The notes beneath the pieces were generated by a model, which saw only the letters and a list, made by a program, of their open reading frames with translations, ran no database searches and was not told the origin of the DNA. The translations under genes and the position numbers were made by a program. Below, in pieces: positions 1 through 64,000 of a stretch of DNA of 64,000 nucleotides. This DNA is from Deltaproteobacteria bacterium (GTDB taxonomy: Bacteria > Myxococcota_A > UBA9160 > SMWR01): NCBI GenBank assembly GCA_019310965.1, contig JAFDDG010000012.1, positions 24,076 through 88,075 on the forward strand. Direction: 5' to 3'. The first letter of the stretch is position 1; each line of letters begins with the position of its first letter.

Positions 1-3
1 CGC

Positions 4-38
4 CCGGGGGCGACAGGCGGCCCGCCCGCCGCCCCCGG
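4..38 (-). terminator. hairpin downstream of recA
   Basis: A perfect 9-bp inverted repeat (CCGGGGGCG / CGCCCCCGG) with a 17-nt loop lies 24 bp past the recA stop on the minus strand. There is no T-run after it, so it is a candidate terminator or RNA-stabilising hairpin rather than a classical intrinsic terminator. Confidence 0.35.
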
Positions 39-61
39 ATCCGGCACTCGACCTGCGCCGC

Positions 62-1177
<1,116 letters not shown>

Positions 1178-1188
1178 TTCTTCTTCTC

Positions 1189-1764
1189 CTATACCTTGTG
1201 TGAATCAGGGGTGACCGCTGCCCCAAGAGCCACATGCTCGAGAGGCGAATACCGCGCACCGGAGCGATGCAGCTCGCTCTGGAACAAGACCACCTGATGG
1301 ACGCGCATGGTGGCGTCGGTGAGCGCCGCAACGGCGGCGGCCTGCGCAGACCGCCCGCGCCGCACGCGGCCTAGCGTCAAGTGCGAGCGGAAGGCGCGCG
1401 CCTCGGGGACGAACCCCTCGCGCGCGGTGCCGCGCTCGACGGCGGCCGCGAGATTGGCAATGGGCTCCGGCGGTGCAACCTCGCACGCGACGACACGCGG
1501 CCGGCGTGGCGTCGGAAAGCCGCGCACGGATCCGAGGCTCAGCTCGAACGGCGCGCTCGGGGCCAGCTCCTCGGCCACGGCGCGAGTCAGCGGCTCGACC
1601 TGCACCGCAGCGATCTCGCCGAGAAAGCGCAGCGTCACGTGCAATCCCTCCGGCCGCACCCAGCGCAACGCGTCGGCATGCGGCGCGGCACGCAGCTCGG
1701 CGAGCAGCGCCTCGGCCGCACTTCGGGCAGCGCCCTCGAGAGGGATCGCGAAGAACACTCGCAC
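1189..1764 (-). CDS. thpR: RNA 2',3'-cyclic phosphodiesterase (2H family)
   Basis: This is a member of the 2H phosphoesterase (LigT/ThpR) family, which opens 2',3'-cyclic phosphates on RNA ends. The 191-residue protein starts with the typical MRVFFAIPL strand. It carries both catalytic HxTx motifs, HVTL near residue 43 and HLTL near residue 129, in the two lobes of the fold. The start is GTG. It follows cinA by 4 bp and precedes recA by 11 bp, so it is almost certainly cotranscribed with them. The family in vivo substrate is not settled, so the exact role here is inference. Confidence 0.93.
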
Positions 1765-1768
1765 GCGC

Positions 1769-3088
1769 TCACGTTCCCTTCCCCGATGCCCCAGGCAGCG
1801 ACGCCCCGCCCCGGGCTCGCATCAGCGTCGGCCCCAGCAGCTCCTCGCCGAGCACGGCGCGGCGCACCCAGTCGAGCGCCGCGTGCGCCGTGAGCCGGCG
1901 ATGGCGATGGCGATCGAGCGGAAACACGAAGTGCTCCACAAACGTCCCCTCGGCCCGGGCCAACGCCAGGTAGACGAGCCCGACCGGCTTGTCTTCGCTC
2001 CCGCCGTCGGGCCCGGAGATGCCCGTCGTCGCCAGCCCATAGGTGGCGCCGAAACGCTCGCGCACACCTTCGGCCATCGCGCGCACCGTCTCTTCCGAAA
2101 CGGCGCCGTGCTCCTCCAGCACCGCCTGGGGCACGCCGAGCAGAGCCCGCTTCGCCTCGTTCGCATAGGCCACGACGCCGCCGAGGAAACACTCCGAGGC
2201 GCCGGGCTCCTCTGTCACGGATTCGGCAATCAGCCCGCCAGTGCACGACTCGGCCACCGCCAGAGTCTGCCCCTTCTCCCGCAAGAGCCGCCCCACCACG
2301 GCCGGCAGCGTCTCCTCGCCCTCGCCATAGATGATCGCACCGAGGCGCTCGCGGATCTGGGCACAGACCCGATCGAGCTTCGCCTCCGCCTCCTCGGGCG
2401 TGGCGGCCCGCGCCACCGGGCGCAAGTAGTTGTCGGGAAAGGCGGTGCGAAAGCCGAGCGCCACGTCGTCAGCCGCTGCGATGTCTTCGAGCTGGTCGTC
2501 GAGCATCGACTCGCCGGTGCCAAAGGTGCGCAGCAGGCGCGCGCGCACCACCTGTGCGACGCCGGTGCGCTTCGCGAGCCGCGGCAGCACCTGCTCGTCC
2601 AGCATGCGCATCATCTCCCGCGGCACGCCGGGTACGCAGAAGAAGACCGCGCGCTCGAGGGGCAGCATGAAGCCAGGAGCGGTGCCGATGGGGTTCGCGA
2701 GCACCTCGGCACCCTCGGGAAAATCCGCCTGGGTGGCGTTGTTGGGCGTCATCTCGCGACCTACGGCGCGAAAGAAGGCGCGGATGCCCTCGAGCGCGTT
2801 CTCGTCGCGCACCAGTTTCCTGCCGAAGCTCTCGGCCAGCACCGACGAGGTGAGATCGTCACGCGTCGGTCCCAGGCCGCCGGAGACGAGCACCACGTCC
2901 GCGCGCTCGGCGGCGCGCAGGAAGGCATCGGTCATGTCCGCCGGGTCGTCTCGCACCGAGGCATGCCAGTGGGTCTGCACGTCGAGCGACAACAGACGAT
3001 CCGAGAGGAAGGCCTTGTTCGAATCGACGATCTCGCCGCGCAGAAGCTCGTCGCCAATCGTCAGGATCTCTGCAATCACCCCGCGCAC
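1769..3088 (-). CDS. cinA: CinA family protein (NMN deamidase / damage-inducible)
   Basis: CinA proteins join an N-terminal MoCF-like (molybdopterin-binding) domain, here with ILTIGDELLRGEIVD, to a C-terminal nicotinamide-nucleotide amidohydrolase domain. The latter is recognised by AESCTGGLI with the nucleophilic Ser and by TTGISGPDGG further on. The 439-residue length fits the two-domain family. The start is GTG at 3088; another in-frame GTG three codons later is equally possible. Family members salvage the pyridine nucleotide cycle by deamidating NMN. In several bacteria cinA is cotranscribed with recA, as the gene order implies here. Confidence 0.93.
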   Translation of the reverse strand: MRGVIAEILTIGDELLRGEIVDSNKAFLSDRLLSLDVQTHWHASVRDDPADMTDAFLRAAERADVVLVSGGLGPTRDDLTSSVLAESFGRKLVRDENALEGIRAFFRAVGREMTPNNATQADFPEGAEVLANPIGTAPGFMLPLERAVFFCVPGVPREMMRMLDEQVLPRLAKRTGVAQVVRARLLRTFGTGESMLDDQLEDIAAADDVALGFRTAFPDNYLRPVARAATPEEAEAKLDRVCAQIRERLGAIIYGEGEETLPAVVGRLLREKGQTLAVAESCTGGLIAESVTEEPGASECFLGGVVAYANEAKRALLGVPQAVLEEHGAVSEETVRAMAEGVRERFGATYGLATTGISGPDGGSEDKPVGLVYLALARAEGTFVEHFVFPLDRHRHRRLTAHAALDWVRRAVLGEELLGPTLMRARGGASLPGASGKGT

Positions 3089-3103
3089 TCCGCTCGCGCA
3101 CCA

Positions 3104-3176
3104 CTCGCTGCGCGGCCTGCGGCCTGCCGGATCGCGACCTTCGCTCGCAGGCTGCTCGCTGCGCGGCCTGCGGCCT
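3104..3176. repeat. tandem pair of a 22-bp repeat
   Basis: The sequence CTCGCTGCGCGGCCTGCGGCCT occurs at 3104-3125 and again, identical, at 3155-3176 in the short gap between pgpA and cinA. A third copy in inverted orientation with one mismatch lies at 10519-10540, also in an intergenic gap. It may be a small REP-like dispersed repeat. Confidence 0.6.
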
Positions 3177-3188
3177 TGCCGGGGGGCC

Positions 3189-3656
3189 TCACGTCAGCAC
3201 CAGGATCAGAATCGACATCACGCTCGCACCCATCAGACCGGCCACCACGTCGTCGAGCATCACGCCCGCCCCACCGGCGAAGCTCTGCTCGGCCCAACGC
3301 GCGGGCCCCGGTTTCCAGATATCAAAGCCGCGAAATACGACGAATCCGGTCACAAGCCAGGAAAAACTTGCCGGCACATCGAAGAGGACGAACGGGAAGT
3401 AGGTCAGGAGCTGGCCGACGATCTCGTCGATCACGATGCGGCCGTCGTCCTTGCGGTGATGGACGCGCTCGAACTCGTCCGCGGCCCAGACGCCGGCCGA
3501 GAGCAGGCCCAACGTGGTGAGTGGGTAGAGCCACGGGCCGAAGCCCGAAATGAGGGGATACAGCACCACCCCCACCAGGGAGCCGAAGGTGCCCGAGGCC
3601 ACCGGTGCGTAGCCACTGCCCGCCCCCGTGGCCAGCACGAGAGCCACCGGGTTCAC
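3189..3656 (-). CDS. pgpA: phosphatidylglycerophosphatase A
   Basis: PgpA dephosphorylates phosphatidylglycerol phosphate in the inner membrane, the last step of phosphatidylglycerol synthesis. The 155-residue protein has the family N-terminus ATGAGSGYAPVASGTFGSL, several hydrophobic segments, the acidic motif KDDGRIVIDEIVGQ and a late DDVVAG motif. The start is GTG; no strong Shine-Dalgarno is visible. It heads the operon leading to recA, and an AT-rich imperfect palindrome lies just upstream. The 100-bp gap to cinA holds two copies of a 22-bp repeat. Confidence 0.9.
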   Translation of the reverse strand: MNPVALVLATGAGSGYAPVASGTFGSLVGVVLYPLISGFGPWLYPLTTLGLLSAGVWAADEFERVHHRKDDGRIVIDEIVGQLLTYFPFVLFDVPASFSWLVTGFVVFRGFDIWKPGPARWAEQSFAGGAGVMLDDVVAGLMGASVMSILILVLT

Positions 3657-3927
3657 CGGTACATCAGAATATTCCTGACTATTTTCAGACGTTTGCGGCT
3701 TTCCGAACGGAGCCGCGGCCGGAGGAGAAACCGCAGAGGCCCCGACGCATCGACCCGGGGAAGGTCATGCGCCTCGAGTGGCAGAGTACCGTCGGCGCCG
3801 GGCGAGCGTCAATGCGAGGAGGCGAAAAAAAGGAGAAACTGAGGCCGAACACCGCACCCGACCCTCATCTGGGGGTCCCACCGGCCCCTCACGGCGATCT
3901 AGAATCGGGCCGCCTCGACTCTGTTGA

Positions 3928-5049
3928 ATGGGAAACCCCGCCGTGCGCCTCGCCGTCCCTCTGCTCACTGCCGCTGCGCTGCTCGCTGCTCCCTGGTTGG
4001 CAGGGGCCACTGTCCACGTGGTGCGCACCGGCGAGTCGATCCAGGCCGCAGTCAGCACAGCGCGCCCTGGCGACACCGTCCTGGTGAAGCCGGGCCTGTA
4101 CGCAGCGGCTCCGGGCCGCCGCAGCGTGGTCAGCGTGACCACCGACGATCTCACCCTGATCGGCAGCCTCGGCGCCGTGATCGACGCCAGCGGCGCGGAC
4201 TATGGAGTGCTGGTGGGGCCCGACCTGGCACCCCACCGCCAGGGTTGCCCGACCCAGCCGGCGGTCACGCGCTTCCGCATGCAGCGCGCCGCAGAAGCCG
4301 GCGCGCGGCTCGTCGGGGTCGAACACTACCGCCTGAGCCACGCTGTCTACCTCGAGAACGGCGCCCACGGCGCTTCGGCACTCTGCTCCCGGCACGGCCG
4401 CATCGACCACAATTTTGCCAGCGACCACGCCGGCGCATCGATCCACGCCGACGGCATCGAAACACTGCGCGCCGACCACAACATCGTGAAGAACAGCGGC
4501 CTCGGGATCGAGATCGCGAACTCGCTGAACGCCGTGGTGCACGACAACTGGATCACTGGCAACAGCGGCGGCGTGTTGGTCATCGCTCGCGCGGGCCAGC
4601 CGTTGCCGTTCACGGAGAACGTTTCCGTCGAACACAATTGGATCGCCGAGAACAATCGCCCGGACGCGAGCGGAGAGCTGCCGGTGGGCACAGGCATCCT
4701 GAACATCGGCGGCGACGATGTGCTGATCCGCGAGAATACGGTGATTGGAAACGCATCGTTCGGCGTCGCTTCGTTCGGAAATCCGTCCGGCGCCCTCGAT
4801 CCACGCATCGAGCCCTTCGTCGACGGCCTCGTGGTGAAACGCAACATCGTGAAGCGCAACGGCAACGAGCCCGATACCGCACGGCTCGCGACGCCCGCTG
4901 CCGACCTGATCTTCGTGCCGGACGTGCTCGACTTCGCCACGGGCCACCGGGTTGCGACGGATCCGGATCCCACCGACAACTGCTTCTCAGACAATCACAT
5001 CGATTCGGATCTTCCGAGCGGCATCACCAGCCGCTTCGAGTGTCCCTAG
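3928..5049 (+). CDS. secreted right-handed parallel beta-helix protein
   Basis: The 373-residue protein begins with a clear Sec signal peptide (hydrophobic run to about residue 26, cleavage near AGA). It is followed by the beta-helix entry motif GESIQAAVSTARPGDTVLVKPGLY. The rest holds repeated short strands with Asn/Asp/Gly turns such as HNIVKNSGLGIEI and HDNWITGNSGGVLV, typical of the pectin-lyase-like NosD/PbH1 fold. Such proteins are carbohydrate-active enzymes or surface/periplasmic structural proteins. No catalytic triad of a named family is evident, so the substrate is unknown. It stands alone between the divergent pgpA operon and ruvX. Confidence 0.8.
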   Translation: MGNPAVRLAVPLLTAAALLAAPWLAGATVHVVRTGESIQAAVSTARPGDTVLVKPGLYAAAPGRRSVVSVTTDDLTLIGSLGAVIDASGADYGVLVGPDLAPHRQGCPTQPAVTRFRMQRAAEAGARLVGVEHYRLSHAVYLENGAHGASALCSRHGRIDHNFASDHAGASIHADGIETLRADHNIVKNSGLGIEIANSLNAVVHDNWITGNSGGVLVIARAGQPLPFTENVSVEHNWIAENNRPDASGELPVGTGILNIGGDDVLIRENTVIGNASFGVASFGNPSGALDPRIEPFVDGLVVKRNIVKRNGNEPDTARLATPAADLIFVPDVLDFATGHRVATDPDPTDNCFSDNHIDSDLPSGITSRFECP

Positions 5050-5083
5050 GCACAGCCCGGCGCGCAGCTGCTAGATTCGCCCC

Positions 5084-5527
5084 ATGTCGCCCAGAGGCCC
5101 CGTCCTCGCCCTCGATTACGGCACGAAGCGCATCGGCCTGGCCGTCTCTGACTCCGAGGGCGAGTTCGCCTTCCCGGTGGGGGAGCTCCAGCGCCGGAAT
5201 CCCAAGCGAGACCTCGAGGAGCTGGCGCAGCTGGTGCGCGAGCGCGGTATCGTCGAGATCGTGGTCGGCCTGCCTCTGCACCTGGATGGCCGTGCGGGGG
5301 CGGAGGCAGAGGCGGCGCGTGACTTTGCCGCGTCGGTCGGCAGCGCCACCGGGCTGCCAGTCGAGCTCCTCGACGAGCGCTGGACCAGCCGCGAGGCGGA
5401 ACGAGCGCTGCGCGAGAGCCAGCCCCGCCGCCGCAAGCGCGAGCGCGCCCGACTCGACGCTGCTGCTGCCGCCATCCTGTTGCGCACCTTCCTGGCGCAG
5501 CGCACAGCCGACCGGAACGACTCGTGA
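5084..5527 (+). CDS. ruvX: RuvX/YqgF RNase H-fold nuclease
   Basis: RuvX (YqgF) is an RNase H-fold protein, described as a putative Holliday junction resolvase and as a 16S rRNA 5'-end processing factor. The 147-residue product has the catalytic Asp in LALDYGTKRIGLAVSD, the GLPLHLDG loop, LLDERWTSREAE and a C-terminal Asp in RLDAAAAAILLRTFL. Its TGA stop overlaps the GTG start of mltG, so the two are translationally coupled. Pairing of ruvX with mltG is common in bacteria. Confidence 0.93.
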   Translation: MSPRGPVLALDYGTKRIGLAVSDSEGEFAFPVGELQRRNPKRDLEELAQLVRERGIVEIVVGLPLHLDGRAGAEAEAARDFAASVGSATGLPVELLDERWTSREAERALRESQPRRRKRERARLDAAAAAILLRTFLAQRTADRNDS

Positions 5528-6525
5528 AGTTGCGCGTACCGATCGCGTTGGTGACACTGGCCGTCGCTTTCGGCGGGGCGGGCGTCGCCGTGCACAAGGC
5601 GCGCACGGCGCTTTCCCCCGTCACCGACGCACCGACCACGACACACGTGTTCAGCGTCGCACCGGGCGAGACGCTCGGACGCATCGCCGAGCGCCTCGAG
5701 CGCGAGAAACTCGTGCGCAGTGCCTTCGCGTTCGAGATGTTGGCCCGCTGGCGCGAGCAGGAGAGCGCGCTCCAGGTGGGCGAATACGCCCTCTCTCCAG
5801 CCATGGCACCGGACGAGATCCTGGCCACCATCGCCCAGGGTCGCGTCGTCACCTACGAGATGGCTATACCCGAGGGCTTCACGGTGCTGCAGACGGCCGA
5901 GCGCGTCGCCACGGGCAAGTTCGCGGAACGCGACGCCTTCCTCGCCGTCGCGCGCTCCGCGGAAATCGCCGAGAAGTTGGGCGTCGAGGGCGAGACTCTG
6001 GAGGGCTATCTCTTCCCGGAGACCTACCGCATCCCGCACGGACTCTCGGCAGAGGAAATTGCGCGGGTGCTCGTCGATCACTTCCTCGCCGTGTGGCGCG
6101 AGCTCGAGCCCCAAGCAACCGCAGCTGGCCTCTCGATGCGCGAAGTCGTGACCCTCGGCTCCATCATCGAGAAGGAGACGAGCGCACCGGAGGAGCGGCC
6201 ACTCATCGCGTCGGTGTTCCTCAACCGCATCGCGCGCGGCATGCGTCTCGAAACCGACCCCACGGTCATCTACGGCATCCCAGACTTCGATGGCAACCTC
6301 CGGCGGCGCGACCTGGAGGACAGGAGCAACCCGTACAACACCTACGTGATCCCGGGTCTGCCGCCCGGCCCCATCGCGAGCCCCGGTCGCGCTGCCCTCC
6401 AAGCCGTGCTCGAACCCGCCACGAGCGACTATCTCTTCTTCGTGTCGCGCAACGATGGCTCCCACGTCTTCTCGAAGACCTACCGCGAGCACGTCGCCGC
6501 GGTAAACCGCTACCAGCGGCGCTGA
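5524..6525 (+). CDS. mltG: endolytic murein transglycosylase MltG
   Basis: MltG cleaves nascent glycan strands in the inner-membrane leaflet facing the periplasm and helps set strand length. The 333-residue protein has an N-terminal membrane anchor, a LysM-like segment (GETLGRIAERL) and the YceG catalytic domain. That domain contains the catalytic Glu in GSIIEKET and the motif RLETDPTVIYGI. The GTG start overlaps the ruvX stop. The length is in the normal range. Confidence 0.94.
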   Translation: MKLRVPIALVTLAVAFGGAGVAVHKARTALSPVTDAPTTTHVFSVAPGETLGRIAERLEREKLVRSAFAFEMLARWREQESALQVGEYALSPAMAPDEILATIAQGRVVTYEMAIPEGFTVLQTAERVATGKFAERDAFLAVARSAEIAEKLGVEGETLEGYLFPETYRIPHGLSAEEIARVLVDHFLAVWRELEPQATAAGLSMREVVTLGSIIEKETSAPEERPLIASVFLNRIARGMRLETDPTVIYGIPDFDGNLRRRDLEDRSNPYNTYVIPGLPPGPIASPGRAALQAVLEPATSDYLFFVSRNDGSHVFSKTYREHVAAVNRYQRR

Positions 6526-6547
6526 CGCACCGAGGGAGGCAACGGCC

Positions 6548-6922
6548 ATGCCGAAGGGCAAGGCGCTCTACCACGAGTACCCGGATTACGAGGTCGCGCT
6601 CGACTCGAATCCAGCGCGGGTGCGAGTGACATTCCACGGCGAAGTGGTTGTCGATAGCTCGCGCACGCTGGTCGTGCGGGAGACGGGGCACACGGCGGTG
6701 GTGTATTTCCCGCGGGAGGATGTGCGCTTCGAGTGGCTCGAGCGCAGCGACAACGAGACCTTCTGCCCGTTCAAGGGGGAGGCCTCCTACTGGAACCTGC
6801 GCGTCCGGGAGCACAGCGAGGCCAACGCCGTCTGGAGCTACGAGGATCCCTTCGAGCAGGTGGCCGGCCTGGCGGGCTATCTGGCCTTCTTGCCGGACCG
6901 CGAGGGCCTGCTGCAGGAGTAG
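6548..6922 (+). CDS. DUF427 domain protein
   Basis: This 124-residue protein matches the DUF427 family. Typical features are the early segment VRVTFHGEVVVDSSRTLVVRETGH, then VVYFPREDVRF, and a C-terminal half with CPFKGEASYWNLRV and WSYEDPFEQVAGLAGYLAFLPD. The family is a small beta-rich fold of unknown biochemical function, widespread in actinobacteria and proteobacteria. It has no signal peptide and is probably cytoplasmic. It follows mltG by 22 bp on the same strand with an upstream GGGAGG Shine-Dalgarno. Confidence 0.88.
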   Translation: MPKGKALYHEYPDYEVALDSNPARVRVTFHGEVVVDSSRTLVVRETGHTAVVYFPREDVRFEWLERSDNETFCPFKGEASYWNLRVREHSEANAVWSYEDPFEQVAGLAGYLAFLPDREGLLQE

Positions 6923-7005
6923 CCGGCGCCAGATCGGAAAACTCTGCAGCAGGGCCTCGGCTTCGTGTACACTCTGGGATATTCAAAGATTTGTTAGGCG
7001 AATCC

Positions 7006-7440
7006 ATGAAGACGCTCCGCTCGAACCGCTCCCACATCTCGCAGCGTCCGCTGCGCTGCCTCGCCATCGGCGTGCTGGCGTTGGGGATCGGCTGCGCCTC
7101 GACGCTCGAGGATAGCCAGCTGGCCGGCTTCGAAGGCATGCGTGAGCCGATCACGGCTTTTTCACGCAATCCCATCGTCTGCGCACCGACGGCCCTCGGC
7201 AACACGGTGGGCGGCTTGATTGGCGCACCGCTGGCGCTGGCGGTGTTCCCGCTCGTCTGGCCCGCCACGCTCTTCACCTCGGACGACGACTATCTCTTCC
7301 AGATCTACGGCACGACGTTCTGGGGCCCGGTGCTGCTGACCGGCGGCGCCATCGGCGGCGTGTTCTACCCGCTCTCGCTGCTGGCCGACGAGAATCCCTG
7401 CAGCTTCGGCACCGAGCCCCCCCAGCCCAGCCAATATTGA
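7006..7440 (+). CDS. small putative lipoprotein
   Basis: The product is 144 residues from ATG 7006, inside a longer open frame. The N-terminus has basic residues, a hydrophobic run and LGIGCAS, a near-lipobox (position -3 is Gly rather than Leu), so lipidation at Cys is likely but not certain. The mature part has two hydrophobic Gly/Ala/Pro-rich stretches (GNTVGGLIGAPLALAVFPLVWPA and WGPVLLTGGAIGGVFYPLSLL) that could enter a membrane. No family was recognised. Confidence 0.7.
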   Translation: MKTLRSNRSHISQRPLRCLAIGVLALGIGCASTLEDSQLAGFEGMREPITAFSRNPIVCAPTALGNTVGGLIGAPLALAVFPLVWPATLFTSDDDYLFQIYGTTFWGPVLLTGGAIGGVFYPLSLLADENPCSFGTEPPQPSQY

Positions 7441-7497
7441 CGAGCCAGCGACGCCGGCGAGCGCGCAGTGGCCCCGGCGGCCACGCGGGCGCGAGGC

Positions 7498-8751
7498 TCA
7501 CTGCGCATCCCGGCGCTGCTCGAGCTTCTCCACCTGGGTCTGCAGCCAGGGTGTGAGCCAGAAATTCACGCTCTCGTTCTCGAGCTTGCGATGCACTGCG
7601 ATCGCGAGATCGAGCGCCGCGGGCTCGACCCTCGGCTGGGTCAGCACGACATCGAGCAGGTGCAACGCCTCGATCGCCTCGCCGGCCTCGAAGCGCGCGC
7701 GGGCACGCTCGACCAGTGCGGACTGGCCCCCCACCAGCTCGACGAGGTCGCCGTGGATTGCACGCGGCGGCACCGAGTAGAGCTCGGTGGTCGACCGGTG
7801 GTGGAACCAGCCGGCGTAGCTCTCCCAGATGGCGCGCACACTCCAGGAGACCTTTCCGTAGCCCTCGCCCACCTCGAGCTCCGGAGGTAGCTGGATCTCC
7901 TGCATCAGGGTGTGGACATCCTTGCCCTCGTTCATGCCCTTCACGGTCTCGTCGTGGACGTAGTGGATGGCGCCGCGCAGGCGCTCGAGCTCCTCGCGGA
8001 TCAACGCCTTGCCGGCGATGGGCTGGTGATGCCCCACCAGAAGATGTTCGGGCTCCAGCTCGAGCACCCGGTCGACGGCCGCCGCCACAGTCAACGCGTC
8101 GCGATAGCGGTCGCCGCGGATCGTGACGAGGTTCGGGAAATGCCCGAAGAGACAGCCGAAGAGATTCCCGGTGAAGCAGATGCCGTGGTCGGGCAGCCAG
8201 ATGACCAGCGAATCGTTGGTCTCGCCGCCGGCCACGCCGAGTAGCTCGATGCGCAGGCCGCCGAGCTCGATCTCGTGGTGATCCTCGAAGGTGATCGTGG
8301 GCGTCGGAATCGCCTGGGGCGGGGGCGGTCCCAACTCCTTCACGACGTAGTCGTGCAGGTTCTTGATGCGATTCTTGAAGGCAAAGGCCGAGCGCGCGCC
8401 TCGAAACGGCGCCAGCCGCGCATCGTAGCTCTGATGCTCGGCGTTTCCGGCGTGAGCCACCACCTCCGTGCCCTCTTCCAGGAAGCACGGCACGCCACCC
8501 ACGTGATCCACATGGCCTTGGGTGAGGATGATGTAGCGGGTGGGCGCCGTAGAGATCGCGTCGAAGTTGCGCTTGTGGATCGGCGCCTCCATCCCCATGC
8601 CGGCATTCACCACGATGCGCCCTTCGCTCGTGACGATCAGGAAGGCGTTCGAGAAGCCCTCCGACAGGTGGATGAACTCGTTGATCTGCTGGGAGCCGAG
8701 CTTGGCGTGGAAGGGCTCGCCGGGGCGAGAGCGATAAAGGGGCACGGACAT
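7498..8751 (-). CDS. MBL-fold hydrolase with alkylsulfatase-type dimerisation region
   Basis: The 417-residue protein has an N-terminal metallo-beta-lactamase domain. The metal motif reads TQGHVDHVGG, so the first His of HxHxDH is Gln, while the later His, Asp and His are kept. A further metal-site His probably lies in GHHQPIAG. The C-terminal part (SYAGWFHHRSTTELYSVPPRAI and following) resembles the dimerisation region of SdsA-type alkylsulfatases. I chose ATG 8751, preceded by GGAG, over the ORF's earlier start because family homology begins there. Substrate is unknown; alkyl ester or sulfate hydrolysis is only a family-level guess. No export signal is seen. Confidence 0.82.
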   Translation of the reverse strand: MSVPLYRSRPGEPFHAKLGSQQINEFIHLSEGFSNAFLIVTSEGRIVVNAGMGMEAPIHKRNFDAISTAPTRYIILTQGHVDHVGGVPCFLEEGTEVVAHAGNAEHQSYDARLAPFRGARSAFAFKNRIKNLHDYVVKELGPPPPQAIPTPTITFEDHHEIELGGLRIELLGVAGGETNDSLVIWLPDHGICFTGNLFGCLFGHFPNLVTIRGDRYRDALTVAAAVDRVLELEPEHLLVGHHQPIAGKALIREELERLRGAIHYVHDETVKGMNEGKDVHTLMQEIQLPPELEVGEGYGKVSWSVRAIWESYAGWFHHRSTTELYSVPPRAIHGDLVELVGGQSALVERARARFEAGEAIEALHLLDVVLTQPRVEPAALDLAIAVHRKLENESVNFWLTPWLQTQVEKLEQRRDAQ

Positions 8752-8815
8752 GGCTTCTCCTCGATAGGAGGAGCACTGTAGAAGCGCGAGACGAGAGATG
8801 GAAGGGAAAAGGGCG

Positions 8816-9853
8816 CTAGGTGAGCGCAACGTCCTTCAGCAGAGGCAGGTTGTCGAGAGCTGCGCCGGCGCCGTGCACGACGGCGGTGAAGGGGTCCTCA
8901 CTGCGCAGGATCGGAAGCTTGGTCTCCTGACGCAGCACCACGTCCAGGTCACGCAGCATCGAGCCTCCACCCACCAGCATGATGCCGCGGTCGATGATGT
9001 CCGCCGCCAGCTCCGGCGGCGTCTTCTCGAGCGTCAGGTGCACCGCCTCGACGATGGCGTGAATCGGCTCCACCAAGGCTTCCCGCACCTCTTCGCTGGT
9101 AGCGACGACCACCTTGGGGATGCCGGCCACCAGGTCGCGGCCCTTGATCTCCATGGTTTCTGTCTTTCCCGACGGCGATGCGGTGGCGATCGTCATCTTG
9201 ATCGCCTCGGCGCTGCGCTCGCCCACCAACACGTTGTACTTGCGCTTCACGTAATTGATGATCGCATCGTCCATCTTGTCACCGCCGCAGCGGATCGACT
9301 TCGAGGTGACGATGCCGGAGAGCGAGATCACGGCAACGTCCGTTGTTCCGCCGCCGATGTCCACCACCATGTTGCCGGTGGGCGCGGTGACGTCGAGACC
9401 GGCGCCGATGGCAGCCGCCATCGGCTCCTCGATCAGGTAGACCTCGCGTGCGCCGGCGGAGAGCGCCGACTCTCGCACGGCGCGTTTTTCGACACTCGTG
9501 ATGCAGGGCGGAACGCAGATCACCATGCGCGGGCGCACCAGCTTGCGACGGCTGTGGGCACGCTGGATGAAGTAGCGAAGCATCGCCTCGGTGATTTCGA
9601 AGTCGGCGATCACGCCGTCCTTGATCGGGCGAATCGCGCGAATGCCGCTGGGCGTGCGCCCGAGCATCTCCTTGGCCTCGTGGCCCACCGCCAACACGCG
9701 CTCGCCGCGGCCCGAGGAATCCTGCGTCACAGCCACCACTGACGGTTCCGAGCACACGAGGCCCTTACCGCGCACATAGACGAGGGTGTTGGCGGTACCG
9801 AGGTCGATAGCCAGATCGTGGGAGAAAAAGCCTGCGATGGCATCGAAGAACAT
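8816..9853 (-). CDS. mreB: MreB actin-like rod-shape protein
   Basis: MreB polymerises under the inner membrane and guides the elongasome. The 345-residue protein has the full actin fold signatures: DLGTANTLVYVRGKGLVCSEPSVVAV (phosphate 1), VVDIGGGTTDVAVISL (phosphate 2) and IMLVGGGSMLRDLD (adenosine motif). The N-terminal MFFDAIAGFFSHD could be the amphipathic membrane-binding helix seen in Gram-negative MreB. No mreC, mreD, mrdA or rodA is next to it, so this may be a second, orphan paralogue. Confidence 0.96.
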   Translation of the reverse strand: MFFDAIAGFFSHDLAIDLGTANTLVYVRGKGLVCSEPSVVAVTQDSSGRGERVLAVGHEAKEMLGRTPSGIRAIRPIKDGVIADFEITEAMLRYFIQRAHSRRKLVRPRMVICVPPCITSVEKRAVRESALSAGAREVYLIEEPMAAAIGAGLDVTAPTGNMVVDIGGGTTDVAVISLSGIVTSKSIRCGGDKMDDAIINYVKRKYNVLVGERSAEAIKMTIATASPSGKTETMEIKGRDLVAGIPKVVVATSEEVREALVEPIHAIVEAVHLTLEKTPPELAADIIDRGIMLVGGGSMLRDLDVVLRQETKLPILRSEDPFTAVVHGAGAALDNLPLLKDVALT

Positions 9854-10154
9854 CGCCTCTGGGTCCTCTTCGCCGGGGGGGTGGTGAAATCCCTATCGGC
9901 GGATGCGGGTTCCCGGTTGAGCCACCGATGCGTTGCGGGCGCACGGAGACGCGAAATTGCCGGTTGCTGATGGGGCCGCCCGCAAATGCGGGGCCAAAGG
10001 CCATCTCATGAACCCCGACCGAGCCAGGCGCCTGAATCCGGCCCGAGATCAAGGCGCGAAATCGCAGCTCTAGCCGTCGCGGGGCGAGAGCTCGCAACGC
10101 AGAGATCGGGTCGAAGGCAGATGATTGGCGACCCAGGGGTTTACGAGATGGCCT
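9854..10154. other. intergenic region upstream of mreB
   Basis: About 300 bp without a convincing gene, between the end of the Pup-proteasome gene run and mreB. It should hold the mreB promoter. Only small GC-rich hairpins are visible, for example CCCGC/GCGGG around AAAT near 9978. I see no RNA gene. Confidence 0.5.
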
Positions 10155-10502
10155 CTAGCGCCCCTGCTCGGGATCCCGCTTTACGAGCTCGGAGAGCTCG
10201 GAGACGATCGAGCGCAGATCGCCGAGATGCGCGCGGTGGGCGGAGACGGCGGCCTCGGCAGCGGAGAGTTCGGTCTCGAGCTCGCCGATCGCGTTCTCCA
10301 GCAAGCCGACCTGGACGACTAGACCCGTGGCCCGGCGATTCTCGAGTGCAAGCCCCAGGAGCGCGACAGCCAGGAGCCCGAGCAGCGCCCACAGGGACCA
10401 ACGGCCAACCCGCGGCGTCTCGTCCCCCGGTACCGGCTCGCTCGAACCCGGCCTCGAGTCGCCGTCCGGAACCACCTCCAGCTTCGGACGCGCTTCGGAC
10501 AC
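10155..10502 (-). CDS. small membrane-anchored coiled-coil protein after pafA
   Basis: The 115-residue product has a charged 33-residue N-terminal tail, one transmembrane segment (SLWALLGLLAVALLGLAL), then a heptad-like helix with VQVGLLENAIGELETELSAAEAAVSAHRAHLGDLRSIVSELSELV. This gives a bitopic protein with a coiled coil, probably on the periplasmic side. Codon use is like its neighbours. The start appears to be GTG with no clear Shine-Dalgarno, 62 bp after pafA on the same strand. It is therefore a candidate last gene of the Pup-proteasome operon. No known family was recognised; the layout superficially recalls FtsB/FtsL-like proteins. Confidence 0.65.
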   Translation of the reverse strand: MSEARPKLEVVPDGDSRPGSSEPVPGDETPRVGRWSLWALLGLLAVALLGLALENRRATGLVVQVGLLENAIGELETELSAAEAAVSAHRAHLGDLRSIVSELSELVKRDPEQGR

Positions 10503-10518
10503 GACTAACGCCGCCGCC

Positions 10519-10540
10519 AGGCCGCAGGCCGCACAGCGAG
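10519..10540. repeat. third copy of 22-bp dispersed repeat (inverted)
   Basis: AGGCCGCAGGCCGCACAGCGAG is the reverse complement of the repeat at 3104-3125 and 3155-3176 with one mismatch. It lies in the gap between pafA and the small membrane protein gene. Confidence 0.55.
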
Positions 10541-10564
10541 CCCGACCGGAGCGAGCTGCACGAG

Positions 10565-11971
10565 CTAGCTCTGGATGACGAGCTTCGAGAGGCTCGTCTT
10601 GCGCAGGTTGGTCTTCTGGATCGTGCGCACCAGCTCGGCGACCTTCTCGATGTCGGTCTCGAACGGATTGTTGCAGATGACGCGCACGTTCAGCAGGTTG
10701 CCTAGGCGGATGTTCGACCAGTCCAGGTCGTACTGGATCGAGTTCTGCCGCGCGAGCTTGATGAACTCGCCGCGCATTCGCGCGCGGGTGTCCGGCGGCG
10801 GCTCGGTCTTGCCCTTGATGATCTCCTCATCCTCGAGCACCCGCTCCACCGATCCCGCCCGCTCGAGCAGGTAGTAGAGACCTCGGTTCATGCGGATGTC
10901 GTGGTATTGAAGATCGAGCATGAAGACGCGCGGATCGTTCCAGGTGGTGTCCTTGCGATCGATGTAGGACTGGATCATCCGGCGCTTGATCAACCAGTCG
11001 ATGTGGCGATCGAGCTTGTCGGGATCGGAGTCGAGACAATCGAGCGAGAACTGCCACATCTCGACGGCCATCTTGAGCTCGTCGGAGACGGGGTACTGCT
11101 CGAGGTACTTCTGTGCCATCTCGCAATACTCGCGCTGGATATTGATCGGCGAATACTCGCGGCCGTTGTCCAGCCGCAACTTGCGCTTGCAGGTCGTGTC
11201 GTAGGAGATGTCCTTGATCGCCTTGACCGGGTTGCGCAGGGTGAAATCCTGATTGATGTAGTTGTCCTCGATCATCTGGAGGACCACGGCACAAGTGCCG
11301 ATCTTCAGGAAGTTCGTGTACTCGGACATATTCGAGTCGCCCACGATCACGTGCAACCGGCGGTACTTCTCCCGGTCCGCGTGGGGCTCGTCGCGGGTGT
11401 TGATGATCGAGCGGTCGTTGGTCGTGGTGCCCGAGATCTTCTGGTAGATGTGCTGGGCACGCTGGCTGACGCAGTAGTGCACGCCGTCCTGGGTCTGGAA
11501 GACCTTGCCCGCACCGGTATAGATCTGGCGCGTCACCAAGAAGGGAATCAACTGCTCGGCCAGGTAATAGAAGTCGACATCCCGGTCGACGAGGTAGTTC
11601 TCGTGGCAGCCGTAGCTGTTGCCGACGAAGTCGGTGTTGTTCTTGAAGATCGAGAGCTTCCCGGCAATGCGCTCGTCGCGAATCTTCTCCTCGGCGTAGA
11701 TCTGGAGGTCCTCGAGGATTCGCTCGCCGGCCTTGTCGTAGAGGATCACGTCTCGCGGCGACGCGCACTCCGGCGTGGCGTACTCCGGGTGGCAGCCGGT
11801 GTCCTGGTAGAAGCGGGCACCGTTTTCGAGGAAGACGTTGAGGAAGTGCTCGGTGGTAATCAGCTTCTCGAAGAGGAAGCGGATCGCCTTCTCTACGGGC
11901 AGCGTCTTCCGCCCTTCGGGCGTGAAGATGATGCCGTACTCGGTTTCGACGCCGTAAATCCGCTTCTGCAC
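10565..11971 (-). CDS. pafA: Pup-protein ligase PafA
   Basis: PafA uses ATP to join the C-terminal glutamate of deamidated Pup to substrate lysines. The 468-residue protein begins RIYGVETEYGIIF, the ExEYG nucleotide-site signature of the PafA/Dop carboxylate-amine ligase family. It continues with NGARFYQDTGCHPEYATPE, FKNNTDFVGNSYGCHENY and NTRDEPHADREKYRRLHVIVGDSNMSEY. It lacks the extra loop found after the first motif in Dop, which separates it from the paralogue at 13811-15295. It is 23 bp downstream of prcA in the same operon. Confidence 0.96.
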   Translation of the reverse strand: MQKRIYGVETEYGIIFTPEGRKTLPVEKAIRFLFEKLITTEHFLNVFLENGARFYQDTGCHPEYATPECASPRDVILYDKAGERILEDLQIYAEEKIRDERIAGKLSIFKNNTDFVGNSYGCHENYLVDRDVDFYYLAEQLIPFLVTRQIYTGAGKVFQTQDGVHYCVSQRAQHIYQKISGTTTNDRSIINTRDEPHADREKYRRLHVIVGDSNMSEYTNFLKIGTCAVVLQMIEDNYINQDFTLRNPVKAIKDISYDTTCKRKLRLDNGREYSPINIQREYCEMAQKYLEQYPVSDELKMAVEMWQFSLDCLDSDPDKLDRHIDWLIKRRMIQSYIDRKDTTWNDPRVFMLDLQYHDIRMNRGLYYLLERAGSVERVLEDEEIIKGKTEPPPDTRARMRGEFIKLARQNSIQYDLDWSNIRLGNLLNVRVICNNPFETDIEKVAELVRTIQKTNLRKTSLSKLVIQS

Positions 11972-11994
11972 TAGGCCGTCCGCCGGATGGGAGT

Positions 11995-12693
11995 CTAGCC
12001 CCCCAGATAGTCCCTCAGTGTATCGGCGAATAGGCGGTGAAACTTGCGTCCCGTCCGACTCCCATCTAACACACAGACTTCGAGGTTTTCCGGCGACACT
12101 TGCGGCTGCGCTTCCGCCGCACGTTGCAGTGCGTTGCGCCCGAGACGCAGCGCATCACGCAGAGAGAGGCCATCCCGGTACTCGTCGCGCAAGTAGCCGG
12201 CAAGATCGTCCGCGGCCCCCCCGATCACACAGAAGCCCGAGTGGTCGCTGATGCTGCCGTCGAACGTCACGCGGTAGATGGCGTTTCGTTCGTGACCGGC
12301 CAGCGTGGGGTCGCCCACCTCGGCCACGATCACCTCCGCCTCGAGCGGCTTGAGCTCCCGAGTGAAGACGTCGCCGATCACCTGCGAATAAGCGTTGGCG
12401 AGGGCTTTTGCCCTCACATCGTCCCGCGAGTAGGCGTAGCCCTTGGTGTCTGCGTAGCGTACGCCGACCTTCCGCAGCTGGTCGAACTCGCTGAACTTGC
12501 CCACGCCCGCGAAGGCAATGCGGTCGTAGATCTCGCCAATCTTCATCAGCGAGGACGGATTCTCCGCCATGATGGCAACGCCGCCCTCGAACTCCAGGGT
12601 CACGCTGGGCTTGCCGCGGGCGATACCCTTGCGGGCGTACTCCGCCTTGTCCTGCATCACCTGCTCGGGCGACACGTAGAACGGCATGCTCAT
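11995..12693 (-). CDS. prcA: 20S proteasome alpha subunit
   Basis: PrcA forms the outer rings of the bacterial 20S proteasome and gates substrate entry. The 232-residue product starts MSMPFYVSPEQVMQDKAEYARKGIARGK, closely matching the actinobacterial alpha N-terminus that forms the gate. It continues with AENPSSLMKIGEIYDRIAFAGVGKFSEFDQLR and DTKGYAYSRDDVRAKALANAYSQ. The ATG overlaps the prcB stop (ATGA), so the two subunits are translationally coupled. The ORF extends further upstream, but that part is out-of-frame prcB sequence. Confidence 0.96.
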   Translation of the reverse strand: MSMPFYVSPEQVMQDKAEYARKGIARGKPSVTLEFEGGVAIMAENPSSLMKIGEIYDRIAFAGVGKFSEFDQLRKVGVRYADTKGYAYSRDDVRAKALANAYSQVIGDVFTRELKPLEAEVIVAEVGDPTLAGHERNAIYRVTFDGSISDHSGFCVIGGAADDLAGYLRDEYRDGLSLRDALRLGRNALQRAAEAQPQVSPENLEVCVLDGSRTGRKFHRLFADTLRDYLGG

Positions 12694-13469
12694 GACGAGA
12701 CCCCCACGATCGAGCGATATGCAGCTTCGACGGCGGTGTCGTCCGCGCGTTCGACGCCCCGTTCCGTACAGAAACACACGATGGGAAAGATGCGACGCTG
12801 CAGATCGACGCCGCCGGTGGCGCGATCCTGATCGGCGGCGTCCGTCAACGCCTGTACCGCGTTGCGCAGCCCGTCTTCCTGGCCCCCATTGATGTCGTGA
12901 CTCTTCTTCAACGACTCGCCGGCGTAGAGACCGCCCGAGCCGGTGGCCTCGAATTCGGTCTCCTCGTAACGACCACCGGTGACGTCGAACTTCCAGAGCC
13001 GCCCCTGACGGCGGCGCAGGTCGTAGCCGGCAAAGAGCGGCACGACCACCAATCCCTGCATGGCGGCCGGCAGGTTGGCGCGGATCATCTGGGAGAGCTT
13101 GTTGGCCTTGCCGTCGATCTCGAGGGGCTCGCCCTCGATCTTCTCGTAGTGCTCCAGTTCGATGCGCATGAGCCGCGCCATCTCGATGGCGGGCCCGGCC
13201 GCACCGGCGATGGCCATCAGTGAGTAATTATCCGTCGCGAACACCTTCTCGATGTCGCGGGACGCCACGCGATGGCCCTCAGTGGCGAGGCGGTCGCCGG
13301 CCACGATCACGCCGTCGCGGTACTTGAACGAAAGCACCGTGGTCCCGTGCGGCACCTTGGAGGCGTCGAACGACTCGGCCACGCGCGAGTAATCCGCACG
13401 CAAGTGAGCGTAGTCTACCTGCAGGAGCTCCGAAAAACTGGAACCCCTGTATTTCCCACCGATCTGCAA
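12690..13469 (-). CDS. prcB: 20S proteasome beta subunit (catalytic)
   Basis: PrcB is the proteolytic subunit, an N-terminal-nucleophile hydrolase made as a precursor. The mature chain starts at Thr43 of my model (HG|TTVLSFKY). In mature numbering Thr1, Asp17 (AGDR) and Lys33 (DIEKVF) are all present, so it should be active. The propeptide contains SSFSELLQ, like the SSFTDFL of Mycobacterium PrcB. The ORF runs to 13814, but that upstream part overlaps pup in another frame. I place the start at TTG 13469, with AAGGGGGG just before it; GTG 13496 is an alternative. This gives 259 residues. Confidence 0.93.
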   Translation of the reverse strand: MQIGGKYRGSSFSELLQVDYAHLRADYSRVAESFDASKVPHGTTVLSFKYRDGVIVAGDRLATEGHRVASRDIEKVFATDNYSLMAIAGAAGPAIEMARLMRIELEHYEKIEGEPLEIDGKANKLSQMIRANLPAAMQGLVVVPLFAGYDLRRRQGRLWKFDVTGGRYEETEFEATGSGGLYAGESLKKSHDINGGQEDGLRNAVQALTDAADQDRATGGVDLQRRIFPIVCFCTERGVERADDTAVEAAYRSIVGVSS

Positions 13470-13531
13470 GGCAACCCCCCTTCCCCTGTGCAGCACCGTG
13501 GCATCGCCGCGCCGGTCTGCCGGCGCCTCGA

Positions 13532-13792
13532 CTATTGCCCGCCGCGCTGAACGTAATTCTTGACGAATTCTTCCGCGTTCTCTTCCAGCACCTCGTCGAT
13601 CTCGTCGACGAGCGCATCCATCTCTTCCTTGAGCTTCTCGCCCTTCTTCGCCAGCTTCTGGCCACCGTCGCCGGACGCTTCGTCCTCGCCCCCACCGCCC
13701 TTCTTCGGCGCCTGCTTCTGGCCCGACTCCGCTGCCGAGACGATCGGCAGGGCATCCGGGCGATGGATCAACGTCGTATTCAGTACTCGCAT
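13532..13792 (-). CDS. pup: prokaryotic ubiquitin-like protein Pup
   Basis: Pup is the small, largely disordered protein tag conjugated to lysines for proteasomal degradation. The C-terminal half (EKLKEEMDALVDEIDEVLEE, then NAEEFVKNYVQRGGQ) is an almost textbook Pup: the Mpa-binding helix followed by the GGQ end that Dop must deamidate to GGE. The middle is Gly/Lys/Asp-rich (PKKGGGGEDE). The open frame is 86 residues from its only ATG, with about 20 extra N-terminal residues (MRVLNTTLIHRPDALPIVSA) compared with 60-70-residue Pups. It sits 18 bp after dop and 62 bp before prcB. Confidence 0.95.
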   Translation of the reverse strand: MRVLNTTLIHRPDALPIVSAAESGQKQAPKKGGGGEDEASGDGGQKLAKKGEKLKEEMDALVDEIDEVLEENAEEFVKNYVQRGGQ

Positions 13793-13810
13793 GGCTCTCT
13801 CTCGCGCGGG

Positions 13811-15295
13811 TCAAGCCCGCAAATTCTTGACCAGATCGGCGGCAGTGGGCGAACGATCGAGCAACTCGGAAACGTGGGCACGAGAGCCCTTGAGCGGCTC
13901 TGCCATCGTAATACGCCGGACCGGCTCATCATCGACACTGAACGAAATCGAATCCCAGTTCACCCCGAAGACCGCCGAGCCGTAGCGACGCAAACACTCG
14001 CCGCGGAAGAACGCACGCGTGTCTTCCGGCGGCGCCGTGATCGCAGCAATGATCTCTTCATCGGTCGCGATGCGTTCGGCACGTCCCTGTCGTTCCAGCA
14101 TGAAGTATAGGCCTTTGTCCTGCCGCAGGTCGTGGTACTGCAGGTCCAGCATCTGCACCTGAGGTGCGCCCCAATCGAGGCCCTTGCGCTCCTTGAAGCT
14201 CTCGATGAGAGCCTTCTTCATCACCCAGTCGACCTGCGTTGCGAGTTCCATTGGATCTCGCTCGAGTGCGTCGAGCGCTGCCGCCCATTTGCCGATGATA
14301 TCGCGCTCCCATTCCTGGCTGGTGCGACCCGCCAGGTACTTTTCCGCGAGCGTCAGATACTCCCGCTGGACCTGCACGGCAGTCCAGTGTTTCCCGTTCT
14401 CCATTGCCAGCTCGACGCGACAACTCGGATCGTGAGAAACCTCCTTGATGGCGCGCACCGGATCGCGCAACGAGAGGCTGCGGTCGATGGCGCCGTCTTC
14501 GATCATCGAGAGCACGAGGGTCGTGACGCCCTGGCGCAGATAGATCGTGTACTCGGAGAGATTCGCATCGCCCACGATCACGTGCAGCCGCCGGTACTTC
14601 TCGCGGTCGGCGTGGGGCTCGTCCCGGGTGTTTATGATCGGCCGCTTCACCATCGTGTCGAGGGCGACCTCTGTCTCGAAAAAATCGGCCCGCTGGGAGA
14701 TCTGATAGTCGCAGGGCTGGCTGCGGTTCTCGCTGCCCACCTTGCCGGCCCCACAGTAGATCTGCCTGGTCGCGAAGAAGGGCATCAGGTGCTCCACCAC
14801 CTGCTTGAAGGAGGTGCGACGGTCCATGAGATAGTTCTCGTGGGCTCCGTAGCTGTTGCCCTTGCGATCGCTGTTGTTCTTGTAGAGCAGCATCTGCATG
14901 CCAGCCGGCAACAGCGCGTTGGCCTCGCGGCGGCTGGCCTCGATGATGCGCTCCCCCGCCTTCTCGTGGATCACCAGATCGCGCGGGTTCGTCACTTCAG
15001 GACACGAGTACTCCGGGTGTGCGTGATCCACGTAGTAGCGGGCGCCGTTGATCAGCGTCTTGTTGCGGGCGATGTTCTCCTGCTGGTTCGGGGTGTACTT
15101 CTCCCCCTCGACCGTGAACCCGCGCGCGTCCGCCAGCGGATTCTCCTGATCGTAGTCCCACAGGATCTCGCCCGCGTGATCCTCCCGGTAGGCATTGACC
15201 AGGAGCACGCAGCTCGAAATGGGATCGAAGTCGGGATCACCTTTGACAGTGATCCCGTACTCGATCTCCGTACCCATCACCTTCGGAATTGCCAT
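13811..15295 (-). CDS. dop: Pup deamidase/depupylase Dop
   Basis: Dop deamidates the Pup C-terminal Gln to Glu and also removes Pup from substrates. The 494-residue protein is a PafA paralogue starting MAIPKVMGTEIEYGITV. After the first strand it has an insertion (SCVLLVNAYREDHAGEILWDYDQENPLADARGFTVEGE), the place of the Dop-loop that distinguishes Dop from PafA. Later motifs are NGARYYVDHAHPEYSCPE, YKNNSDRKGNSYGAHENY and NTRDEPHADREKYRRLHVIVGDANLSEY. It lies between mpa (27 bp) and pup (18 bp). Its presence fits the GGQ-ended Pup. Confidence 0.96.
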   Translation of the reverse strand: MAIPKVMGTEIEYGITVKGDPDFDPISSCVLLVNAYREDHAGEILWDYDQENPLADARGFTVEGEKYTPNQQENIARNKTLINGARYYVDHAHPEYSCPEVTNPRDLVIHEKAGERIIEASRREANALLPAGMQMLLYKNNSDRKGNSYGAHENYLMDRRTSFKQVVEHLMPFFATRQIYCGAGKVGSENRSQPCDYQISQRADFFETEVALDTMVKRPIINTRDEPHADREKYRRLHVIVGDANLSEYTIYLRQGVTTLVLSMIEDGAIDRSLSLRDPVRAIKEVSHDPSCRVELAMENGKHWTAVQVQREYLTLAEKYLAGRTSQEWERDIIGKWAAALDALERDPMELATQVDWVMKKALIESFKERKGLDWGAPQVQMLDLQYHDLRQDKGLYFMLERQGRAERIATDEEIIAAITAPPEDTRAFFRGECLRRYGSAVFGVNWDSISFSVDDEPVRRITMAEPLKGSRAHVSELLDRSPTAADLVKNLRA

Positions 15296-15322
15296 CAGTT
15301 CTCCGGCGCGGAGCGCGCCCTT

Positions 15323-17167
15323 CTAGAGATACTGGCCCGAGGTGACTTCGTTCTCAATCGACTGTTCCTTGCGACTGAGGTTGGTCATGAGCGTGCGCAC
15401 ATTGATGATGCGCTCGCCCTTGCGGCCCGAGATGCGGGCCCAGTCGTCGGGATTCGTGGTGTTGGGCAGGTCTTCGTTCTCCTTGAATTCCTCGTTGACG
15501 GCCTCGATCATGTCGTCGACGTGGATCCCGCGCTCACCGTGGTCGATCGTGCGCTTGACCGCCTTCTTCTTCGCCCGCGCGACGATGTTCTCGATCATCG
15601 CACCGCTCGAGAAGTCCTTGAAGTAGAAGATCTCGCGCTCGCCCTTGGCGTATGTCACCTCGAGGAACTTGTTTTCGTCGTCCGTGCGGTACATCCGCTC
15701 GATCGTCTCGTCGACCATGCTCTTCGCGATCTCTTCGGGCACACTGCCGTACCTGTCCACCGCTTTCTGGTGGAAGGGCAGGTCCGCCGTCAGGTACTTG
15801 GAGAAGATCTCGCGCGCGGCGTCCGCGTTGGGGCGCTGCACCTTGATCTTCAGATCCAGCCGACCAGGCCGCAGCACGGCCGGATCGATCAGATCCTGCC
15901 GATTGCTGGCACCGATCACGATCACGTTGTTGAGTGACTCGACGCCGTCGATCTCCGCCAGGAACTGGGCGACGACCGTGGCCTCCATGTCCGAGGAGAT
16001 CCCCGAACCGCGCATGCGGAACAGCGAGTCCATCTCGTCGAAGAAGATCACGACCGGCACGTCTTCACTGGCCTTGTCGCGAGCCTTCTTGAAGACCTCG
16101 CGCAGCTTGTGCTCCGTCTCGCCCACGTACTTGTTGAGGAGTTCGGGGCCCTTCACGTTCAGGAAGTACGACTTGGTCGCCTGGCCCGTGCGCTTCTCGA
16201 TGCTCTTGGCGAGGCTATTGGCCACCGCCTTGGCAATCAGCGTCTTGCCGCAGCCTGGCGGGCCATAGAGCAGGATGCCCTTCGGCGGTCGCAGCTTGTG
16301 CTCCGCGAAGACCTCCGGGTGTATGTAGGGCAGCTCGACCGAATCGCGCAGCTTCTCGATCTGCTCCGCGAGCCCGCCGATATTCTCATAGGTAACGTCC
16401 GGGATCTCCTCGAGCACCACCTCTTCCACCACCGACTTCGGCAGCTTCTCGAAGGCGTAGTGCGTGCGCGGGTCGAAGAGCACGTGATCGCCCACCTTGA
16501 GCTTCTCACTGCGCAGCGGCTCGGAGAGCGTCACCACGCGCTCGTCGTCGGTGTGGCCCAGCACGATCGCGCGGTTGTCGGCCAGCAGATCGACGACCGA
16601 CGCGATCTCGCCGCGAGGCTGGTAGCCCGCACCTTCCACGACGTTGAAGGCTTCGTTCAGGACGACGAGTTGGCCTTCTTCGAAGGTGAAGGCATCGAGA
16701 TTGGGGTGCACGTTCACCCGCATCTGGCGGCCGTCCACGAAGATCTCGCAAGTACCGTCCTTGTTCGCGCGGTTGAAGAGGCCGTAGTTGTTCGGCGGCG
16801 CGCAGAGCTTGTCGACCTCTTCCTTCAGGAGCTCGACCTGCTGCTTGGCCTCCTGCAACACGGAGACGAGGCGCTCGTTCTGGCGCTCGGCGTCGGCGGC
16901 CTGCTCGCGAGTGAGGTGGTAGCGGCGGCGCAGCGCCTCGAACTCCACCACCATGCGATCGAGCCGGCGCCGAAACTCGTCGGAGTCTCCACCGAAGAGC
17001 CGCACCGCATCCTGCAGGTCTTCGACCTCGTCGCGGTAGGAGCGGGCTTCGCCCGGCTCCCGAGCTTCACCCGATGCGTCTTCGCCGCGCGGCGAAGAGG
17101 AGGAGATCCTCCGCATCACGTCGTGTACGAAGCTCTTCTTGCCAGAACCCGAATCGAACTCGCTCAT
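15323..17167 (-). CDS. mpa: proteasome-activating AAA+ ATPase Mpa/ARC
   Basis: Mpa (ARC) is the hexameric ring ATPase that captures Pup through N-terminal coiled coils, unfolds substrates and feeds the 20S core. The 614-residue protein has a coiled coil at about residues 55-120, OB-fold interdomain sequence, then one AAA module. The AAA module shows Walker A GPPGCGKT, Walker B VVIFFDEMDS and the second region of homology SNRQDLIDPAVLRPGR. It ends in GQYL, the C-terminal tail that inserts into alpha-ring pockets. ATG is preceded by GAGGAG. It is the first gene of the operon after a leader of several hundred bases. Confidence 0.97.
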   Translation of the reverse strand: MSEFDSGSGKKSFVHDVMRRISSSSPRGEDASGEAREPGEARSYRDEVEDLQDAVRLFGGDSDEFRRRLDRMVVEFEALRRRYHLTREQAADAERQNERLVSVLQEAKQQVELLKEEVDKLCAPPNNYGLFNRANKDGTCEIFVDGRQMRVNVHPNLDAFTFEEGQLVVLNEAFNVVEGAGYQPRGEIASVVDLLADNRAIVLGHTDDERVVTLSEPLRSEKLKVGDHVLFDPRTHYAFEKLPKSVVEEVVLEEIPDVTYENIGGLAEQIEKLRDSVELPYIHPEVFAEHKLRPPKGILLYGPPGCGKTLIAKAVANSLAKSIEKRTGQATKSYFLNVKGPELLNKYVGETEHKLREVFKKARDKASEDVPVVIFFDEMDSLFRMRGSGISSDMEATVVAQFLAEIDGVESLNNVIVIGASNRQDLIDPAVLRPGRLDLKIKVQRPNADAAREIFSKYLTADLPFHQKAVDRYGSVPEEIAKSMVDETIERMYRTDDENKFLEVTYAKGEREIFYFKDFSSGAMIENIVARAKKKAVKRTIDHGERGIHVDDMIEAVNEEFKENEDLPNTTNPDDWARISGRKGERIINVRTLMTNLSRKEQSIENEVTSGQYL

Positions 17168-17521
17168 GCCGACATCTCCTCATTCACCGGCCCCCACGCC
17201 GGGGACTCGTCGTCCTGGTGAACGAGTAAGCAAGGACCGTGCCGCAACCCGCGACTCCGGCCCCAAGCCAAGAGTAACGTCGAAGTGCGCAGGCACCTCC
17301 GCCCATTCGAGTGAAACGGTAAGACACGCAGGTGGCTTGCACCCGCGGCCAAGGATATCGAAGCTGAAACGCCTGGTGCGATCATGCTAGAGCCCCCCTC
17401 CCAGCCTGCATTTCGGGCAAACGCAGCTGACCGGTGCGCCAACTCTCTGGCCGGCACGACTCGTGGGGGAAATGCTAAAAACGCCGAACCTCTCGAAAAC
17501 ACGCGCTTTTTACCGATTTCG
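17168..17521 (-). other. long leader of the mpa operon
   Basis: About 350 bp between a putative promoter and mpa. A 73-codon open frame beginning near 17385 would end with a TGA overlapping the mpa ATG, but its codon use is unlike the neighbours, so I treat the stretch as untranslated leader. It may hold regulatory structure; none was recognised. Confidence 0.35.
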
Positions 17522-17549
17522 AGTCTACCCCACGGCCTAGGGGTGTCAA
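17522..17549 (-). promoter_or_regulatory. putative sigma-70-type promoter of the Pup-proteasome operon
   Basis: On the minus strand TTGACA (17544-17549) and TAGACT (17522-17527) are separated by 16 bp. The -35 is perfect; the -10 matches 4 of 6 bases of TATAAT. A 6-bp hairpin (GGGGTG/CACCCC) overlaps the -35. It points towards mpa. Confidence 0.35.
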
Positions 17550-17914
17550 CCGGCACCCCCAGTGCAGAACCTCCCGAAACCCCTCGCCTGCGCAGGCCTC
17601 CTGGATCTTGGACACCGGAGACGCCAGATGGATTCAGCCAGACGCGCAGCAGCGCCGGCACCCGCGGGCGGAACAGCCCGGCGGCCGGAGAGAACGGCGC
17701 TCCGGGCTTTCGCGAGTTGCGGGTGTGGTGCCGCCGCGCGATGCCTCCTTGCATGCGAATTGCCGGAGCTTTGACGCATCTCGCCGGCAGGTGGCGGCCG
17801 TTTGACGCTGCCGGCACCGCGCCAAAATTTGCGGCGCAGGGCTCTTCCCAGGAAACGCGCTGCCCTTCCAGGGCAATTCGCCGCCGAATGACGCGCATAC
17901 CGGCGCTCCGAATC
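17550..17914. other. intergenic region between lolA and the mpa promoter
   Basis: About 365 bp with no gene I can support. Open frames crossing it on both strands lack family similarity and neighbour-like codon use. No T-run terminator after lolA is evident. Confidence 0.5.
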
Positions 17915-18589
17915 TCAGCCCGGCGGCCGTTCGAGCTCGATGACTTCGACGCCTGGCGGCGCCTCGAAGCGGAACACAGCCGGCCCGGGTGCGGTGTTGA
18001 CTCGAATGTTCTCGAAGCGAACGCTCGTGACATTGCCGAACAGATCCGTCACCTCGGTCTCGTGCATGTCGCCCGAGGCCGGCGCGACGGCGATTCGCAA
18101 CTTCTCGAAGGTTGCGGGCGCACGCGGCAACAGCTCGAGCCGCACCTCGTCGGCGCCGCAGGCAAGCTCGGTCACAGTGAATTCGTCCAGCACATCGCCC
18201 TCTCCCAGCAGGAATTGCACGGCCGCGCCGGAGAGAGCCCCGTCTCCGACCGGCAACTTCTGCGCCTCGCCGGCCGCCGGATCGAAGATCCATAGCCACT
18301 CACCGTCGCTCACGACCAGGCTCTCCTCGGGCCCGGTATAGGTCCAGCGCATGCGCCCCGGCTTGGCAAAGACGACGTGTCCCTGGCTCCGAGCGGCGAG
18401 CCCGCCCCCACCCAACGCCATCGAGCGCGACTCTTGCACGAAGTCCGCGCTCAGATCCTCGACCTTCTCGTAACGCGCCTGCACCGCAGCGATGGCACGG
18501 GCCGCACACTCCGGGAGACTCTCATCCACACCACTGGCGGGGGCGGAGAGCGCGAGCAGGAGTGCGGCGGCGAGAATTGCGGGCTTCAC
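17915..18589 (-). CDS. lolA: outer-membrane lipoprotein carrier LolA
   Basis: LolA ferries lipoproteins across the periplasm from LolCDE to the outer membrane. The 224-residue protein has a signal peptide (AILAAALLLALSAPASG), the family start VQARYEKVEDLSADFVQES and the strand FAKPGRMRWTYTGPEESLVVSDGEWLWIFDP. It ends with VEVIELERPPG. It follows ftsK by 31 bp on the same strand, an arrangement seen in many proteobacteria. Its presence is good evidence for an outer membrane in the host. Confidence 0.92.
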   Translation of the reverse strand: MKPAILAAALLLALSAPASGVDESLPECAARAIAAVQARYEKVEDLSADFVQESRSMALGGGGLAARSQGHVVFAKPGRMRWTYTGPEESLVVSDGEWLWIFDPAAGEAQKLPVGDGALSGAAVQFLLGEGDVLDEFTVTELACGADEVRLELLPRAPATFEKLRIAVAPASGDMHETEVTDLFGNVTSVRFENIRVNTAPGPAVFRFEAPPGVEVIELERPPG

Positions 18590-18620
18590 GATGGTTTTGA
18601 CGCGACCGCGCGAGGAGAAT

Positions 18621-21062
18621 TCAAGCTTCGGGCGAGCTGACGAAGACCTCGCGAGGCTTCGTCCCCACCTGGGGTCCGATCACGCCCTCTTCCTCCATCT
18701 GCTCGACCATGCGCGCCGCGCGATTGTAGCCGACCTTGAGCCGGCGCTGGACGTAGGAGATCGACGCGTTGCGCGTCTCGGCAACGATGGCGACGGCGCG
18801 GTCGTACATCTCGTCGGTGTCGTCGGCCGTACCCGCCTCCTTGGACTCCGATTCTTCCCTCACGCGGATCAACGTCTCGTCGAATTGGGGCGCACCCTGC
18901 TCGCGCAGCTGCCGCACCAGATCGGCCACCTCGTCCTCGGTGACGAACGCGCCGTGCACGCGCTGGAGCTTCGACGTGCCCGGCGGCAGGAAGAGCATGT
19001 CGCCCATCCCGAGCAGCTGATCGGCGCCATTCTGATCGAGAATCGTGCGCGAGTCCGTGCGCGAGGACACCTGGAAGGAGATGCGTGCGGGAAAATTCGC
19101 CTTGATGACACCGGTCAACACATCGACGCTCGGTCGCTGGGTCGCGAGTACGAGGTGGATGCCGGCGGCCCGGGCCATCTGCGCCAACCGCTGCAGCGAT
19201 TCTTCTACATCCCGCGCGGACACGACCATCAGGTCCGCAAGTTCGTCGATGACGACGACGATGTAGGGGAAACGACGGTAGGCGACCTCCTCGCCCTCTT
19301 CCTCACCGGGCTTCGCCCGCAAGCGGAAGGTCGTGTTGCCGGCGTCCATCTCCTTTTTGACCCGCGTGTTGTACTGGTCGATGCTGCGCACACCCAGCGC
19401 CTGCATCATCCGGTAGCGCTCTTCCATCTTGTGTACGACGCCCATGAGCGCCGCGGAAGCACGCTTCGGGTTCGTCACCACGTCGGCGAGCAGGTGCGGG
19501 ATGCCCTCGTAGATCGAAAGCTCCAGAAGCTTGGGATCGATCAGCAACAGCTTCAGATCATCGGGCGTAGCGCGGCACAGAATCGAACAGAGCAGCGAAT
19601 TGAGAAAGACGCTCTTGCCGGTACCCGTCGCACCGGCCACCAGCAGATGAGGCATCCTGGCCAGATCGGTGAACGTGGCATTGCCGAAGATGTCCTTCCC
19701 GAGCGCAATGTTCAGCCGCGCCTTGGTGTCGCGGAAGGGCTCCGACTCCACGAGATCGCGGATGTAGACGGTCTCGCGCTGCTGGTTCGCAACTTCGACT
19801 CCGACCACCGACTTGCCCGGCAGTGGCGCGATGATGCGCACCGAGAGAGCACGCAGCGCCAGCGCGAGATCGTCCGAGAGCCCGACGATCTTGTTCACCT
19901 TGATGCCGGACGCCGGCTCGAACTCGTACATCGTGATGACCGGGCCCGGATGCACCGTGATCACCCGGCCTCCGACGCCGAAGTCCGAGAGCTTCTTCTC
20001 GAGAATCCGCGAGTTCATCACCAGACTCTCTCGGTCGTACTGGTGGGTGCGTTCCGGAGGTTTCTGGAAGCGGGTGATATCCGGCAGCTCGTACGGGCCC
20101 CGCTCGCCCCCGTCTTCGAAGTGGAAAGCCTCCTGGGTCTGGCTGCGCTCCCGGGCGCGATCTGCCGCGTGGTCGACGATCATCGGATCGTCGCCCTTGC
20201 TGCGGCGCAGCTTGGGGGTCGCGGCCGGAGCCACGGTCGCCGCGCGGAGGGGTGCTGCGCTCAGCTCCTCGAGTGCGAGGGACGGATCCTCGTCTTCTTC
20301 CTCGTCGTCGGCGCGAGCCGCGGCGACGCGCATGCGCCGGCGGCGCTGCTCGCGCCACACGCCGAGCCACGCGAAGCCGCGCTGCAGGCCGCCCCACAGC
20401 TCGCGGATGCCGTGCGCGCACCGCGCGCCGAGCCCGCGCAGCCATTCGAGCATCCAGCCCAGGACGGCGGCGAGCGCCGCGCCGATCCAGCCGACGCCGA
20501 CGCCGAGCGCACCGAACGCCGTGCCCGTCGAGACACCGGTCCAGCTCAGGAGACCGATCACGCCGACCACGCTGTTGAGCAGCAGCGCGCCCCAGGCACC
20601 CACGAAGAACCCCTCGGCGCCGGCCAGGTGGCGCCCGAGCCAGCCGGCGGGAATGGCGCCGGCGGCGCCCGGGGACGCCTCCTCGATGAGCGGCGGAAAA
20701 GTCGCGGTCGCGACCAGCAGCAGCACCGCACCGACCCAGAATCGCGAGCGCGGCGACGGCACGCCCCGCGCGATCACCAGACGCAGGCCCAGGTACCCCA
20801 TGCCGACAACGCAGACGAGCGAGCCCAGGCCGAGGGTGCCGAACAAGAGGGCGGCACTGCTGGCACCGAACACACCCGCGCGGTTCGCAACGGGCAGCGC
20901 TTCGAAAGCGGGATCCGCAGGATCGAAGCTGCCGAGCGCCAGGCCGAGCAGAAGCGCCAGGCCGATGAGCGCGACTCCGACGCACTCCTGCACGACGCGC
21001 GAGCGGGCCCCCGCGTTGCTACGCCCCTTCGAGCCGCGCTGCTTGGCGCTGGCCCTAGCCAT
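18621..21062 (-). CDS. ftsK: DNA translocase FtsK/SpoIIIE
   Basis: FtsK pumps chromosome termini through the closing septum and activates dimer resolution. From ATG 21062 the product is 813 residues. It has four to five N-terminal transmembrane segments, a short acidic linker, a motor with Walker A VAGATGTGKSVFLNSLL and Walker B YIVVVIDELADLM, and a C-terminal winged-helix gamma domain (YDRAVAIVAETRNASISYVQRRLKVGYNRAARMVEQMEEEG). The track ORF starts 37 codons earlier with a non-ATG codon. I prefer 21062 because the next residues are the usual basic tail before the first membrane helix, but no strong Shine-Dalgarno decides it. Confidence 0.95.
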   Translation of the reverse strand: MARASAKQRGSKGRSNAGARSRVVQECVGVALIGLALLLGLALGSFDPADPAFEALPVANRAGVFGASSAALLFGTLGLGSLVCVVGMGYLGLRLVIARGVPSPRSRFWVGAVLLLVATATFPPLIEEASPGAAGAIPAGWLGRHLAGAEGFFVGAWGALLLNSVVGVIGLLSWTGVSTGTAFGALGVGVGWIGAALAAVLGWMLEWLRGLGARCAHGIRELWGGLQRGFAWLGVWREQRRRRMRVAAARADDEEEDEDPSLALEELSAAPLRAATVAPAATPKLRRSKGDDPMIVDHAADRARERSQTQEAFHFEDGGERGPYELPDITRFQKPPERTHQYDRESLVMNSRILEKKLSDFGVGGRVITVHPGPVITMYEFEPASGIKVNKIVGLSDDLALALRALSVRIIAPLPGKSVVGVEVANQQRETVYIRDLVESEPFRDTKARLNIALGKDIFGNATFTDLARMPHLLVAGATGTGKSVFLNSLLCSILCRATPDDLKLLLIDPKLLELSIYEGIPHLLADVVTNPKRASAALMGVVHKMEERYRMMQALGVRSIDQYNTRVKKEMDAGNTTFRLRAKPGEEEGEEVAYRRFPYIVVVIDELADLMVVSARDVEESLQRLAQMARAAGIHLVLATQRPSVDVLTGVIKANFPARISFQVSSRTDSRTILDQNGADQLLGMGDMLFLPPGTSKLQRVHGAFVTEDEVADLVRQLREQGAPQFDETLIRVREESESKEAGTADDTDEMYDRAVAIVAETRNASISYVQRRLKVGYNRAARMVEQMEEEGVIGPQVGTKPREVFVSSPEA

Positions 21063-21460
21063 GCCTGGAAGTCGTTTCCATGCCCTCACCCCCCCGGGAC
21101 GGGCAGTGATGGAGAGTATCAGGTCCGCCCGACTTCGGCCCGCCGGACGCGTGTCCTCCGGCAGGTCGATCACGTTGTCGCCGGCGCGGATGCGCTCCGC
21201 TGTGCCGGCCGACTGGCCGCCCAGCGCGCGTCCTTTCTGCGATCGATATGGATCGGATCGGCTGGAGCTTGGCCAGGAACTTCCATTTCACCGGGAGCGT
21301 GGTGGTGTGTGTGAGGCCGCAGAAGACCAGGTAGAGCGCGACCCGCACGGTGCGCAGGACGCTGATCACGCCGCGGCATGCCGAGAAGCGCGTGAACACT
21401 CGTCAACACCAAGAAACGCGGTTTGATTCTCGTCGCGACGCGGGGCTGCGGTGACCCGGG
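21063..21460. other. region between ftsK and ssb with possible gene remnant
   Basis: This stretch has no complete gene. On the minus strand about 21290-21390 reads VLRTVRVALYLVFCGLTHTTTLPVKWKFLAKLQPIR with third-position G/C bias like real genes. A neighbour-like frame then continues shifted by one base (GRALGGQSAGTAERIRAGDNVIDLPEDTRP) into the ftsK upstream extension. This could be a decayed or frameshifted small gene. No family was recognised. Confidence 0.3.
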
Positions 21461-21489
21461 TTGACTCTGCGCAGATCCGGCGGGATGAT
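21461..21489 (+). promoter_or_regulatory. putative ssb promoter
   Basis: TTGACT (21461-21466) and GATGAT (21484-21489) are spaced by exactly 17 bp, about 35 bp before the ssb ATG. Matches to TTGACA/TATAAT are 5/6 and 4/6. Confidence 0.45.
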
Positions 21490-21524
21490 CCTTCCACACC
21501 CCCTTCCCGACGGAGAACGCCTCG

Positions 21525-21941
<417 letters not shown>

Positions 21942-21980
21942 CGCCACCGGGCTCTACCGGAGTCGTCGCGACGCTCTCGG

Positions 21981-22358
21981 TCAGCGGGAGCGCAGGGCCT
22001 TCACGAGTTCGTTGACGCGCTGACGGGTGTCGGCATCGAGTGGTTCGAACTCGATGCCCATCCCCGGCACGCCGGTCTCGTCCCCTTCGGTGACGTGCAC
22101 GACGATGCCTCGCGCGGTGATGGGCTCTTCGCTTCCCGGCAACCGGAACTGCAGGCTGACGCTCGAGCCGAGCTCCCGCGGAGTGTCCGACTCGACGAAG
22201 AGCCCACCCTCATTGATGTTGTGAGCGAAGTCGGAAAAGAGCTCGTCGATGGTCTCGTACTCCACCCGCACGACGAGCGCTTCGCGAGTCGACTTGCGCC
22301 GCTCAGCGGCGGCCCGACTCCCGACATCGCTGGCGGCCTGCTGGTTCGTCTTGCCCAT
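21981..22358 (-). CDS. PilZ domain protein
   Basis: PilZ domains bind cyclic di-GMP. This 125-residue single-domain protein has an RxxxR-type motif in ERRKSTREALVVRVEYET and the DxSxxG-like HNINEGGLFVES. It ends with GMGIEFEPLDADTRQRVNELV. The pattern with NINEGGLFV and a final IEF strand resembles the PilZ-like paralogues abundant in myxobacteria. In these the (N/D)xSxxG motif is often altered, as here (Asn-Ile-Asn-Glu-Gly-Gly). Binding of c-di-GMP is therefore plausible but not assured. It has a strong GGAGG site and is probably a monocistron. Confidence 0.85.
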   Translation of the reverse strand: MGKTNQQAASDVGSRAAAERRKSTREALVVRVEYETIDELFSDFAHNINEGGLFVESDTPRELGSSVSLQFRLPGSEEPITARGIVVHVTEGDETGVPGMGIEFEPLDADTRQRVNELVKALRSR

Positions 22359-22489
22359 GGGCCCTCCGTAGAGCGCAGCCGCATCCCAGGCGCGAGGCCC
22401 GCGCCATCTGTACCGACCGGCCCCCGTTCTTTTCGGCGGGCCGCGGTGCGCGCTTGAAGCGGACGGCTTGCCCGCTGCCGGACCGGGCT

Positions 22490-23188
22490 CTAGGCCGGAT
22501 CCCAGTCCGGTAGGTGCTCGCGCAGGCTGGTGAAGCCGCGCTCCGCCACCACCACGTGATCGATCACCGGCACGCCGAGGATGCGCCCAGCCTCGACGAG
22601 GCGCTCGGTGATCTCCACGTCCTCGCGGCTCGGGGTCGGATCGCCGCTCGGATGGTTGTGCACCAACACGACGGCGGCCGCGGGCTCCCGCAACGCCGGA
22701 CGAAACACCTCGCGCGGGTGCACCAGGCTGGCGGTGAGCGTGCCCTGACTGACCAGAGCGTGGCGGATCACCCGGTGGCGGCCGTCCAGCAGCACCGCAA
22801 TGAAGCGCTCCTGCGTGGCATGGCGCAACCGCGGATGAAAATGGGCGTGCACGTCACCGGGGCCGCGGATACGCGCGCCGGGCTCGAGCCGCCCGGCCGC
22901 CAGCCGCCGGCCGACCTCGACCGCCGCCAACAGCGACGCGCACTTGGCGGGGCCCATCCCCGTGGCCATCGCCAGCTCCCTGGGCGCCGCGCGGGCCAGG
23001 CCGTGCAGCCCGGCGTAGGCCGTCAGCAGCCCTGCGGCCAGAGCGACGGCGTCGCCATTCGGGCCACCCGTGCGCAGCAACAGCGCCAGCAGCTCCGCAT
23101 CGCTCAGCGCTTCGGGCCCGAGCGCCACCAAACGCTCGCGGGGGCGGTCCAGCATGGAGAATACCTGGGGACCGGGAACTCCGAACAT
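22490..23188 (-). CDS. radC: RadC family protein (JAMM/MPN fold)
   Basis: The 232-residue protein has the helix-hairpin-helix N-terminal part (LSDAELLALLLRTG, MGPAKCASLLAAVEVGRR) and the C-terminal JAMM metal motif VHNHPSGDPTPSREDVEIT typical of RadC (DUF2466). The name RadC is historical and a direct DNA repair role is doubtful. The family is likely a metal-dependent nuclease or peptidase-fold protein. The ORF opens with ATG at 23188; an internal ATG at 23152 is an equally likely start. Confidence 0.92.
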   Translation of the reverse strand: MFGVPGPQVFSMLDRPRERLVALGPEALSDAELLALLLRTGGPNGDAVALAAGLLTAYAGLHGLARAAPRELAMATGMGPAKCASLLAAVEVGRRLAAGRLEPGARIRGPGDVHAHFHPRLRHATQERFIAVLLDGRHRVIRHALVSQGTLTASLVHPREVFRPALREPAAAVVLVHNHPSGDPTPSREDVEITERLVEAGRILGVPVIDHVVVAERGFTSLREHLPDWDPA

Positions 23189-23247
23189 AGCGCAGCGGCA
23201 TCGACGCCGACTGCAGGGTGCGCCGCTTCGCCGCGCACCCGTTGGGC

Positions 23248-24477
23248 CTACTGCGCGCGACAGTCGCGCTCCGCCACGACCCCCGCCTCGACCGCCGCGG
23301 CAAATTGCACCGGCCCGAGCTCCGGCGCGACCACGCCGCGCAACGTCTCCACCCGAAATGTCTCCGGCTCGAGCTCCTCGACGAAGGCGCGCAGCAGCGC
23401 CAGATAGCCGACCACATCGCCCGCCTGACTCGTGGCCGCCGATAGCTCGAGCGGCACGTCCGTGCGGTACGTCGTGCCGTCGGCGAGACTGACGGCCCCT
23501 CCCGGTGAGAGCTCACCCAGCCGCCGCATGGCCGACTGCAGGTGCGCCCCGATCGGGCTCTGCGACACATCGAGGGCTCGCGCCAGCGCGGCGGGTGCGA
23601 GGCGCCTGCGCAGCTCGTCTTCGAAGCGCAGCGCGCAAGCGTCAACGCGGGCGGGGCGAATGCGGGCCAGCGCGTCGATGGAACGGCGCACGGCGCCTTC
23701 CGCACCGGCTTTCGGTTCGACGCGGACGGCAAAAGTGTGGAGCCTTCGCACCGGGTCGTAGTGCTGCAGGTTTCGGATGGAGTCCGAGTCGGCGACATCG
23801 GTGAGCGCAAAGTGAATCAACAGGTCCTCACCCAGCTGCTGGGTGCGCAACGAGGAGATCAGCGGGTTTCTGACCTGAGCGAGAGATGCCAGCGCCTCCG
23901 GCGTGGCCGCCGTCTGCAACAGGATCAGCGAGAAACCGTCCCGCGCCTCCTGATTGCGGGCGATCACCGCCTCCTTCGTCACGAAGCCGAGCCGCGCAAG
24001 ATCTGCGAAGTAGAGATGCGTCGCCGCGGTGAGCGCGTTCGACAACGGCTCGAGCTCGATCAGCAGCTCCGCCACCTGCGAGCGCACCGGCACGCTCACG
24101 TCCTTCTGCTTGTAGCCATCGAGGAAGGCGCGAATCTTGACGGTATCGTGCTCGCCCGCGGAGCTCGGGCTCGGCAGCAGCAGCCGGCACGGCGCATCGC
24201 CCTGTTCGAAGGCCTTCTGGAAGCTGCGACGCACGTAGGAGAAGTCGAGACCGGCACCGGGTGGCGTGGTGCGGATCACGATCTCGTGCGGGCTGAAGTA
24301 ATGTGCCGGTCCACCGCGAAACAAGCTGGCAATCGGCGCGAACAACGCCGCAGGGCTCCAGCTGGCGCGATCCCGGGGCACCAGCTCGACCGTCTCGAGT
24401 TCTTCCGCACGCGCCACATCGACGGCGGCCATGGCGAGCAGGAGCAATGCGAAAACGCGCAGAGTCGGCTGCGGCAA
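23248..24477 (-). CDS. periplasmic protein of the sigma/anti-sigma operon, unknown function
   Basis: From TTG 24477 the product is 409 residues with a signal peptide (LRVFALLLLAMAAVDVARA|EE). The mature chain has an extracytoplasmic beta segment with FLDGYKQKDVSVPVRSQVAELLIEL, which is PEGA-like, then a long mixed alpha/beta part. I recognise no family. The track ORF starts much further upstream, but that part is antisense to the anti-sigma gene. It lies 43 bp after the anti-sigma gene, so it is probably an output or sensor component of the same signalling unit. Confidence 0.7.
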   Translation of the reverse strand: MPQPTLRVFALLLLAMAAVDVARAEELETVELVPRDRASWSPAALFAPIASLFRGGPAHYFSPHEIVIRTTPPGAGLDFSYVRRSFQKAFEQGDAPCRLLLPSPSSAGEHDTVKIRAFLDGYKQKDVSVPVRSQVAELLIELEPLSNALTAATHLYFADLARLGFVTKEAVIARNQEARDGFSLILLQTAATPEALASLAQVRNPLISSLRTQQLGEDLLIHFALTDVADSDSIRNLQHYDPVRRLHTFAVRVEPKAGAEGAVRRSIDALARIRPARVDACALRFEDELRRRLAPAALARALDVSQSPIGAHLQSAMRRLGELSPGGAVSLADGTTYRTDVPLELSAATSQAGDVVGYLALLRAFVEELEPETFRVETLRGVVAPELGPVQFAAAVEAGVVAERDCRAQ

Positions 24478-24520
24478 GACCCGCGAAGGGTACCCGAAGC
24501 GACTGTATCCCCGCTGGCGG

Positions 24521-25111
24521 CTAGCGCCCGCCGAAGCCGGCCAGAGCCACCTCGCCCACACCCTCGATGTCCGAGGCAAAGGCAGCGGAGTGGGGGTGCC
24601 CAGCGCCGCGCAGAATACCGGCCATACCGTGGCGTCGAACTCGGCGCTGGAGACGCTCGCGCGCCAACGCGCGCATCTGCGCGGCAATCTCCACGCTCGG
24701 GTGTACCGATGCCCGCTTGGCCAGCGATTCGGCCACCGGCTGCCGCGGCACTGCAGCGACCTCGAGGGAGGGCTGTTCCAATCGCGCATCCACGAACACC
24801 GCCAGCGCCACCGCTGCGGCCGCCACGGGCACCGCGAACCGGAGCTCGAGCCAACCGGCGAACCAGCGGCGCAGCGTGGCGGGCTCGGCCTCTCCCGCAC
24901 GCACCCGCGCCATCACGAGCTCGGCGAGGGCTGGCGGCGCCTCCGGACGCGGCAGGCTGCGTAATAGCTCGACCGTAGCTCGGAGCTCGGCAAGCTCCTG
25001 TCGCAGCTCAGGGGAGACTTCGAGGGCGGCCTCGACTCCCGCCCGCTCGCTGGACGACAAATCGTCCTCGAGGTAGGCATTGAGTCGAGCGCGGGCGCGC
25101 GAGGAATTCAC
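24521..25111 (-). CDS. putative transmembrane anti-sigma factor (zinc-free)
   Basis: The 196-residue protein has a cytoplasmic helical domain (ARLNAYLEDDLSSSERAGVEAALEVSPELRQELAEL), one transmembrane segment (FAVPVAAAAVALAVFVDA) and a periplasmic tail. The N-terminal part aligns with zf-HC2 anti-sigma domains, but the HxxxCxxC zinc residues are absent. Its start overlaps the sigma factor stop by 4 bp, the usual layout of cognate pairs. It should hold the ECF sigma factor at the membrane until a periplasmic signal releases it. Confidence 0.8.
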   Translation of the reverse strand: MNSSRARARLNAYLEDDLSSSERAGVEAALEVSPELRQELAELRATVELLRSLPRPEAPPALAELVMARVRAGEAEPATLRRWFAGWLELRFAVPVAAAAVALAVFVDARLEQPSLEVAAVPRQPVAESLAKRASVHPSVEIAAQMRALARERLQRRVRRHGMAGILRGAGHPHSAAFASDIEGVGEVALAGFGGR

Positions 25112-25842
25112 GAGGGCTCTCCTTTGATGGGCGCGCTGACGAGCGGTCGCAGATGCTCGCGCAGCGCATTCCGGGCACGGTGGATGCGCGACTTCACGGT
25201 GCCCTCTGGAATCTGCAGGGCCTTCGCGATGTCGCCGTAGGACTCGCCTTCGAGGTCGTAGAGCACCAGCACGGTGCGCAAATCCGGGGACAACTCGAGC
25301 AGAGCGCGCTGCACCTGGCGCTGGACTTCGCTGCCGCCGGTGGCGTCTTCCGGATTGCGCGGAGTCGAGGGCAGGTCGATGCCCGCCTCATGACGCCTGG
25401 CCAGCGCTTGTTCCCGAGCTCGCTTCCTTCCCAGGCTGCGCCGCCGGTTCAGCGCGGCGTTCGCGACCACGCGATAGACGAAGGTCGAGAAACGCGCCTC
25501 GCGGCGAAAGCGGTGGCCATGACGGTGCAGGCTGAGGAATGCCTCCTGGGCAACGTCGGCCGCCTCCTCCCGATCGCCCAGCATGCGCATGAGCAGGCCG
25601 AAGACCCGCCGCTCGTGCCGTCGCACCAGGCTCTCGAAAGCCGCCTCGTCGCCGGACAGCCAGGCCTCGACCAGCTCGGCATCCGGATCTTCGATTCGAG
25701 GGCGCAACCCCGCCGCGGCACGCACGACCGAAGAAGAAACCGGACTCGCTTCGACCAACTCTGCTGACACCTTCTGCCTCGAGCGATTCGGACACCGGCC
25801 CGCGTCGTCCGGTTCGTTCGGCCGATCCGAATTTCCCGCCAT
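25108..25842 (-). CDS. ECF-type RNA polymerase sigma factor
   Basis: From ATG 25842 the product is 244 residues. Region 2 reads LVRRHERRVFGLLMRMLGDREEAADVAQEAFLSLHRHGHRFRREARFSTFVYRVVANAALNRRR and region 4 reads LSPDLRTVLVLYDLEGESYGDIAKALQIPEGTVKSRIHRARNALRE. Together these are the two domains of ECF sigma factors. An unusual, low-complexity N-terminal extension of about 50 residues precedes region 2. The ATG overlaps the moaC stop by one base (TGATG), and its own stop overlaps the anti-sigma start. Confidence 0.92.
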   Translation of the reverse strand: MAGNSDRPNEPDDAGRCPNRSRQKVSAELVEASPVSSSVVRAAAGLRPRIEDPDAELVEAWLSGDEAAFESLVRRHERRVFGLLMRMLGDREEAADVAQEAFLSLHRHGHRFRREARFSTFVYRVVANAALNRRRSLGRKRAREQALARRHEAGIDLPSTPRNPEDATGGSEVQRQVQRALLELSPDLRTVLVLYDLEGESYGDIAKALQIPEGTVKSRIHRARNALREHLRPLVSAPIKGEPS

Positions 25843-26369
25843 CAGCCGCCGCCGGGCGAAGCCCCCAGGGGAACAACGGTTTCGGGCTCTCCGGCGCGCC
25901 GCCAGTCTCCGCTTCGCCCCCCACTCTTCTGTACGAGCCGCACGGCCTGCACCAGCATCGCCCGATCGACAGCCTTGCACATGTCATAGAGAGTGAGCGC
26001 TGCCGCCGAAACCGCCACCAGAGCTTCCATCTCCACACCGGTCTTCGCGTGGACCTCGGCCCGAGCTTCGATCCTCACACACGGGCCGGCTGGGTCCGGT
26101 GTGAGCTCGATGCTCACCCCATCGAGCGGCAGCGTATGGCACAAGGGGATCCACTCGTCCGTGCGCTTGGCAGCCTGAATCCCCGCCAACCGAGCGGTGG
26201 CCAGCACGTCGCCCTTGGGCAGTGTGCCCTGGGCGATGCGCTCCAGGGTCTCAGCAGCCATCTGGACTTCGCAGCGCGCCACCGCCACCCGGTGCGTCAC
26301 TGCCTTCTCACCCACATTCACCATGCGGGCCCGCCCCTGCGCGTCGAGGTGCGTCAGCCGATCGCTCAT
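25842..26369 (-). CDS. moaC: cyclic pyranopterin monophosphate synthase MoaC
   Basis: MoaC acts with MoaA to turn GTP into cyclic pyranopterin monophosphate, the first molybdenum cofactor intermediate. The 175-residue protein has LTHLDAQGRARMVNVGEKAVTHRVAVARCEV, KRTDEWIPLCHTLPLDGVSIEL, KTGVEMEALVAVSAAALTLYDMCKAVDR and KSGGRSGDW, all family hallmarks. No other moa/mob genes are adjacent. Instead it is sandwiched between a hydrolase (4-bp overlap) and an ECF sigma factor (1-bp overlap), which is an odd operon. Confidence 0.96.
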   Translation of the reverse strand: MSDRLTHLDAQGRARMVNVGEKAVTHRVAVARCEVQMAAETLERIAQGTLPKGDVLATARLAGIQAAKRTDEWIPLCHTLPLDGVSIELTPDPAGPCVRIEARAEVHAKTGVEMEALVAVSAAALTLYDMCKAVDRAMLVQAVRLVQKSGGRSGDWRRAGEPETVVPLGASPGGG

Positions 26370-27232
26370 CTCATGCCCTCCGAGCCCCGTTCGCTCTGGC
26401 CGAGCCAGGCGAAGAGGTCACCCAGGACGCTCTCCCATTCGGGCTCGTTGAGTATCTCATGCCGCAGCTCCGGATAGATGCGCAGCTCACTGCCCGGAGC
26501 CGTCACGGTGTCGGCGAAACGGCGGCTGCTGCTCGAAGGAATCAGGGGATCGTCGCCGCCGTGAAGCAGCAGAACCGGCAGCGCGACATCGCCGGCCGAG
26601 GCCAGCGTGCGCACGCCACCAAAATAGATCGCAGCTGCCAACGACAGCGTCATGGTCTGGAAGACCAGCGGATCGGCGCGGTAGGCGCGACCGACCTCCG
26701 GGTCGCGGGAGAGCGCGGTATCTGCGACCGGTCGCGGCATCGAGAGCCGCGGCGCAAGGAGCCGCATCACGCGCAGACCCACGCGCGCGAGCAGCGAAGG
26801 GGGCTCCGCCACCCCCAGGGCGGCGGCGGAACTCACCAGCCCGGTGAGCTGTGGGTCGCGGGTGACGGCGTAGGCCAGGGCCACGAGGCCGCCCATGCTA
26901 TGGCCGACGACGAAGAGCGGGATCCCGGCGTGCTCTCCGCGCACCCGTTCGACCAACCGTTCGAGATCGTCGACCAGGGCCTCCAGCGACGCCGCGTGGC
27001 CGCGCGCCCCATCCGAGCGACCGTGGCCCTGGTGGTCGTAGCCGTGGACGGCACAACCACGGGAGGCGAGCCAGCCGCCGACGTGCTCGTAGCGACCGCT
27101 GTGCTCGGCATAGCCGTGGACCAGCACGATGGCGCGCTCGGGCTCCGCGGCCAGCCACGAACGGCGGAACAGCGTGCGGCCCCCGCCTCCGGCGAAGTGC
27201 GACTCGGCGCGGCGGATGAGCGGCGCTTCCAT
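26366..27232 (-). CDS. alpha/beta hydrolase, monoacylglycerol lipase-like
   Basis: From ATG 27232 the product is 288 residues. It has the oxyanion strand AIVLVHGYAEHSGRYEH, the segment GYDHQGHGRSDGARGH typical of monoacylglycerol lipases and lysophospholipases, and the nucleophile elbow FVVGHSMGG. Asp and His of the triad are likely in LHGGDDPLI and YPELRHEILNE. No signal peptide is seen. Its stop overlaps the moaC start by 4 bp. Confidence 0.88.
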   Translation of the reverse strand: MEAPLIRRAESHFAGGGGRTLFRRSWLAAEPERAIVLVHGYAEHSGRYEHVGGWLASRGCAVHGYDHQGHGRSDGARGHAASLEALVDDLERLVERVRGEHAGIPLFVVGHSMGGLVALAYAVTRDPQLTGLVSSAAALGVAEPPSLLARVGLRVMRLLAPRLSMPRPVADTALSRDPEVGRAYRADPLVFQTMTLSLAAAIYFGGVRTLASAGDVALPVLLLHGGDDPLIPSSSSRRFADTVTAPGSELRIYPELRHEILNEPEWESVLGDLFAWLGQSERGSEGMR

Positions 27233-27287
27233 CCCGCGCACCCTACCCGCGGGCTCCTTGTGACGCCAGCGGTCCCCAGACGGGGCG

Positions 27288-27830
27288 TCAGGAAGCCGCA
27301 ACCCGGCGACGAATCGCCGCCCGCGCCGCCCGGACCTCATCGAGGTAGGCCGCGCCACGGATGTTGTTGCCCCAGAAATAGGCCAGAATGCCCCGGTCTT
27401 CGCCGAGCCTACGGATGTTGTCCGCCAGGATGATGCAGCCGGCTTCGATATTGGTGTCGATGTTGGCGAGATTCCCGGCCAGCCCGAGGCTGCCGAGCAT
27501 GTGCGGCATCACTTGCATCAGACCCACGGCGCCCTTCTCGCTGCGCACCCAGGGCCGCCCGCTGCTCTCCTGGTAGATCACTGCCAGCACGAGACTCGTG
27601 TCGAGTGCGTACTTGCCGCTGTACTTCACCACCGCCACTGCGATGCGCTCGTCCTGGCCCGGACTGAGCTCGGGATTCAGGTGGCGCAGGTAGGCGGACA
27701 CCTGCGCCTCGCTCAGACGGTCGAGCGTGACCGCTGCGGGAGCAGCAGCGGGCTCGTGCGCGCTGCGCGAGCCATCCGACATCAACAGGGTGGCGAGTGC
27801 CGCCAACCAGACGATATGAGCGCGATGCAT
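27288..27830 (-). CDS. exported lytic transglycosylase (SLT domain)
   Basis: From ATG 27830 the product is 180 residues with a signal peptide (HIVWLAALATLLMSDGSRSA). The SLT domain shows the catalytic Glu in AVIYQESSGRPWVRSEKGAVGLMQVMPHMLGSLG and the later INTNIEAG-type motif IDTNIEAGCIILADNIRRLG. It should cut peptidoglycan glycan strands in the periplasm. The variant FWGNNIRG replaces the usual AYNAGP, a change seen in some SLT subfamilies. It is divergent from the histidine kinase gene. Confidence 0.88.
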   Translation of the reverse strand: MHRAHIVWLAALATLLMSDGSRSAHEPAAAPAAVTLDRLSEAQVSAYLRHLNPELSPGQDERIAVAVVKYSGKYALDTSLVLAVIYQESSGRPWVRSEKGAVGLMQVMPHMLGSLGLAGNLANIDTNIEAGCIILADNIRRLGEDRGILAYFWGNNIRGAAYLDEVRAARAAIRRRVAAS

Positions 27831-27914
27831 CTCGAACGACCTCGCAGGCTTCAACGAGCACACGCGCCCTCCACAACGGGTGCGCCGTCAACACACTTGT
27901 CGACGACCCCACCC

Positions 27915-27947
27915 CGGCAACTTGACCCCGCGGGGGGCAAGTTGCCG
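27915..27947. promoter_or_regulatory. strong inverted repeat in the SLT/kinase divergent region
   Basis: CGGCAACTTG (27915-27924) pairs perfectly with CAAGTTGCCG (27938-27947). The 13-nt loop (ACCCCGCGGGGGG) is itself self-complementary. The 352-bp divergent region otherwise holds no gene. It may be an operator or a hairpin in the leader of either gene. Confidence 0.4.
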
Positions 27948-28022
27948 ATGACACGCGCGTGGATGACCCGCGGCTGCATACGAAGCGCATTTGTCGTCGC
28001 TGCGGACGCAACTCATCTGTGA

Positions 28023-28052
28023 TTGACCGTCGGAAAAGGTGAGTGGTATTCT
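28023..28052 (+). promoter_or_regulatory. putative promoter of the histidine kinase-lgt genes
   Basis: TTGACC (28023-28028) and TATTCT (28047-28052) are separated by 18 bp. They match TTGACA/TATAAT at 5/6 and 4/6, and lie 130 bp before the kinase ATG. Confidence 0.45.
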
Positions 28053-28182
28053 TTCGTCCTCGGGTGGGGACGAGAGCCTTGATGTTGGACCGGGGCCTGT
28101 TCCCAATGAAATCCACGCTGCCCAGGAATCCCATCGCGCCGCTGACGATTCGTGCCGGGCTTCCGGAGTACCACACAAACAC

Positions 28183-29631
28183 ATGAGCGCGCAGCTGCAA
28201 GCCAGTGACGTGCTGGCCAAGGGGATGCCTGCGCGCCAGCTCATCGAAGAGCTGGCGGCGGCGTACCCTTTGATGCTGGTGGCGCGCACCAGCGACAAGC
28301 GCATCGAGTGGATCTCCGACGGCTGGCAGGCGGCGCTACATCACGTTCCGAATCTCGTCGGTTGCAACCTGCGAGACATCATCGCCAGAATTCCGAGGCC
28401 CGAGCAATCGTTCCCGATCGTGACGAGCCTGCGCAAGACCGGCGCAGTACGGCACGCTCCAGTCGACTTCCCGGTCGGCGCCGACGCTGCGGCGCCCTTC
28501 GAGGTGACGGCATTCCCGCTGAAGCTCTGCGCCGATGAGCCGCGCATCATCGTGATGGCGCGGCGCCGCCACGCCTTCGAGCCAGCCGCGCCGCCGACCA
28601 GCCTGATCGAATGCCACCCGGACGCAGTCATCGCGATCGATCCCCACGGCTTCATCGACTACGCCAACCGCGCGGCCACCGCGCTGCTCGCCACTTCGGT
28701 TTCGCAACTGGTCGGCAGCGCTGCCGCCGTACTCGCGTGCGATACCGAGGGCATGACGCGGCTGGTGAGCTCCCTCGACACCGACGTCCCGCGCGAGATC
28801 CGCCTGGCGGTCCGGCGCGATGGCGCCGAACCCCTGCCCGTGCTGGGGCGCATCGCTCCGCACCGGGGACCGGACGGGGAGCCGCTGGGCGCAATCCTCT
28901 CCTTGCGCAGCGCCGCGGACGAGCAGAAGGCGACCAGCGACCTCGCCCACCGCAACGAGGAACTGGAACACTGCATCAACAGTCTGGCCCACGATCTGCG
29001 CTCGCCCCTGGTCGCCCTGCTCGGATTCTCGCGGCTTTTGCATCAGGACTACGGCGAGCAGCTCGACGACACCGGCGTGCACTTCGTGAATCGCATCGAG
29101 CAGGCCGGTCACACGATGGAGGACCTGATCCACAATCTGCTCGAGCTGTCGCGCATCGGGCAGCCTGGCGAGCACCCGACACTCATCGACCCGCGCACGG
29201 TGCTGCTCCAGCTGGCCGCCGAGTTCAAGGTGCGCCTCGACGAGGAAGGCATCCGGCTCAACCTGCCCGCATCTCCACCGCTGGTGTACTGCGACCGCAC
29301 GCGCCTCTACCAGGTCTTCTGCAACCTGATCGGCAACGCCGTCGAACACATGGGCGAGTGCGCCGAGCGGCGCATCGACGTGACGATCGAAGCAGAGCCG
29401 GGGTGGCACCACATCCGCGTGTGCGACGCCGGTCGCGGGGTCCCCACGGAGCACCACGACCGTATCTTCGAAGCCTTCCAGAGCCTGGGCGCCCGCCGCG
29501 ACGGACGCCGCGGAACGGGCATGGGCCTGGCCATCGTGCGCAAGATCGCCGAGACCCGAGGCGGGCGTGCCTGGGTGGAAAGCGACCAGAGCACCGGCGC
29601 CATGTTCCACGTCACCCTGCCGCAACCCTAG
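28183..29631 (+). CDS. PAS-domain sensor histidine kinase
   Basis: The 482-residue protein has two N-terminal PAS-like sensory segments (about residues 20-120 and 145-250). These are followed by a HisKA dimerisation domain with phospho-acceptor His270 in SLAHDLRSPLVALLGFSRLL. An ATPase domain follows, with N box FCNLIGNAVEHM, G1 DAGRGVP and G2 GTGMGLAIVRKI. There is no membrane segment, so it is a soluble sensor. No response regulator is next to it, making it an orphan kinase. ATG 28183 is chosen over the ORF start 48 codons upstream because similarity starts later, but its Shine-Dalgarno is poor. Confidence 0.9.
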   Translation: MSAQLQASDVLAKGMPARQLIEELAAAYPLMLVARTSDKRIEWISDGWQAALHHVPNLVGCNLRDIIARIPRPEQSFPIVTSLRKTGAVRHAPVDFPVGADAAAPFEVTAFPLKLCADEPRIIVMARRRHAFEPAAPPTSLIECHPDAVIAIDPHGFIDYANRAATALLATSVSQLVGSAAAVLACDTEGMTRLVSSLDTDVPREIRLAVRRDGAEPLPVLGRIAPHRGPDGEPLGAILSLRSAADEQKATSDLAHRNEELEHCINSLAHDLRSPLVALLGFSRLLHQDYGEQLDDTGVHFVNRIEQAGHTMEDLIHNLLELSRIGQPGEHPTLIDPRTVLLQLAAEFKVRLDEEGIRLNLPASPPLVYCDRTRLYQVFCNLIGNAVEHMGECAERRIDVTIEAEPGWHHIRVCDAGRGVPTEHHDRIFEAFQSLGARRDGRRGTGMGLAIVRKIAETRGGRAWVESDQSTGAMFHVTLPQP

Positions 29632-29669
29632 GCACGGGGCCCCTCCGGGCTGCTAGCCTCCCGCCCGCC

Positions 29670-30410
29670 ATGTATCCCGAGATCTTCACCATCCCGGGCA
29701 CGAGCTTCACCATCAGCAGCTTCGGTGCCATGCTCGCCCTCGCGTTCTTGACCGGTGCGAAGATCGCGGCCTACCGCATGCAAGAGGAAGGCCTCGACCC
29801 CGAGCTCGCGTGGACGCTGCTGCTCTACGTGATGCTCGGCGGCATCGGAGGCTCGAAGCTCTACTTCGCCGTCGACATGTGGCTCCGCGAGGGACAGCCG
29901 TTCTTCAGCTACCTGCTCTCCCGCGGAGGCATCACCTGGTACGGCGGACTGATCGGCGCCGTGGCACTCGGCACCTGGGGCGCCTGGCGCAATGGGCTCT
30001 CGGTGAAGGTGGCGATGGATTGCTGCGCCATCTCTTCCGCAGTCGGACAGGCCATGGGGCGCATCGGCTGCTTCCTGGTGGGCGACGACTACGGCGTGGC
30101 GACCGATGCGCCCTGGGGAATCGCCTTCCCGAACGGCCTTCCGCCGGTGGACCACCCGGTGCACCCGACCCAGCTCTACGAGGTGGCGTGGTTGCTACCG
30201 GTGGCCTTCTTCCTGTGGAAGCGGCGGGGCCGCAGCCCCTTCCTCTTCGCCGAGTACGTCGCGCTCAACGGCGCGGGGCGCCTGGTGATCGAGCACTGGC
30301 GACTCAACCCGGCCTTTCTCGGACTCACCGAGCCGCAGTGGATCGGGGTCGTGCTGATCCTCGCCGGCAGCTGCGGGTGGCTCTACTACCACGGCCGGCC
30401 CGAGGCCTGA
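29670..30410 (+). CDS. lgt: prolipoprotein diacylglyceryl transferase
   Basis: Lgt transfers diacylglycerol from phosphatidylglycerol to the lipobox Cys of prolipoproteins in the inner membrane. From ATG 29670 the product is 246 residues with about seven membrane segments. Motifs include SRGGITWYGGLIGA, the signature MGRIGCFLVGDDYG (a variant of GRxGNFxxxExxG) and HPTQLYEV. It is shorter than typical Gram-negative Lgt, with a compact periplasmic head. It is probably cotranscribed with the kinase 38 bp upstream. The overlapping longer ORF is an extension in kinase antiphase. Confidence 0.95.
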   Translation: MYPEIFTIPGTSFTISSFGAMLALAFLTGAKIAAYRMQEEGLDPELAWTLLLYVMLGGIGGSKLYFAVDMWLREGQPFFSYLLSRGGITWYGGLIGAVALGTWGAWRNGLSVKVAMDCCAISSAVGQAMGRIGCFLVGDDYGVATDAPWGIAFPNGLPPVDHPVHPTQLYEVAWLLPVAFFLWKRRGRSPFLFAEYVALNGAGRLVIEHWRLNPAFLGLTEPQWIGVVLILAGSCGWLYYHGRPEA

Positions 30411-30416
30411 GCGAAA

Positions 30417-31346
30417 TCAGGACGTCAGCTCGGCCACCAGCGCCTCGGCCTGGCGCACCAGCGCGTCGCCCTCGTCCCCGGTCACCAGACGCTCGAGCCG
30501 CGACATCGCCGCGCAGGCCTGCTCGACCAGCGCACTCTCGCCCCCGTCCCGATCCTTCGACCAAGCTTTCAGGTCGCGCACGCTCTGCGCGTAGTCGCCG
30601 CGCATGTAGGCGGCCATGCCACGGGCGTAGTCGACCCAGGACTCGAGGGCGTCGGACTCGGCACCGCGCTCGATGGCGCCGGCCAGCGCAGCCGCGCCTT
30701 CCTCGAAGTAGCCGCTGACGACGTAGGAGCGTCCCGCCAGCGCCCAGGCACTGGCGGTCGCCCCGTAGATCTCCTCGAGCAAGTCGTCGAGACCGCGCTC
30801 GAACACGCGTTCCACCAGCTCACGCTGTTCGATCAGGTACCGCGCCGCATTGCCGTCGTCGCGGTGCTGAGTGATCAGGTCCGCCAACTGCTCGCGACAG
30901 CGATCGAGCAACGCCCGCGTCTCGATGACGCTCTCCTCCAACCGCTCCGAACCGAACTCCAGGATCTTCTCGAACTCCGCGAACAGTGCCTCGGCCTCGG
31001 CGCCGGCCTCCTCGCGCAGCGCGCGAACCCGCGGCCCATAAACCTCGCGTTGGTAGAGGTTCTCTCGGAACTTCATCGCCTCGTGGAAGAGCGAGCCGAT
31101 CGCCAGGTCGAACAACACTTCCCGGTGACGCACGGAGCGATGATCCGAACCTTCCGCGCGGAACAGGGCGTGGGAGCGCTCCTTCAGACGGTAGAGGGGG
31201 CTGGCCTCCTGGTCCGTCATCAGTGTGCGCACCTCGTCCCAGACCAGCTCCCCATCCCGGTATCGACGCACCAGACGACGCAGCGCCTCGTCTACGACCA
31301 GGAACTCTCGGATGATCTCGACCAGGCCGGGAACGGGCGCCTCCAT
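30417..31346 (-). CDS. hypothetical helical, TPR-like protein
   Basis: From ATG 31346 the product is 309 residues, rich in charged helices and without signal peptide or membrane segments. The C-terminal third (WALAGRSYVVSGYFEEGAAALAGAIERGAESDALESWVDYARGMAAYMRGDYAQSVRDLKAW) resembles tetratricopeptide pairs, implying protein-protein contacts. The N-terminal two thirds are not recognised. It is convergent with lgt, 6 bp away, and divergent from the MFS gene. Confidence 0.75.
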   Translation of the reverse strand: MEAPVPGLVEIIREFLVVDEALRRLVRRYRDGELVWDEVRTLMTDQEASPLYRLKERSHALFRAEGSDHRSVRHREVLFDLAIGSLFHEAMKFRENLYQREVYGPRVRALREEAGAEAEALFAEFEKILEFGSERLEESVIETRALLDRCREQLADLITQHRDDGNAARYLIEQRELVERVFERGLDDLLEEIYGATASAWALAGRSYVVSGYFEEGAAALAGAIERGAESDALESWVDYARGMAAYMRGDYAQSVRDLKAWSKDRDGGESALVEQACAAMSRLERLVTGDEGDALVRQAEALVAELTS

Positions 31347-31397
31347 GCCAGCAGTATAGGGGTCCGGCAACGGCCGCGTGCTACGCTGCGCGGCCCG

Positions 31398-32678
31398 ATG
31401 GCCAATCCCGAATCGCCTTCCGAGACGGCGCCGCCCAGCAACGCCCGATCGAAGGCGGTTCTCCTGATCGTCTTCACGACGATCTTGATCGATTTCATCG
31501 GGTTCACCGTGTTGATCCCGGTGCTGCCCCTATACGCCGAGCAGCTCGGTGCGTCGGCCTTCCAGGTGGCGCTCATTCTCACGGTCTACGCGCTGGCCCA
31601 GCTCGTCTTCCTTCCCGTATGGGGTTGGGTCTCCGATCGCATCGGTCGTCGCCCGGTGATTCTCGTCTCGCTGTTCGGAACCGTCGCCTCGTTCCTCGTC
31701 CTCGCGTTCGCGGATACGCTCGGGGTCATCTATCTCTCCCGCGCGCTCGCCGGCTTCTTCGCGGCAAGCATCGGCACGGCCCAGGCAGTCGTCACCGACG
31801 TGACTCCGCCATCGGAGCGGGCCGGCGGCATGGGCATCATCGGAGCCGCATTCGGCGCGGGGATGGTGCTGGGACCGGCGCTGGGCGGCTTCGCGGCCAG
31901 CTACAACGTCAAGGCGCCGTTCTATGCCGTCGCGGTTCTGGCCGCGCTCAACTTCGTGCTGGCCTGGTGGCGGCTGCCGGAGTCGCGGCCAGCGGGGCTG
32001 CGTCAACCGAGCATGGCCGAGCTGCGCCGGGCGTTCATCCCGACACCGATCCGCTTGGTGGTGGCCGTACACGACCGGCGCATCGCGCTCTTCCTCTACC
32101 TCTTCTTCCATCTCTTCACGGCATTTGCGGTGCTCGAGGCACTCTTCACCCTCTACGCCGCGCAGCAGTTCGGACGGACCGCCCTCGACGTCGGCTTCCT
32201 CTTCATGTGGATCGGCGTCGTGCTCTTCATTACCCAGGGCCTGTTCTTGCGGCGCATGGTCGGACAGGTCGGCGAGCCGCGGCTCATCGGCGTCGGGCTC
32301 ACCACCATGGGAGTGGGGCTCGCGATGGTCGCCTGGGCCCCGACCTTCGGCTGGTGTTATGTGGTCGGAACGCTCATCGCGTTCGGCAACGGCATCACCT
32401 TTCCCGCCTTCACCAGTCTCTACTCGAAGGCCTGCGAGGCGGAGAATGCCGGCGAGCTGCTCGGGCAGAGTCAGGCCATGGCCACCACCGGGCGCATCGT
32501 CGGCCCCATGCTCGGGGGAGTACTGATGGACTTCTGGTCGCCGGGGACCCCGTTCCTGATCGCCGGGGCCATGATGCTGGGTGCACTGCTGATGTTCCGC
32601 CTCTTCCGTGGGCTGCTGCTCGGAGACAAGGCCCCGCTCCCGCCGAAAAGTGCTGAGAATCCGGCCACTCCCGGCTGA
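31398..32678 (+). CDS. MFS transporter, DHA1/TetA-like
   Basis: From ATG 31398 the product is 426 residues with about 12 membrane segments. The loop 2-3 motif A reads GWVSDRIGRRPVILVSLFG, the start FIGFTVLIPVLPLYAEQLGAS is typical of tetracycline/multidrug DHA1 antiporters, and helix 5 motif C is GAAFGAGMVLGPALGG. It probably exports a small molecule using the proton gradient; the substrate cannot be told. The longer track ORF upstream is a non-coding extension. Confidence 0.88.
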   Translation: MANPESPSETAPPSNARSKAVLLIVFTTILIDFIGFTVLIPVLPLYAEQLGASAFQVALILTVYALAQLVFLPVWGWVSDRIGRRPVILVSLFGTVASFLVLAFADTLGVIYLSRALAGFFAASIGTAQAVVTDVTPPSERAGGMGIIGAAFGAGMVLGPALGGFAASYNVKAPFYAVAVLAALNFVLAWWRLPESRPAGLRQPSMAELRRAFIPTPIRLVVAVHDRRIALFLYLFFHLFTAFAVLEALFTLYAAQQFGRTALDVGFLFMWIGVVLFITQGLFLRRMVGQVGEPRLIGVGLTTMGVGLAMVAWAPTFGWCYVVGTLIAFGNGITFPAFTSLYSKACEAENAGELLGQSQAMATTGRIVGPMLGGVLMDFWSPGTPFLIAGAMMLGALLMFRLFRGLLLGDKAPLPPKSAENPATPG

Positions 32679-32709
32679 GGCCGGCGCCCCGCTCCGACTC
32701 CCGAATCGG

Positions 32710-32737
32710 TTGACCAGCGAGTCGGTTCCCCTATGTT
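32710..32737 (+). promoter_or_regulatory. putative promoter of the ETF-QO gene
   Basis: TTGACC (32710-32715) and TATGTT (32732-32737) with a 16-bp spacer lie about 55 bp before the ATG. Matches are 5/6 and 4/6. Confidence 0.4.
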
Positions 32738-32794
32738 GAGAAACTTCGCGGGGCCCCCGGCCCCCGTCGCGACGTTCCATCCGGAGGTCTCCCC

Positions 32795-34495
32795 ATGAGC
32801 CAGGCCATCGAACGCGAGAGCATGGAGGTCGATGTCCTCTACATCGGTGGAGGTCCCGCCACCCTCGCTTCGGCAATCCACCTGATGAACCAGGTCGAGA
32901 TCTTCAACAAGGGAGCCGAGGCGGCCGGGCGCGCCCCCATCGAGCCGCCCAGCGTGCTGGTGCTCGAGAAGGCGGCCGGCATTGGCGACCACCTGCTCTC
33001 CGGCGCCTGCATGAACACCAAGGCGATCGCCGAGCTGGTGCCGGACTTCCGCGAGCAGGGCTTCCCGACGGAGGCGATCTGCGACAGCGATTGGCTCTAC
33101 CTCTTCGCGGGCAAGCGCCACCTGCCGGTGCCGGCGATCTTCGCGCCGCCCTTCCAGAAGCGCGGCTACCACGTGATCTCGCTCAGCAACGTGGCCAAGT
33201 GGCTGGCCGAGCGCGCCGAGGCGGTCGGTGTCGACATCTACCCCGGCTTTGCGGGCGACAAGCTGCTGATCGACGGCGACCGCGTGGTCGGCGTGTGCAC
33301 CGGCGACATGGGTGTGGACAAGGACGGCAACCCCAAGGGCACCTTCGCACCCGGCATGGAGATCTTCGCGAAGGTCACGGTGCTCGGTGAAGGCGTGCGC
33401 GGCTCGCTCAGCAAGCAGCTCATCGAGCGCTTCGACCTGCAGGGCCAGAACCCCCAGACCTACGAGACGGGCATCAAGGAGATCTGGAAGATCGACCCGA
33501 AGAAGGCGCGGCCCGGCCGCGTGATTCACGGCATGTCACTGCCGGACATCGCGCGCGGAAAATTCGTCGGCATGTGGATGTACGACATGGCCGACGACCA
33601 CATCTCCTACGGCTACGTCACCGCCCTCGACAACGAGAGCCCGCACAACGACCCCCATCTCGAGGCACAGAAATTCAAGACGCACCCGTGGATGGCAAAT
33701 CTTCTCGAGGGCGCGGAGCTCGTGCGCTACGGCGCAAAGGCGCTGCCCACCGGCGGCCTCTACTCCCAGCCGAAGCTCTACCACCACGGCGCGATGCTGG
33801 TCGGCGACTCGGCATCGATGTGCAACGCCGCGCGGCTCGCCGGCGTCCACATGGCGATGAAGTCGGGCATGCTGGCAGCGGAGACGATCGTCGAAGCACT
33901 CCACTGCCAGGACTTCTCGGCCAAGACCCTGGGCGGCTACGCCGAGCGCGTGCGCAAGAGCTGGATCCATGCGGACCACCGCCTGGACCGCAACTTCCAC
34001 GGCTCCTGGGAGAAGGGCCCCTTCTTCTTCGCCCAGAACATCCCGCTCACCATGCTCACGGGCGGACGCGGGCTCATCGACAACCTGCCGGCGTCGGCGG
34101 GCCACACGCACATGAAGAAGCTCTCGGAGCTGCCGGCGAGTCAGCGAGAGAAGGAACCGTTCGAGTTCGACGACAAGCTCACTTTTTCGAAGGAGCACCT
34201 GGTCGGCTTCAGCGGCACCGCTCACGAGGCGGACCAGCCCTCGCACCTGGTGGTGGCGGACACGGATCTCTGCAGCACCACCTGCGCCGACGAATACGGC
34301 AATCCGTGCGAAAGCTTCTGCCCGGCCGCCGTCTACGAGATGGTGCCCGACCCGAAGCACGAGGGCCGCAAGCAGCTCTTCATCCACCACGAGAACTGCG
34401 TGCACTGCAAGACCTGCGACATCGCGGATCCCTACCAGGTGATCACGTGGACGCCACCGGAAGGCGGCGAGGGGCCAGACTACACCCAGATGTAG
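32795..34495 (+). CDS. electron-transfer flavoprotein:ubiquinone oxidoreductase
   Basis: ETF-QO passes electrons from acyl-CoA dehydrogenases, via ETF, to the membrane quinone pool. The 566-residue protein has the N-terminal FAD site DVLYIGGGPATLASAIHLMNQ, the motif GDHLLSGACMN and the membrane-associated region KRGYHVISLSNVAKWL. A C-terminal ferredoxin-like [4Fe-4S] domain reads CESFCPAAVYEM and NCVHCKTCDIADPYQVITWTPPEGG. ETF subunits are not in the window. The gene agrees with fatty or amino acid oxidation and with the acyl-CoA dehydrogenase at 42972. Confidence 0.96.
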   Translation: MSQAIERESMEVDVLYIGGGPATLASAIHLMNQVEIFNKGAEAAGRAPIEPPSVLVLEKAAGIGDHLLSGACMNTKAIAELVPDFREQGFPTEAICDSDWLYLFAGKRHLPVPAIFAPPFQKRGYHVISLSNVAKWLAERAEAVGVDIYPGFAGDKLLIDGDRVVGVCTGDMGVDKDGNPKGTFAPGMEIFAKVTVLGEGVRGSLSKQLIERFDLQGQNPQTYETGIKEIWKIDPKKARPGRVIHGMSLPDIARGKFVGMWMYDMADDHISYGYVTALDNESPHNDPHLEAQKFKTHPWMANLLEGAELVRYGAKALPTGGLYSQPKLYHHGAMLVGDSASMCNAARLAGVHMAMKSGMLAAETIVEALHCQDFSAKTLGGYAERVRKSWIHADHRLDRNFHGSWEKGPFFFAQNIPLTMLTGGRGLIDNLPASAGHTHMKKLSELPASQREKEPFEFDDKLTFSKEHLVGFSGTAHEADQPSHLVVADTDLCSTTCADEYGNPCESFCPAAVYEMVPDPKHEGRKQLFIHHENCVHCKTCDIADPYQVITWTPPEGGEGPDYTQM

Positions 34496-34546
34496 TCCGG
34501 TGGCGCGACGTCCATCGACTGGCGCCGACGACCGCCCGAGCGGCGC

Positions 34547-35374
34547 TCAGGCGCGTTGCGCTGCGACCGCCGCTTCGCGCAGCGTTGCCAGAGTCTCGTC
34601 GTCCGCCGCCACCAGGAGCGTGGAGCGCGGGGCACAGATGTCTTCGGGAAACGGGCTCCCATCCGCTCCGCAAACCCTTGCCCCGGCCTCTCGCGAGGCC
34701 AGCGCTCCGATCCGCCCCCGCACACTCACGGATCCACCGGGCATGAACCGCAAGCCACCGCACACACCCGGCAGGAGTGGCGCCACCGAGATTGCGCCGC
34801 CACTGGCCGGCGCCACCGACAGCCCGGCCTCCAGCAGCACCTCGACGGCCGCGCCTGGCAGGTCATGGGAGATCAGCACGCGGCTCCCGTCGACCCGCAC
34901 CTCCGCCCGGACCGGCGCCGCCTCACCCGAAGCCATGCGCGCCCCCTCGCCTCGCACGGCATCGATGAAGACTCCCTCCCGCGGCAGCGCCACGTGCGCC
35001 ACCTGGTAGACGTCGCGTACGGCGAGACCCATGAGGATGGAGTAGGGACCGAGTGCCTCGAGGAAGAAACGCAGGGTGCCGTCGATGGGGTCGACCACCA
35101 CGCGTGCTTCGCCTTCGGAGGCGAACGCCGCGACGCTCGGCGTATCCTCTTCGGCCTCGAGCGCCAGACTCGGGGCGATCTCCAGAAGGGCCCGCAGCAG
35201 CGTCTCCTGCACCGCCGTATCCGCCGCGGTGAGGGCCGCCTTCACGGGGCTTCGCTCGCCCGCCTTCGGCCGGTTGGCCACGCGACCCTCGAGATCCCGC
35301 GCAATCTCCGCGGCTCGACGCATCGCCGGAGCGAGCGCATCGACCGTGGCTCGGGGGCTGAAGGACATCGTCAT
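34547..35374 (-). CDS. inositol monophosphatase family enzyme
   Basis: The 275-residue protein has the metal-binding motifs of the Li-sensitive phosphatase family: EAEEDTPS (E-E-D) and VVDPIDGTLRFF (DPIDGT), followed by GVFIDAVRGEGARM. A C-terminal WDxAA motif is not obvious: the region GRIGALASREAGARVCGADGSPF sits where it would be, so the second metal Asp may be shifted or lost. Substrates of the family include inositol-1-phosphate, PAP/CysQ substrates and sugar bisphosphates. It is convergent with the ETF-QO gene. Confidence 0.8.
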   Translation of the reverse strand: MTMSFSPRATVDALAPAMRRAAEIARDLEGRVANRPKAGERSPVKAALTAADTAVQETLLRALLEIAPSLALEAEEDTPSVAAFASEGEARVVVDPIDGTLRFFLEALGPYSILMGLAVRDVYQVAHVALPREGVFIDAVRGEGARMASGEAAPVRAEVRVDGSRVLISHDLPGAAVEVLLEAGLSVAPASGGAISVAPLLPGVCGGLRFMPGGSVSVRGRIGALASREAGARVCGADGSPFPEDICAPRSTLLVAADDETLATLREAAVAAQRA

Positions 35375-35484
35375 GATGTTTCCTGTGCAGCGGTTGCGCA
35401 GTCTTTAGCGCGTGCGCCAACCTGGGCAAGGCCCGCTTCAGTTGCGTCCAGTATGTGCCGAATAGAAGCGCGCCAGAGGAGCCC

Positions 35485-35895
35485 ATGCAGAAGCTCGCCT
35501 GTATCCTTGCCTGCCTCGTGCTCGCCGCCAGCGCCGCCCATGCGGACTCGCCGGCCGCGATCCCGGATTCGAGTCACGACCGCGCCGGCGCCGCCTTCGA
35601 CGCCTTCGCCGCGAAGTGGATGGACCGCGCTCGCGACACCGAGGAACAGAGCCGAGCGAATCCAAGCGTGAAGCCGGGCGCCTCCGCGCCGCTCGTCACC
35701 TACCGCGGCTACGGCGACGACTACTCGCTCGAGTTGCGCCCCACTGGCAACCCGAGCGCCCCCTACGTGGGGCTGCTCCGCTATACCGAGCACCTCTACG
35801 GCTGCAGCAGCATCGAAGCCACCACTTGCACGATCGTCTCGAGTGTCCCGATCACCGAGATCTTCCGCTACCAGGGCGGACGCTGGCGCTATTAG
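35485..35895 (+). CDS. small secreted protein, unknown function
   Basis: The 136-residue protein starts at ATG 35485 with AGAGGAG before it. It has a clear signal peptide (ACILACLVLAASAAHA|DS). The mature chain of about 115 residues has two Cys (YGCSS, ATTCT) that could form a disulfide, and a beta-rich end. No family is recognised. Its TAG stop forms the first three bases of a 15-bp inverted repeat. Confidence 0.75.
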   Translation: MQKLACILACLVLAASAAHADSPAAIPDSSHDRAGAAFDAFAAKWMDRARDTEEQSRANPSVKPGASAPLVTYRGYGDDYSLELRPTGNPSAPYVGLLRYTEHLYGCSSIEATTCTIVSSVPITEIFRYQGGRWRY

Positions 35896-35938
35896 TGTCC
35901 TGAGTCCGAATGCAGCGAACTTGGGACTCAGGACACTA
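35893..35938. repeat. 15-bp perfect inverted repeat at gene end
   Basis: TAGTGTCCTGAGTCC (35893-35907) and GGACTCAGGACACTA (35924-35938) form a perfect 15-bp stem with a 16-nt loop. It includes the stop codon of the small secreted protein. It may be a terminator hairpin without T-run, or a dispersed palindromic element inserted at the gene end. Confidence 0.7.
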
Positions 35939-36005
35939 GGGCCTGGCGCGAAAGCTCCGGGCGCCGAGGCGCGCCGCCATCGCAGCTGCCGCCGGGCTCA
36001 ACGCA

Positions 36006-36054
36006 GGAGCGCGGAGCATTTCAGACGCGATGCGCCGAAACGGCTCCGCGCTCC
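36006..36054. terminator. hairpin downstream of nrdJ
   Basis: GGAGCGCGGAGC (36006-36017) and GCTCCGCGCTCC (36043-36054) form a perfect 12-bp stem with a 25-nt loop, 50 bp past the nrdJ stop. No T-run follows on either strand. Confidence 0.4.
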
Positions 36055-36104
36055 CCAGCGCCCCCTACCCCCCGATCGGAGGCGCCGTACCTACGTTGGG
36101 CCCC

Positions 36105-38885
36105 TCAACTGCAACCGCTGGTGTTTCCGCAGTTGGGGCATTTGTAACACGTACCGCTGCGGATCATGATCGAGCCGCAGTCGCTGCAGCTCGGCGCGTC
36201 CGCCTGGTTCACCATCGCGTAGCCACTCGCACTGCTGCTGCCGACCTCGCCCGAGCCACCGGCCACCACGGCCACTTCGGCCTCGGCCCCCGCCCCGGCG
36301 GTGACCGTGTCCTGCTCGTCCGCCACCGGCGGCTCGCCCGTCAGGAAGCGGGTGCCGAGGAAGCGGAACACATAGTCCATCACCGACTTCGCAATCGGAA
36401 TCTCCCGATTGTTCGTGAAGCCCGCCGGCTCGAAGCGCGTGTGACTGAACTTGTCGACCAGGGTCTTCAAGGGCACACCGTACTGGAGCGAGATGGACGT
36501 CATCGTGGCGATGGTGTCCATCAGACCCGAAACGGTGCTGCCCTCCTTGGCCATGCGCAGGAAGATCTCGCCCGGCTTCCCGTCGTCGTAGAGACCGACG
36601 GTGAGGTAGCCCTCGTGGCCCGCAATCGAGAACTTGTGGGTCAGGGCCGTGCGCTCGTCCGGCAGCTTCTTGCGCACCGGACGTTCGCCGGCTGACGCAG
36701 AATTGCTGCTCGCGCCGGTATTGAGCGGCTGGGTGCGCTTGCTGCCGTCGCGGTAGACGGCCAGGGCCTTGAGGCCGAGCTTCCAGCCCTCGAGGTAGGC
36801 ATCCGCCACATCCACCACCGTCGCATCCTCGGGCAAGTTCACCGTCTTGCTGATGGCGCCCGACAGAAAGGGCTGCACCGCACCCATCATGCGCACGTGG
36901 CCCATCCACTCGATGCTGCGGGTGCCATTCTGCGCTCGGAACGCGCAATCGAAGACGGCCACGTGCTCATCCGCGAGGTGCGGCGCGCCCTCGATCGTCT
37001 CGTTCTCGTCGATGAAGGCGACGATGGCGTCGACCTCATCCTGCGAGTAGTCGAGCCGGGCCAGCGCCGTCGGGACCGTGTTGTTCACGATCTTGAGCAG
37101 GCCCCCACCGACCAGCTTCTTGTACTTGACCAGCGCAATGTCGGGCTCCACGCCGGTCGTATCACAGTCCATCATGAACGCGATGGTGCCAGTCGGCGCC
37201 AGCACGGTGACCTGGCCGTTCTTGAAACCGTGCCGGCGGCCGGCCTCGAGCGCGCCCGCCCAGCTGCGGCGCGCCGCGTCGAGCAGCTCCACGCGCACGC
37301 CCTCAGCCGGGATCGCATCGGCCGCCGCCTTGTGCATTCCGATCACTTCGAGGAAGGGCTTGCGATTCGCCTTGTACTTGACGAACGGCCCCATGGCCTC
37401 CGCGACTTGCGCCGAGCGCAGGTACGCCTGGCCGCACATCAGCGCCGTGAGCGCTGCCGCCACGTTGCGGCCCTCATCGCTGTCGTAGGGCAGACCCAAA
37501 GTCATCAGCAGCGCACCGAGGTTGGCGTAGCCGAGACCCAACGGCCGGTACAGGTGGCTGTTCTTCTCGATGGCCGGCGTCGGGTAGGCCGCGTGGTCCA
37601 CCATGATCTCCTGACCGAGGATCGTGATGTCGACCGCCGCGGTGTATGCCGCCACATCGAAGCTGCCGTCTTCGTCGAGGAACTTGATCAGGTTCAGACT
37701 GGCCAGATTGCACGCCGTATCGTCGAGAAACATGTACTCGCTGCACGGATTGCTGGCATTGATGCGGCCGCTGTTCTTGACCGGATTCCAGCGGTTGATC
37801 GTGGTGTCGTACTGGATGCCCGGATCGCCGCAGATATGCGTCGCCTCGGCCATGGCCGTGAGGAGATCCCGCGCCTTCAGCCTCTCGCAGGGCTCGCCGC
37901 TGAGCACCTCCTTGGTGATCCAGTCGCTATCCGCCAGCACCGCATGCATGAAATTGTCGGTTACGCGCACGGAGTGGTTGGCGTTCTGGAAGTAGACCGA
38001 GTCGTAGGCACCGCCGGGCACGTTGAAACCGCCGTCGTAACCCTCGGCGATCAACGCCCAGGCCTTCTTCTCCTCGCGGGCCTTGCTGTTCACAAAATCC
38101 AGGATATCCGGATGATCGGCATCGAGGATCACCATCTTCGCAGCGCGGCGCGTCTTGCCACCGCTCTTGATCACGCCGGCGAAGGCGTCGAAGCCCCTCA
38201 TGAACGAAACCGGGCCCGACGCGATGCCGCCGCCGGCGAGCTTCTCCTTGGAAGAGCGAATCTTCGAGAAATTCGAGCCGGCACCCGAGCCGCCCTTGAA
38301 GAGCATGGCCTCGGTCTTGGCGAGATCCATGATCGAGGTCATGGTGTCGTCGACAGAGTTGATGAAGCAGGCGCTCGCCTGCTGAGGCGTACCCTGCACC
38401 CCGAGGTTGAACCAGACGGGGCTGTTGAAGGCCATGCGCTGCGTGACGAGGATGTACTTGAGCTCGTCGCGATAGGCATCGCGGTCTTCCGGTGCCTTGA
38501 AGTAGTGGGACTTCTCCCCCCACTCGACGATGCGGTCGACGACGCGGCCGATCAGCTGTTTGACACTGCGCTCGCGCTCCGGGGTGCCAACGTGACCGCG
38601 AAAGTACTTCGACACGACGACGTTCGTCGCGAGCTGCGACCACTCCTTCGGGATCTCGACGTCGATCTGCTCGAAGACGGTTTCACCGCGCTCGTCGCTG
38701 ATCTTGGCGTCGCGCAGCTCCCACTCGACCATGTCGAAGGGATCCACGCCGGCCTGGGTGAAATGGCGGGGAACGGTAACGCCCCGGGGTTGTTGCTTCG
38801 TTCTCTGACGGCTGCCCGAAGTGGACTTTCTGGTCTGAGCCCTGGTCTGAGTCCCGTTGGTTCCGGCAGTCGTCGTTCCGTTCAC
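36105..38885 (-). CDS. nrdJ: adenosylcobalamin-dependent (class II) ribonucleotide reductase
   Basis: NrdJ reduces ribonucleotides to deoxyribonucleotides with a cobalamin-generated thiyl radical and needs no oxygen. The 926-residue protein opens with a disordered basic tail. It then has AFNSPVWFNLG, QASACFINSVDDTM, the active-site NPCSEYMFLDDTACNLASLNL and PTGTIAFMMDCDTTGVEPD. It ends with a Cys-rich zinc ribbon (CSDCGSIMIRSGTCYKCPNCG). The start is GTG with AGGGGGAAAGG before it. It implies the host makes or imports vitamin B12. It is a single gene with a leader of several hundred bases. Confidence 0.97.
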   Translation of the reverse strand: MNGTTTAGTNGTQTRAQTRKSTSGSRQRTKQQPRGVTVPRHFTQAGVDPFDMVEWELRDAKISDERGETVFEQIDVEIPKEWSQLATNVVVSKYFRGHVGTPERERSVKQLIGRVVDRIVEWGEKSHYFKAPEDRDAYRDELKYILVTQRMAFNSPVWFNLGVQGTPQQASACFINSVDDTMTSIMDLAKTEAMLFKGGSGAGSNFSKIRSSKEKLAGGGIASGPVSFMRGFDAFAGVIKSGGKTRRAAKMVILDADHPDILDFVNSKAREEKKAWALIAEGYDGGFNVPGGAYDSVYFQNANHSVRVTDNFMHAVLADSDWITKEVLSGEPCERLKARDLLTAMAEATHICGDPGIQYDTTINRWNPVKNSGRINASNPCSEYMFLDDTACNLASLNLIKFLDEDGSFDVAAYTAAVDITILGQEIMVDHAAYPTPAIEKNSHLYRPLGLGYANLGALLMTLGLPYDSDEGRNVAAALTALMCGQAYLRSAQVAEAMGPFVKYKANRKPFLEVIGMHKAAADAIPAEGVRVELLDAARRSWAGALEAGRRHGFKNGQVTVLAPTGTIAFMMDCDTTGVEPDIALVKYKKLVGGGLLKIVNNTVPTALARLDYSQDEVDAIVAFIDENETIEGAPHLADEHVAVFDCAFRAQNGTRSIEWMGHVRMMGAVQPFLSGAISKTVNLPEDATVVDVADAYLEGWKLGLKALAVYRDGSKRTQPLNTGASSNSASAGERPVRKKLPDERTALTHKFSIAGHEGYLTVGLYDDGKPGEIFLRMAKEGSTVSGLMDTIATMTSISLQYGVPLKTLVDKFSHTRFEPAGFTNNREIPIAKSVMDYVFRFLGTRFLTGEPPVADEQDTVTAGAGAEAEVAVVAGGSGEVGSSSASGYAMVNQADAPSCSDCGSIMIRSGTCYKCPNCGNTSGCS

Positions 38886-39077
38886 CCTTTCCCCCTATTT
38901 GAAATGGCAGCCTCGCAGCTCCCGCTTCCGCTGTGTTCTGGCGCTCGCCCTTGCACGCGTGTGACTCAGCCACACCAACCTGTCAGCCCTCCCATTTCGC
39001 CCCGATTGGAGCCTCGACGGCATGCATCGGGGCCGAGCGCATAGGGTGGAACTCCTGAATCACCTGCGAAGACAAAT

Positions 39078-39122
39078 CACCCGGCCTCGCGTTCGGCTCG
39101 CGCCGCCCCTCGAGGCCGGGTG
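39078..39122. promoter_or_regulatory. 12-bp hairpin in the nrdJ leader region
   Basis: CACCCGGCCTCG (39078-39089) pairs perfectly with CGAGGCCGGGTG (39111-39122) across a 21-nt loop. It could terminate transcripts from fno (minus strand, ATTTGTCTT follows) or act as a structure in the nrdJ leader. Apart from this hairpin and the promoter elements, 38886-39464 holds no gene I can see, and I found no B12-box of a cobalamin riboswitch. Confidence 0.5.
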
Positions 39123-39277
39123 TTGAATCCAGGGGATGAGAGAGGCCTCGGTACATCCAAGGCCCCCAAGCAAGGTTCAGGTCCTCCATCCCGTTCCAAG
39201 CCTGCTTCCCGCTGGCGACCGCCTGTTTCGAAAAACCCCCCAGGCCACCAGAGGGACATGCCTCATCCCCATGACGC

Positions 39278-39306
39278 TCTTTACTCCTGCGACGAAATCG
39301 TGTCAA
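39278..39306 (-). promoter_or_regulatory. putative nrdJ promoter
   Basis: On the minus strand TTGACA (39301-39306, perfect -35) and TAAAGA (39278-39283, weak -10, 3/6) are separated by 17 bp. A transcript would begin near 39270, giving a leader of about 385 nt before nrdJ. Confidence 0.4.
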
Positions 39307-39315
39307 CACGGAACC

Positions 39316-39361
39316 CACAAAATATAGCGCTTCACCGGCCCGCGGAGCACAAGTGGTTGAG
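39316..39361. promoter_or_regulatory. pair of NrdR-box-like sites upstream of nrdJ
   Basis: CACAAAATATAGCG (39316-39329) matches 12 of 14 positions of the NrdR consensus CACWATATHKWGTG. A weaker copy CACAAGTGGTTGAG (39348-39361, 9 of 14) starts 32 bp away, about the three-turn spacing usual for paired NrdR boxes. The first box is AT-rich in a GC-rich setting. Confidence 0.4.
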
Positions 39362-39464
39362 GTTTCAGGTGTTTTGGGCGCCGGCTCGGTGGGGGCCGCA
39401 GCGTCAAACGGCGGTCTGATCGCAGCTGAAGTGCGCAAGCATTCGAAAAGTCTGAATTTTCGGT

Positions 39465-40157
39465 CTAGGAACCTGAGCTTTCGCCCGGCAGGCCCGTGAG
39501 CCGGATGCCGAGGCCCTCGGAAACCTTGTAGCGAATGTTCAGGCCGATCAGCAGCGCGGTCACGGATTCGACGATCCGCGCGTTCGAAAGCGGCCCGCCG
39601 TCGATGCCACGCAGCCCCGGGACCAGCTCGCACAGGGCCATCACCCGCTCACGCGACGCCTTGGCCCCGGACACGATCACGTCGCATTCGACAGGCTCCT
39701 CGAGGTGCTGCAGACGGTGCGCAGAGACGTTCTGGAACGCCGATACGACATCGACCCCCTTCGGCACCAGCGACTTCACCAGCTCCGCGCAGGAGCCCTG
39801 CCAGATGCCGAGCGTGCGCACGGCGCCGTCGCCGACGGCAGCTGCCAGCGGCACACCCATCGAGACCACGACCTGACCGTCGGCAAGCTTCTCCTTGATG
39901 CCCTTCACGGTGCTGGCGAAGTGCTCGAACGGCACCGACAGGATCACGATCGGCGCGCGCGGGGTGGCGTCCTCGTTGGCCAGGCCCTCGACGTCCGCAC
40001 CCGGCACCGCCTGGCGCACTTTCTCGGCGGCCTCCAGCGCCCGGTCGAGCTTGCGCGAGCCGATCACCACCGGCTGTCCGGCCTTGGCAAAGCGCAGCGC
40101 CAGGCCCAGGCCCTGATCTCCGGTTCCACCCAGAATCGCGATCGCATTCTCGTTCAT
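39465..40157 (-). CDS. fno: F420H2:NADP oxidoreductase (Fno/NpdG)
   Basis: Fno moves hydride between coenzyme F420 and NADP. From ATG 40157 the product is 230 residues. The N-terminal Rossmann motif is IAILGGTGDQGLGLALRFAKAGQPVVIGSRKLDRA, the classic GGTGxxGxGLALR of this family. It is followed by VILSVPFEHFASTV, VSAFQNVSAHRLQ, DVIVSGAKASRERVMALCE and LRGIDGGPLSNARIVESVTALLIGLN. It implies F420 in the cell. It is divergent from the DUF971 gene across only 48 bp, which contain a 14-bp palindrome. Confidence 0.92.
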   Translation of the reverse strand: MNENAIAILGGTGDQGLGLALRFAKAGQPVVIGSRKLDRALEAAEKVRQAVPGADVEGLANEDATPRAPIVILSVPFEHFASTVKGIKEKLADGQVVVSMGVPLAAAVGDGAVRTLGIWQGSCAELVKSLVPKGVDVVSAFQNVSAHRLQHLEEPVECDVIVSGAKASRERVMALCELVPGLRGIDGGPLSNARIVESVTALLIGLNIRYKVSEGLGIRLTGLPGESSGS

Positions 40158-40184
40158 CGTGCCTCTCTCTCCGACGGGGGCGCG

Positions 40185-40198
40185 AGAGTAGCTACTCT
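40185..40198. promoter_or_regulatory. 14-bp palindrome between fno and DUF971
   Basis: AGAGTAGCTACTCT is a perfect palindrome lying between the two divergent start codons (40157 and 40206). The gap is so short that promoters must overlap it, so it is a good operator candidate. Confidence 0.5.
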
Positions 40199-40205
40199 TC
40201 GTGAG

Positions 40206-40517
40206 ATGTCCGACGAGAATGCGGCGTTCACCCCGACACAGATCCGCCAGGCGGGCCCCGCGCAGCTGGCGATCACCTGGCAAGACGGTCACGAGAGCGT
40301 CTACGCCGTGCGCGACCTGCGACTGGCCTGTGGCTGCGCGATCTGCGTCGACGAGTGGACCGGCGAGGAGCACCTCGACCCCGCCTGCGTTCCGGAAGAC
40401 GTGCGGCCGCTGAAGATCGAGTCGGTGGGGCGCTATGCGCTCCAGATCCAGTGGAGCGACGGACACGACACGGGGATCTACCCTTTCCGGCGGCTGCGCG
40501 CGCTCGACGCGGGCTGA
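40206..40517 (+). CDS. DUF971 (GBBH-like N-terminal) protein
   Basis: The 103-residue product has the family pattern LAITWQDGHESVYAVRDLRLACGCAICVDEWTG and ALQIQWSDGHDTGIYPFRRLR. This domain occurs alone in bacteria, often near Fe-S cluster genes, and at the N-terminus of gamma-butyrobetaine hydroxylases. The Cys-Gly-Cys-Ala-Ile-Cys segment could bind metal. The function of stand-alone forms is not established. ATG 40206 sits at the end of the divergent region shared with fno. Confidence 0.85.
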   Translation: MSDENAAFTPTQIRQAGPAQLAITWQDGHESVYAVRDLRLACGCAICVDEWTGEEHLDPACVPEDVRPLKIESVGRYALQIQWSDGHDTGIYPFRRLRALDAG

Positions 40518-40643
40518 GTCAGCCCGCTGCCTCGATCGCATCGAGGCAGGCGAGCTGCGCCGCCTGACCCGGCGCCAGCGGCGGCGACGCGGAGCTGCTG
40601 CAGGTCCACCTCACCCGGGCCGGCCACGCGGTATCGTTGGACG

Positions 40644-41456
40644 ATGGGCGAACAGGCAATCATTCCCTCAGCGACGCTGCTGCTCGTGCGCGACGCACCC
40701 GGCGGCCTCGAAGTCTTCATGGTGAAGCGCAACCACGCCATCGACTTCATGCCGGGCGCCATGGTGTTTCCCGGCGGCAAGGTCGACCCGGCCGACTCGG
40801 ATCCGGCGCTGACGGCCAGCTGGCACCGTGGAGAAGATCGATTTCCGGAGACGCTCACCGCACGCGTCGCGGCGATTCGCGAGTCGTTCGAGGAATGCGG
40901 CATCCTGCTGGCACGGGAGCGCGGCTCCGACGCATTGCTGGACGAGGCGCGCGCACGCAGCATCGATGCACGACATCGCGCGGCGCTGTGCCGCGGCGAG
41001 CGAGATCTCGCCGCGATCGTGGCCGAAGAAGACCTCGAGCTGGCCGGTGACCTGCCGACCCACTTCGCGCACTGGATCACACCGGAAATGATGCCCAAGC
41101 GCTTCGATACGCATTTCTTCCTGGTCGAGACACCCGCCGGCCAGAGCGCAGTGCACGACGGCGGAGAATCCGTCGACTCCGTGTGGATCACTCCGCAGCG
41201 GGCGATCGCGGAGGAAGCCGCTGCGCGCCTCAGCATCATCTTCCCGACACTGATGCAGCTCAGGAAGCTCGCCCGCCACGCACGCGTCGCCGACGCGCTG
41301 GCGGCCAGCCGCGCCGAGCCGGTGGTGACGGTGTTGCCGCACATCGAAGAGGGAGGAGAAGGGCCCGTCCTGCACATTCCGATCGACGCCGGCTACGGCG
41401 TCAGCGAAATGTCACTCGAAGCGTTCTCCAAGAAATTGCCGGTCAAGCCCGACTAA
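40644..41456 (+). CDS. Nudix hydrolase (NUDT19-like)
   Basis: The 270-residue protein starts SATLLLVRDAPGGLEVFMVKRNHAIDFMPGAMVFPGGKVD. The Nudix box is split by an insertion: GGKVDPADS, then RVAAIRESFEECGILLARE, as in NUDT19-like CoA or nucleotide diphosphatases. Such proteins hydrolyse X-linked nucleoside diphosphates. The 3' end overlaps the YdjC gene's stop by 4 bp on the opposite strand. Confidence 0.88.
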   Translation: MGEQAIIPSATLLLVRDAPGGLEVFMVKRNHAIDFMPGAMVFPGGKVDPADSDPALTASWHRGEDRFPETLTARVAAIRESFEECGILLARERGSDALLDEARARSIDARHRAALCRGERDLAAIVAEEDLELAGDLPTHFAHWITPEMMPKRFDTHFFLVETPAGQSAVHDGGESVDSVWITPQRAIAEEAAARLSIIFPTLMQLRKLARHARVADALAASRAEPVVTVLPHIEEGGEGPVLHIPIDAGYGVSEMSLEAFSKKLPVKPD

Positions 41457-42340
41457 CCAGCCCGCACCAACTCGCGCAGCGCGCGCATGCCAACGGTGCG
41501 AAGACCCGCTTCCGCGAGTGCCCGGCGACCCGATTCACCACCGTAGAACGTTCGCTCGAATTCCCGCATGTGGGCCGTATCGCTGATCGCATCGAGTTCC
41601 TCGCCACCGCGGGCTGGATGACAGATGAGGTAGCTCACGCCGGTTCCGAGCTTCGCCAGGCGAGCGCGGTTGTGCGCCTCACCCCCGCCCGGCTCGAAGT
41701 GGAGCGATCGATCGTCGAAGCCATCGAGGATCGGAATACCCACCGCCTCGAGCCGCTCGATGGCGCGTCGGTAGACCGGCACCGAAGCTTCGGCCCCGAG
41801 CGCCCGGAGCACCGCCTCATCGGGCCGCACCACGAAGAGCGGCAGGCGGAACTCGAGGGCCAGGCGCCCATAGATGTCGACGAAGGGTGGCAGCATGACG
41901 GCACCCATGTGCGCGTCGAGGTGCGTCACGTCGATGCCGGCGGCGAGCGCGCCCTCGATCTGCGCGCGCAGCTCGCGCTCCACTTCGTCCGGGCGCGCTC
42001 GCTCCACGAGCGTCGCCACCGTCTGCGGGAACGCACCATCGGGGTCGACCAGCGACGGCACGGCAGCGGCGCCCACCACCGGGCCCCAACGGTAGTGGGC
42101 ATACTCGCAGTTCAGCGTCAGGTGCACGCCGAGGTCGACCCCGGGGCGCTCGCGTGCGTATCCCGCGGCTTCGGCGAACCAGGGACACGGCACCATCACG
42201 CTGCCGCAAGTAGCCGGCCCCGCGTCGAGCGCCTCGAAGGCCCCGACGTTGGCCGCGTGACAGCAGCCGATATCGTCGGCGTGAACGATGGCGATGCGAT
42301 CGGCAGCGGAAAAGCCGAGCCGTTGCGCGAGCCTGGACAT
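41453..42340 (-). CDS. YdjC/ChbG family deacetylase
   Basis: The 295-residue protein begins RIAIVHADDIGCCHAANVGAFEAL, with the metal-binding Asp-Asp of YdjC-type carbohydrate deacetylases. It continues GVDLGVHLTLNCEYAHYRWGP and IDVTHLDAHMGAVML, supplying the further His/Asp ligands, and SYLICHPARGGEEL. Relatives deacetylate chitooligosaccharides (ChbG) or hopanoid glucosamine (HpnK). Which substrate applies here is open. Confidence 0.9.
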   Translation of the reverse strand: MSRLAQRLGFSAADRIAIVHADDIGCCHAANVGAFEALDAGPATCGSVMVPCPWFAEAAGYARERPGVDLGVHLTLNCEYAHYRWGPVVGAAAVPSLVDPDGAFPQTVATLVERARPDEVERELRAQIEGALAAGIDVTHLDAHMGAVMLPPFVDIYGRLALEFRLPLFVVRPDEAVLRALGAEASVPVYRRAIERLEAVGIPILDGFDDRSLHFEPGGGEAHNRARLAKLGTGVSYLICHPARGGEELDAISDTAHMREFERTFYGGESGRRALAEAGLRTVGMRALRELVRAG

Positions 42341-42474
42341 GAAGGATCTCCCGGGCCGGACTCGCCCCCGGCCGGGTCGATTCTACCCTCGGCGCGCGTG
42401 CCGCGGAGCCTCACGAGTGACGCGAGCGCCTGCTTCGCCCCCCTGGACGGAGCGACCGAGGAGGAGCACAGGCC

Positions 42475-42867
42475 TCAGAAGTCGATCACCACCAGACGAC
42501 CGCCGCGGTGGGCCGGGTGCAGCTGGCAGTAGATCGGATAGCTGCCGGGCTCGAGGGCCGGCAGCTCGATCGGGTGCTCCTGACCGGGGATCAGCACCTC
42601 TTCGATCCCGGCGCCGGTGATGCTGAAGCCGTGCGGCGTCTCCGTCGTGTTGAACACCGAGAGCGCGGCCGGCTTGCCCGCCTCCACGACGATGGTCGAC
42701 GGGATGTAGACGTTCTTGCCCTGCACATTGGTGCTCACCACCTGGATGACAGCGGGCCCGGCGGCGACGCCCTCGTGGTGCTCCGCGAGCACAGGAAACG
42801 CCCCGGCCAACAGCGCGCAGGCGAACGCGGCGAGCCCAATCGAAACGGTGCGGTGACTGCGGGTCAT
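42475..42867 (-). CDS. periplasmic cupredoxin-domain protein
   Basis: From ATG 42867, with GGGAGG before it, the product is 130 residues with a signal peptide (TVSIGLAAFACALLAGAFPVLA). The mature part is one cupredoxin fold with NTTETPHGFSITGAG and GSYPIYCQLHPAHRGGRLVVIDF. Candidate copper ligands are His in PHG and Cys/His in YCQLHPAH. The axial Met of blue copper proteins is absent, as in COX2-like and nitrosocyanin-like members. It may carry electrons or copper; it is divergent from the Mcd-like gene. Confidence 0.85.
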   Translation of the reverse strand: MTRSHRTVSIGLAAFACALLAGAFPVLAEHHEGVAAGPAVIQVVSTNVQGKNVYIPSTIVVEAGKPAALSVFNTTETPHGFSITGAGIEEVLIPGQEHPIELPALEPGSYPIYCQLHPAHRGGRLVVIDF

Positions 42868-42971
42868 GCAAACCTCCCTGATGTGTCGCATCACTCTGCG
42901 CGGACAAGGCGCCACGCTATTCTACGCGCTCCCCAGATCCCCGACAGCATCTCACATCCGAGGATTCCCCG

Positions 42972-44618
42972 ATGACCGCCCTCCCCACTCTCGACGACGC
43001 TCGCCCGCTGCTCGAAGCTGCCGAAGACCTCGTCGAGCGCTGCGTGGCCCGCGCCAGCGAAATCACCGGCGGCGCCAGCGGGATCGACGAACACCAGGTG
43101 CTGGCCGAGCGGGTCGCCTACGCCGCCACCCAGTGTCGCGCAGCCCGCGAGCTGGCGGATTTTGCTGGCGCCGCCGCGGGCGCAGGCCGAGGCAGCGGGT
43201 CTCTCGAGTTGCTGGCAGCCACCGGTATCGCCGAGCAGGTGAGAAGCCTGCGCGACCGCCTCGAGCCGGTACTCGACGACCTTTCGCTCGGCGACAGCGC
43301 CCTCGAGGAGACATTCCCAGCCCACGTGCGCGAGGGGCTGCGACGCGTGGCTCACGAGGCGGCTCTGCGCGAGGTCGGGCGCCGCGTCTGCGAGACACGC
43401 GGCCGCGAGCCGCTGCCCCTCGACGAGTTGCTCGAGCAGGTGCGCGACGCCGTGCGAGAGTTCGCCGAGAACGAAGTGGCGCCGAACGCGGAGCGCATCC
43501 ACCGCAATGACGAACTGGTGCCCGAGGAGTTCATCGCAAAGATGAGCGAGCTCAACTTCTTCGGCCTGTCCATCCCCGAGGCATTCGGCGGCTCCGAGAT
43601 GGGCAACCTGGCGATGATCCTCACCACCGAGGAGCTCTCCCGAGCCTCGCTGGCCGCCGCCGGCTCGTTGATCACACGCCCGGAGATCCTGGCGAAGGCG
43701 CTGCTCCAGGGCGGCACCGACGAGCAGAAACAGACATGGCTGCCACGCATCGCCGCCGGCGAGGTGATGGTCGGCATCTCGGTCACCGAGCCCGACATCG
43801 GCAGCGACGTGTCGGCCGTGAAGTGCCGCGCAGAACGGCAGCGCATCGGGGGCGAAGAAGTGTGGGTGATCAACGGACCCAAGGCCTGGTGCACCTTCGC
43901 GGGTCGCGCCGACGTGCTGGCGGTGCTGTGCCGCACAGATCCGGATCCATCCCTGGGAGCCAAGGGGCTCTCGCTCTTCATCGTGCCGAAGAACACCTTC
44001 GACGGGCACAGCTTCGAGATGCAGCAGCCCGGCGGTGGCCGCATGGTCGGCAAGGCCGACGCGACCCCGGGCTACCGCGGCATGCACTCCTTCACCCTCA
44101 ATTTCGAGAACTACGTGGTGCCGACCGCCAATCTCGTCGGCGAGGAGGGCGGCATCGGCCGCGGCTTCAGCTTGCAGATGGCCGGCTTCGCGGCGGGACG
44201 CCTGCAGACAGGAGGGCGCGCCTGCGGCCTCGCGCAGGCGGCGCTCGAGAAGACCGCGGAGTACGTGGTCGACCGCAACCAATTCGGCAAGCCGATCTCC
44301 GAGTACCAGCTGACCCAGTACACCCTGGGTCGCATGGCGGCGCTGCTCGCCGCATCGCGTGCCATCACCTACGCCGCCGCGAACGCCTTTGACGAGGACG
44401 AGCGCAAGGCCGCCCCCCTCGCCGCCCAGGCCAAGCTCCTGGCCTGCGACATGGCGGTCGAGACCACGCAGATGGGCCAGATGATGCACGGCGGCTGGGG
44501 CTACGCCGAGGAGTATCCGATCAGCCGCTACGTCGTAGACGCGCAGGTGCTTCCGATTTTCGAGGGCGTGAAACCGATTCTGGAGCTGAAGGTGGTGGCC
44601 CGAGCGCTGTTTAGCTGA
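42972..44618 (+). CDS. acyl-CoA dehydrogenase, probable (2S)-methylsuccinyl-CoA dehydrogenase
   Basis: The 548-residue protein has about 150 extra N-terminal residues before a standard acyl-CoA dehydrogenase core. The core shows NFFGLSIPEAFGGSEMGNLAM, FAD/substrate motif GISVTEPDIGSDVSAVK, GYRGMHSFTLNFENYVVP, DRNQFGKPISEYQL and the catalytic-base region LPIFEGVKPILELKVVARAL. This length and layout match Mcd of the ethylmalonyl-CoA pathway better than short-chain dehydrogenases. Electrons would pass through ETF to the ETF-QO at 32795. No ccr, ecm or mcl gene lies nearby, so the assignment is by similarity of layout only. Confidence 0.8.
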   Translation: MTALPTLDDARPLLEAAEDLVERCVARASEITGGASGIDEHQVLAERVAYAATQCRAARELADFAGAAAGAGRGSGSLELLAATGIAEQVRSLRDRLEPVLDDLSLGDSALEETFPAHVREGLRRVAHEAALREVGRRVCETRGREPLPLDELLEQVRDAVREFAENEVAPNAERIHRNDELVPEEFIAKMSELNFFGLSIPEAFGGSEMGNLAMILTTEELSRASLAAAGSLITRPEILAKALLQGGTDEQKQTWLPRIAAGEVMVGISVTEPDIGSDVSAVKCRAERQRIGGEEVWVINGPKAWCTFAGRADVLAVLCRTDPDPSLGAKGLSLFIVPKNTFDGHSFEMQQPGGGRMVGKADATPGYRGMHSFTLNFENYVVPTANLVGEEGGIGRGFSLQMAGFAAGRLQTGGRACGLAQAALEKTAEYVVDRNQFGKPISEYQLTQYTLGRMAALLAASRAITYAAANAFDEDERKAAPLAAQAKLLACDMAVETTQMGQMMHGGWGYAEEYPISRYVVDAQVLPIFEGVKPILELKVVARALFS

Positions 44619-44892
44619 GCGGCGACGCGCCGTTACTGGATGCCTCGCGCTGCTTGTCCTCTCGGTGCTCCCGGAGGCCCTTTCGCGTGTACCAGAGCGC
44701 CAGGGCCAATACGACGAAGAAGCCGTAGCGGTTGAACTCCAGGTGCTCCTCCATCGGAACGATCCAGGCGTCCCAACCGAACCACACGGTGAACACCCAC
44801 AGCATCACCGGCAGGAAGAACGGGTTGTCGAAGGGGGTGCGCGGCGGCTCCTCTTCCTGCTCTTCGTCCGGGCGAGACTCTTCGTCGGCCAT
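44611..44892 (-). CDS. small two-helix membrane protein
   Basis: The 93-residue product has an acidic N-terminal tail (EESRPDEEQEEEPPRTPFDNPFF), then two hydrophobic segments (LPVMLWVFTVWFGWDAWIV and YGFFVVLALALWYTRK) and a charged end. No family with known function is recognised. It follows the AI-2E-family permease by 13 bp on the same strand. Its stop overlaps the end of the opposite Mcd-like gene by 8 bp. Confidence 0.7.
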   Translation of the reverse strand: MADEESRPDEEQEEEPPRTPFDNPFFLPVMLWVFTVWFGWDAWIVPMEEHLEFNRYGFFVVLALALWYTRKGLREHREDKQREASSNGASPLS

Positions 44893-44905
44893 GCAGCCAC
44901 GATAG

Positions 44906-46006
44906 CTATGCGCTCTCCCCCGAGCCAGCTCCGGCGTAGAATTCGGAGCTCCGATACCAGTCGACGGCTTCGCGCACGAAGACCTGCACGATGGCCGCCA
45001 GCGGCACCGCGACGATCAGCCCGAGGAAGCCGAGCAGATTGCCGCCGATGAGCAGCGCCACGATCACCGTCATCGGGTGCATGCCGACGCTGCCGCCCAC
45101 GATGCGCGGCGTCAGCACGAAACCCTCGAGATTCTGGACCACCACGTACCAGGCGCCGACGCCGATGAGCCGCACGCCCACGCCGTGTTCGAAGAGGCAC
45201 AGCAGCCCGGCCAGCACCAGGGCGGTGGCGCTGCCGATGTAGGGAATGAACGCGATGGCCCCGGAGACCAGACCGATCAACATCGCCATCGGCACGTCGA
45301 GCACCCAGAAGCCCAGGGCGTAGAGCACGGCGAGGATCGCGCAGACCGTGACCTGGCCACGCACGAAGCCCGAGAGCAGCGAGTCGACATTCATCCAGCG
45401 TGACTGCACGGAGTCGTGGAAACGCGGCGGGACCATCGAGAGCAAGCCCGACTTCACAGCCGGGAACTCGGCGAGCATGTAGAAGGTGATCACCGGGATC
45501 ACGAGCAGGCCGACCACCGAGCCGAGACCGCCGGCGATGCCGCCCAGCAACCCCGTTGCAAGGGCGCCGACACGGCTGACATCGAAGTGGCCAAGCGCCC
45601 CGCGAAAGGCCTCGGCCCACGTCGCCGGCACCTCGATCCCGAGTGACTCGACGCGCGGGATCGCCCATCCGAGGGCCGCGTTCCAGTAGGCGGGGAGCTT
45701 CTGGGCCAGCTCGCCGAGCTGGCTCATGATGGCCGGCAACACCACGAACGCGAAGAGTGCGAGCAGCAGCACGATACCCAGCATCGGAACGAGGATCCCG
45801 ACACTGCGCGGCACCCCCCAGCCCTTCAGGCGCACCACGATCGGGTCGAGGAAGTACGCCACGGCGAGCGCCACCGCGAGCGGCGTCAGTGCGCCCTTCA
45901 GCAGGTAGAGCAGCGCCAGCAGTGCGATCAGGACCGCGGCGACGGTGATCGCGATGCGCGTCGCCCGCGCGATGAACGCGCGGTCTTCGTGCGCGGCTTC
46001 GCTCAT
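44906..46006 (-). CDS. AI-2E family (PerM-like) permease
   Basis: From ATG 46006 the product is 366 residues with about eight membrane segments. The family signatures are present: LTPLAVALAVAYFLDPIVVRL near the start, a large extracytoplasmic helical loop, and FIPYIGSATALVLAGLL, VGGSVGMHPMTVIVALLIGGNLLGFLGLIVAVPLAAIVQVFVREAVDWYRSSEFY at the end. Family members transport autoinducer-2 or act in Na+/H+ exchange; the substrate here is unknown. The ATG overlaps the M18 peptidase stop (ATGA). Confidence 0.9.
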   Translation of the reverse strand: MSEAAHEDRAFIARATRIAITVAAVLIALLALLYLLKGALTPLAVALAVAYFLDPIVVRLKGWGVPRSVGILVPMLGIVLLLALFAFVVLPAIMSQLGELAQKLPAYWNAALGWAIPRVESLGIEVPATWAEAFRGALGHFDVSRVGALATGLLGGIAGGLGSVVGLLVIPVITFYMLAEFPAVKSGLLSMVPPRFHDSVQSRWMNVDSLLSGFVRGQVTVCAILAVLYALGFWVLDVPMAMLIGLVSGAIAFIPYIGSATALVLAGLLCLFEHGVGVRLIGVGAWYVVVQNLEGFVLTPRIVGGSVGMHPMTVIVALLIGGNLLGFLGLIVAVPLAAIVQVFVREAVDWYRSSEFYAGAGSGESA

Positions 46007-47298
46007 GCGTCGAAGAACGAGCACAGAACGTCGATCATCGGCTGCACGTCGGCCGTGCCCGCCATCTCTCGGCACGAGTGCATGGAGAGCATCGGATTGC
46101 CGACGTCCACGGTCGGCACACCCACTCGCGCTGCGCTGATCGGCCCGATGGTCGAACCACAGGCGAGATCGCTACGCGAGACGAAGTGCTGGGGCGTGAC
46201 GCCGACCCTGTGGCAGAGAAGCTCGAAGAGCCCACCCGTGCGGGCGTCGCTGGCGTAGGCCTGATTGACGTTGCTCTTGAGCACCGGCCCGCCGCCCACT
46301 ACCGGGCGGTGCTGGGGCTCGTGCTTGTCCGCATAGTTCGGGTGAATCGCGTGAGCCATATCCGCGGAGACCAGGCACGAGCTGGCAAGGGCCCGATGCA
46401 GCGCCTGCATCTCGCCGCCCTTGGTGGAGTCCACGATCCGCTCGAGTAGATCCGCCAGCAGGGGCCCCGCTGCGCCCTGGGCCGAACGGCTGCCCACCTC
46501 TTCGTGGTCGTAGAGCACCACGACGCGGCTGGCCGAGGGGCTGGCCGGAGCATCGATCAACGCCGAGAGCCCCGCGTGGCACGACGCCAGATTGTCGATG
46601 CGCGGCGCGGTGATGAACTCGCCGCGCACGCCGATCACCGCCGGCGGCTGCACGTCGTAAGCCATCAGGTCGAAGCCCAGCAGCGCATCGCTCTCGGGGT
46701 TGGCGACGCCCTGGGCACGCAGCTCGCTCACCACGAGCTCCGCGAAGGGCGGCGCGTCCTCGAGCCCGGTAACCGGCACGAGATGCTGCTGCGGGTTCAG
46801 CTTGAGGCCCTCCTGACGGATGCCCCGATTCAGGTGGATGGCGAGGTTCGGCACGCGCAGCAGCGGTCGCCCGAAGTCGAGCAACACCGTGCGCGCCGCA
46901 TCGCCCTCGCGAAACGTGACGCGGCCGGCCACGGAGAGATCCCGGTCGAGCCAGGTATGCAGCAGCGCACTGCCATAGGGCTCGACCCCGAGCTGGCGAT
47001 AGCCGTGGGGCGCGAGATCCGGGCGCGGCTTGAGCCGCAGATTCGGCGAATCCGTGTGCGCACCGACGATGCGGAAACCCGTCTCGGCCGGCGCGGCCGA
47101 GCCCACCTCGAAGGCGACCAGACTGCCCTCGCCGCGCACCACGTAGCGTCGGTCGCCGGGCGAGAGCTCCCAGACATCGGCCTCGGAAGCCGCGCTCCAG
47201 CCCGCCACCTCGAGCCGCCGCACCGCTTCCGCAACGGCATGGTAGGGCGTCGGAGATCGGTCGATGAACGACAGCAGGTCGGCGACCGCGTCCGCCAT
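46003..47298 (-). CDS. M18 family aminopeptidase
   Basis: The 431-residue protein is a cytosolic zinc aminopeptidase of the aspartyl-aminopeptidase/ApeB group. Metal ligands are visible in GAHTDSPNLRLKP (His), DNLASCHAGL (Asp), DHEEVGSRSAQG (Glu-Glu) and SADMAHAIHPNYADKHEP (Asp). It begins with the family's SPTPYHAVAEAVRRL. It is the first gene of a three-gene unit with the AI-2E permease and the small membrane protein. Confidence 0.94.
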   Translation of the reverse strand: MADAVADLLSFIDRSPTPYHAVAEAVRRLEVAGWSAASEADVWELSPGDRRYVVRGEGSLVAFEVGSAAPAETGFRIVGAHTDSPNLRLKPRPDLAPHGYRQLGVEPYGSALLHTWLDRDLSVAGRVTFREGDAARTVLLDFGRPLLRVPNLAIHLNRGIRQEGLKLNPQQHLVPVTGLEDAPPFAELVVSELRAQGVANPESDALLGFDLMAYDVQPPAVIGVRGEFITAPRIDNLASCHAGLSALIDAPASPSASRVVVLYDHEEVGSRSAQGAAGPLLADLLERIVDSTKGGEMQALHRALASSCLVSADMAHAIHPNYADKHEPQHRPVVGGGPVLKSNVNQAYASDARTGGLFELLCHRVGVTPQHFVSRSDLACGSTIGPISAARVGVPTVDVGNPMLSMHSCREMAGTADVQPMIDVLCSFFDA

Positions 47299-47416
47299 GG
47301 CGCAGACGGTAGCTCAGCCCCCCCGATCGGGGACGTCCTTGCCTTTTGCCTTCTTCAGGCCCGTCCGCTGTCGCCTCTGCCCGCGAAAAAAGGCAAGAGG
47401 CAAGGGCGTCTCCCCG

Positions 47417-48259
47417 CTATTGCCCTGCTTGGCGGCGGGCCAGCGCCACCGCGCCTTCGGTGTCGCCGTCGGCTGCGTCGAGCAGGCGGGCCGCTTGCGC
47501 GGCATCGACGTTCGAGAGCATCTGCACGATGCGCTCGGCTCGATCGCGCAGCTTTGCCGAAGCGGGACGCAGGTGCGTCATCAGGTTTCCCGAGACACAG
47601 CCGAGCCGCACCATCACCGTCGTCGAAAGCAGGTGCAGCACCATCTTCTGGGCCAGGCCGCCCTTCATGCGCGTGGAGCCGGCGATCACCTCCGGGCCCA
47701 CCAGCGGCGCGATGCTGATCTCAGCGGCCTCGGCGAGCGGCGAGTTCGGGTCGCAGGTGAGCGCGATCGTGCGTGCGCCCACCTCGTGGGCCGCCTCGAG
47801 GCAGCCGAGAGTAAAAGGCGTGGTACCTGATGCCGAAAGTGCCAGCAGCGCATCGCCCGCGGCGAGCCCGCGCTCGCGCAGCTCGAAGGCCCCGGCCTGA
47901 GCGTCGTCCTCGGCACCCTCCACCGCCCGGGTGAGCGCCCGAGGCCCTCCGGCGATCACAGCCTGAACACAGCCCTCACGCATGCCGAAGGTCGGCGGCA
48001 CTTCCGCCGCATCCAGGGTCCCCATGCGGCCCGACGTGCCCGCCCCCGCGTTGAACCAACGACCGCCGCCGGCGAGCGTGCAGGTCAGCACGTCCACGGC
48101 CTCGGCGAGCTGCGGCAACACCTTGCCCACGGCGAGCCAGGCGCTGTGATCCTCGCCGTGGATCGCGGACAGGATCTCCGCAACGCCTCGTTGATCGAGG
48201 TCGCGGGTGGTTTCCAGAACCGCCTCGGTGGGACCTGTCGCGCGCATCTCGTTCTCCAT
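47417..48259 (-). CDS. murQ: N-acetylmuramic acid 6-phosphate etherase
   Basis: MurQ removes the lactyl ether from MurNAc-6-phosphate during peptidoglycan recycling. From ATG 48259 the product is 280 residues with the SIS-domain motif WFNAGAGTSGRMGTLDAAEVPPTFG. It continues with LLALSASGTTPFTLGCLEAA, SPLAEAAEISIAPLVGPEVIAGSTRMKGGLAQKMVLHLLST and GNLMTHLRP. The track ORF extends 150 codons upstream, antisense to mutS2, and is not part of the gene. A second ATG at 48247 is possible. It is divergent from mutS2. Confidence 0.94.
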   Translation of the reverse strand: MENEMRATGPTEAVLETTRDLDQRGVAEILSAIHGEDHSAWLAVGKVLPQLAEAVDVLTCTLAGGGRWFNAGAGTSGRMGTLDAAEVPPTFGMREGCVQAVIAGGPRALTRAVEGAEDDAQAGAFELRERGLAAGDALLALSASGTTPFTLGCLEAAHEVGARTIALTCDPNSPLAEAAEISIAPLVGPEVIAGSTRMKGGLAQKMVLHLLSTTVMVRLGCVSGNLMTHLRPASAKLRDRAERIVQMLSNVDAAQAARLLDAADGDTEGAVALARRQAGQ

Positions 48260-48325
48260 TTCGGTCAGTGAGTGCCACCATCTGAAGGAAAGGGAACGAC
48301 GCGCCTCCGCGACTAGAATGTGCAG

Positions 48326-50704
48326 ATGCCCTTCAGCGTCTCGCAAAGAGCCCTCGAACGCCTCGAATGGCCTGAGATTCTGGCGCGCCTCGCCGAGCAC
48401 GCCCGAACTCCTCATGGCCGTCAGTCGATCACCGCAGGCGACACCTGCTTCGCCAGCAGCGTCGAGACCATGCGCGAGCGCCTGGCACAGACTCGGGAGG
48501 CCCGGGCGATACTCGAGGCCGGTGACGCACCGCCGCTCGACGGCGCCGCCGAGCTCGCGCACCCGCTCGCCCACGCGCGCAAGGGCGGTGCGCTCGAGGC
48601 CGACGACCTGCGCCGGGTGGCAGCCAGCATCGCGGTGCTCGGCAGTACGCGCCGCTTCCACGAGCAGCGCGCCGAGCTGGCGCCCGGCCTTGCGGTGCTG
48701 GCGGAGCACATCGAGCCCTGCGCGGCGCTGGGCGCCGAGATCGAGGGCTGCATCGACGAGTCGGGCGACGTGCGCAATGACGCATCACAGGCACTGGCCG
48801 CGGCCCGGCGCGACACGCGCCGGCTCTCCGGCGAGATCCAGTCCAGGGTGGCGCAGCTGCTGCAGAGCAGAGAGGTGCAGCCCCACCTCACCGACAACTG
48901 GTCCACTGTGCGCAATGACCGCACCGTACTGCCGGTGCGTTCCGACGCGCGCCGTGCAGTTCCCGGCATCGTGCACGACGCCTCGCGCACGGGGGCCACG
49001 CTCTTCATCGAGCCCGAGGTTTTGATCGAGCTCAACAACCGCCACAGGGAAGCTGAGTTGCTCGCCGACCAGGAAGTTCGACGCGTGCTTCGCGAGCTCA
49101 GCCGGGGCGTCACCGACGCAGCGCCAAGCATCGCGGCGGGGCTCGCCCTGCTCGGCCAGATCGACTTCGCGTTCGCCCGTGCCGCCTACGCGCGCGCGCT
49201 CGACGCCGTCGAGCCGACGATCGGCGAAGGCGGGGTGCTCGCGCTGGCGCAGCTACGTCATCCCCTGATCCCACCAGACGAATCGGTGCCCAACGACGTG
49301 CGCCTGGGCGAGGGCTTCTCGGTGCTCGTGCTGTCGGGCCCGAATGCCGGCGGCAAGACGGTGACGATGAAGGCGGCCGCGCTGGCGCTGCTATTCACCC
49401 GCGCGGGTCTCTTCGTGCCCGCACAGGCACCCGCGCGGGTCGACGCCTTCGACGCGCTGCTGGCGGACATCGGCGACGAGCAGGACATCCGAGAGCACCT
49501 CTCGACCTTCTCGGCACACATGGCAAATCTGGCAAAGATCGTCGAGCGGGCCAACGCGCATTCGCTGGTGATCCTGGACGAGTTGGGAGTCGGCACTGAT
49601 CCCGGCGAGGGCGCGGCCATCGCGCAGGCGGCGCTCGAGAGCCTGGCCGACGCCGGGGCTCGGGTCTTCGTCACGACCCACTATGGCCTGCTCAAGGAGA
49701 TCGCCGAGGTCGACGAGCGCTTCGCGAACGCATGCGTCGAGTTCGACCCCGAGACACTGGCGCCGACCTATCGCCTGCACATGGGCCTACCCGGCATTTC
49801 GTCGGCAGCAGCGGTGGCGGCGCGCATGGGCATGCCGCGGGCCGTACTCGCCCGCGCCGACACTCTGCTCTCCCGCGACGACCGCCAGCTGGACCGCATG
49901 CTCGCAGAGCTGGCGGCCAACCGAGCGAGTCTCGAACGCGAGCAGGCCGAGGCCCGGCGCCTGCGCGCGGAGTCGGAGACGGTTCGTCACGACTACTCCG
50001 TGAAGCTCGAGAAGTTGCGCGAGCGGCGCCAACAGCTCTACCACGAGCTGCGCGCCGATCTCGATCGCGCGTTTCGGGAGGCGCACGGGCAGATCGCCGG
50101 CGTCATACGCGATCTCCAGAGCGGCGCCACATCCCGGGATGCTGCGCGCGCGAGAGAAAGACTGCTGGCGCTCGAGCAGGCCACCGACGAGGCAGAGGCG
50201 CAGAGCGACCTCCGGCCGCCGCCGCCGCCCGCCGACCCGTTCGACTGGAAGCGCGCGCGACCGGGTGATCGCGTCAGCGTCCGCGAGGCCGGCAGCGGCG
50301 TGCTCACGACGCTGCCAGATCGCAAGGGGCGCGTGACGGTGCAGCTCGGAACCGCGAAGGTGGTGGTTTCGATGGAGCGAATCGCGAAGGCCTCGGACGC
50401 GAGCAGCAACCTCCCCGCTCCGCGCTTTGTGTCGGCACCACCGCTTCCCCCCGGTGGATCCTCGCACCTCGATCTGCGTGGCCTGCGCGTCGACGAGGCG
50501 CTCGACAGACTCGGTGCGGCCCTCGACGAGGCGGCCGCCGCCGGACGCCAGCGGCTCGAGATCGTGCACGGTATCGGCACCGGAGCCCTGCGCGCCGCGG
50601 TCCGCGAGCACCTGGCCGATTCGCCCTACGTCGCCAGGGTGGTCGCCGCCGAGGCCAACGAGGGCGGCGATGGCGTCACCTTCGCCGAGTTGGACCTGTC
50701 GTGA
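48326..50704 (+). CDS. mutS2: MutS2 ATPase/endonuclease
   Basis: MutS2 suppresses recombination and, in some bacteria, rescues collided ribosomes. The product (792 residues from ATG 48326; a GTG two codons earlier is possible) has a MutS core with Walker A LSGPNAGGKTVTMKAAAL, Walker B SLVILDELGVGTDPGEG and the motif FVTTHYGLLKEIA. A long coiled coil follows, then a C-terminal Smr nuclease domain with LDLRGLRVDEALDRL and VHGIGTGALRAAVREHL. It lacks the MutS mismatch-recognition domain, as expected. Confidence 0.96.
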   Translation: MPFSVSQRALERLEWPEILARLAEHARTPHGRQSITAGDTCFASSVETMRERLAQTREARAILEAGDAPPLDGAAELAHPLAHARKGGALEADDLRRVAASIAVLGSTRRFHEQRAELAPGLAVLAEHIEPCAALGAEIEGCIDESGDVRNDASQALAAARRDTRRLSGEIQSRVAQLLQSREVQPHLTDNWSTVRNDRTVLPVRSDARRAVPGIVHDASRTGATLFIEPEVLIELNNRHREAELLADQEVRRVLRELSRGVTDAAPSIAAGLALLGQIDFAFARAAYARALDAVEPTIGEGGVLALAQLRHPLIPPDESVPNDVRLGEGFSVLVLSGPNAGGKTVTMKAAALALLFTRAGLFVPAQAPARVDAFDALLADIGDEQDIREHLSTFSAHMANLAKIVERANAHSLVILDELGVGTDPGEGAAIAQAALESLADAGARVFVTTHYGLLKEIAEVDERFANACVEFDPETLAPTYRLHMGLPGISSAAAVAARMGMPRAVLARADTLLSRDDRQLDRMLAELAANRASLEREQAEARRLRAESETVRHDYSVKLEKLRERRQQLYHELRADLDRAFREAHGQIAGVIRDLQSGATSRDAARARERLLALEQATDEAEAQSDLRPPPPPADPFDWKRARPGDRVSVREAGSGVLTTLPDRKGRVTVQLGTAKVVVSMERIAKASDASSNLPAPRFVSAPPLPPGGSSHLDLRGLRVDEALDRLGAALDEAAAAGRQRLEIVHGIGTGALRAAVREHLADSPYVARVVAAEANEGGDGVTFAELDLS

Positions 50705-50742
50705 TGCGGCCCTCGCGCAACGCCGGAGGTACCCTGTCCTGC

Positions 50743-51297
50743 ATGCGCATGACGCCCCGACCTCCGCCCGCTCTCCTGCTCTGCGCCGCCGTCGCCTGGC
50801 TCGGCTGCGCGCCCGACCCCAACGGGCCGGGCCCCACGAGCGAGCGCTTCTGGGAGGCCCTCGGAACAGCTGACTACTCCGCCGCCCAGGCGCTCACCGA
50901 CTCCGCATCTCTGGCTGCCGTGCGCGATCTCGCGGCAGCCCATCCGTTCGCAGCCGTCGAGCTCGGCGAGGCCCTCGACAACGAGTCCCTGGCCCAGGTG
51001 CCGACGCGCATGCGGCCCAAGCCCAGCGGCGGGCCAGACTTTTCCTTTCACACGCATCTGGTGCGCGGGAAGGACGGCTGGCGCGTCGACCTGCGCCAGA
51101 CTCGCCGCGACCTGACTCGCGAGCTGCTCGCCAGCTCCTTCGAGAGCGTGCAGGAAGCCTTGCGGGAGAGCGGCGAGGCCTTCATCGAGGAGTTCGAGGA
51201 GCGCGCCATCGAAGTGTCGGAAGCACTGCGCGAAACCCTTGAAGAGCTCGAAAGGTCGCTCAGCGAGCCCGAGGATCCGAAGCCCCGAGGTCCGTGA
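50743..51297 (+). CDS. putative lipoprotein with helical C-terminus
   Basis: From ATG 50743 the product is 184 residues. The N-terminus has a hydrophobic run ending in the lipobox AWLGC, so it is likely lipidated at Cys. The centre (SERFWEALGTADYSAAQALTD ... GGPDFSFHTHLVRGKDGWRVDLRQTRRDL) resembles small NTF2-like folds. The end is a charged helix rich in Glu/Leu that could be a coiled coil. It follows mutS2 directly. Its 3' end overlaps the opposite FAD oxidoreductase gene by 38 bp. Confidence 0.7.
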   Translation: MRMTPRPPPALLLCAAVAWLGCAPDPNGPGPTSERFWEALGTADYSAAQALTDSASLAAVRDLAAAHPFAAVELGEALDNESLAQVPTRMRPKPSGGPDFSFHTHLVRGKDGWRVDLRQTRRDLTRELLASSFESVQEALRESGEAFIEEFEERAIEVSEALRETLEELERSLSEPEDPKPRGP

Positions 51298-52627
51298 GCA
51301 GCGCCCGCGCAGCACGCCGACCCGACTGAACCGCACCGTTCCACGACGGATCCATCCGGTAGTCCCCCGCGAGTACGAATCGACGCCCCTCTGCAAGACG
51401 TTCGGTCTCGATGCGCGTAAGCTGCTCGATGGCTCGGTAGTGCCCCACGTCGAAGCGCGGGCGCGCGAGCGGCGCCCGCAATACGCGAGCGAAGTCCACC
51501 GTCGCCCGCGCGCCCGGTTGCAGACGTTCGAGCTCGTCCAGCAGATCCTTCTCGAGAGCGTCGTCGGGTGCGTCGAGCGCCGCTGCGCTCCAGGTGCCGG
51601 TCGCGTGCAGCGTCGCGCCGCCAAAGCCATCGGGCACGCGCCCGCCAGCCATGCCCGGCTCGAGGAGTAGCGTCTCCGCCACGCCGCTCTCGACCCGCGG
51701 CACACTCAACTCCAGTGGGTGCCAGGAGAGCGGACGGCAGGTGCGCACGCACAAGGTCACCGCCGGCGTGTAGCGGATGCCGGCGAGCACGTCGCGTTCT
51801 CCGGCGGTGAGCAGCGGCGCGGCAACCACTCTCGCGCGGTCGGCTCTCACGGCGAGCACCACCGCGTCGACCTCGACGCTGCGCTCCTTGCCGTCGCGCA
51901 GGTACTCGATCACGAGCGGGCGTCCCGGCGGCGCGCGCAGCGCACGCACGTTGGCTCCGAAGAGGATGGGTATCGAACCGGCCGCGGTCGCCGCCAGCTC
52001 GCGCAGGCTCGCACGCAGGACCCCGCGACGCGCACCGAAGTGCTCGCAATAACGCCGCAGGAAGTGCACGCGACTCGTCTCCTCGGGATCACCGAGGGAA
52101 CCGCTCGTGACGAACGGGCCCATCCAACGGTCCACCACGCTGCGGCCGAAATAGAGGCGCCCGAAATCGGCGAGACTGCGGTCGTCGAGCGCGGCGCCCG
52201 CTTCCGGCGCGTCGGGCGCCAACTGTTCCCCGTAGCGCCGCAAGAGCCTCGGCAGCCGCACCAGACGCAGCGCCTCGCGCACGCTCACACCGGGCATGCG
52301 CGCGAAGTCACGCAGACGGCGCGGGTCGACCTCGACGCTTCTCCCGTCGTGAACGACGGCCGTCAGTGCTGGGCGAATCGGCAGCAGCACGTCCTGCGCA
52401 CCCACCTCGGCGATGAAGTCGAGCAGGGCGTGGTCCGCGCTCGACACCACCGGCGAGAGCGGCTCGAGGAGCAACCCCTCGTGATCCCCGGAGCGCGCAC
52501 GACCCCCGGCGACGCTCTCGCGCTCGAAGACAGCGATTGCGATGCCGGCTCTGCGCAGCTCGTACGCCGCCGCGAGCCCGGCGAGACCCGCACCGATGAC
52601 GGCGACGCGCACCTCGTCGGCGCTCAC
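51260..52627 (-). CDS. FAD-dependent amine oxidase / protoporphyrinogen oxidase-like
   Basis: I place the start at GTG 52627, which has GGGGAGGT at a good distance; the track ORF starts 16 codons earlier. The 455-residue protein has the dinucleotide fold VAVIGAGLAGLAAAYELRRAGIAIAVFERESVAGGRARS and the substrate-domain pattern of HemY/phytoene desaturase-like oxidoreductases. It ends with the second FAD segment IETERLAEGRRFVLAGDYRMDPSWNGAVQSGRRAA. No haem or carotenoid genes are adjacent, so the substrate is undetermined. Confidence 0.85.
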   Translation of the reverse strand: MSADEVRVAVIGAGLAGLAAAYELRRAGIAIAVFERESVAGGRARSGDHEGLLLEPLSPVVSSADHALLDFIAEVGAQDVLLPIRPALTAVVHDGRSVEVDPRRLRDFARMPGVSVREALRLVRLPRLLRRYGEQLAPDAPEAGAALDDRSLADFGRLYFGRSVVDRWMGPFVTSGSLGDPEETSRVHFLRRYCEHFGARRGVLRASLRELAATAAGSIPILFGANVRALRAPPGRPLVIEYLRDGKERSVEVDAVVLAVRADRARVVAAPLLTAGERDVLAGIRYTPAVTLCVRTCRPLSWHPLELSVPRVESGVAETLLLEPGMAGGRVPDGFGGATLHATGTWSAAALDAPDDALEKDLLDELERLQPGARATVDFARVLRAPLARPRFDVGHYRAIEQLTRIETERLAEGRRFVLAGDYRMDPSWNGAVQSGRRAARALLTDLGASDPRAR

Positions 52628-52687
52628 TTCGAGACCTCCCCGGCAGCCACTGCCCGGTCGGGCGCCACCGGGCACGGCGGAAGGGAC

Positions 52688-53362
52688 TCACTCGGCAAGG
52701 AGCGCCTCGAGCCGGGGAATCACGTCGTGCAGGGTCTGGAAGCGTTCGAAGGCTTCGCCGCGCTTTGCCAGCTCGATGGCCAGAGTGTCCTTGGCGAACG
52801 CCACATCGGCGGCCAACGCTCCGCACAGATCCGACACCCGGCCGTTGCCGATATGCACCAGACTCGCCTCGGGATGCTCCGCACGCACGGCCTCGATTCG
52901 CCGACGCTTGCACACTCCGGTCCCGCAGCCGCAGGTGCTGCTCGGAAACCCAGGCGCCAGACGCCAGCGGTCAGCCTCGTAGCGCAGGTGATTCGCATCG
53001 TAGTCGAAGCGCACGCCCATCAGCTCCTGGAGACGATCGAGATTCGCATCGAAACCGTCCGAGAGAATGCGAAACGGCACACCCCGCTGCTCGCACCAGA
53101 CCAGGAGATCCTTCGCGCCGGGATCGAGCTCGATGGTCTCGAGGAAGCGCTCGACCTCGGTCCGGGAAAGCGGCAGGCCATCGAGCACCTTCATGTTGTA
53201 CTGCCAGGCGGTGATCTCACCGCGCTCGTAGCGCGCCCACGCCTCGGGACGCTCGGCGCCGGCGTGGCGCTGGGCCAGCGTCGAACCGACGTCCTGCACC
53301 GAGAAGGTGCCGTCGAAATCGCAGAATACAGCGAGGCGCACGGCCCGCAGCAAAGCACGCAC
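52688..53362 (-). CDS. HAD-IB phosphatase, MtnX/SerB-like
   Basis: The 224-residue protein has motif I VFCDFDGTFSVQDVG, motif II RILSDGF and a motif III/IV region ASLVHIGNGRVSDLCGALAADVAFAKDTLA. It shares the layout of MtnX-like phosphatases of methionine salvage and of phosphoserine phosphatases. GTG 53362 opens the frame; GTG 53341 is an alternative start with no better Shine-Dalgarno. It is divergent from a homocysteine methyltransferase gene, which would fit a role in sulfur amino acid metabolism, but this is inference. Confidence 0.85.
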   Translation of the reverse strand: MRALLRAVRLAVFCDFDGTFSVQDVGSTLAQRHAGAERPEAWARYERGEITAWQYNMKVLDGLPLSRTEVERFLETIELDPGAKDLLVWCEQRGVPFRILSDGFDANLDRLQELMGVRFDYDANHLRYEADRWRLAPGFPSSTCGCGTGVCKRRRIEAVRAEHPEASLVHIGNGRVSDLCGALAADVAFAKDTLAIELAKRGEAFERFQTLHDVIPRLEALLAE

Positions 53363-53433
53363 CTGCCAGGGGCGCCAGCTCTGCTTCCGTCCGGTAGCTT
53401 CGAGTGGCCGCGACTGGCGGCAGGAAGGGCGAA

Positions 53434-54330
53434 GTGGCCACCCCGGCCTGGCAGAAGCGACTCGGCGACGGCTCGAGCCTGTTGCTCGACGGCGCCACCG
53501 GCACGGAGCTCGAACGCCGGGGCGTGCGCTCGAGCTTGCCGCTGTGGGCGGCGCACGCGCTGGTCGAAGCGCCGGAGCTCGTGAGGCGCGTCCACGCGGA
53601 CTACGCCGCAGCAGGAGCCGATTTGCTCACCGCCAACACCTTCCGCACCCAGCGCCGGACGCTGACCCGCGGCGCCTGCGGGGAGCGCGCCGAGGAGCTG
53701 ACGGCGCTGGCGGTCTCGTTGGCCCGGGAGGCCGCGAACGCGGCAGACCACCCGGTGGCGGTGCTCGGTTCCGCACCGCCACTCGAGGACTGCTTCGCAC
53801 CGGAGCGGGTACCCGCAACCGCAGCGCTCGAGGAAGAGCACGCGGAGCACGCGCGCCACCTGGCCCGGGCCGGCGTCGACGGCATCCTGATCGAGACGAT
53901 GAACACACTGCGCGAAGCGCGGGCGGCACTGCGTGCCGCCCGCGCCCAGGAGCTTCCCGCCCTGCTGAGCTTCGTCTGTTGGCGCGACGCAACACTGCTG
54001 TCCGGCGAGTCGCTCGAAGACGCCCTCTCGAGCCTGCTCGACGATCCGCCCGCAGCGGTGCTCGTAAACTGCCTACCGGTCTCGAACGTCGACGCATGCC
54101 TCGCACCGTTGGCGAGAAGCGGGCTGCCCTTCGGCGTCTACCCGAACCTCGGGGGGCCACTCGACGAACCCAGCGACGCAGCCGTGGTGCGGAACAGAGA
54201 GGATGTCGCTCCCGCCGAGTTCGCGCAGCGCGCGCACGGCTGGCTCAGCGCCGGTGCGCGCATCGTGGGAGGCTGCTGCGGCACGACCCCGGCCCACATC
54301 GCGAGCATTGCGCAGCTCATGCGCAGTTGA
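53434..54330 (+). CDS. homocysteine S-methyltransferase
   Basis: The enzyme transfers a methyl group from a donor such as S-methylmethionine or a betaine to homocysteine in a (beta/alpha)8 barrel. Signatures are LLLDGATGTELERRG, AGADLLTANTFRTQRRTL, GVDGILIETMNTLREARAAL, and zinc ligands in AVLVNCLPV (Cys) and IVGGCCGTTPAHI (Cys-Cys). I use GTG 53434 with AGGAAGG five bases before it, giving 298 residues; the ORF opens at GTG 53404. Confidence 0.9.
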   Translation: MATPAWQKRLGDGSSLLLDGATGTELERRGVRSSLPLWAAHALVEAPELVRRVHADYAAAGADLLTANTFRTQRRTLTRGACGERAEELTALAVSLAREAANAADHPVAVLGSAPPLEDCFAPERVPATAALEEEHAEHARHLARAGVDGILIETMNTLREARAALRAARAQELPALLSFVCWRDATLLSGESLEDALSSLLDDPPAAVLVNCLPVSNVDACLAPLARSGLPFGVYPNLGGPLDEPSDAAVVRNREDVAPAEFAQRAHGWLSAGARIVGGCCGTTPAHIASIAQLMRS

Positions 54331-54489
54331 CACGCGCCGCACGAAAGAACTCGTTCGCATCGACACAATTTGCGTCACTCCAGCACGGGCGATTGCCAGC
54401 GCATTGCGCACGCACCGGCTCGCAGGTCAGGCACGAGAGCCCCGACCGATCGCGCACTTGGGTGGCACCACCGCACATGCCGACAAGAC

Positions 54490-54505
54490 TGGCACGAGCC
54501 TTGCT
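54490..54505 (+). promoter_or_regulatory. sigma-54-type promoter, no gene behind it
   Basis: TGGCACGAGCCTTGCT fits the RpoN -24/-12 consensus (TGGCACG-N4-TTGCW) at every fixed position, with exactly 10 bp between GG and GC. It points to the plus strand, but the next gene there is antisense, and a terminator-like hairpin follows within 50 bp. Confidence 0.4.
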
Positions 54506-54539
54506 TTATTCCATGCTGCAACTGTTCGAATCATCAAAA

Positions 54540-54592
54540 CGCCCGGGTCGGCTACCCCTCCCATCGCTTGTCGCGATGAGCCGGCCCGGGCG
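54540..54592 (-). terminator. intrinsic terminator of the folC-MFS unit
   Basis: A 14-bp stem (CGCCCGGGTCGGCT / AGCCGGCCCGGGCG, one G-T pair) encloses a second 6-bp hairpin (CATCGC/GCGATG). On the minus strand it lies 33 bp after the MFS stop and is followed by TTTT. It may also stop transcripts arriving from the opposite methyltransferase gene. Confidence 0.6.
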
Positions 54593-54625
54593 ACCTTCTC
54601 TCACCATCGCGCTCGCCGCGGCGCC

Positions 54626-55897
54626 TCAGCCGCGCACACGCGGCTCGTCGACGAAGCCAAGTACGATGACAGCGGCGACGACCTGACAGCCCAGGGCCAG
54701 CTCGAAGACCGCGATGTACGAGAGCGTCGACGCAAGCAGACCACCCAGCACCGCGCCGATTGCCGCGACGAGATCGGCCGCCGAGTTGGCCACAGCGATG
54801 CGCATGGGCAGGTGTCTCCGCCGCCCGAATTCGAGCACCATATTCTGCGCGGCCATCTGGAAGCCGCCGAGCCCGGCCCCCACGCCGAGAAATACGATAC
54901 CGAGCCGCGCCACGTCGGCGGTTCCGATCAGCAGGCCCACCGAGAGCATCCAGACGCCGAGCCCGGCAAGAAACACGAAGCGAAAGCCGCGCCGATCCGC
55001 CACCAGGCCCCACAGCAGGTTCCCGGCGCTCTGGGCGAAGACGAAGGCGGCCGTCAGCAGGCCGAGATCGGCGCCGGAGAGCGCAACCTGGGTCTGCGCA
55101 TACAAGATGTAGAATGGCACGCCCATGCGCCCCATCGTCGCCAGCGCGCGCGCGATGAAGAAACGCGTAAAGGCAGGGTCGTCGCGCAGCAGCGCAGGCA
55201 GGTCGCGCACGCGCCGCGCCACATTCGAACGCTCGAGCACGTTCGGCGACGCAGGCTCACGCATGAAGACCAGCAGTGCGAGCCCGATCGACGTGAGCAC
55301 GAACGACACGATGAACGTCGCCGCGTAGCCATTTCCGAGGGCATTGGTTTCGAGCAGCTGACTTCCGGCGAAGAGCGAAACGGCGACGGCCGTGATACCA
55401 CCGAGCGCGTTGCGCATGCCCATCAGCCGGCCGCGCCGCTCCACCGGTATGATCTTCGACACCAGGAAGTTGAAGGCGACCCCCTGTACGCCGAGAAACA
55501 GCCCGAAGAGCGCCAGAAAGAACCACACCGCGTAGAGCGGCCACAGGCCGGGCAGCCACAGGGCGCTGACGGCCAGCCCCAGAATCTGCACTCGCATCAT
55601 CACGCCGACCCAGAGCGTCAGCGGCAGCACGCGCCGTCGGTGCTCGATGACGGTGGCGCCCACCACCGGCGAGAGCGCCATGCCGAGAAACTGCAGCCCG
55701 CGGGCGATGCCGACCGCGAGATCCGAGCCCGCCAGCTCGGCGACGTACGCCGGCAAGAAGGTCGGTGCATTCACGAGCCGCATACCGGTCTGGCCCAACA
55801 GGCCGTGGCCCACACTCGCCGCCACGTTGCGGCCGAGGTTCCGCCGCACCTCGGCCTGGAACTGAGCCTCGCGCTCGGACGCGTCAGTCGGCGGCAT
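54626..55897 (-). CDS. MFS transporter
   Basis: From ATG 55897 the product is 423 residues with about 12 membrane segments. Examples are YAVWFFLALFGLFLGVQGVAFNFLV, the loop VERRGRLMGMRNALGGITAVAVSLFAG and the second half FFIARALATMGRMGVPFYILYAQTQVALSGADLGLLTAAFVFAQSAGNLLWG. The substrate is unknown. The start lies 14 bp inside the end of folC, so it is translated from the same mRNA. The longer track ORF start is inside folC in another frame. Confidence 0.88.
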   Translation of the reverse strand: MPPTDASEREAQFQAEVRRNLGRNVAASVGHGLLGQTGMRLVNAPTFLPAYVAELAGSDLAVGIARGLQFLGMALSPVVGATVIEHRRRVLPLTLWVGVMMRVQILGLAVSALWLPGLWPLYAVWFFLALFGLFLGVQGVAFNFLVSKIIPVERRGRLMGMRNALGGITAVAVSLFAGSQLLETNALGNGYAATFIVSFVLTSIGLALLVFMREPASPNVLERSNVARRVRDLPALLRDDPAFTRFFIARALATMGRMGVPFYILYAQTQVALSGADLGLLTAAFVFAQSAGNLLWGLVADRRGFRFVFLAGLGVWMLSVGLLIGTADVARLGIVFLGVGAGLGGFQMAAQNMVLEFGRRRHLPMRIAVANSAADLVAAIGAVLGGLLASTLSYIAVFELALGCQVVAAVIVLGFVDEPRVRG

Positions 55898-57227
55898 CGG
55901 CACCCCCGGCTGCCGCACGCCAGACGCGGCGCGCGATCCCAGCGAGATAGACCGAGCCGGTGGCACAGGCAGCGGCGTCCGGGGCCAGCTGAGCCAACAC
56001 CTCGCGCAGCGCGCGCGGCGCATCCGGAACCACCTGAAGCGCGAGCTGCGGAGCTCGGGCGCGCACGCTGCGCGCGAGGCTCTCCGGATCGCACGAGCGA
56101 TGCGGCTCGGCGCGGGTCAGCGTCACCGAAGACGCTCGTGGCAGCAGGGCGTCGAGCAGCGGCGCGAGCGCCTTGTCCGCGGAGACGGAGAGCACGAGAT
56201 GCAGCTCATCCGGCGACCACTCGTCGAGCTCGACGGCCAGGCAACGTGCGGAGGCCGCCGTATGCGCCGAGTCCACCATCAGCAGAGGCGCCGTCCCGAC
56301 GATCTCGCAGCGTCCGGGCAACCGCGCCGCGGCGAGCCCTTCGCGCGCCGCCTTGGCGAGCGCAGTGCCGCTGTGCACACCCACACGCCGCACGCAGGCC
56401 AGCGCCAGGGCGGCGTTGCCGAGCTGGTGGCGTCCGCGCACGCCGAGCTCGACCTCGCAGCTGAAGTCGGCGTCCCAGAGCCGCACGCGGCGGTCACGCG
56501 CGGCTTCGCCGAGCCGCTCGAACCCGAAGTCCTGGCCGATCCAGCCGAGCGACACTCCGATCTCCTCCGCCCGCGCGCGCACCACCTCGGCCGCCTCCGC
56601 GGGCAAGGCACCGACCACCGCCGGCACCCCGGGCTTCAAGATGCCCGCCTTCTCGCCGGCGATCGCCCCCAGCGTGCCGCCGAGCTTGTCGGTGTGCTCG
56701 AGCTCGATGCTCGTGATGCACGTGACCTCGGGTGTGACTACGTTGGTCGAATCGAGCCGCCCGCCGAGCCCCACCTCGAGCACTGCGCGATCGACACCCG
56801 CGGCGCGGAAGCAGACGAACGCGACGGCCGTCGTCACGTCGAAGAAGGTCGGTGCATTCTCGGGCTGCTCGGCACGCAGCGCTTCGACGTGCGGTCGCAC
56901 TTCGGCCACGGCGGCCACCAATGCCGCAGCGTCCACCTCACGGCCGCCCAGTCGAATGCGCTCGGTCCAGCGCTCGAGATGCGGTGACGTGAACGCGCCC
57001 ACCCGTTGTCCGGACGCCGACAGCACGGCTTCGGCGAGCAGAACCGTGGAGCCTTTGCCCTTCGAGCCGGCCACGTGAATGCAGGGCTGCGCCCACTGAG
57101 GGTCGTCGAGCCGGGCCAGCAGAGCGCAGATCGGTCCCAGGCCGACGCGGCTGTACGGCCAGTCGGAGCGCTGCTCTAGATTGACCAGGCTCTCGAGCCA
57201 GGCACCCGCCTCCGCGACGCTCTGCAT
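55884..57227 (-). CDS. folC: folylpolyglutamate synthase / dihydrofolate synthase
   Basis: FolC adds glutamate to dihydropteroate and to folates. From ATG 57227 the product is 447 residues with the family start RSDWPYSRVGLGPICALL, the P-loop HVAGSKGKGSTV, AFTSPHLERWTERIRLGG and DRAVLEVGLGGRLDSTNVV. It also has SIELEHTDKLGGTLGAIAGEKAGILKPGVP and GRCEIVGTAPLLMVDSAHT (usually DGAHN). It begins after a strong terminator and shares its last 14 bases with the MFS gene. Confidence 0.95.
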   Translation of the reverse strand: MQSVAEAGAWLESLVNLEQRSDWPYSRVGLGPICALLARLDDPQWAQPCIHVAGSKGKGSTVLLAEAVLSASGQRVGAFTSPHLERWTERIRLGGREVDAAALVAAVAEVRPHVEALRAEQPENAPTFFDVTTAVAFVCFRAAGVDRAVLEVGLGGRLDSTNVVTPEVTCITSIELEHTDKLGGTLGAIAGEKAGILKPGVPAVVGALPAEAAEVVRARAEEIGVSLGWIGQDFGFERLGEAARDRRVRLWDADFSCEVELGVRGRHQLGNAALALACVRRVGVHSGTALAKAAREGLAAARLPGRCEIVGTAPLLMVDSAHTAASARCLAVELDEWSPDELHLVLSVSADKALAPLLDALLPRASSVTLTRAEPHRSCDPESLARSVRARAPQLALQVVPDAPRALREVLAQLAPDAAACATGSVYLAGIARRVWRAAAGGADAAD

Positions 57228-57248
57228 GAATACTTGCCCCAAAACGCA

Positions 57249-57274
57249 ACGAGGCGGCTCCCTGGCCGCCTCGT
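57249..57274 (-). terminator. intrinsic terminator between the Cys-rich gene and folC
   Basis: ACGAGGCGGC and GCCGCCTCGT form a perfect 10-bp stem with a 6-nt loop. On the minus strand it is 28 bp past the stop of the Cys-rich protein and is followed by TGCGTTTT. Confidence 0.7.
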
Positions 57275-57301
57275 GCACCGTGAACTGAATTGGAAGCGCC
57301 G

Positions 57302-57628
57302 CTACTGGGCCATGTAGCGCTTCCACTGGCGGTACTCCTTGACCGCCGCACTCGCCGTCTCGACGGCCGGGAAGTAGTACTTCACCGCGTGACCGCATTT
57401 GGCGCAGATCTTGTAACAGAACTTGAAGCCCTCGACTTCGCGCATGTTGCCCACCGTCTCGCGGTTGCCGTCGGTACAGCAGCGGGACGGACGCGAAGGC
57501 GAGACGATCTTCTTCGGGTACTCGTTGCGCGGCTTCTCGTCATCCGAGTAGCGAATGATGCTCTTCATCACGCGCTTCGACTTGGCATCCGAGTTCTGTT
57601 TGCGAATATTGCTTCCGATACGCCTCAA
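57302..57628 (-). CDS. small Cys-rich basic protein, unknown function
   Basis: The 108-residue product is strongly basic at its N-terminus and has a Cys cluster: RCCTDGN, then FKFCYKICAKCGHAVKYYFP. The pattern suggests a zinc-ribbon-like metal site. I use TTG 57628, which has AGGAG at a six-base distance and overlaps the NRDE stop (TTGA); ATG 57568 is an alternative. No family was recognised. Confidence 0.7.
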   Translation of the reverse strand: MRRIGSNIRKQNSDAKSKRVMKSIIRYSDDEKPRNEYPKKIVSPSRPSRCCTDGNRETVGNMREVEGFKFCYKICAKCGHAVKYYFPAVETASAAVKEYRQWKRYMAQ

Positions 57629-58422
57629 CGGTGGCTCCTAGCTTGGGCTCCACACGCGCCAGACCGCCCTCGGCCGAGATCGTGCAGGAGAGGGGTGAAC
57701 TCTTCGTAGCGCTCTTCACACGGAGCGCCGTCCGCAAAGCGGAAGACGCTGCTGGAATCCTCGAGCCCACCTTCGGCGAGCTGCAGCAGACAGGAGCTGC
57801 GGGTGCCGTAGGTCGGGGTATGAACGCATAGGGCGTCGAGCGGGCCGCGGGGGCCGGCGCTTGCGTGATCGCGGCACCAGTCGCCGAGACGCGGCAGCCA
57901 GCCCTCCGCAGGCTCGGCTCGCGCGGCCTCCACCCGCTCGCGCAGGCCTGCCAGCTTGGGCGGCTCGGCCCCGTCCAGCGGGGCGTTGCCAATCAGGAAG
58001 ATGCCGGAAGCGTTCGGCACATCCCGCACCGCGTCTTCGTAACCAAAGGCGAAAGCCTCGGCGACGTCGGCCACGAAGAGATTGAAGGGATTGTAGGCGG
58101 CCACCGGCAGACTGCGGATCTTCTCCGCGGCCCGCTTCGCACTCCTGGCTGCCAGAACGTCCACGACCAAGAGCCCCCTCGATCTCCGTGCAGGATCCGG
58201 TGTCGGACACGCCACGTTGGTGAGCGCCGCGAGGACTCCGAATCGATTCAATCCAAACCATGTTCCGCCGGCGAGCGCGTCGCGTGGCGCCAGCAGCGTT
58301 CCGGAGGCCGTCGCGCGCAGCCCCGGTCCCTCCGCCGGCCGAGCGAAGAACTCGTCACGGTTTGCAGCCACGAGAAGCCGCGCCCGCGGGACCACGCCAT
58401 GAAGAGCCACCAACGTGCACAT
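57625..58422 (-). CDS. NRDE family protein
   Basis: The 265-residue protein begins MCTLVALHG and contains the eponymous NRDE (VAANRDEFFARP). It is followed by GGTWFGLNRFGVLAALTNVACP and LCVHTPTYGTRSSCLLQL, all typical of the NRDE (TANGO2-like) family. The N-terminal Cys resembles an N-terminal-nucleophile arrangement. In eukaryotes the family affects Golgi/ER organisation and haem trafficking; the bacterial role is not known. It is the first gene of a minus-strand unit. Confidence 0.9.
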   Translation of the reverse strand: MCTLVALHGVVPRARLLVAANRDEFFARPAEGPGLRATASGTLLAPRDALAGGTWFGLNRFGVLAALTNVACPTPDPARRSRGLLVVDVLAARSAKRAAEKIRSLPVAAYNPFNLFVADVAEAFAFGYEDAVRDVPNASGIFLIGNAPLDGAEPPKLAGLRERVEAARAEPAEGWLPRLGDWCRDHASAGPRGPLDALCVHTPTYGTRSSCLLQLAEGGLEDSSSVFRFADGAPCEERYEEFTPLLHDLGRGRSGACGAQARSHR

Positions 58423-58705
58423 TGCGACCGTTCCGGAGCGCTCGAAGGACGGTCAGACGACCCGCTGGAACGCGATTCGGTACGCTCGAATCTTAACAGA
58501 AGTGTGGAATTTCGCCACTTTACGCGGCCCTGCCGGCCGGCCGGGACTCCTCTGGCAACCGGGCGGGCGAGAGGCCCCGTTCTCCGTGGGCCGCATGACC
58601 GAGACGGCCTTGCGCGAAGGCGACCCAGAGCCGAGTTGTGGGAGTTTGGACCCACCCCAGTACATGTGGTAATCCATGATGTCGAGGGCCAGAGGAATTC
58701 GGGCC

Positions 58706-60094
58706 ATGCGTAGGCACCCCCTTACCAAAGCAATTCTGAGCTGCGTCACCGCGGCGGCACTGCTGTCGGGCTGCGCCACCGGCGGCGCGACGCCGCCGGT
58801 GGGAGCACCGCCCCCGGATCCCGACCTCATGCCCCCGAGTGCTGGCGGCGATCCCTACACCAGCGTCTACGGAGACCCGCAGTCCGGAACCGGGTTGCCG
58901 GCGACGACGCGCCCGACCGTCGGCCAGCGTGCCCAATCGGCGGTCGAATCGATGATGGTGGGCGCCGTACTCGGGTCGACGTTCGGTCCCATCGGCATGG
59001 CCGCCGGCGCGGGAACCATGCTCATCTACGGCGCCATCACCGGTGAAGTGCCGATGCGCGGCGGGGGCGGCGGGGGCGGTGGCGGGGGCTACGACCCGTA
59101 CGGCGGCCCGTACGATCCGGGCGGCGTCGAAGCCGAGCGCGAGGCCGAGATGGAGCGGCAGCTCGGCGGCGAGCTCGCGCGCGGCGACGTTCTCGAAGAC
59201 GAGATCGCTGTCGAGCTGCAGCGCCAGGACGAGCTTCTGCGGCAGATCGAGCAGCAGGAGGCGCTGCGCAACTCCGCCGCGCAGGCCATCGACGAGCCCG
59301 TCACCGGTGAAGAGCTCGAACGGCAGATCGATCCGCGCGCCGCCCCGACCGCGCCGCAGGACCGCGAGCTCCCGGTCGCGATCTTCGACGAAGAGCACAC
59401 CACCATCCCGAAGAAGTCGTGGGACAACCGGAAGAAGCTCGACGTCCTGAAGCGCAGTCTCGACGCCGACCGTGACGGCAGGCCCGAGCAGGTGCGCTAC
59501 TTCGACGAGAAGACCGGCGAGATGATTCGCAAGGAGCAGGACCGCAACTTCGACGGGCGCGCCGACGCGTGGCACGTCTACGAGGAAGGTCAGCTCGTGT
59601 CGCGCAAGCTCGACAACAACGCAGACGGACGACTCGACGTCTGGGAAACCTACGCGGAGGGTCGGATGATGACTCGCGAGGTGGATCGCGACGGCGACAC
59701 GGTACGCGACGCCTTCTACACGTACGACGGCGATGTGCTGCTGAGCGAGCGACACGACGCGGACAACGACGGCAGCCCCGACCTCCTCGTCACCTACCAG
59801 AATCGCCACCGGCTGCTGACCGAAGAAGATACCGACCGCAACGGAGAGCTCGACTCGTGGACGAGCTGGGCCGTCGTCGACGACCGCGAGGTCATGGTGC
59901 GTGTCGAGCGCGACACGGATGACGACGGCAAGCGCGACGTCTTCGAAACCTACGAGCACAAGACGGGCCACCCGGTGCTCGCGAGGCGGGAAGAGGACAA
60001 GGACGGCGACGGCCACATCGACGTTACATCGATCTATGAGAACGGCCGTCTCAAGAGCCGCGAGATCTCCGACCCGAGCCTGGTGCCGCTCTAG
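58706..60094 (+). CDS. lipoprotein with Ca-binding-type DxDxDG repeats
   Basis: From ATG 58706 the product is 462 residues. It has a lipoprotein signal (ALLSGC, lipidation at Cys), a glycine-zipper-like stretch (GAVLGSTFGPIGMAAGAGTMLIYGAI), a run of ten Gly and a charged helix. Eight repeats of about 25 residues follow, each with a DxDxDG-like loop: DADRDGRPE, DRNFDGRAD, DNNADGRLD, DRDGDTVRD, DADNDGSPD, DTDRNGELD, DTDDDGKRD, DKDGDGHID. Such loops bind calcium in EF-hand-like or thrombospondin type-3-like proteins. It is probably an outer-membrane or surface protein. Confidence 0.82.
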   Translation: MRRHPLTKAILSCVTAAALLSGCATGGATPPVGAPPPDPDLMPPSAGGDPYTSVYGDPQSGTGLPATTRPTVGQRAQSAVESMMVGAVLGSTFGPIGMAAGAGTMLIYGAITGEVPMRGGGGGGGGGGYDPYGGPYDPGGVEAEREAEMERQLGGELARGDVLEDEIAVELQRQDELLRQIEQQEALRNSAAQAIDEPVTGEELERQIDPRAAPTAPQDRELPVAIFDEEHTTIPKKSWDNRKKLDVLKRSLDADRDGRPEQVRYFDEKTGEMIRKEQDRNFDGRADAWHVYEEGQLVSRKLDNNADGRLDVWETYAEGRMMTREVDRDGDTVRDAFYTYDGDVLLSERHDADNDGSPDLLVTYQNRHRLLTEEDTDRNGELDSWTSWAVVDDREVMVRVERDTDDDGKRDVFETYEHKTGHPVLARREEDKDGDGHIDVTSIYENGRLKSREISDPSLVPL

Positions 60095-60110
60095 CGGGGG
60101 CACCCCGTTC

Positions 60111-61454
60111 CTAGTTCTCAGTGGGCTCCTCCTCGATGCCGAACTCGAGGACCTTGCGCTGCTGGTTGCGGAAGCGTTGAATGCGCTCGCGCTCGACGAG
60201 CAGCTGCAACTGCTTGTTGCGCTCGCGAATGCGGTCGAGCTCGAGCGCCAGCTCGCGCCCGCTGAGTCCCGAACGCTCGAAGACGAGATCGAACTCCACG
60301 CTGCCGTGGGCGCCGTTCGAGGCCAGCGCCGTAACACGCACGCGGTTCTTCCCCTCGCGCACGGGCACGAAGCCGTCGAATGAGCCGTCCGGAGCCAGGC
60401 TCACATCCGTCGAGACCTCGCGCGTGGTCAGATTGGTGAAGACCACGTCGTCGATGTTGGCGAAGCTCACGCCCTGGAGAAACGAAATGATGTCGCCCGG
60501 ATTCTCCACCGGCAGGAAGTTGCCCGCGGTGATGCGCGCAATCTCCGTCGCCGCGATGGGATTGGTGAGAGCGTTGCGGCCCAGCGCGTAGGAGTTGATC
60601 GTGATGCCCGCCGTGTGCGCCAGGCGCGCCGCTGCCAGCGCGGCTTCGATGTCGCCGGGATCGGGCACACTGCCAGCGCCGATCGGAAAGGTGGGCAGCC
60701 CGTCGGTGAGAAACAGCACCACCTTCCTGGCGCCCGGACGCGGCACGCTCTTCGCCCGCGACAGCCCCGCCAGCTCGCGCACAGCCAGGCGCAGCCCGGC
60801 CGCAAAGTTGGTGCCGCCGTGCGAACCCCGGGCCAGGATGCCGCGAATCGCGGATCGTGTGCGACGGTGATCGTCGGTGAGCGGCACCTCGAGCCAGGCG
60901 TCCTGCTGGCTGAAGCTCATCCGCTCACCCGTGAGCGGGTGCATCTCCCCGCCGAAGCTGATCACGCCCACCCGCACCCGCTCCGGGTCGAGCGCGGCGA
61001 CCAGAGCCTCGGCCGCCATCACCTCGGCATCGAGGATCGTGTCCTGCGGGTCCGTGGAGCGCAGGCCCTCCGGATAGGTCCCCGGCTCGACCAGCTCCCA
61101 GCGTGGATCGAAGCCGAGCTGGCCGTCGCCGTCGACGTCGACCCCGCTGGCCTCCTGGGTCGACCCCGACACGTCGATCACGAGCATCACGTCGAATTCC
61201 GCCGGCCGCTCGCCATCGGAGAGCGCGCTGCCGCGAATCGGCGCCTGGTGCACCTTGTCCCGGAAGGTCGCGCCCGGCGCCGGGGATTCGATCGCGATGC
61301 GCACCGACGCAGCGGGTTCGGCGCCCACTGCGAGCGCCGGCAGGCCGCCGACGCAGAGCAGAGCCATCAGCGCGAAGTGCGTGTGCCCGCGTTGCATGCC
61401 CGCTTGGACGCCGAAGAACCGCAAAGGCTTCGACGCTGCGCCCGAGCCCCTCAA
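60111..61454 (-). CDS. exported von Willebrand factor A domain protein
   Basis: The 447-residue protein has a signal-peptide-like stretch (FALMALLCVGGLPALAVGA) and a VWA domain with an intact MIDAS (DVSGST near residue 94, later GTNFAAG and FLTDGLP). A loop inserted after the MIDAS strand (GVDVDGDGQLGFD) could bind calcium. A long C-terminal helix ends it. I use TTG 61454, which has AGGAGG at close distance and overlaps the upstream stop (TTGA). ATG 61397 would give a more normal signal length. It is coupled to the M28-like lipoprotein gene. Confidence 0.82.
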   Translation of the reverse strand: MRGSGAASKPLRFFGVQAGMQRGHTHFALMALLCVGGLPALAVGAEPAASVRIAIESPAPGATFRDKVHQAPIRGSALSDGERPAEFDVMLVIDVSGSTQEASGVDVDGDGQLGFDPRWELVEPGTYPEGLRSTDPQDTILDAEVMAAEALVAALDPERVRVGVISFGGEMHPLTGERMSFSQQDAWLEVPLTDDHRRTRSAIRGILARGSHGGTNFAAGLRLAVRELAGLSRAKSVPRPGARKVVLFLTDGLPTFPIGAGSVPDPGDIEAALAAARLAHTAGITINSYALGRNALTNPIAATEIARITAGNFLPVENPGDIISFLQGVSFANIDDVVFTNLTTREVSTDVSLAPDGSFDGFVPVREGKNRVRVTALASNGAHGSVEFDLVFERSGLSGRELALELDRIRERNKQLQLLVERERIQRFRNQQRKVLEFGIEEEPTEN

Positions 61455-62584
61455 GGTGCCTCCTGCGATTCGGGGGCGGCGTCGCTGCCACCACCTTCGG
61501 GCGGCGCCTCGGCGTCGGGCGCTGCCTCGATCTCCGACGGATCCGCCTGGCTCTCCGCCTCGGACTCCTGGATGTGCTCGAGCCGCAGCGCCTCGGTGGT
61601 GCCGATGGGAGACTCGACGAAACGATCGATCCGACGCAGCCGGCGGGAGATGGACGAGAGCCCCTCGAGCATGACCTGACCCACGGTGTCGAGACTGCCC
61701 GCGGCACAGTGGTCCAGATCGTCGTCGGCCGTGTCTGCGAAGGGCCCCGGCGGCTCGTCGCCGCCGAAGCTCGTGTCGGCCAGCACGACGACGCGGTTCA
61801 GGCCGACGAAGATCAACTGGTCCTGGCCTTCGTCGGGCGCCTCGAAGCCGGCGTGCGGGTCGAATGCCGCCTCGAGGCCGAGCCGCTTCGCGGCACGAAA
61901 GAACTCCTCGCGATACACGCGATGTGAGCCGAGATCGCGGGCAATGTGCAGATCCGGGTCACAGACACGGTTCACCAGCAGCACCAGCCGCACCTGCTCG
62001 AGGGCGGCGCGCTCCCGCAGCAGCCCGACGAGACCTTGAATGCCCGCGTGTCCGGCCTCGGTGTCTCCCGGCGCCTCCTGTTCACCCTCGAGAAACACGA
62101 ACCAGGTCGTGTACGGCAGTGGCTTGGCAGCGATCAGGCGCGCCAGCTCGAGATTCACCGCAACGCCGGAGCCACCGTCGTTGATGCCGAGATTCTCGAA
62201 GCCATCGAAGCTGCGCGTGTCGTAGGGGGCGACGATCAGCAGGAGATCCGTCGACTCGCCGGGCACCGACGCCGCCACATTGTGCAGGGTCAGTGGATCG
62301 CCGCTCGAATGCCTGGCGGGTACCGACTGCTCGACGACCTCGAGCCCGAGGGCCTGCAGCTGGCCGGAGATGTACTCCCGCGCCTGCGCGGAGCCGGGAG
62401 TCGCCATCTCCCGGGGCCCGATCGCAGCCAGCGCCTCCAGATGGCCCCAGGCCGCATTGCCCTGGAAGGCGTTGGGATCCTCCAGCGTGCTGGGATCCGG
62501 CGGCGGCAGCGGCAGCGGGGCGCTGCAGCCCGCCAGGGCCAGAGCGAGGCCGAACAGGAGCCAGGGGTGGATTCTCAACCGCAT
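61451..62584 (-). CDS. M28-fold lipoprotein, metal site largely lost
   Basis: The 377-residue protein has a lipobox (LALAGC, Cys20) and the fold pattern of M28 peptidases/glutaminyl cyclases. Several expected zinc ligands are changed. The AHYD motif is APYDTR (His to Pro120), GEE is GEQ (Glu to Gln169), and the final HT motif is FADTADDDLDHC (His to Ala283). Asp136 in GINDGGSG and Glu168 remain. The end is an acidic disordered tail. It may be a binding protein rather than an enzyme. The VWA gene overlaps its stop. Confidence 0.8.
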   Translation of the reverse strand: MRLRIHPWLLFGLALALAGCSAPLPLPPPDPSTLEDPNAFQGNAAWGHLEALAAIGPREMATPGSAQAREYISGQLQALGLEVVEQSVPARHSSGDPLTLHNVAASVPGESTDLLLIVAPYDTRSFDGFENLGINDGGSGVAVNLELARLIAAKPLPYTTWFVFLEGEQEAPGDTEAGHAGIQGLVGLLRERAALEQVRLVLLVNRVCDPDLHIARDLGSHRVYREEFFRAAKRLGLEAAFDPHAGFEAPDEGQDQLIFVGLNRVVVLADTSFGGDEPPGPFADTADDDLDHCAAGSLDTVGQVMLEGLSSISRRLRRIDRFVESPIGTTEALRLEHIQESEAESQADPSEIEAAPDAEAPPEGGGSDAAPESQEAP

Positions 62585-62845
62585 GCCGACCTCTTACCCT
62601 CCGGGGCTCGGAGCCTAGCGCCCGAATCGAAGATGCGGGGGCATTCCCCGCGGGGCCCTATCAGCTTTTTTGGCTCTTTGTGACACCAACCGTTCAATCT
62701 GCCCACTTAGATGCGGAGAGACCCGTTCCTGGCGGGGCTTTTCGAGAGTGGGAGGGCAGGGCTTCGTCACCGACGGGCCCTGCCCTCGTCTCATCGACCC
62801 CCCGTGTCGAACGCCGCTGCGTCACCCGGTCCCGCGGAGCACAGC

Positions 62846-64000
62846 ATGTCGCGAACGCTGGGTGCGTCCCTGCGCGGGGTCGACGGCACTGCCGTCGAGG
62901 TCGAGGTCCGCATCAGCTCACAGCTGCCGCGAGTCGACGTGGTGGGGCTGCCCGAAGCCGCCGTGCGCGAGAGCGCCGCCCGGGTGCGAGCCGCCATCCA
63001 GACCACCGGCCTGGACTTCCCGCAACGACGCGTCACGGTGAACCTGGCGCCGGCCGAGCAGCGCAAGGGCGGCGCCGCGCTCGATCTGCCGATCGCCATC
63101 GGCATCCTCACTGCCCAGGGCAGCCTCGACGAGCAATGCCTGGCGGCACTCGGATTCTTCGGCGAGCTGGCCCTCGACGGCCGGCTGCGGGCAGTGCGAG
63201 GCGCGCTGGCGCTGTGCCTGGCGCTGCGGGACGCCGGCTGCCGCGAAGTGATCGCGCCCGCATCGGTGGCTGCGCAGGCCGCGTTGGCGCCCGGCGTCAC
63301 GGTGCGCGGGGCGCAGAGCCTCGCGGAGGTGGTGGCGCATCTGTGCAACCAGAGCACCCTGGCGCCGGCGGAGCCACCGCCGCTGCCCGAGACACCGGTC
63401 GCCGGCCCGGACCTCGCCGACGTCCGCGGGCAGGAGCACGCCAAGCGCGCCCTCGAGATCGCCGCCTGCGGCGGGCACGCGTTGCTGCTGCGTGGGGCGC
63501 CCGGCTGCGGCAAGACCATGCTGGCCGCGCGGCTGCCCGGGCTGTTGCCGCCGCTCGGGTTCGAGGAGGCGCTCGAGGTGACGCGCATCCACGACGCGGC
63601 AGGCCAGCTGCACGACCGCGAGTCCATCGTGCCGACGCGCCCGTTCCGCGCGCCGCACCACACGGCCAGCTCGGCGGGCCTGCTCGGTGGCGGCCAGCCG
63701 CCGCGGCCGGGCGAGGTCTCGCTCGCCCACCGCGGCGTACTCTTCCTCGACGAGCTGCCGGAGTTCGGCCGACGCAGCCTCGACGCCCTGCGGCAGGTAC
63801 TCGAAGAGCGCCGCATCGTGCTGGCCCGCGCGCGCCACAGCTGTGTCTTCCCTGCGAACTTCCAGCTGGTGACGGCCGCCAACCCCTGCAAATGCGGCTG
63901 GCACGGCAGCGGCGTGCGCGACTGCCGCTGCGACGACGACGCCGTGGCACGTTATGCGGCGCGCATTTCCGGGCCGCTGCTGGACCGCATCGATCTGCAC
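62846..64000 (+). CDS. comM: ComM/YifB family AAA+ ATPase (partial, runs off window)
   Basis: ComM is a Mg-chelatase-like helicase that drives branch migration during natural transformation. The first 385 codons are present and still open at the window end. The ChlI N-terminal domain has VDVVGLPEAAVRESAARVRAAI, VNLAPAEQRKGGAALDLPIAIGIL and FFGELALDGRLRAVRGAL. It is followed by DVRGQEHAKRALEIAACGGHALLLRGAPGCGKTMLA (Walker A), RPFRAPHHTASSAGLLGGG, GVLFLDELPEF (Walker B) and ANPCKCGWHG. ATG 62846 has GGAG before it. The antisense ORFs listed here are shadows. Confidence 0.95.
   Translation, partial: MSRTLGASLRGVDGTAVEVEVRISSQLPRVDVVGLPEAAVRESAARVRAAIQTTGLDFPQRRVTVNLAPAEQRKGGAALDLPIAIGILTAQGSLDEQCLAALGFFGELALDGRLRAVRGALALCLALRDAGCREVIAPASVAAQAALAPGVTVRGAQSLAEVVAHLCNQSTLAPAEPPPLPETPVAGPDLADVRGQEHAKRALEIAACGGHALLLRGAPGCGKTMLAARLPGLLPPLGFEEALEVTRIHDAAGQLHDRESIVPTRPFRAPHHTASSAGLLGGGQPPRPGEVSLAHRGVLFLDELPEFGRRSLDALRQVLEERRIVLARARHSCVFPANFQLVTAANPCKCGWHGSGVRDCRCDDDAVARYAARISGPLLDRIDLH

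Follow-up and report, generated by a model that had tools for sequence, protein, structure and literature searches.

The bacterial proteasome is still described in reviews as largely actinobacterial. The Pup pathway is held to have arisen in Actinobacteria and then to have spread (PMC7947786). Pup accompanied by proteasome genes has been on record outside Actinobacteria since 2008, in nitrospirae, verrucomicrobia and others (Iyer 2008, PMC2588565), and a Gram-negative Pup has, according to a paper that cites the work, been named 'UBact' (Lehmann 2017, BBRC 483:946; cited in PMC12751074). The locus described here lies in a stretch of 64,000 nucleotides (the window) within an 88 kb contig, itself part of a MAG of 4.66 Mb. 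The host belongs to an uncultured class of Myxococcota; named MAGs related to it carry the labels Myxococcota or Deltaproteobacteria.

The locus resembles the actinobacterial Pup–proteasome system of Mycobacterium tuberculosis and C. glutamicum in its six components, their relative order and the catalytic and docking residues. It differs in belonging to a diderm, in having no extra genes among the six, in its position between ftsK–lolA and mreB and in forming a separate clade. The loci of Leptospirillum and Methylacidiphilum (Iyer 2008, PMC2588565) also link Pup, one or more ligases and proteasome genes in a diderm, as does 'UBact' so far as the citing paper describes it. Compared with these, the window operon comes from a different phylum, is found class-wide and occupies a fixed chromosomal place. 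A third type, the membrane-type Pup ligase of Plesiocystis and Rhodopirellula, shares the PafA superfamily and consists of one long polypeptide into which transmembrane segments are inserted, with no linked proteasome (Iyer 2008, PMC2588565). This is not the situation in the window, where PafA (468 aa) and Dop (494 aa) have no insert and prcBA is linked. The membrane type does occur elsewhere in Myxococcota, some genomes of the window's class among them. Diderm Pup–proteasomes were already known; what is new is the fixed, class-wide and apparently native state of this one.

We consider, with a probability of about 0.93, that the window carries a complete Pup–proteasome system native to this diderm class and functioning, by homology, as in M. 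tuberculosis.

The six genes and their products

The genes mpa, dop, pup, prcB, prcA and pafA follow one another on the minus strand from 17167 to 10565 and all encode intact proteins. The initial annotation had described a complete system of six genes on one strand with gaps of −4 to 62 bp, and distances read from the sequence agree: 27 bp between mpa and dop, 18 bp between dop and pup, −4 bp (ATGA) between prcB and prcA and 23 bp between prcA and pafA. The distance between pup and prcB is 62 bp if prcB begins at the TTG at 13469, behind AGGGGAAGGGG; we regard this codon, with AGGGGAAGGGG as a putative ribosome site ahead of it, as the most likely start. The annotation had also held that the compact order differs from that of actinobacterial loci. 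This part did not stand, as nearly all of the Actinomycetota loci examined share this order; only the spacing differs, being tighter here.

The proteasomal AAA+ ATPase Mpa (ARC; 15323..17167, minus strand; 614 aa; TIGR03689, E 9e-222) has a coiled coil, an OB and an AAA domain and ends in SGQYL. Its residues 84–614 align end to end, to the last residue, with mycobacterial Mpa (PDB 7px9). Dop, the depupylase/deamidase (13811..15295, minus strand), scores 582.6 bits against TIGR03688 (cut-off 492.3) and falls in the Dop clade of our tree. Pup (13532..13792, minus strand; PF05639, E 2e-19; TIGR03687, 57.3 bits, cut-off 41.45) has 86 aa, within the 50–90 aa of the family, and the tail FVKNYVQRGGQ, which carries the C-terminal G[E/Q].

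In the 20S β subunit PrcB (12690..13469, minus strand; TIGR03690, 288.8 bits; PDB 1q5q/2h6j), some 42 propeptide residues precede Thr1, the codon of which is at 13343, and Asp17 and Lys33 follow; the alignment to the mature chain of PDB 1q5q begins at residue 64 of the translated frame. The start of the α-subunit gene prcA (11995..12693, minus strand; TIGR03691, 287.4 bits, cut-off 139) overlaps the prcB stop by 4 bp. Sequence inspection and structure alignments find every catalytic and docking residue tested in the six proteins, and the key residues singled out in the annotation (the GGQ end of Pup, Thr1, Asp17 and Lys33 of PrcB and GQYL of Mpa) were confirmed in this way, those of PrcB and Mpa with alignments to PDB 1q5q and 7px9.

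Family matches are well beyond chance (E 1e-15 to 1e-222), and five of the six proteins (Mpa, Dop, PrcA, PrcB and Pup) pass their NCBIfam equivalog cut-offs. The sixth, the Pup ligase PafA (10565..11971, minus strand; GTG start; PF03136, E 1.5e-150; PDB 4b0t, E 8e-105), reaches 547.2 bits against a cut-off of 551.3, a miss by 4 bits; that cut-off was probably tuned on Actinobacteria. Since the same protein scores 411 bits against the Dop model and is placed in the PafA clade of the tree, it is, on this sequence evidence, clearly PafA and not Dop.

Upstream of mpa, also on the minus strand, are lolA (17915..18589), encoding the outer-membrane lipoprotein carrier, and ftsK (18621..21173), encoding a DNA translocase (PF01580, PF17854, PF09397 and PF13491); mreB (8816..9853, minus strand; TIGR00904, 506 bits) lies downstream of pafA. 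LolA passes its NCBIfam cut-off (TIGR00547, 119.7 bits, cut-off 112) and is a diderm marker, and with FtsK and MreB flanking the operon the host can be accepted as a diderm, as had been proposed. That the operon sits next to mreB and lolA/ftsK is evidence of linkage and not of a functional tie. The gap between lolA and mpa (17168..17914, minus strand) is a probable promoter region, of similar length in relatives and with a sequence that is mostly not kept. The window contains no tRNA and no Rfam feature.

By homology, we infer that the six products are enzymatically active, are made from a single transcript and act on host substrates. Pupylation may serve as a regulated degradation route, as the annotation had suggested. 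Since Pup ends in GGQ, deamidation by Dop would, by analogy, be required ahead of ligation: Dop would convert the C-terminal Gln to Glu, and PafA would then use ATP to phosphorylate this Glu and join Pup to substrate lysines. The coiled coil of the Mpa hexamer would bind Pup, with the substrate being unfolded and threaded into the PrcA/PrcB 20S core, on which the GQYL tail is expected to dock. A second role of Dop would be to remove Pup from substrates.

Conservation of the operon in its class

Our class-wide evidence comes from genomes that are all MAGs. In a phylum-wide sample the PafA/Dop family is present in 59 of 60 genomes of the class compared with 10 of the 224 sampled outside it, and those ten carry just distant or fragmentary members. 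Some 30 loci of the class, spread over several families and including a second order, have the block ftsK–lolA–mpa–dop–pup–prcB–prcA–pafA. In most of the loci whose contig extends that far mreB comes next after pafA; a close mreB is absent from three (L052, L056 and L064). Five named Myxococcota or Deltaproteobacteria MAGs (L108, L111, L114, L123 and L124) have the same block; these loci were found with a broader profile after a two-sequence profile had matched nothing. L111 (OFTM159) matches a contig of a genome (G125) in the window's own order. A small ORF between pafA and mreB (10155..10502, minus strand), with no Pfam match, is weakly conserved among some members of the class, recurring in the same position with 28–36% identity at nine loci (L046, L047, L050, L059, L061, L068, L109, L114 and L124).

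Across the class PafA is conserved as strongly as MreB and far above LolA, with identities of 83–96, 71–92 and 36–58%, respectively. All readable Pup sequences end in GGQ or GGE, the Mpa tail is GQYL in 25 of 27 cases, and Thr1, Asp17 and Lys33 are present in all readable PrcB sequences (six missed by a regular expression were read by eye or are truncated). From the class-wide synteny, the PafA identity and the retention of these residues it follows that the operon is old in the class, native and under purifying constraint. On the same comparisons, vertical descent of its genes goes back at least as far as the ancestor of the class.

The retention of prcBA and of the Mpa GQYL tail throughout the class also bears on whether the operon, though expressed, uses pupylation mainly as a reversible mark, with degradation a minor outcome. 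Pup loci of the Plesiocystis/Rhodopirellula type have no proteasome (PMC2588565), Chloroflexota have dop–pafA pairs without prc genes nearby and the hybrid cluster described below has no proteasome, all of which lend such a role some plausibility. Given what the class has kept, we judge it unlikely for this operon.

Descent relative to Actinomycetota

Acquisition of the operon from Actinomycetota by recent lateral transfer, or a chimera in the contig, would be in keeping with the published view of an actinobacterial origin and spread (PMC7947786) and with the G+C content of the operon (0.62–0.64), which is lower than that of most of the window (0.65–0.71; the lolA and mreB stretches are near 0.65). 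Against this, the same genes flank the operon in about 30 loci of the class, from which we conclude that the contig is not chimeric.

Phylogeny was the check proposed in the initial annotation for distinguishing lateral from vertical origin, and it places the operon genes outside Actinobacteria, contrary to the placement that the annotation had named as a refutation. In a joint tree of PafA and Dop across paralogues, both proteins of the class lie beside a Methylomirabilota (Rokubacteria) branch and Actinomycetota form a separate clade. A five-protein tree (Mpa, Dop, PrcB, PrcA and PafA; 2002 columns, 45 loci) recovers the class as a clade (100/100) and Actinomycetota as another (100/100) that does not include it. 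The AU test rejects both a class nested inside Actinomycetota (p = 5e-60) and one that is their direct sister (p = 2e-4). With Actinomycetota excluded as the parent clade, synteny and trees together rule out a chimera or a recent transfer from sampled Actinomycetota, and we assign this explanation a negligible probability.

A class outside the actinobacterial clade is hard to square with an origin of the system in Actinobacteria and its passing on from there (PMC7947786), although the root does not fix the direction. Methylomirabilota are paraphyletic in the five-protein tree, and because its root rests on long Verrucomicrobiota branches the direction of transfer is not readable from it. It is quite likely, in our view, that the ancestors of Methylomirabilota, of the class and of Actinomycetota exchanged the system laterally in ancient times, with vertical descent thereafter. 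The paraphyly of Methylomirabilota speaks for it, as does the patchy distribution: 52 of 60 genomes of the Methylomirabilota-type phylum, six of 145 Verrucomicrobiota and a few Acidobacteriota have the system, and the rest of Myxococcota is without the canonical type. The unreadable direction counts against it. Such an exchange is compatible with a system native to the class and touches its deep origin only. The absence of pup from Methylomirabilota loci does not represent a loss, as the gene turned up at other places when the genomes were searched.

With an operon of this kind in diderm Myxococcota, fixed in place, passed down vertically throughout a class and lying next to Methylomirabilota and not within the actinobacterial clade, the origin of the pathway becomes a testable question. 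The operon also provides Gram-negative material for biochemistry.

A hybrid ubiquitin-like and Pup cluster in the same genome

A PafA search of the host genome identified a second PafA/Dop pair on another contig (C43), outside the window. Here ten genes run in the order RING–E1–E2–U–Ubl–JAB–AAA–Dop–Pup–PafA, where U is an unknown protein. A binning error was considered and is countered by three observations. The tetranucleotide profile of C43 matches the window at 0.88, compared with 0.71–0.82 for other loci of the class; a neighbouring gene shares 80% identity with its counterpart in a genome of the same genus; and the cluster also occurs, on a contig of 244 kb, in a second genome of the class.

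The ten-gene order recurs in Myxococcota (L038), Omnitrophota (L090), Verrucomicrobiota (L288), a 'Gemmatimonadetes' MAG and a relative (L094 and L282) and Acidobacteriota (L283, and in part L284). A short form (L287) is without the ubiquitin-like half. The Verrucomicrobiota genome with L288 also holds a canonical operon (L294).

On the Pup side, the hybrid Pup ends in GGQ or GGE at eight of nine loci and in DGQ at one, and PafA and Dop fall on opposite sides of the paralogue tree with their conserved motifs kept, so that C43 has the tail and the ligase–depupylase pair of a Pup system. The ATPase matches TIGR03689 (E 1e-74) and is without GQYL. On the ubiquitin-like side, C43 encodes a ThiF-type E1 (PF00899, E 3e-18) and a RING protein with a weak match (PF14446, E 0.001). 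HPN and Cys are invariant in the E2, the best fold matches of which are ubiquitin-conjugating enzymes of the UBC fold (a model of moderate confidence, pLDDT 66), and the JAB metal motif is HxH in 6/6 and HSHP in 5/6 sequences. The Ubl has a β-grasp fold (model pLDDT 87) and an Ala-Gly C-terminus; one or two residues lie beyond it at three loci, resembling precursors that need processing. An E1, E2, RING, JAB and ubiquitin-fold modifier are likewise found in ubiquitin-like operons of archaea and bacteria (Caldiarchaeum, Bil-type); in C43 they stand in a single block with Pup, PafA, Dop and an Mpa-like ATPase.

C43 probably encodes another modification system, distinct from that of the window, which combines a ubiquitin-like and a pupylation cascade in a conserved block found in several phyla, including genomes in which no 20S proteasome was detected. 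The Ubl would be conjugated by E1, E2 and RING and released by JAB, Pup would be ligated by PafA and removed by Dop, and the ATPase may remodel or unfold the marked proteins. If this is true, two chemically unrelated modifiers serve one pathway and the ATPase unfolds or remodels proteins instead of capping a proteasome; if the cluster works as read, it would link ubiquitin-type to Pup-type tagging directly.

Four hybrid-only genomes (G315, G316, G317 and G320) have proteasome-family matches that look like HslV, and a fifth (G319) has none; these MAGs are incomplete. We rejected such 20S-like matches as PrcA or PrcB because, where readable, they are HslV by sequence or by an adjacent HslU. PADLOC returned only weak E1, JAB and ATPase matches for the hybrid, and we make no assignment to defence. 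Our search of the open literature found no description of the cluster. Its novelty is provisional, and it is a more novel result than the window operon.

The neighbours of the hybrid differ among genomes and include sigma-54 activators, a RelA/SpoT-like domain, RyR and a sugar-binding regulator. Since the cluster is also rare in the window's class, being present in two of 91 genomes, it behaves as a mobile module.

A hybrid ubiquitin-type and Pup-type cluster

Outside the window, contig C43 of the host genome carries a ten-gene hybrid cluster (L005:5661-15100) in the order RING-E1-E2-U-Ubl-JAB-Mpa-like AAA-Dop-Pup-PafA. The cluster recurs in several phyla, namely in a second member of the Myxococcota (L038), Omnitrophota (L090), a 'Gemmatimonadetes' MAG and its relative (L094 and L282), Acidobacteriota (L283 and, as a partial copy, L284) and Verrucomicrobiota (L288). 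It is one conserved block that unites Pup-type with ubiquitin-type modification. In both Myxococcota genomes the PafA of this cluster (L005:13661-16189; L038:13622-16120) bears a C-terminal extension of about 400 amino acids, which in L005 gives weak TPR matches. The PafA proteins of L090 and L283 are shorter and lack this extension.

Variation in the canonical operon

The operon in the window (10565-17167) has a G+C content of about 0.62-0.64, lower than most of the window (0.65-0.71). Within the host's class (loci L039-L068) Pup ends in GGQ in some members and in GGE in others, so the requirement for Dop deamidation probably differs between members of a single class.

Seven Methylomirabilota-type loci (L115, L125, L147, L277, L279, L280 and L281) retain mpa-dop-prcB-prcA-pafA, but the gap separating dop from prcB contains no pup. 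Where such genomes were searched, pup turned up elsewhere, for example about 49 kb away at G632:C1:586174. In L278, of the same type, pup occupies its usual place in the dop-prcB interval.

The prcB-prcA-pafA genes of L273 (genome G533, sampled as Acidobacteriota) group in the tree with those of one Actinomycetota MAG (L117), which suggests misbinning or recent transfer.

PafA-like proteins beyond the operon

PafA-like proteins of 540-610 amino acids, from the class (L073, L074, L075 and L077) and other Myxococcota (L069-L072 and L076), form one clade in the tree. They resemble the Plesiocystis membrane-type ligase and look like candidates for such an enzyme. Some genomes of the class possess both the canonical operon and a long PafA-like protein.

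In six Chloroflexota loci (L274, L275, L276, L289, L290 and L291) Dop-like and PafA-like genes adjoin, and prcA and prcB are absent from the surrounding stretches that were read. Between the two genes in L274, L276 and L289 lies a small ORF ending in GG[E/Q].
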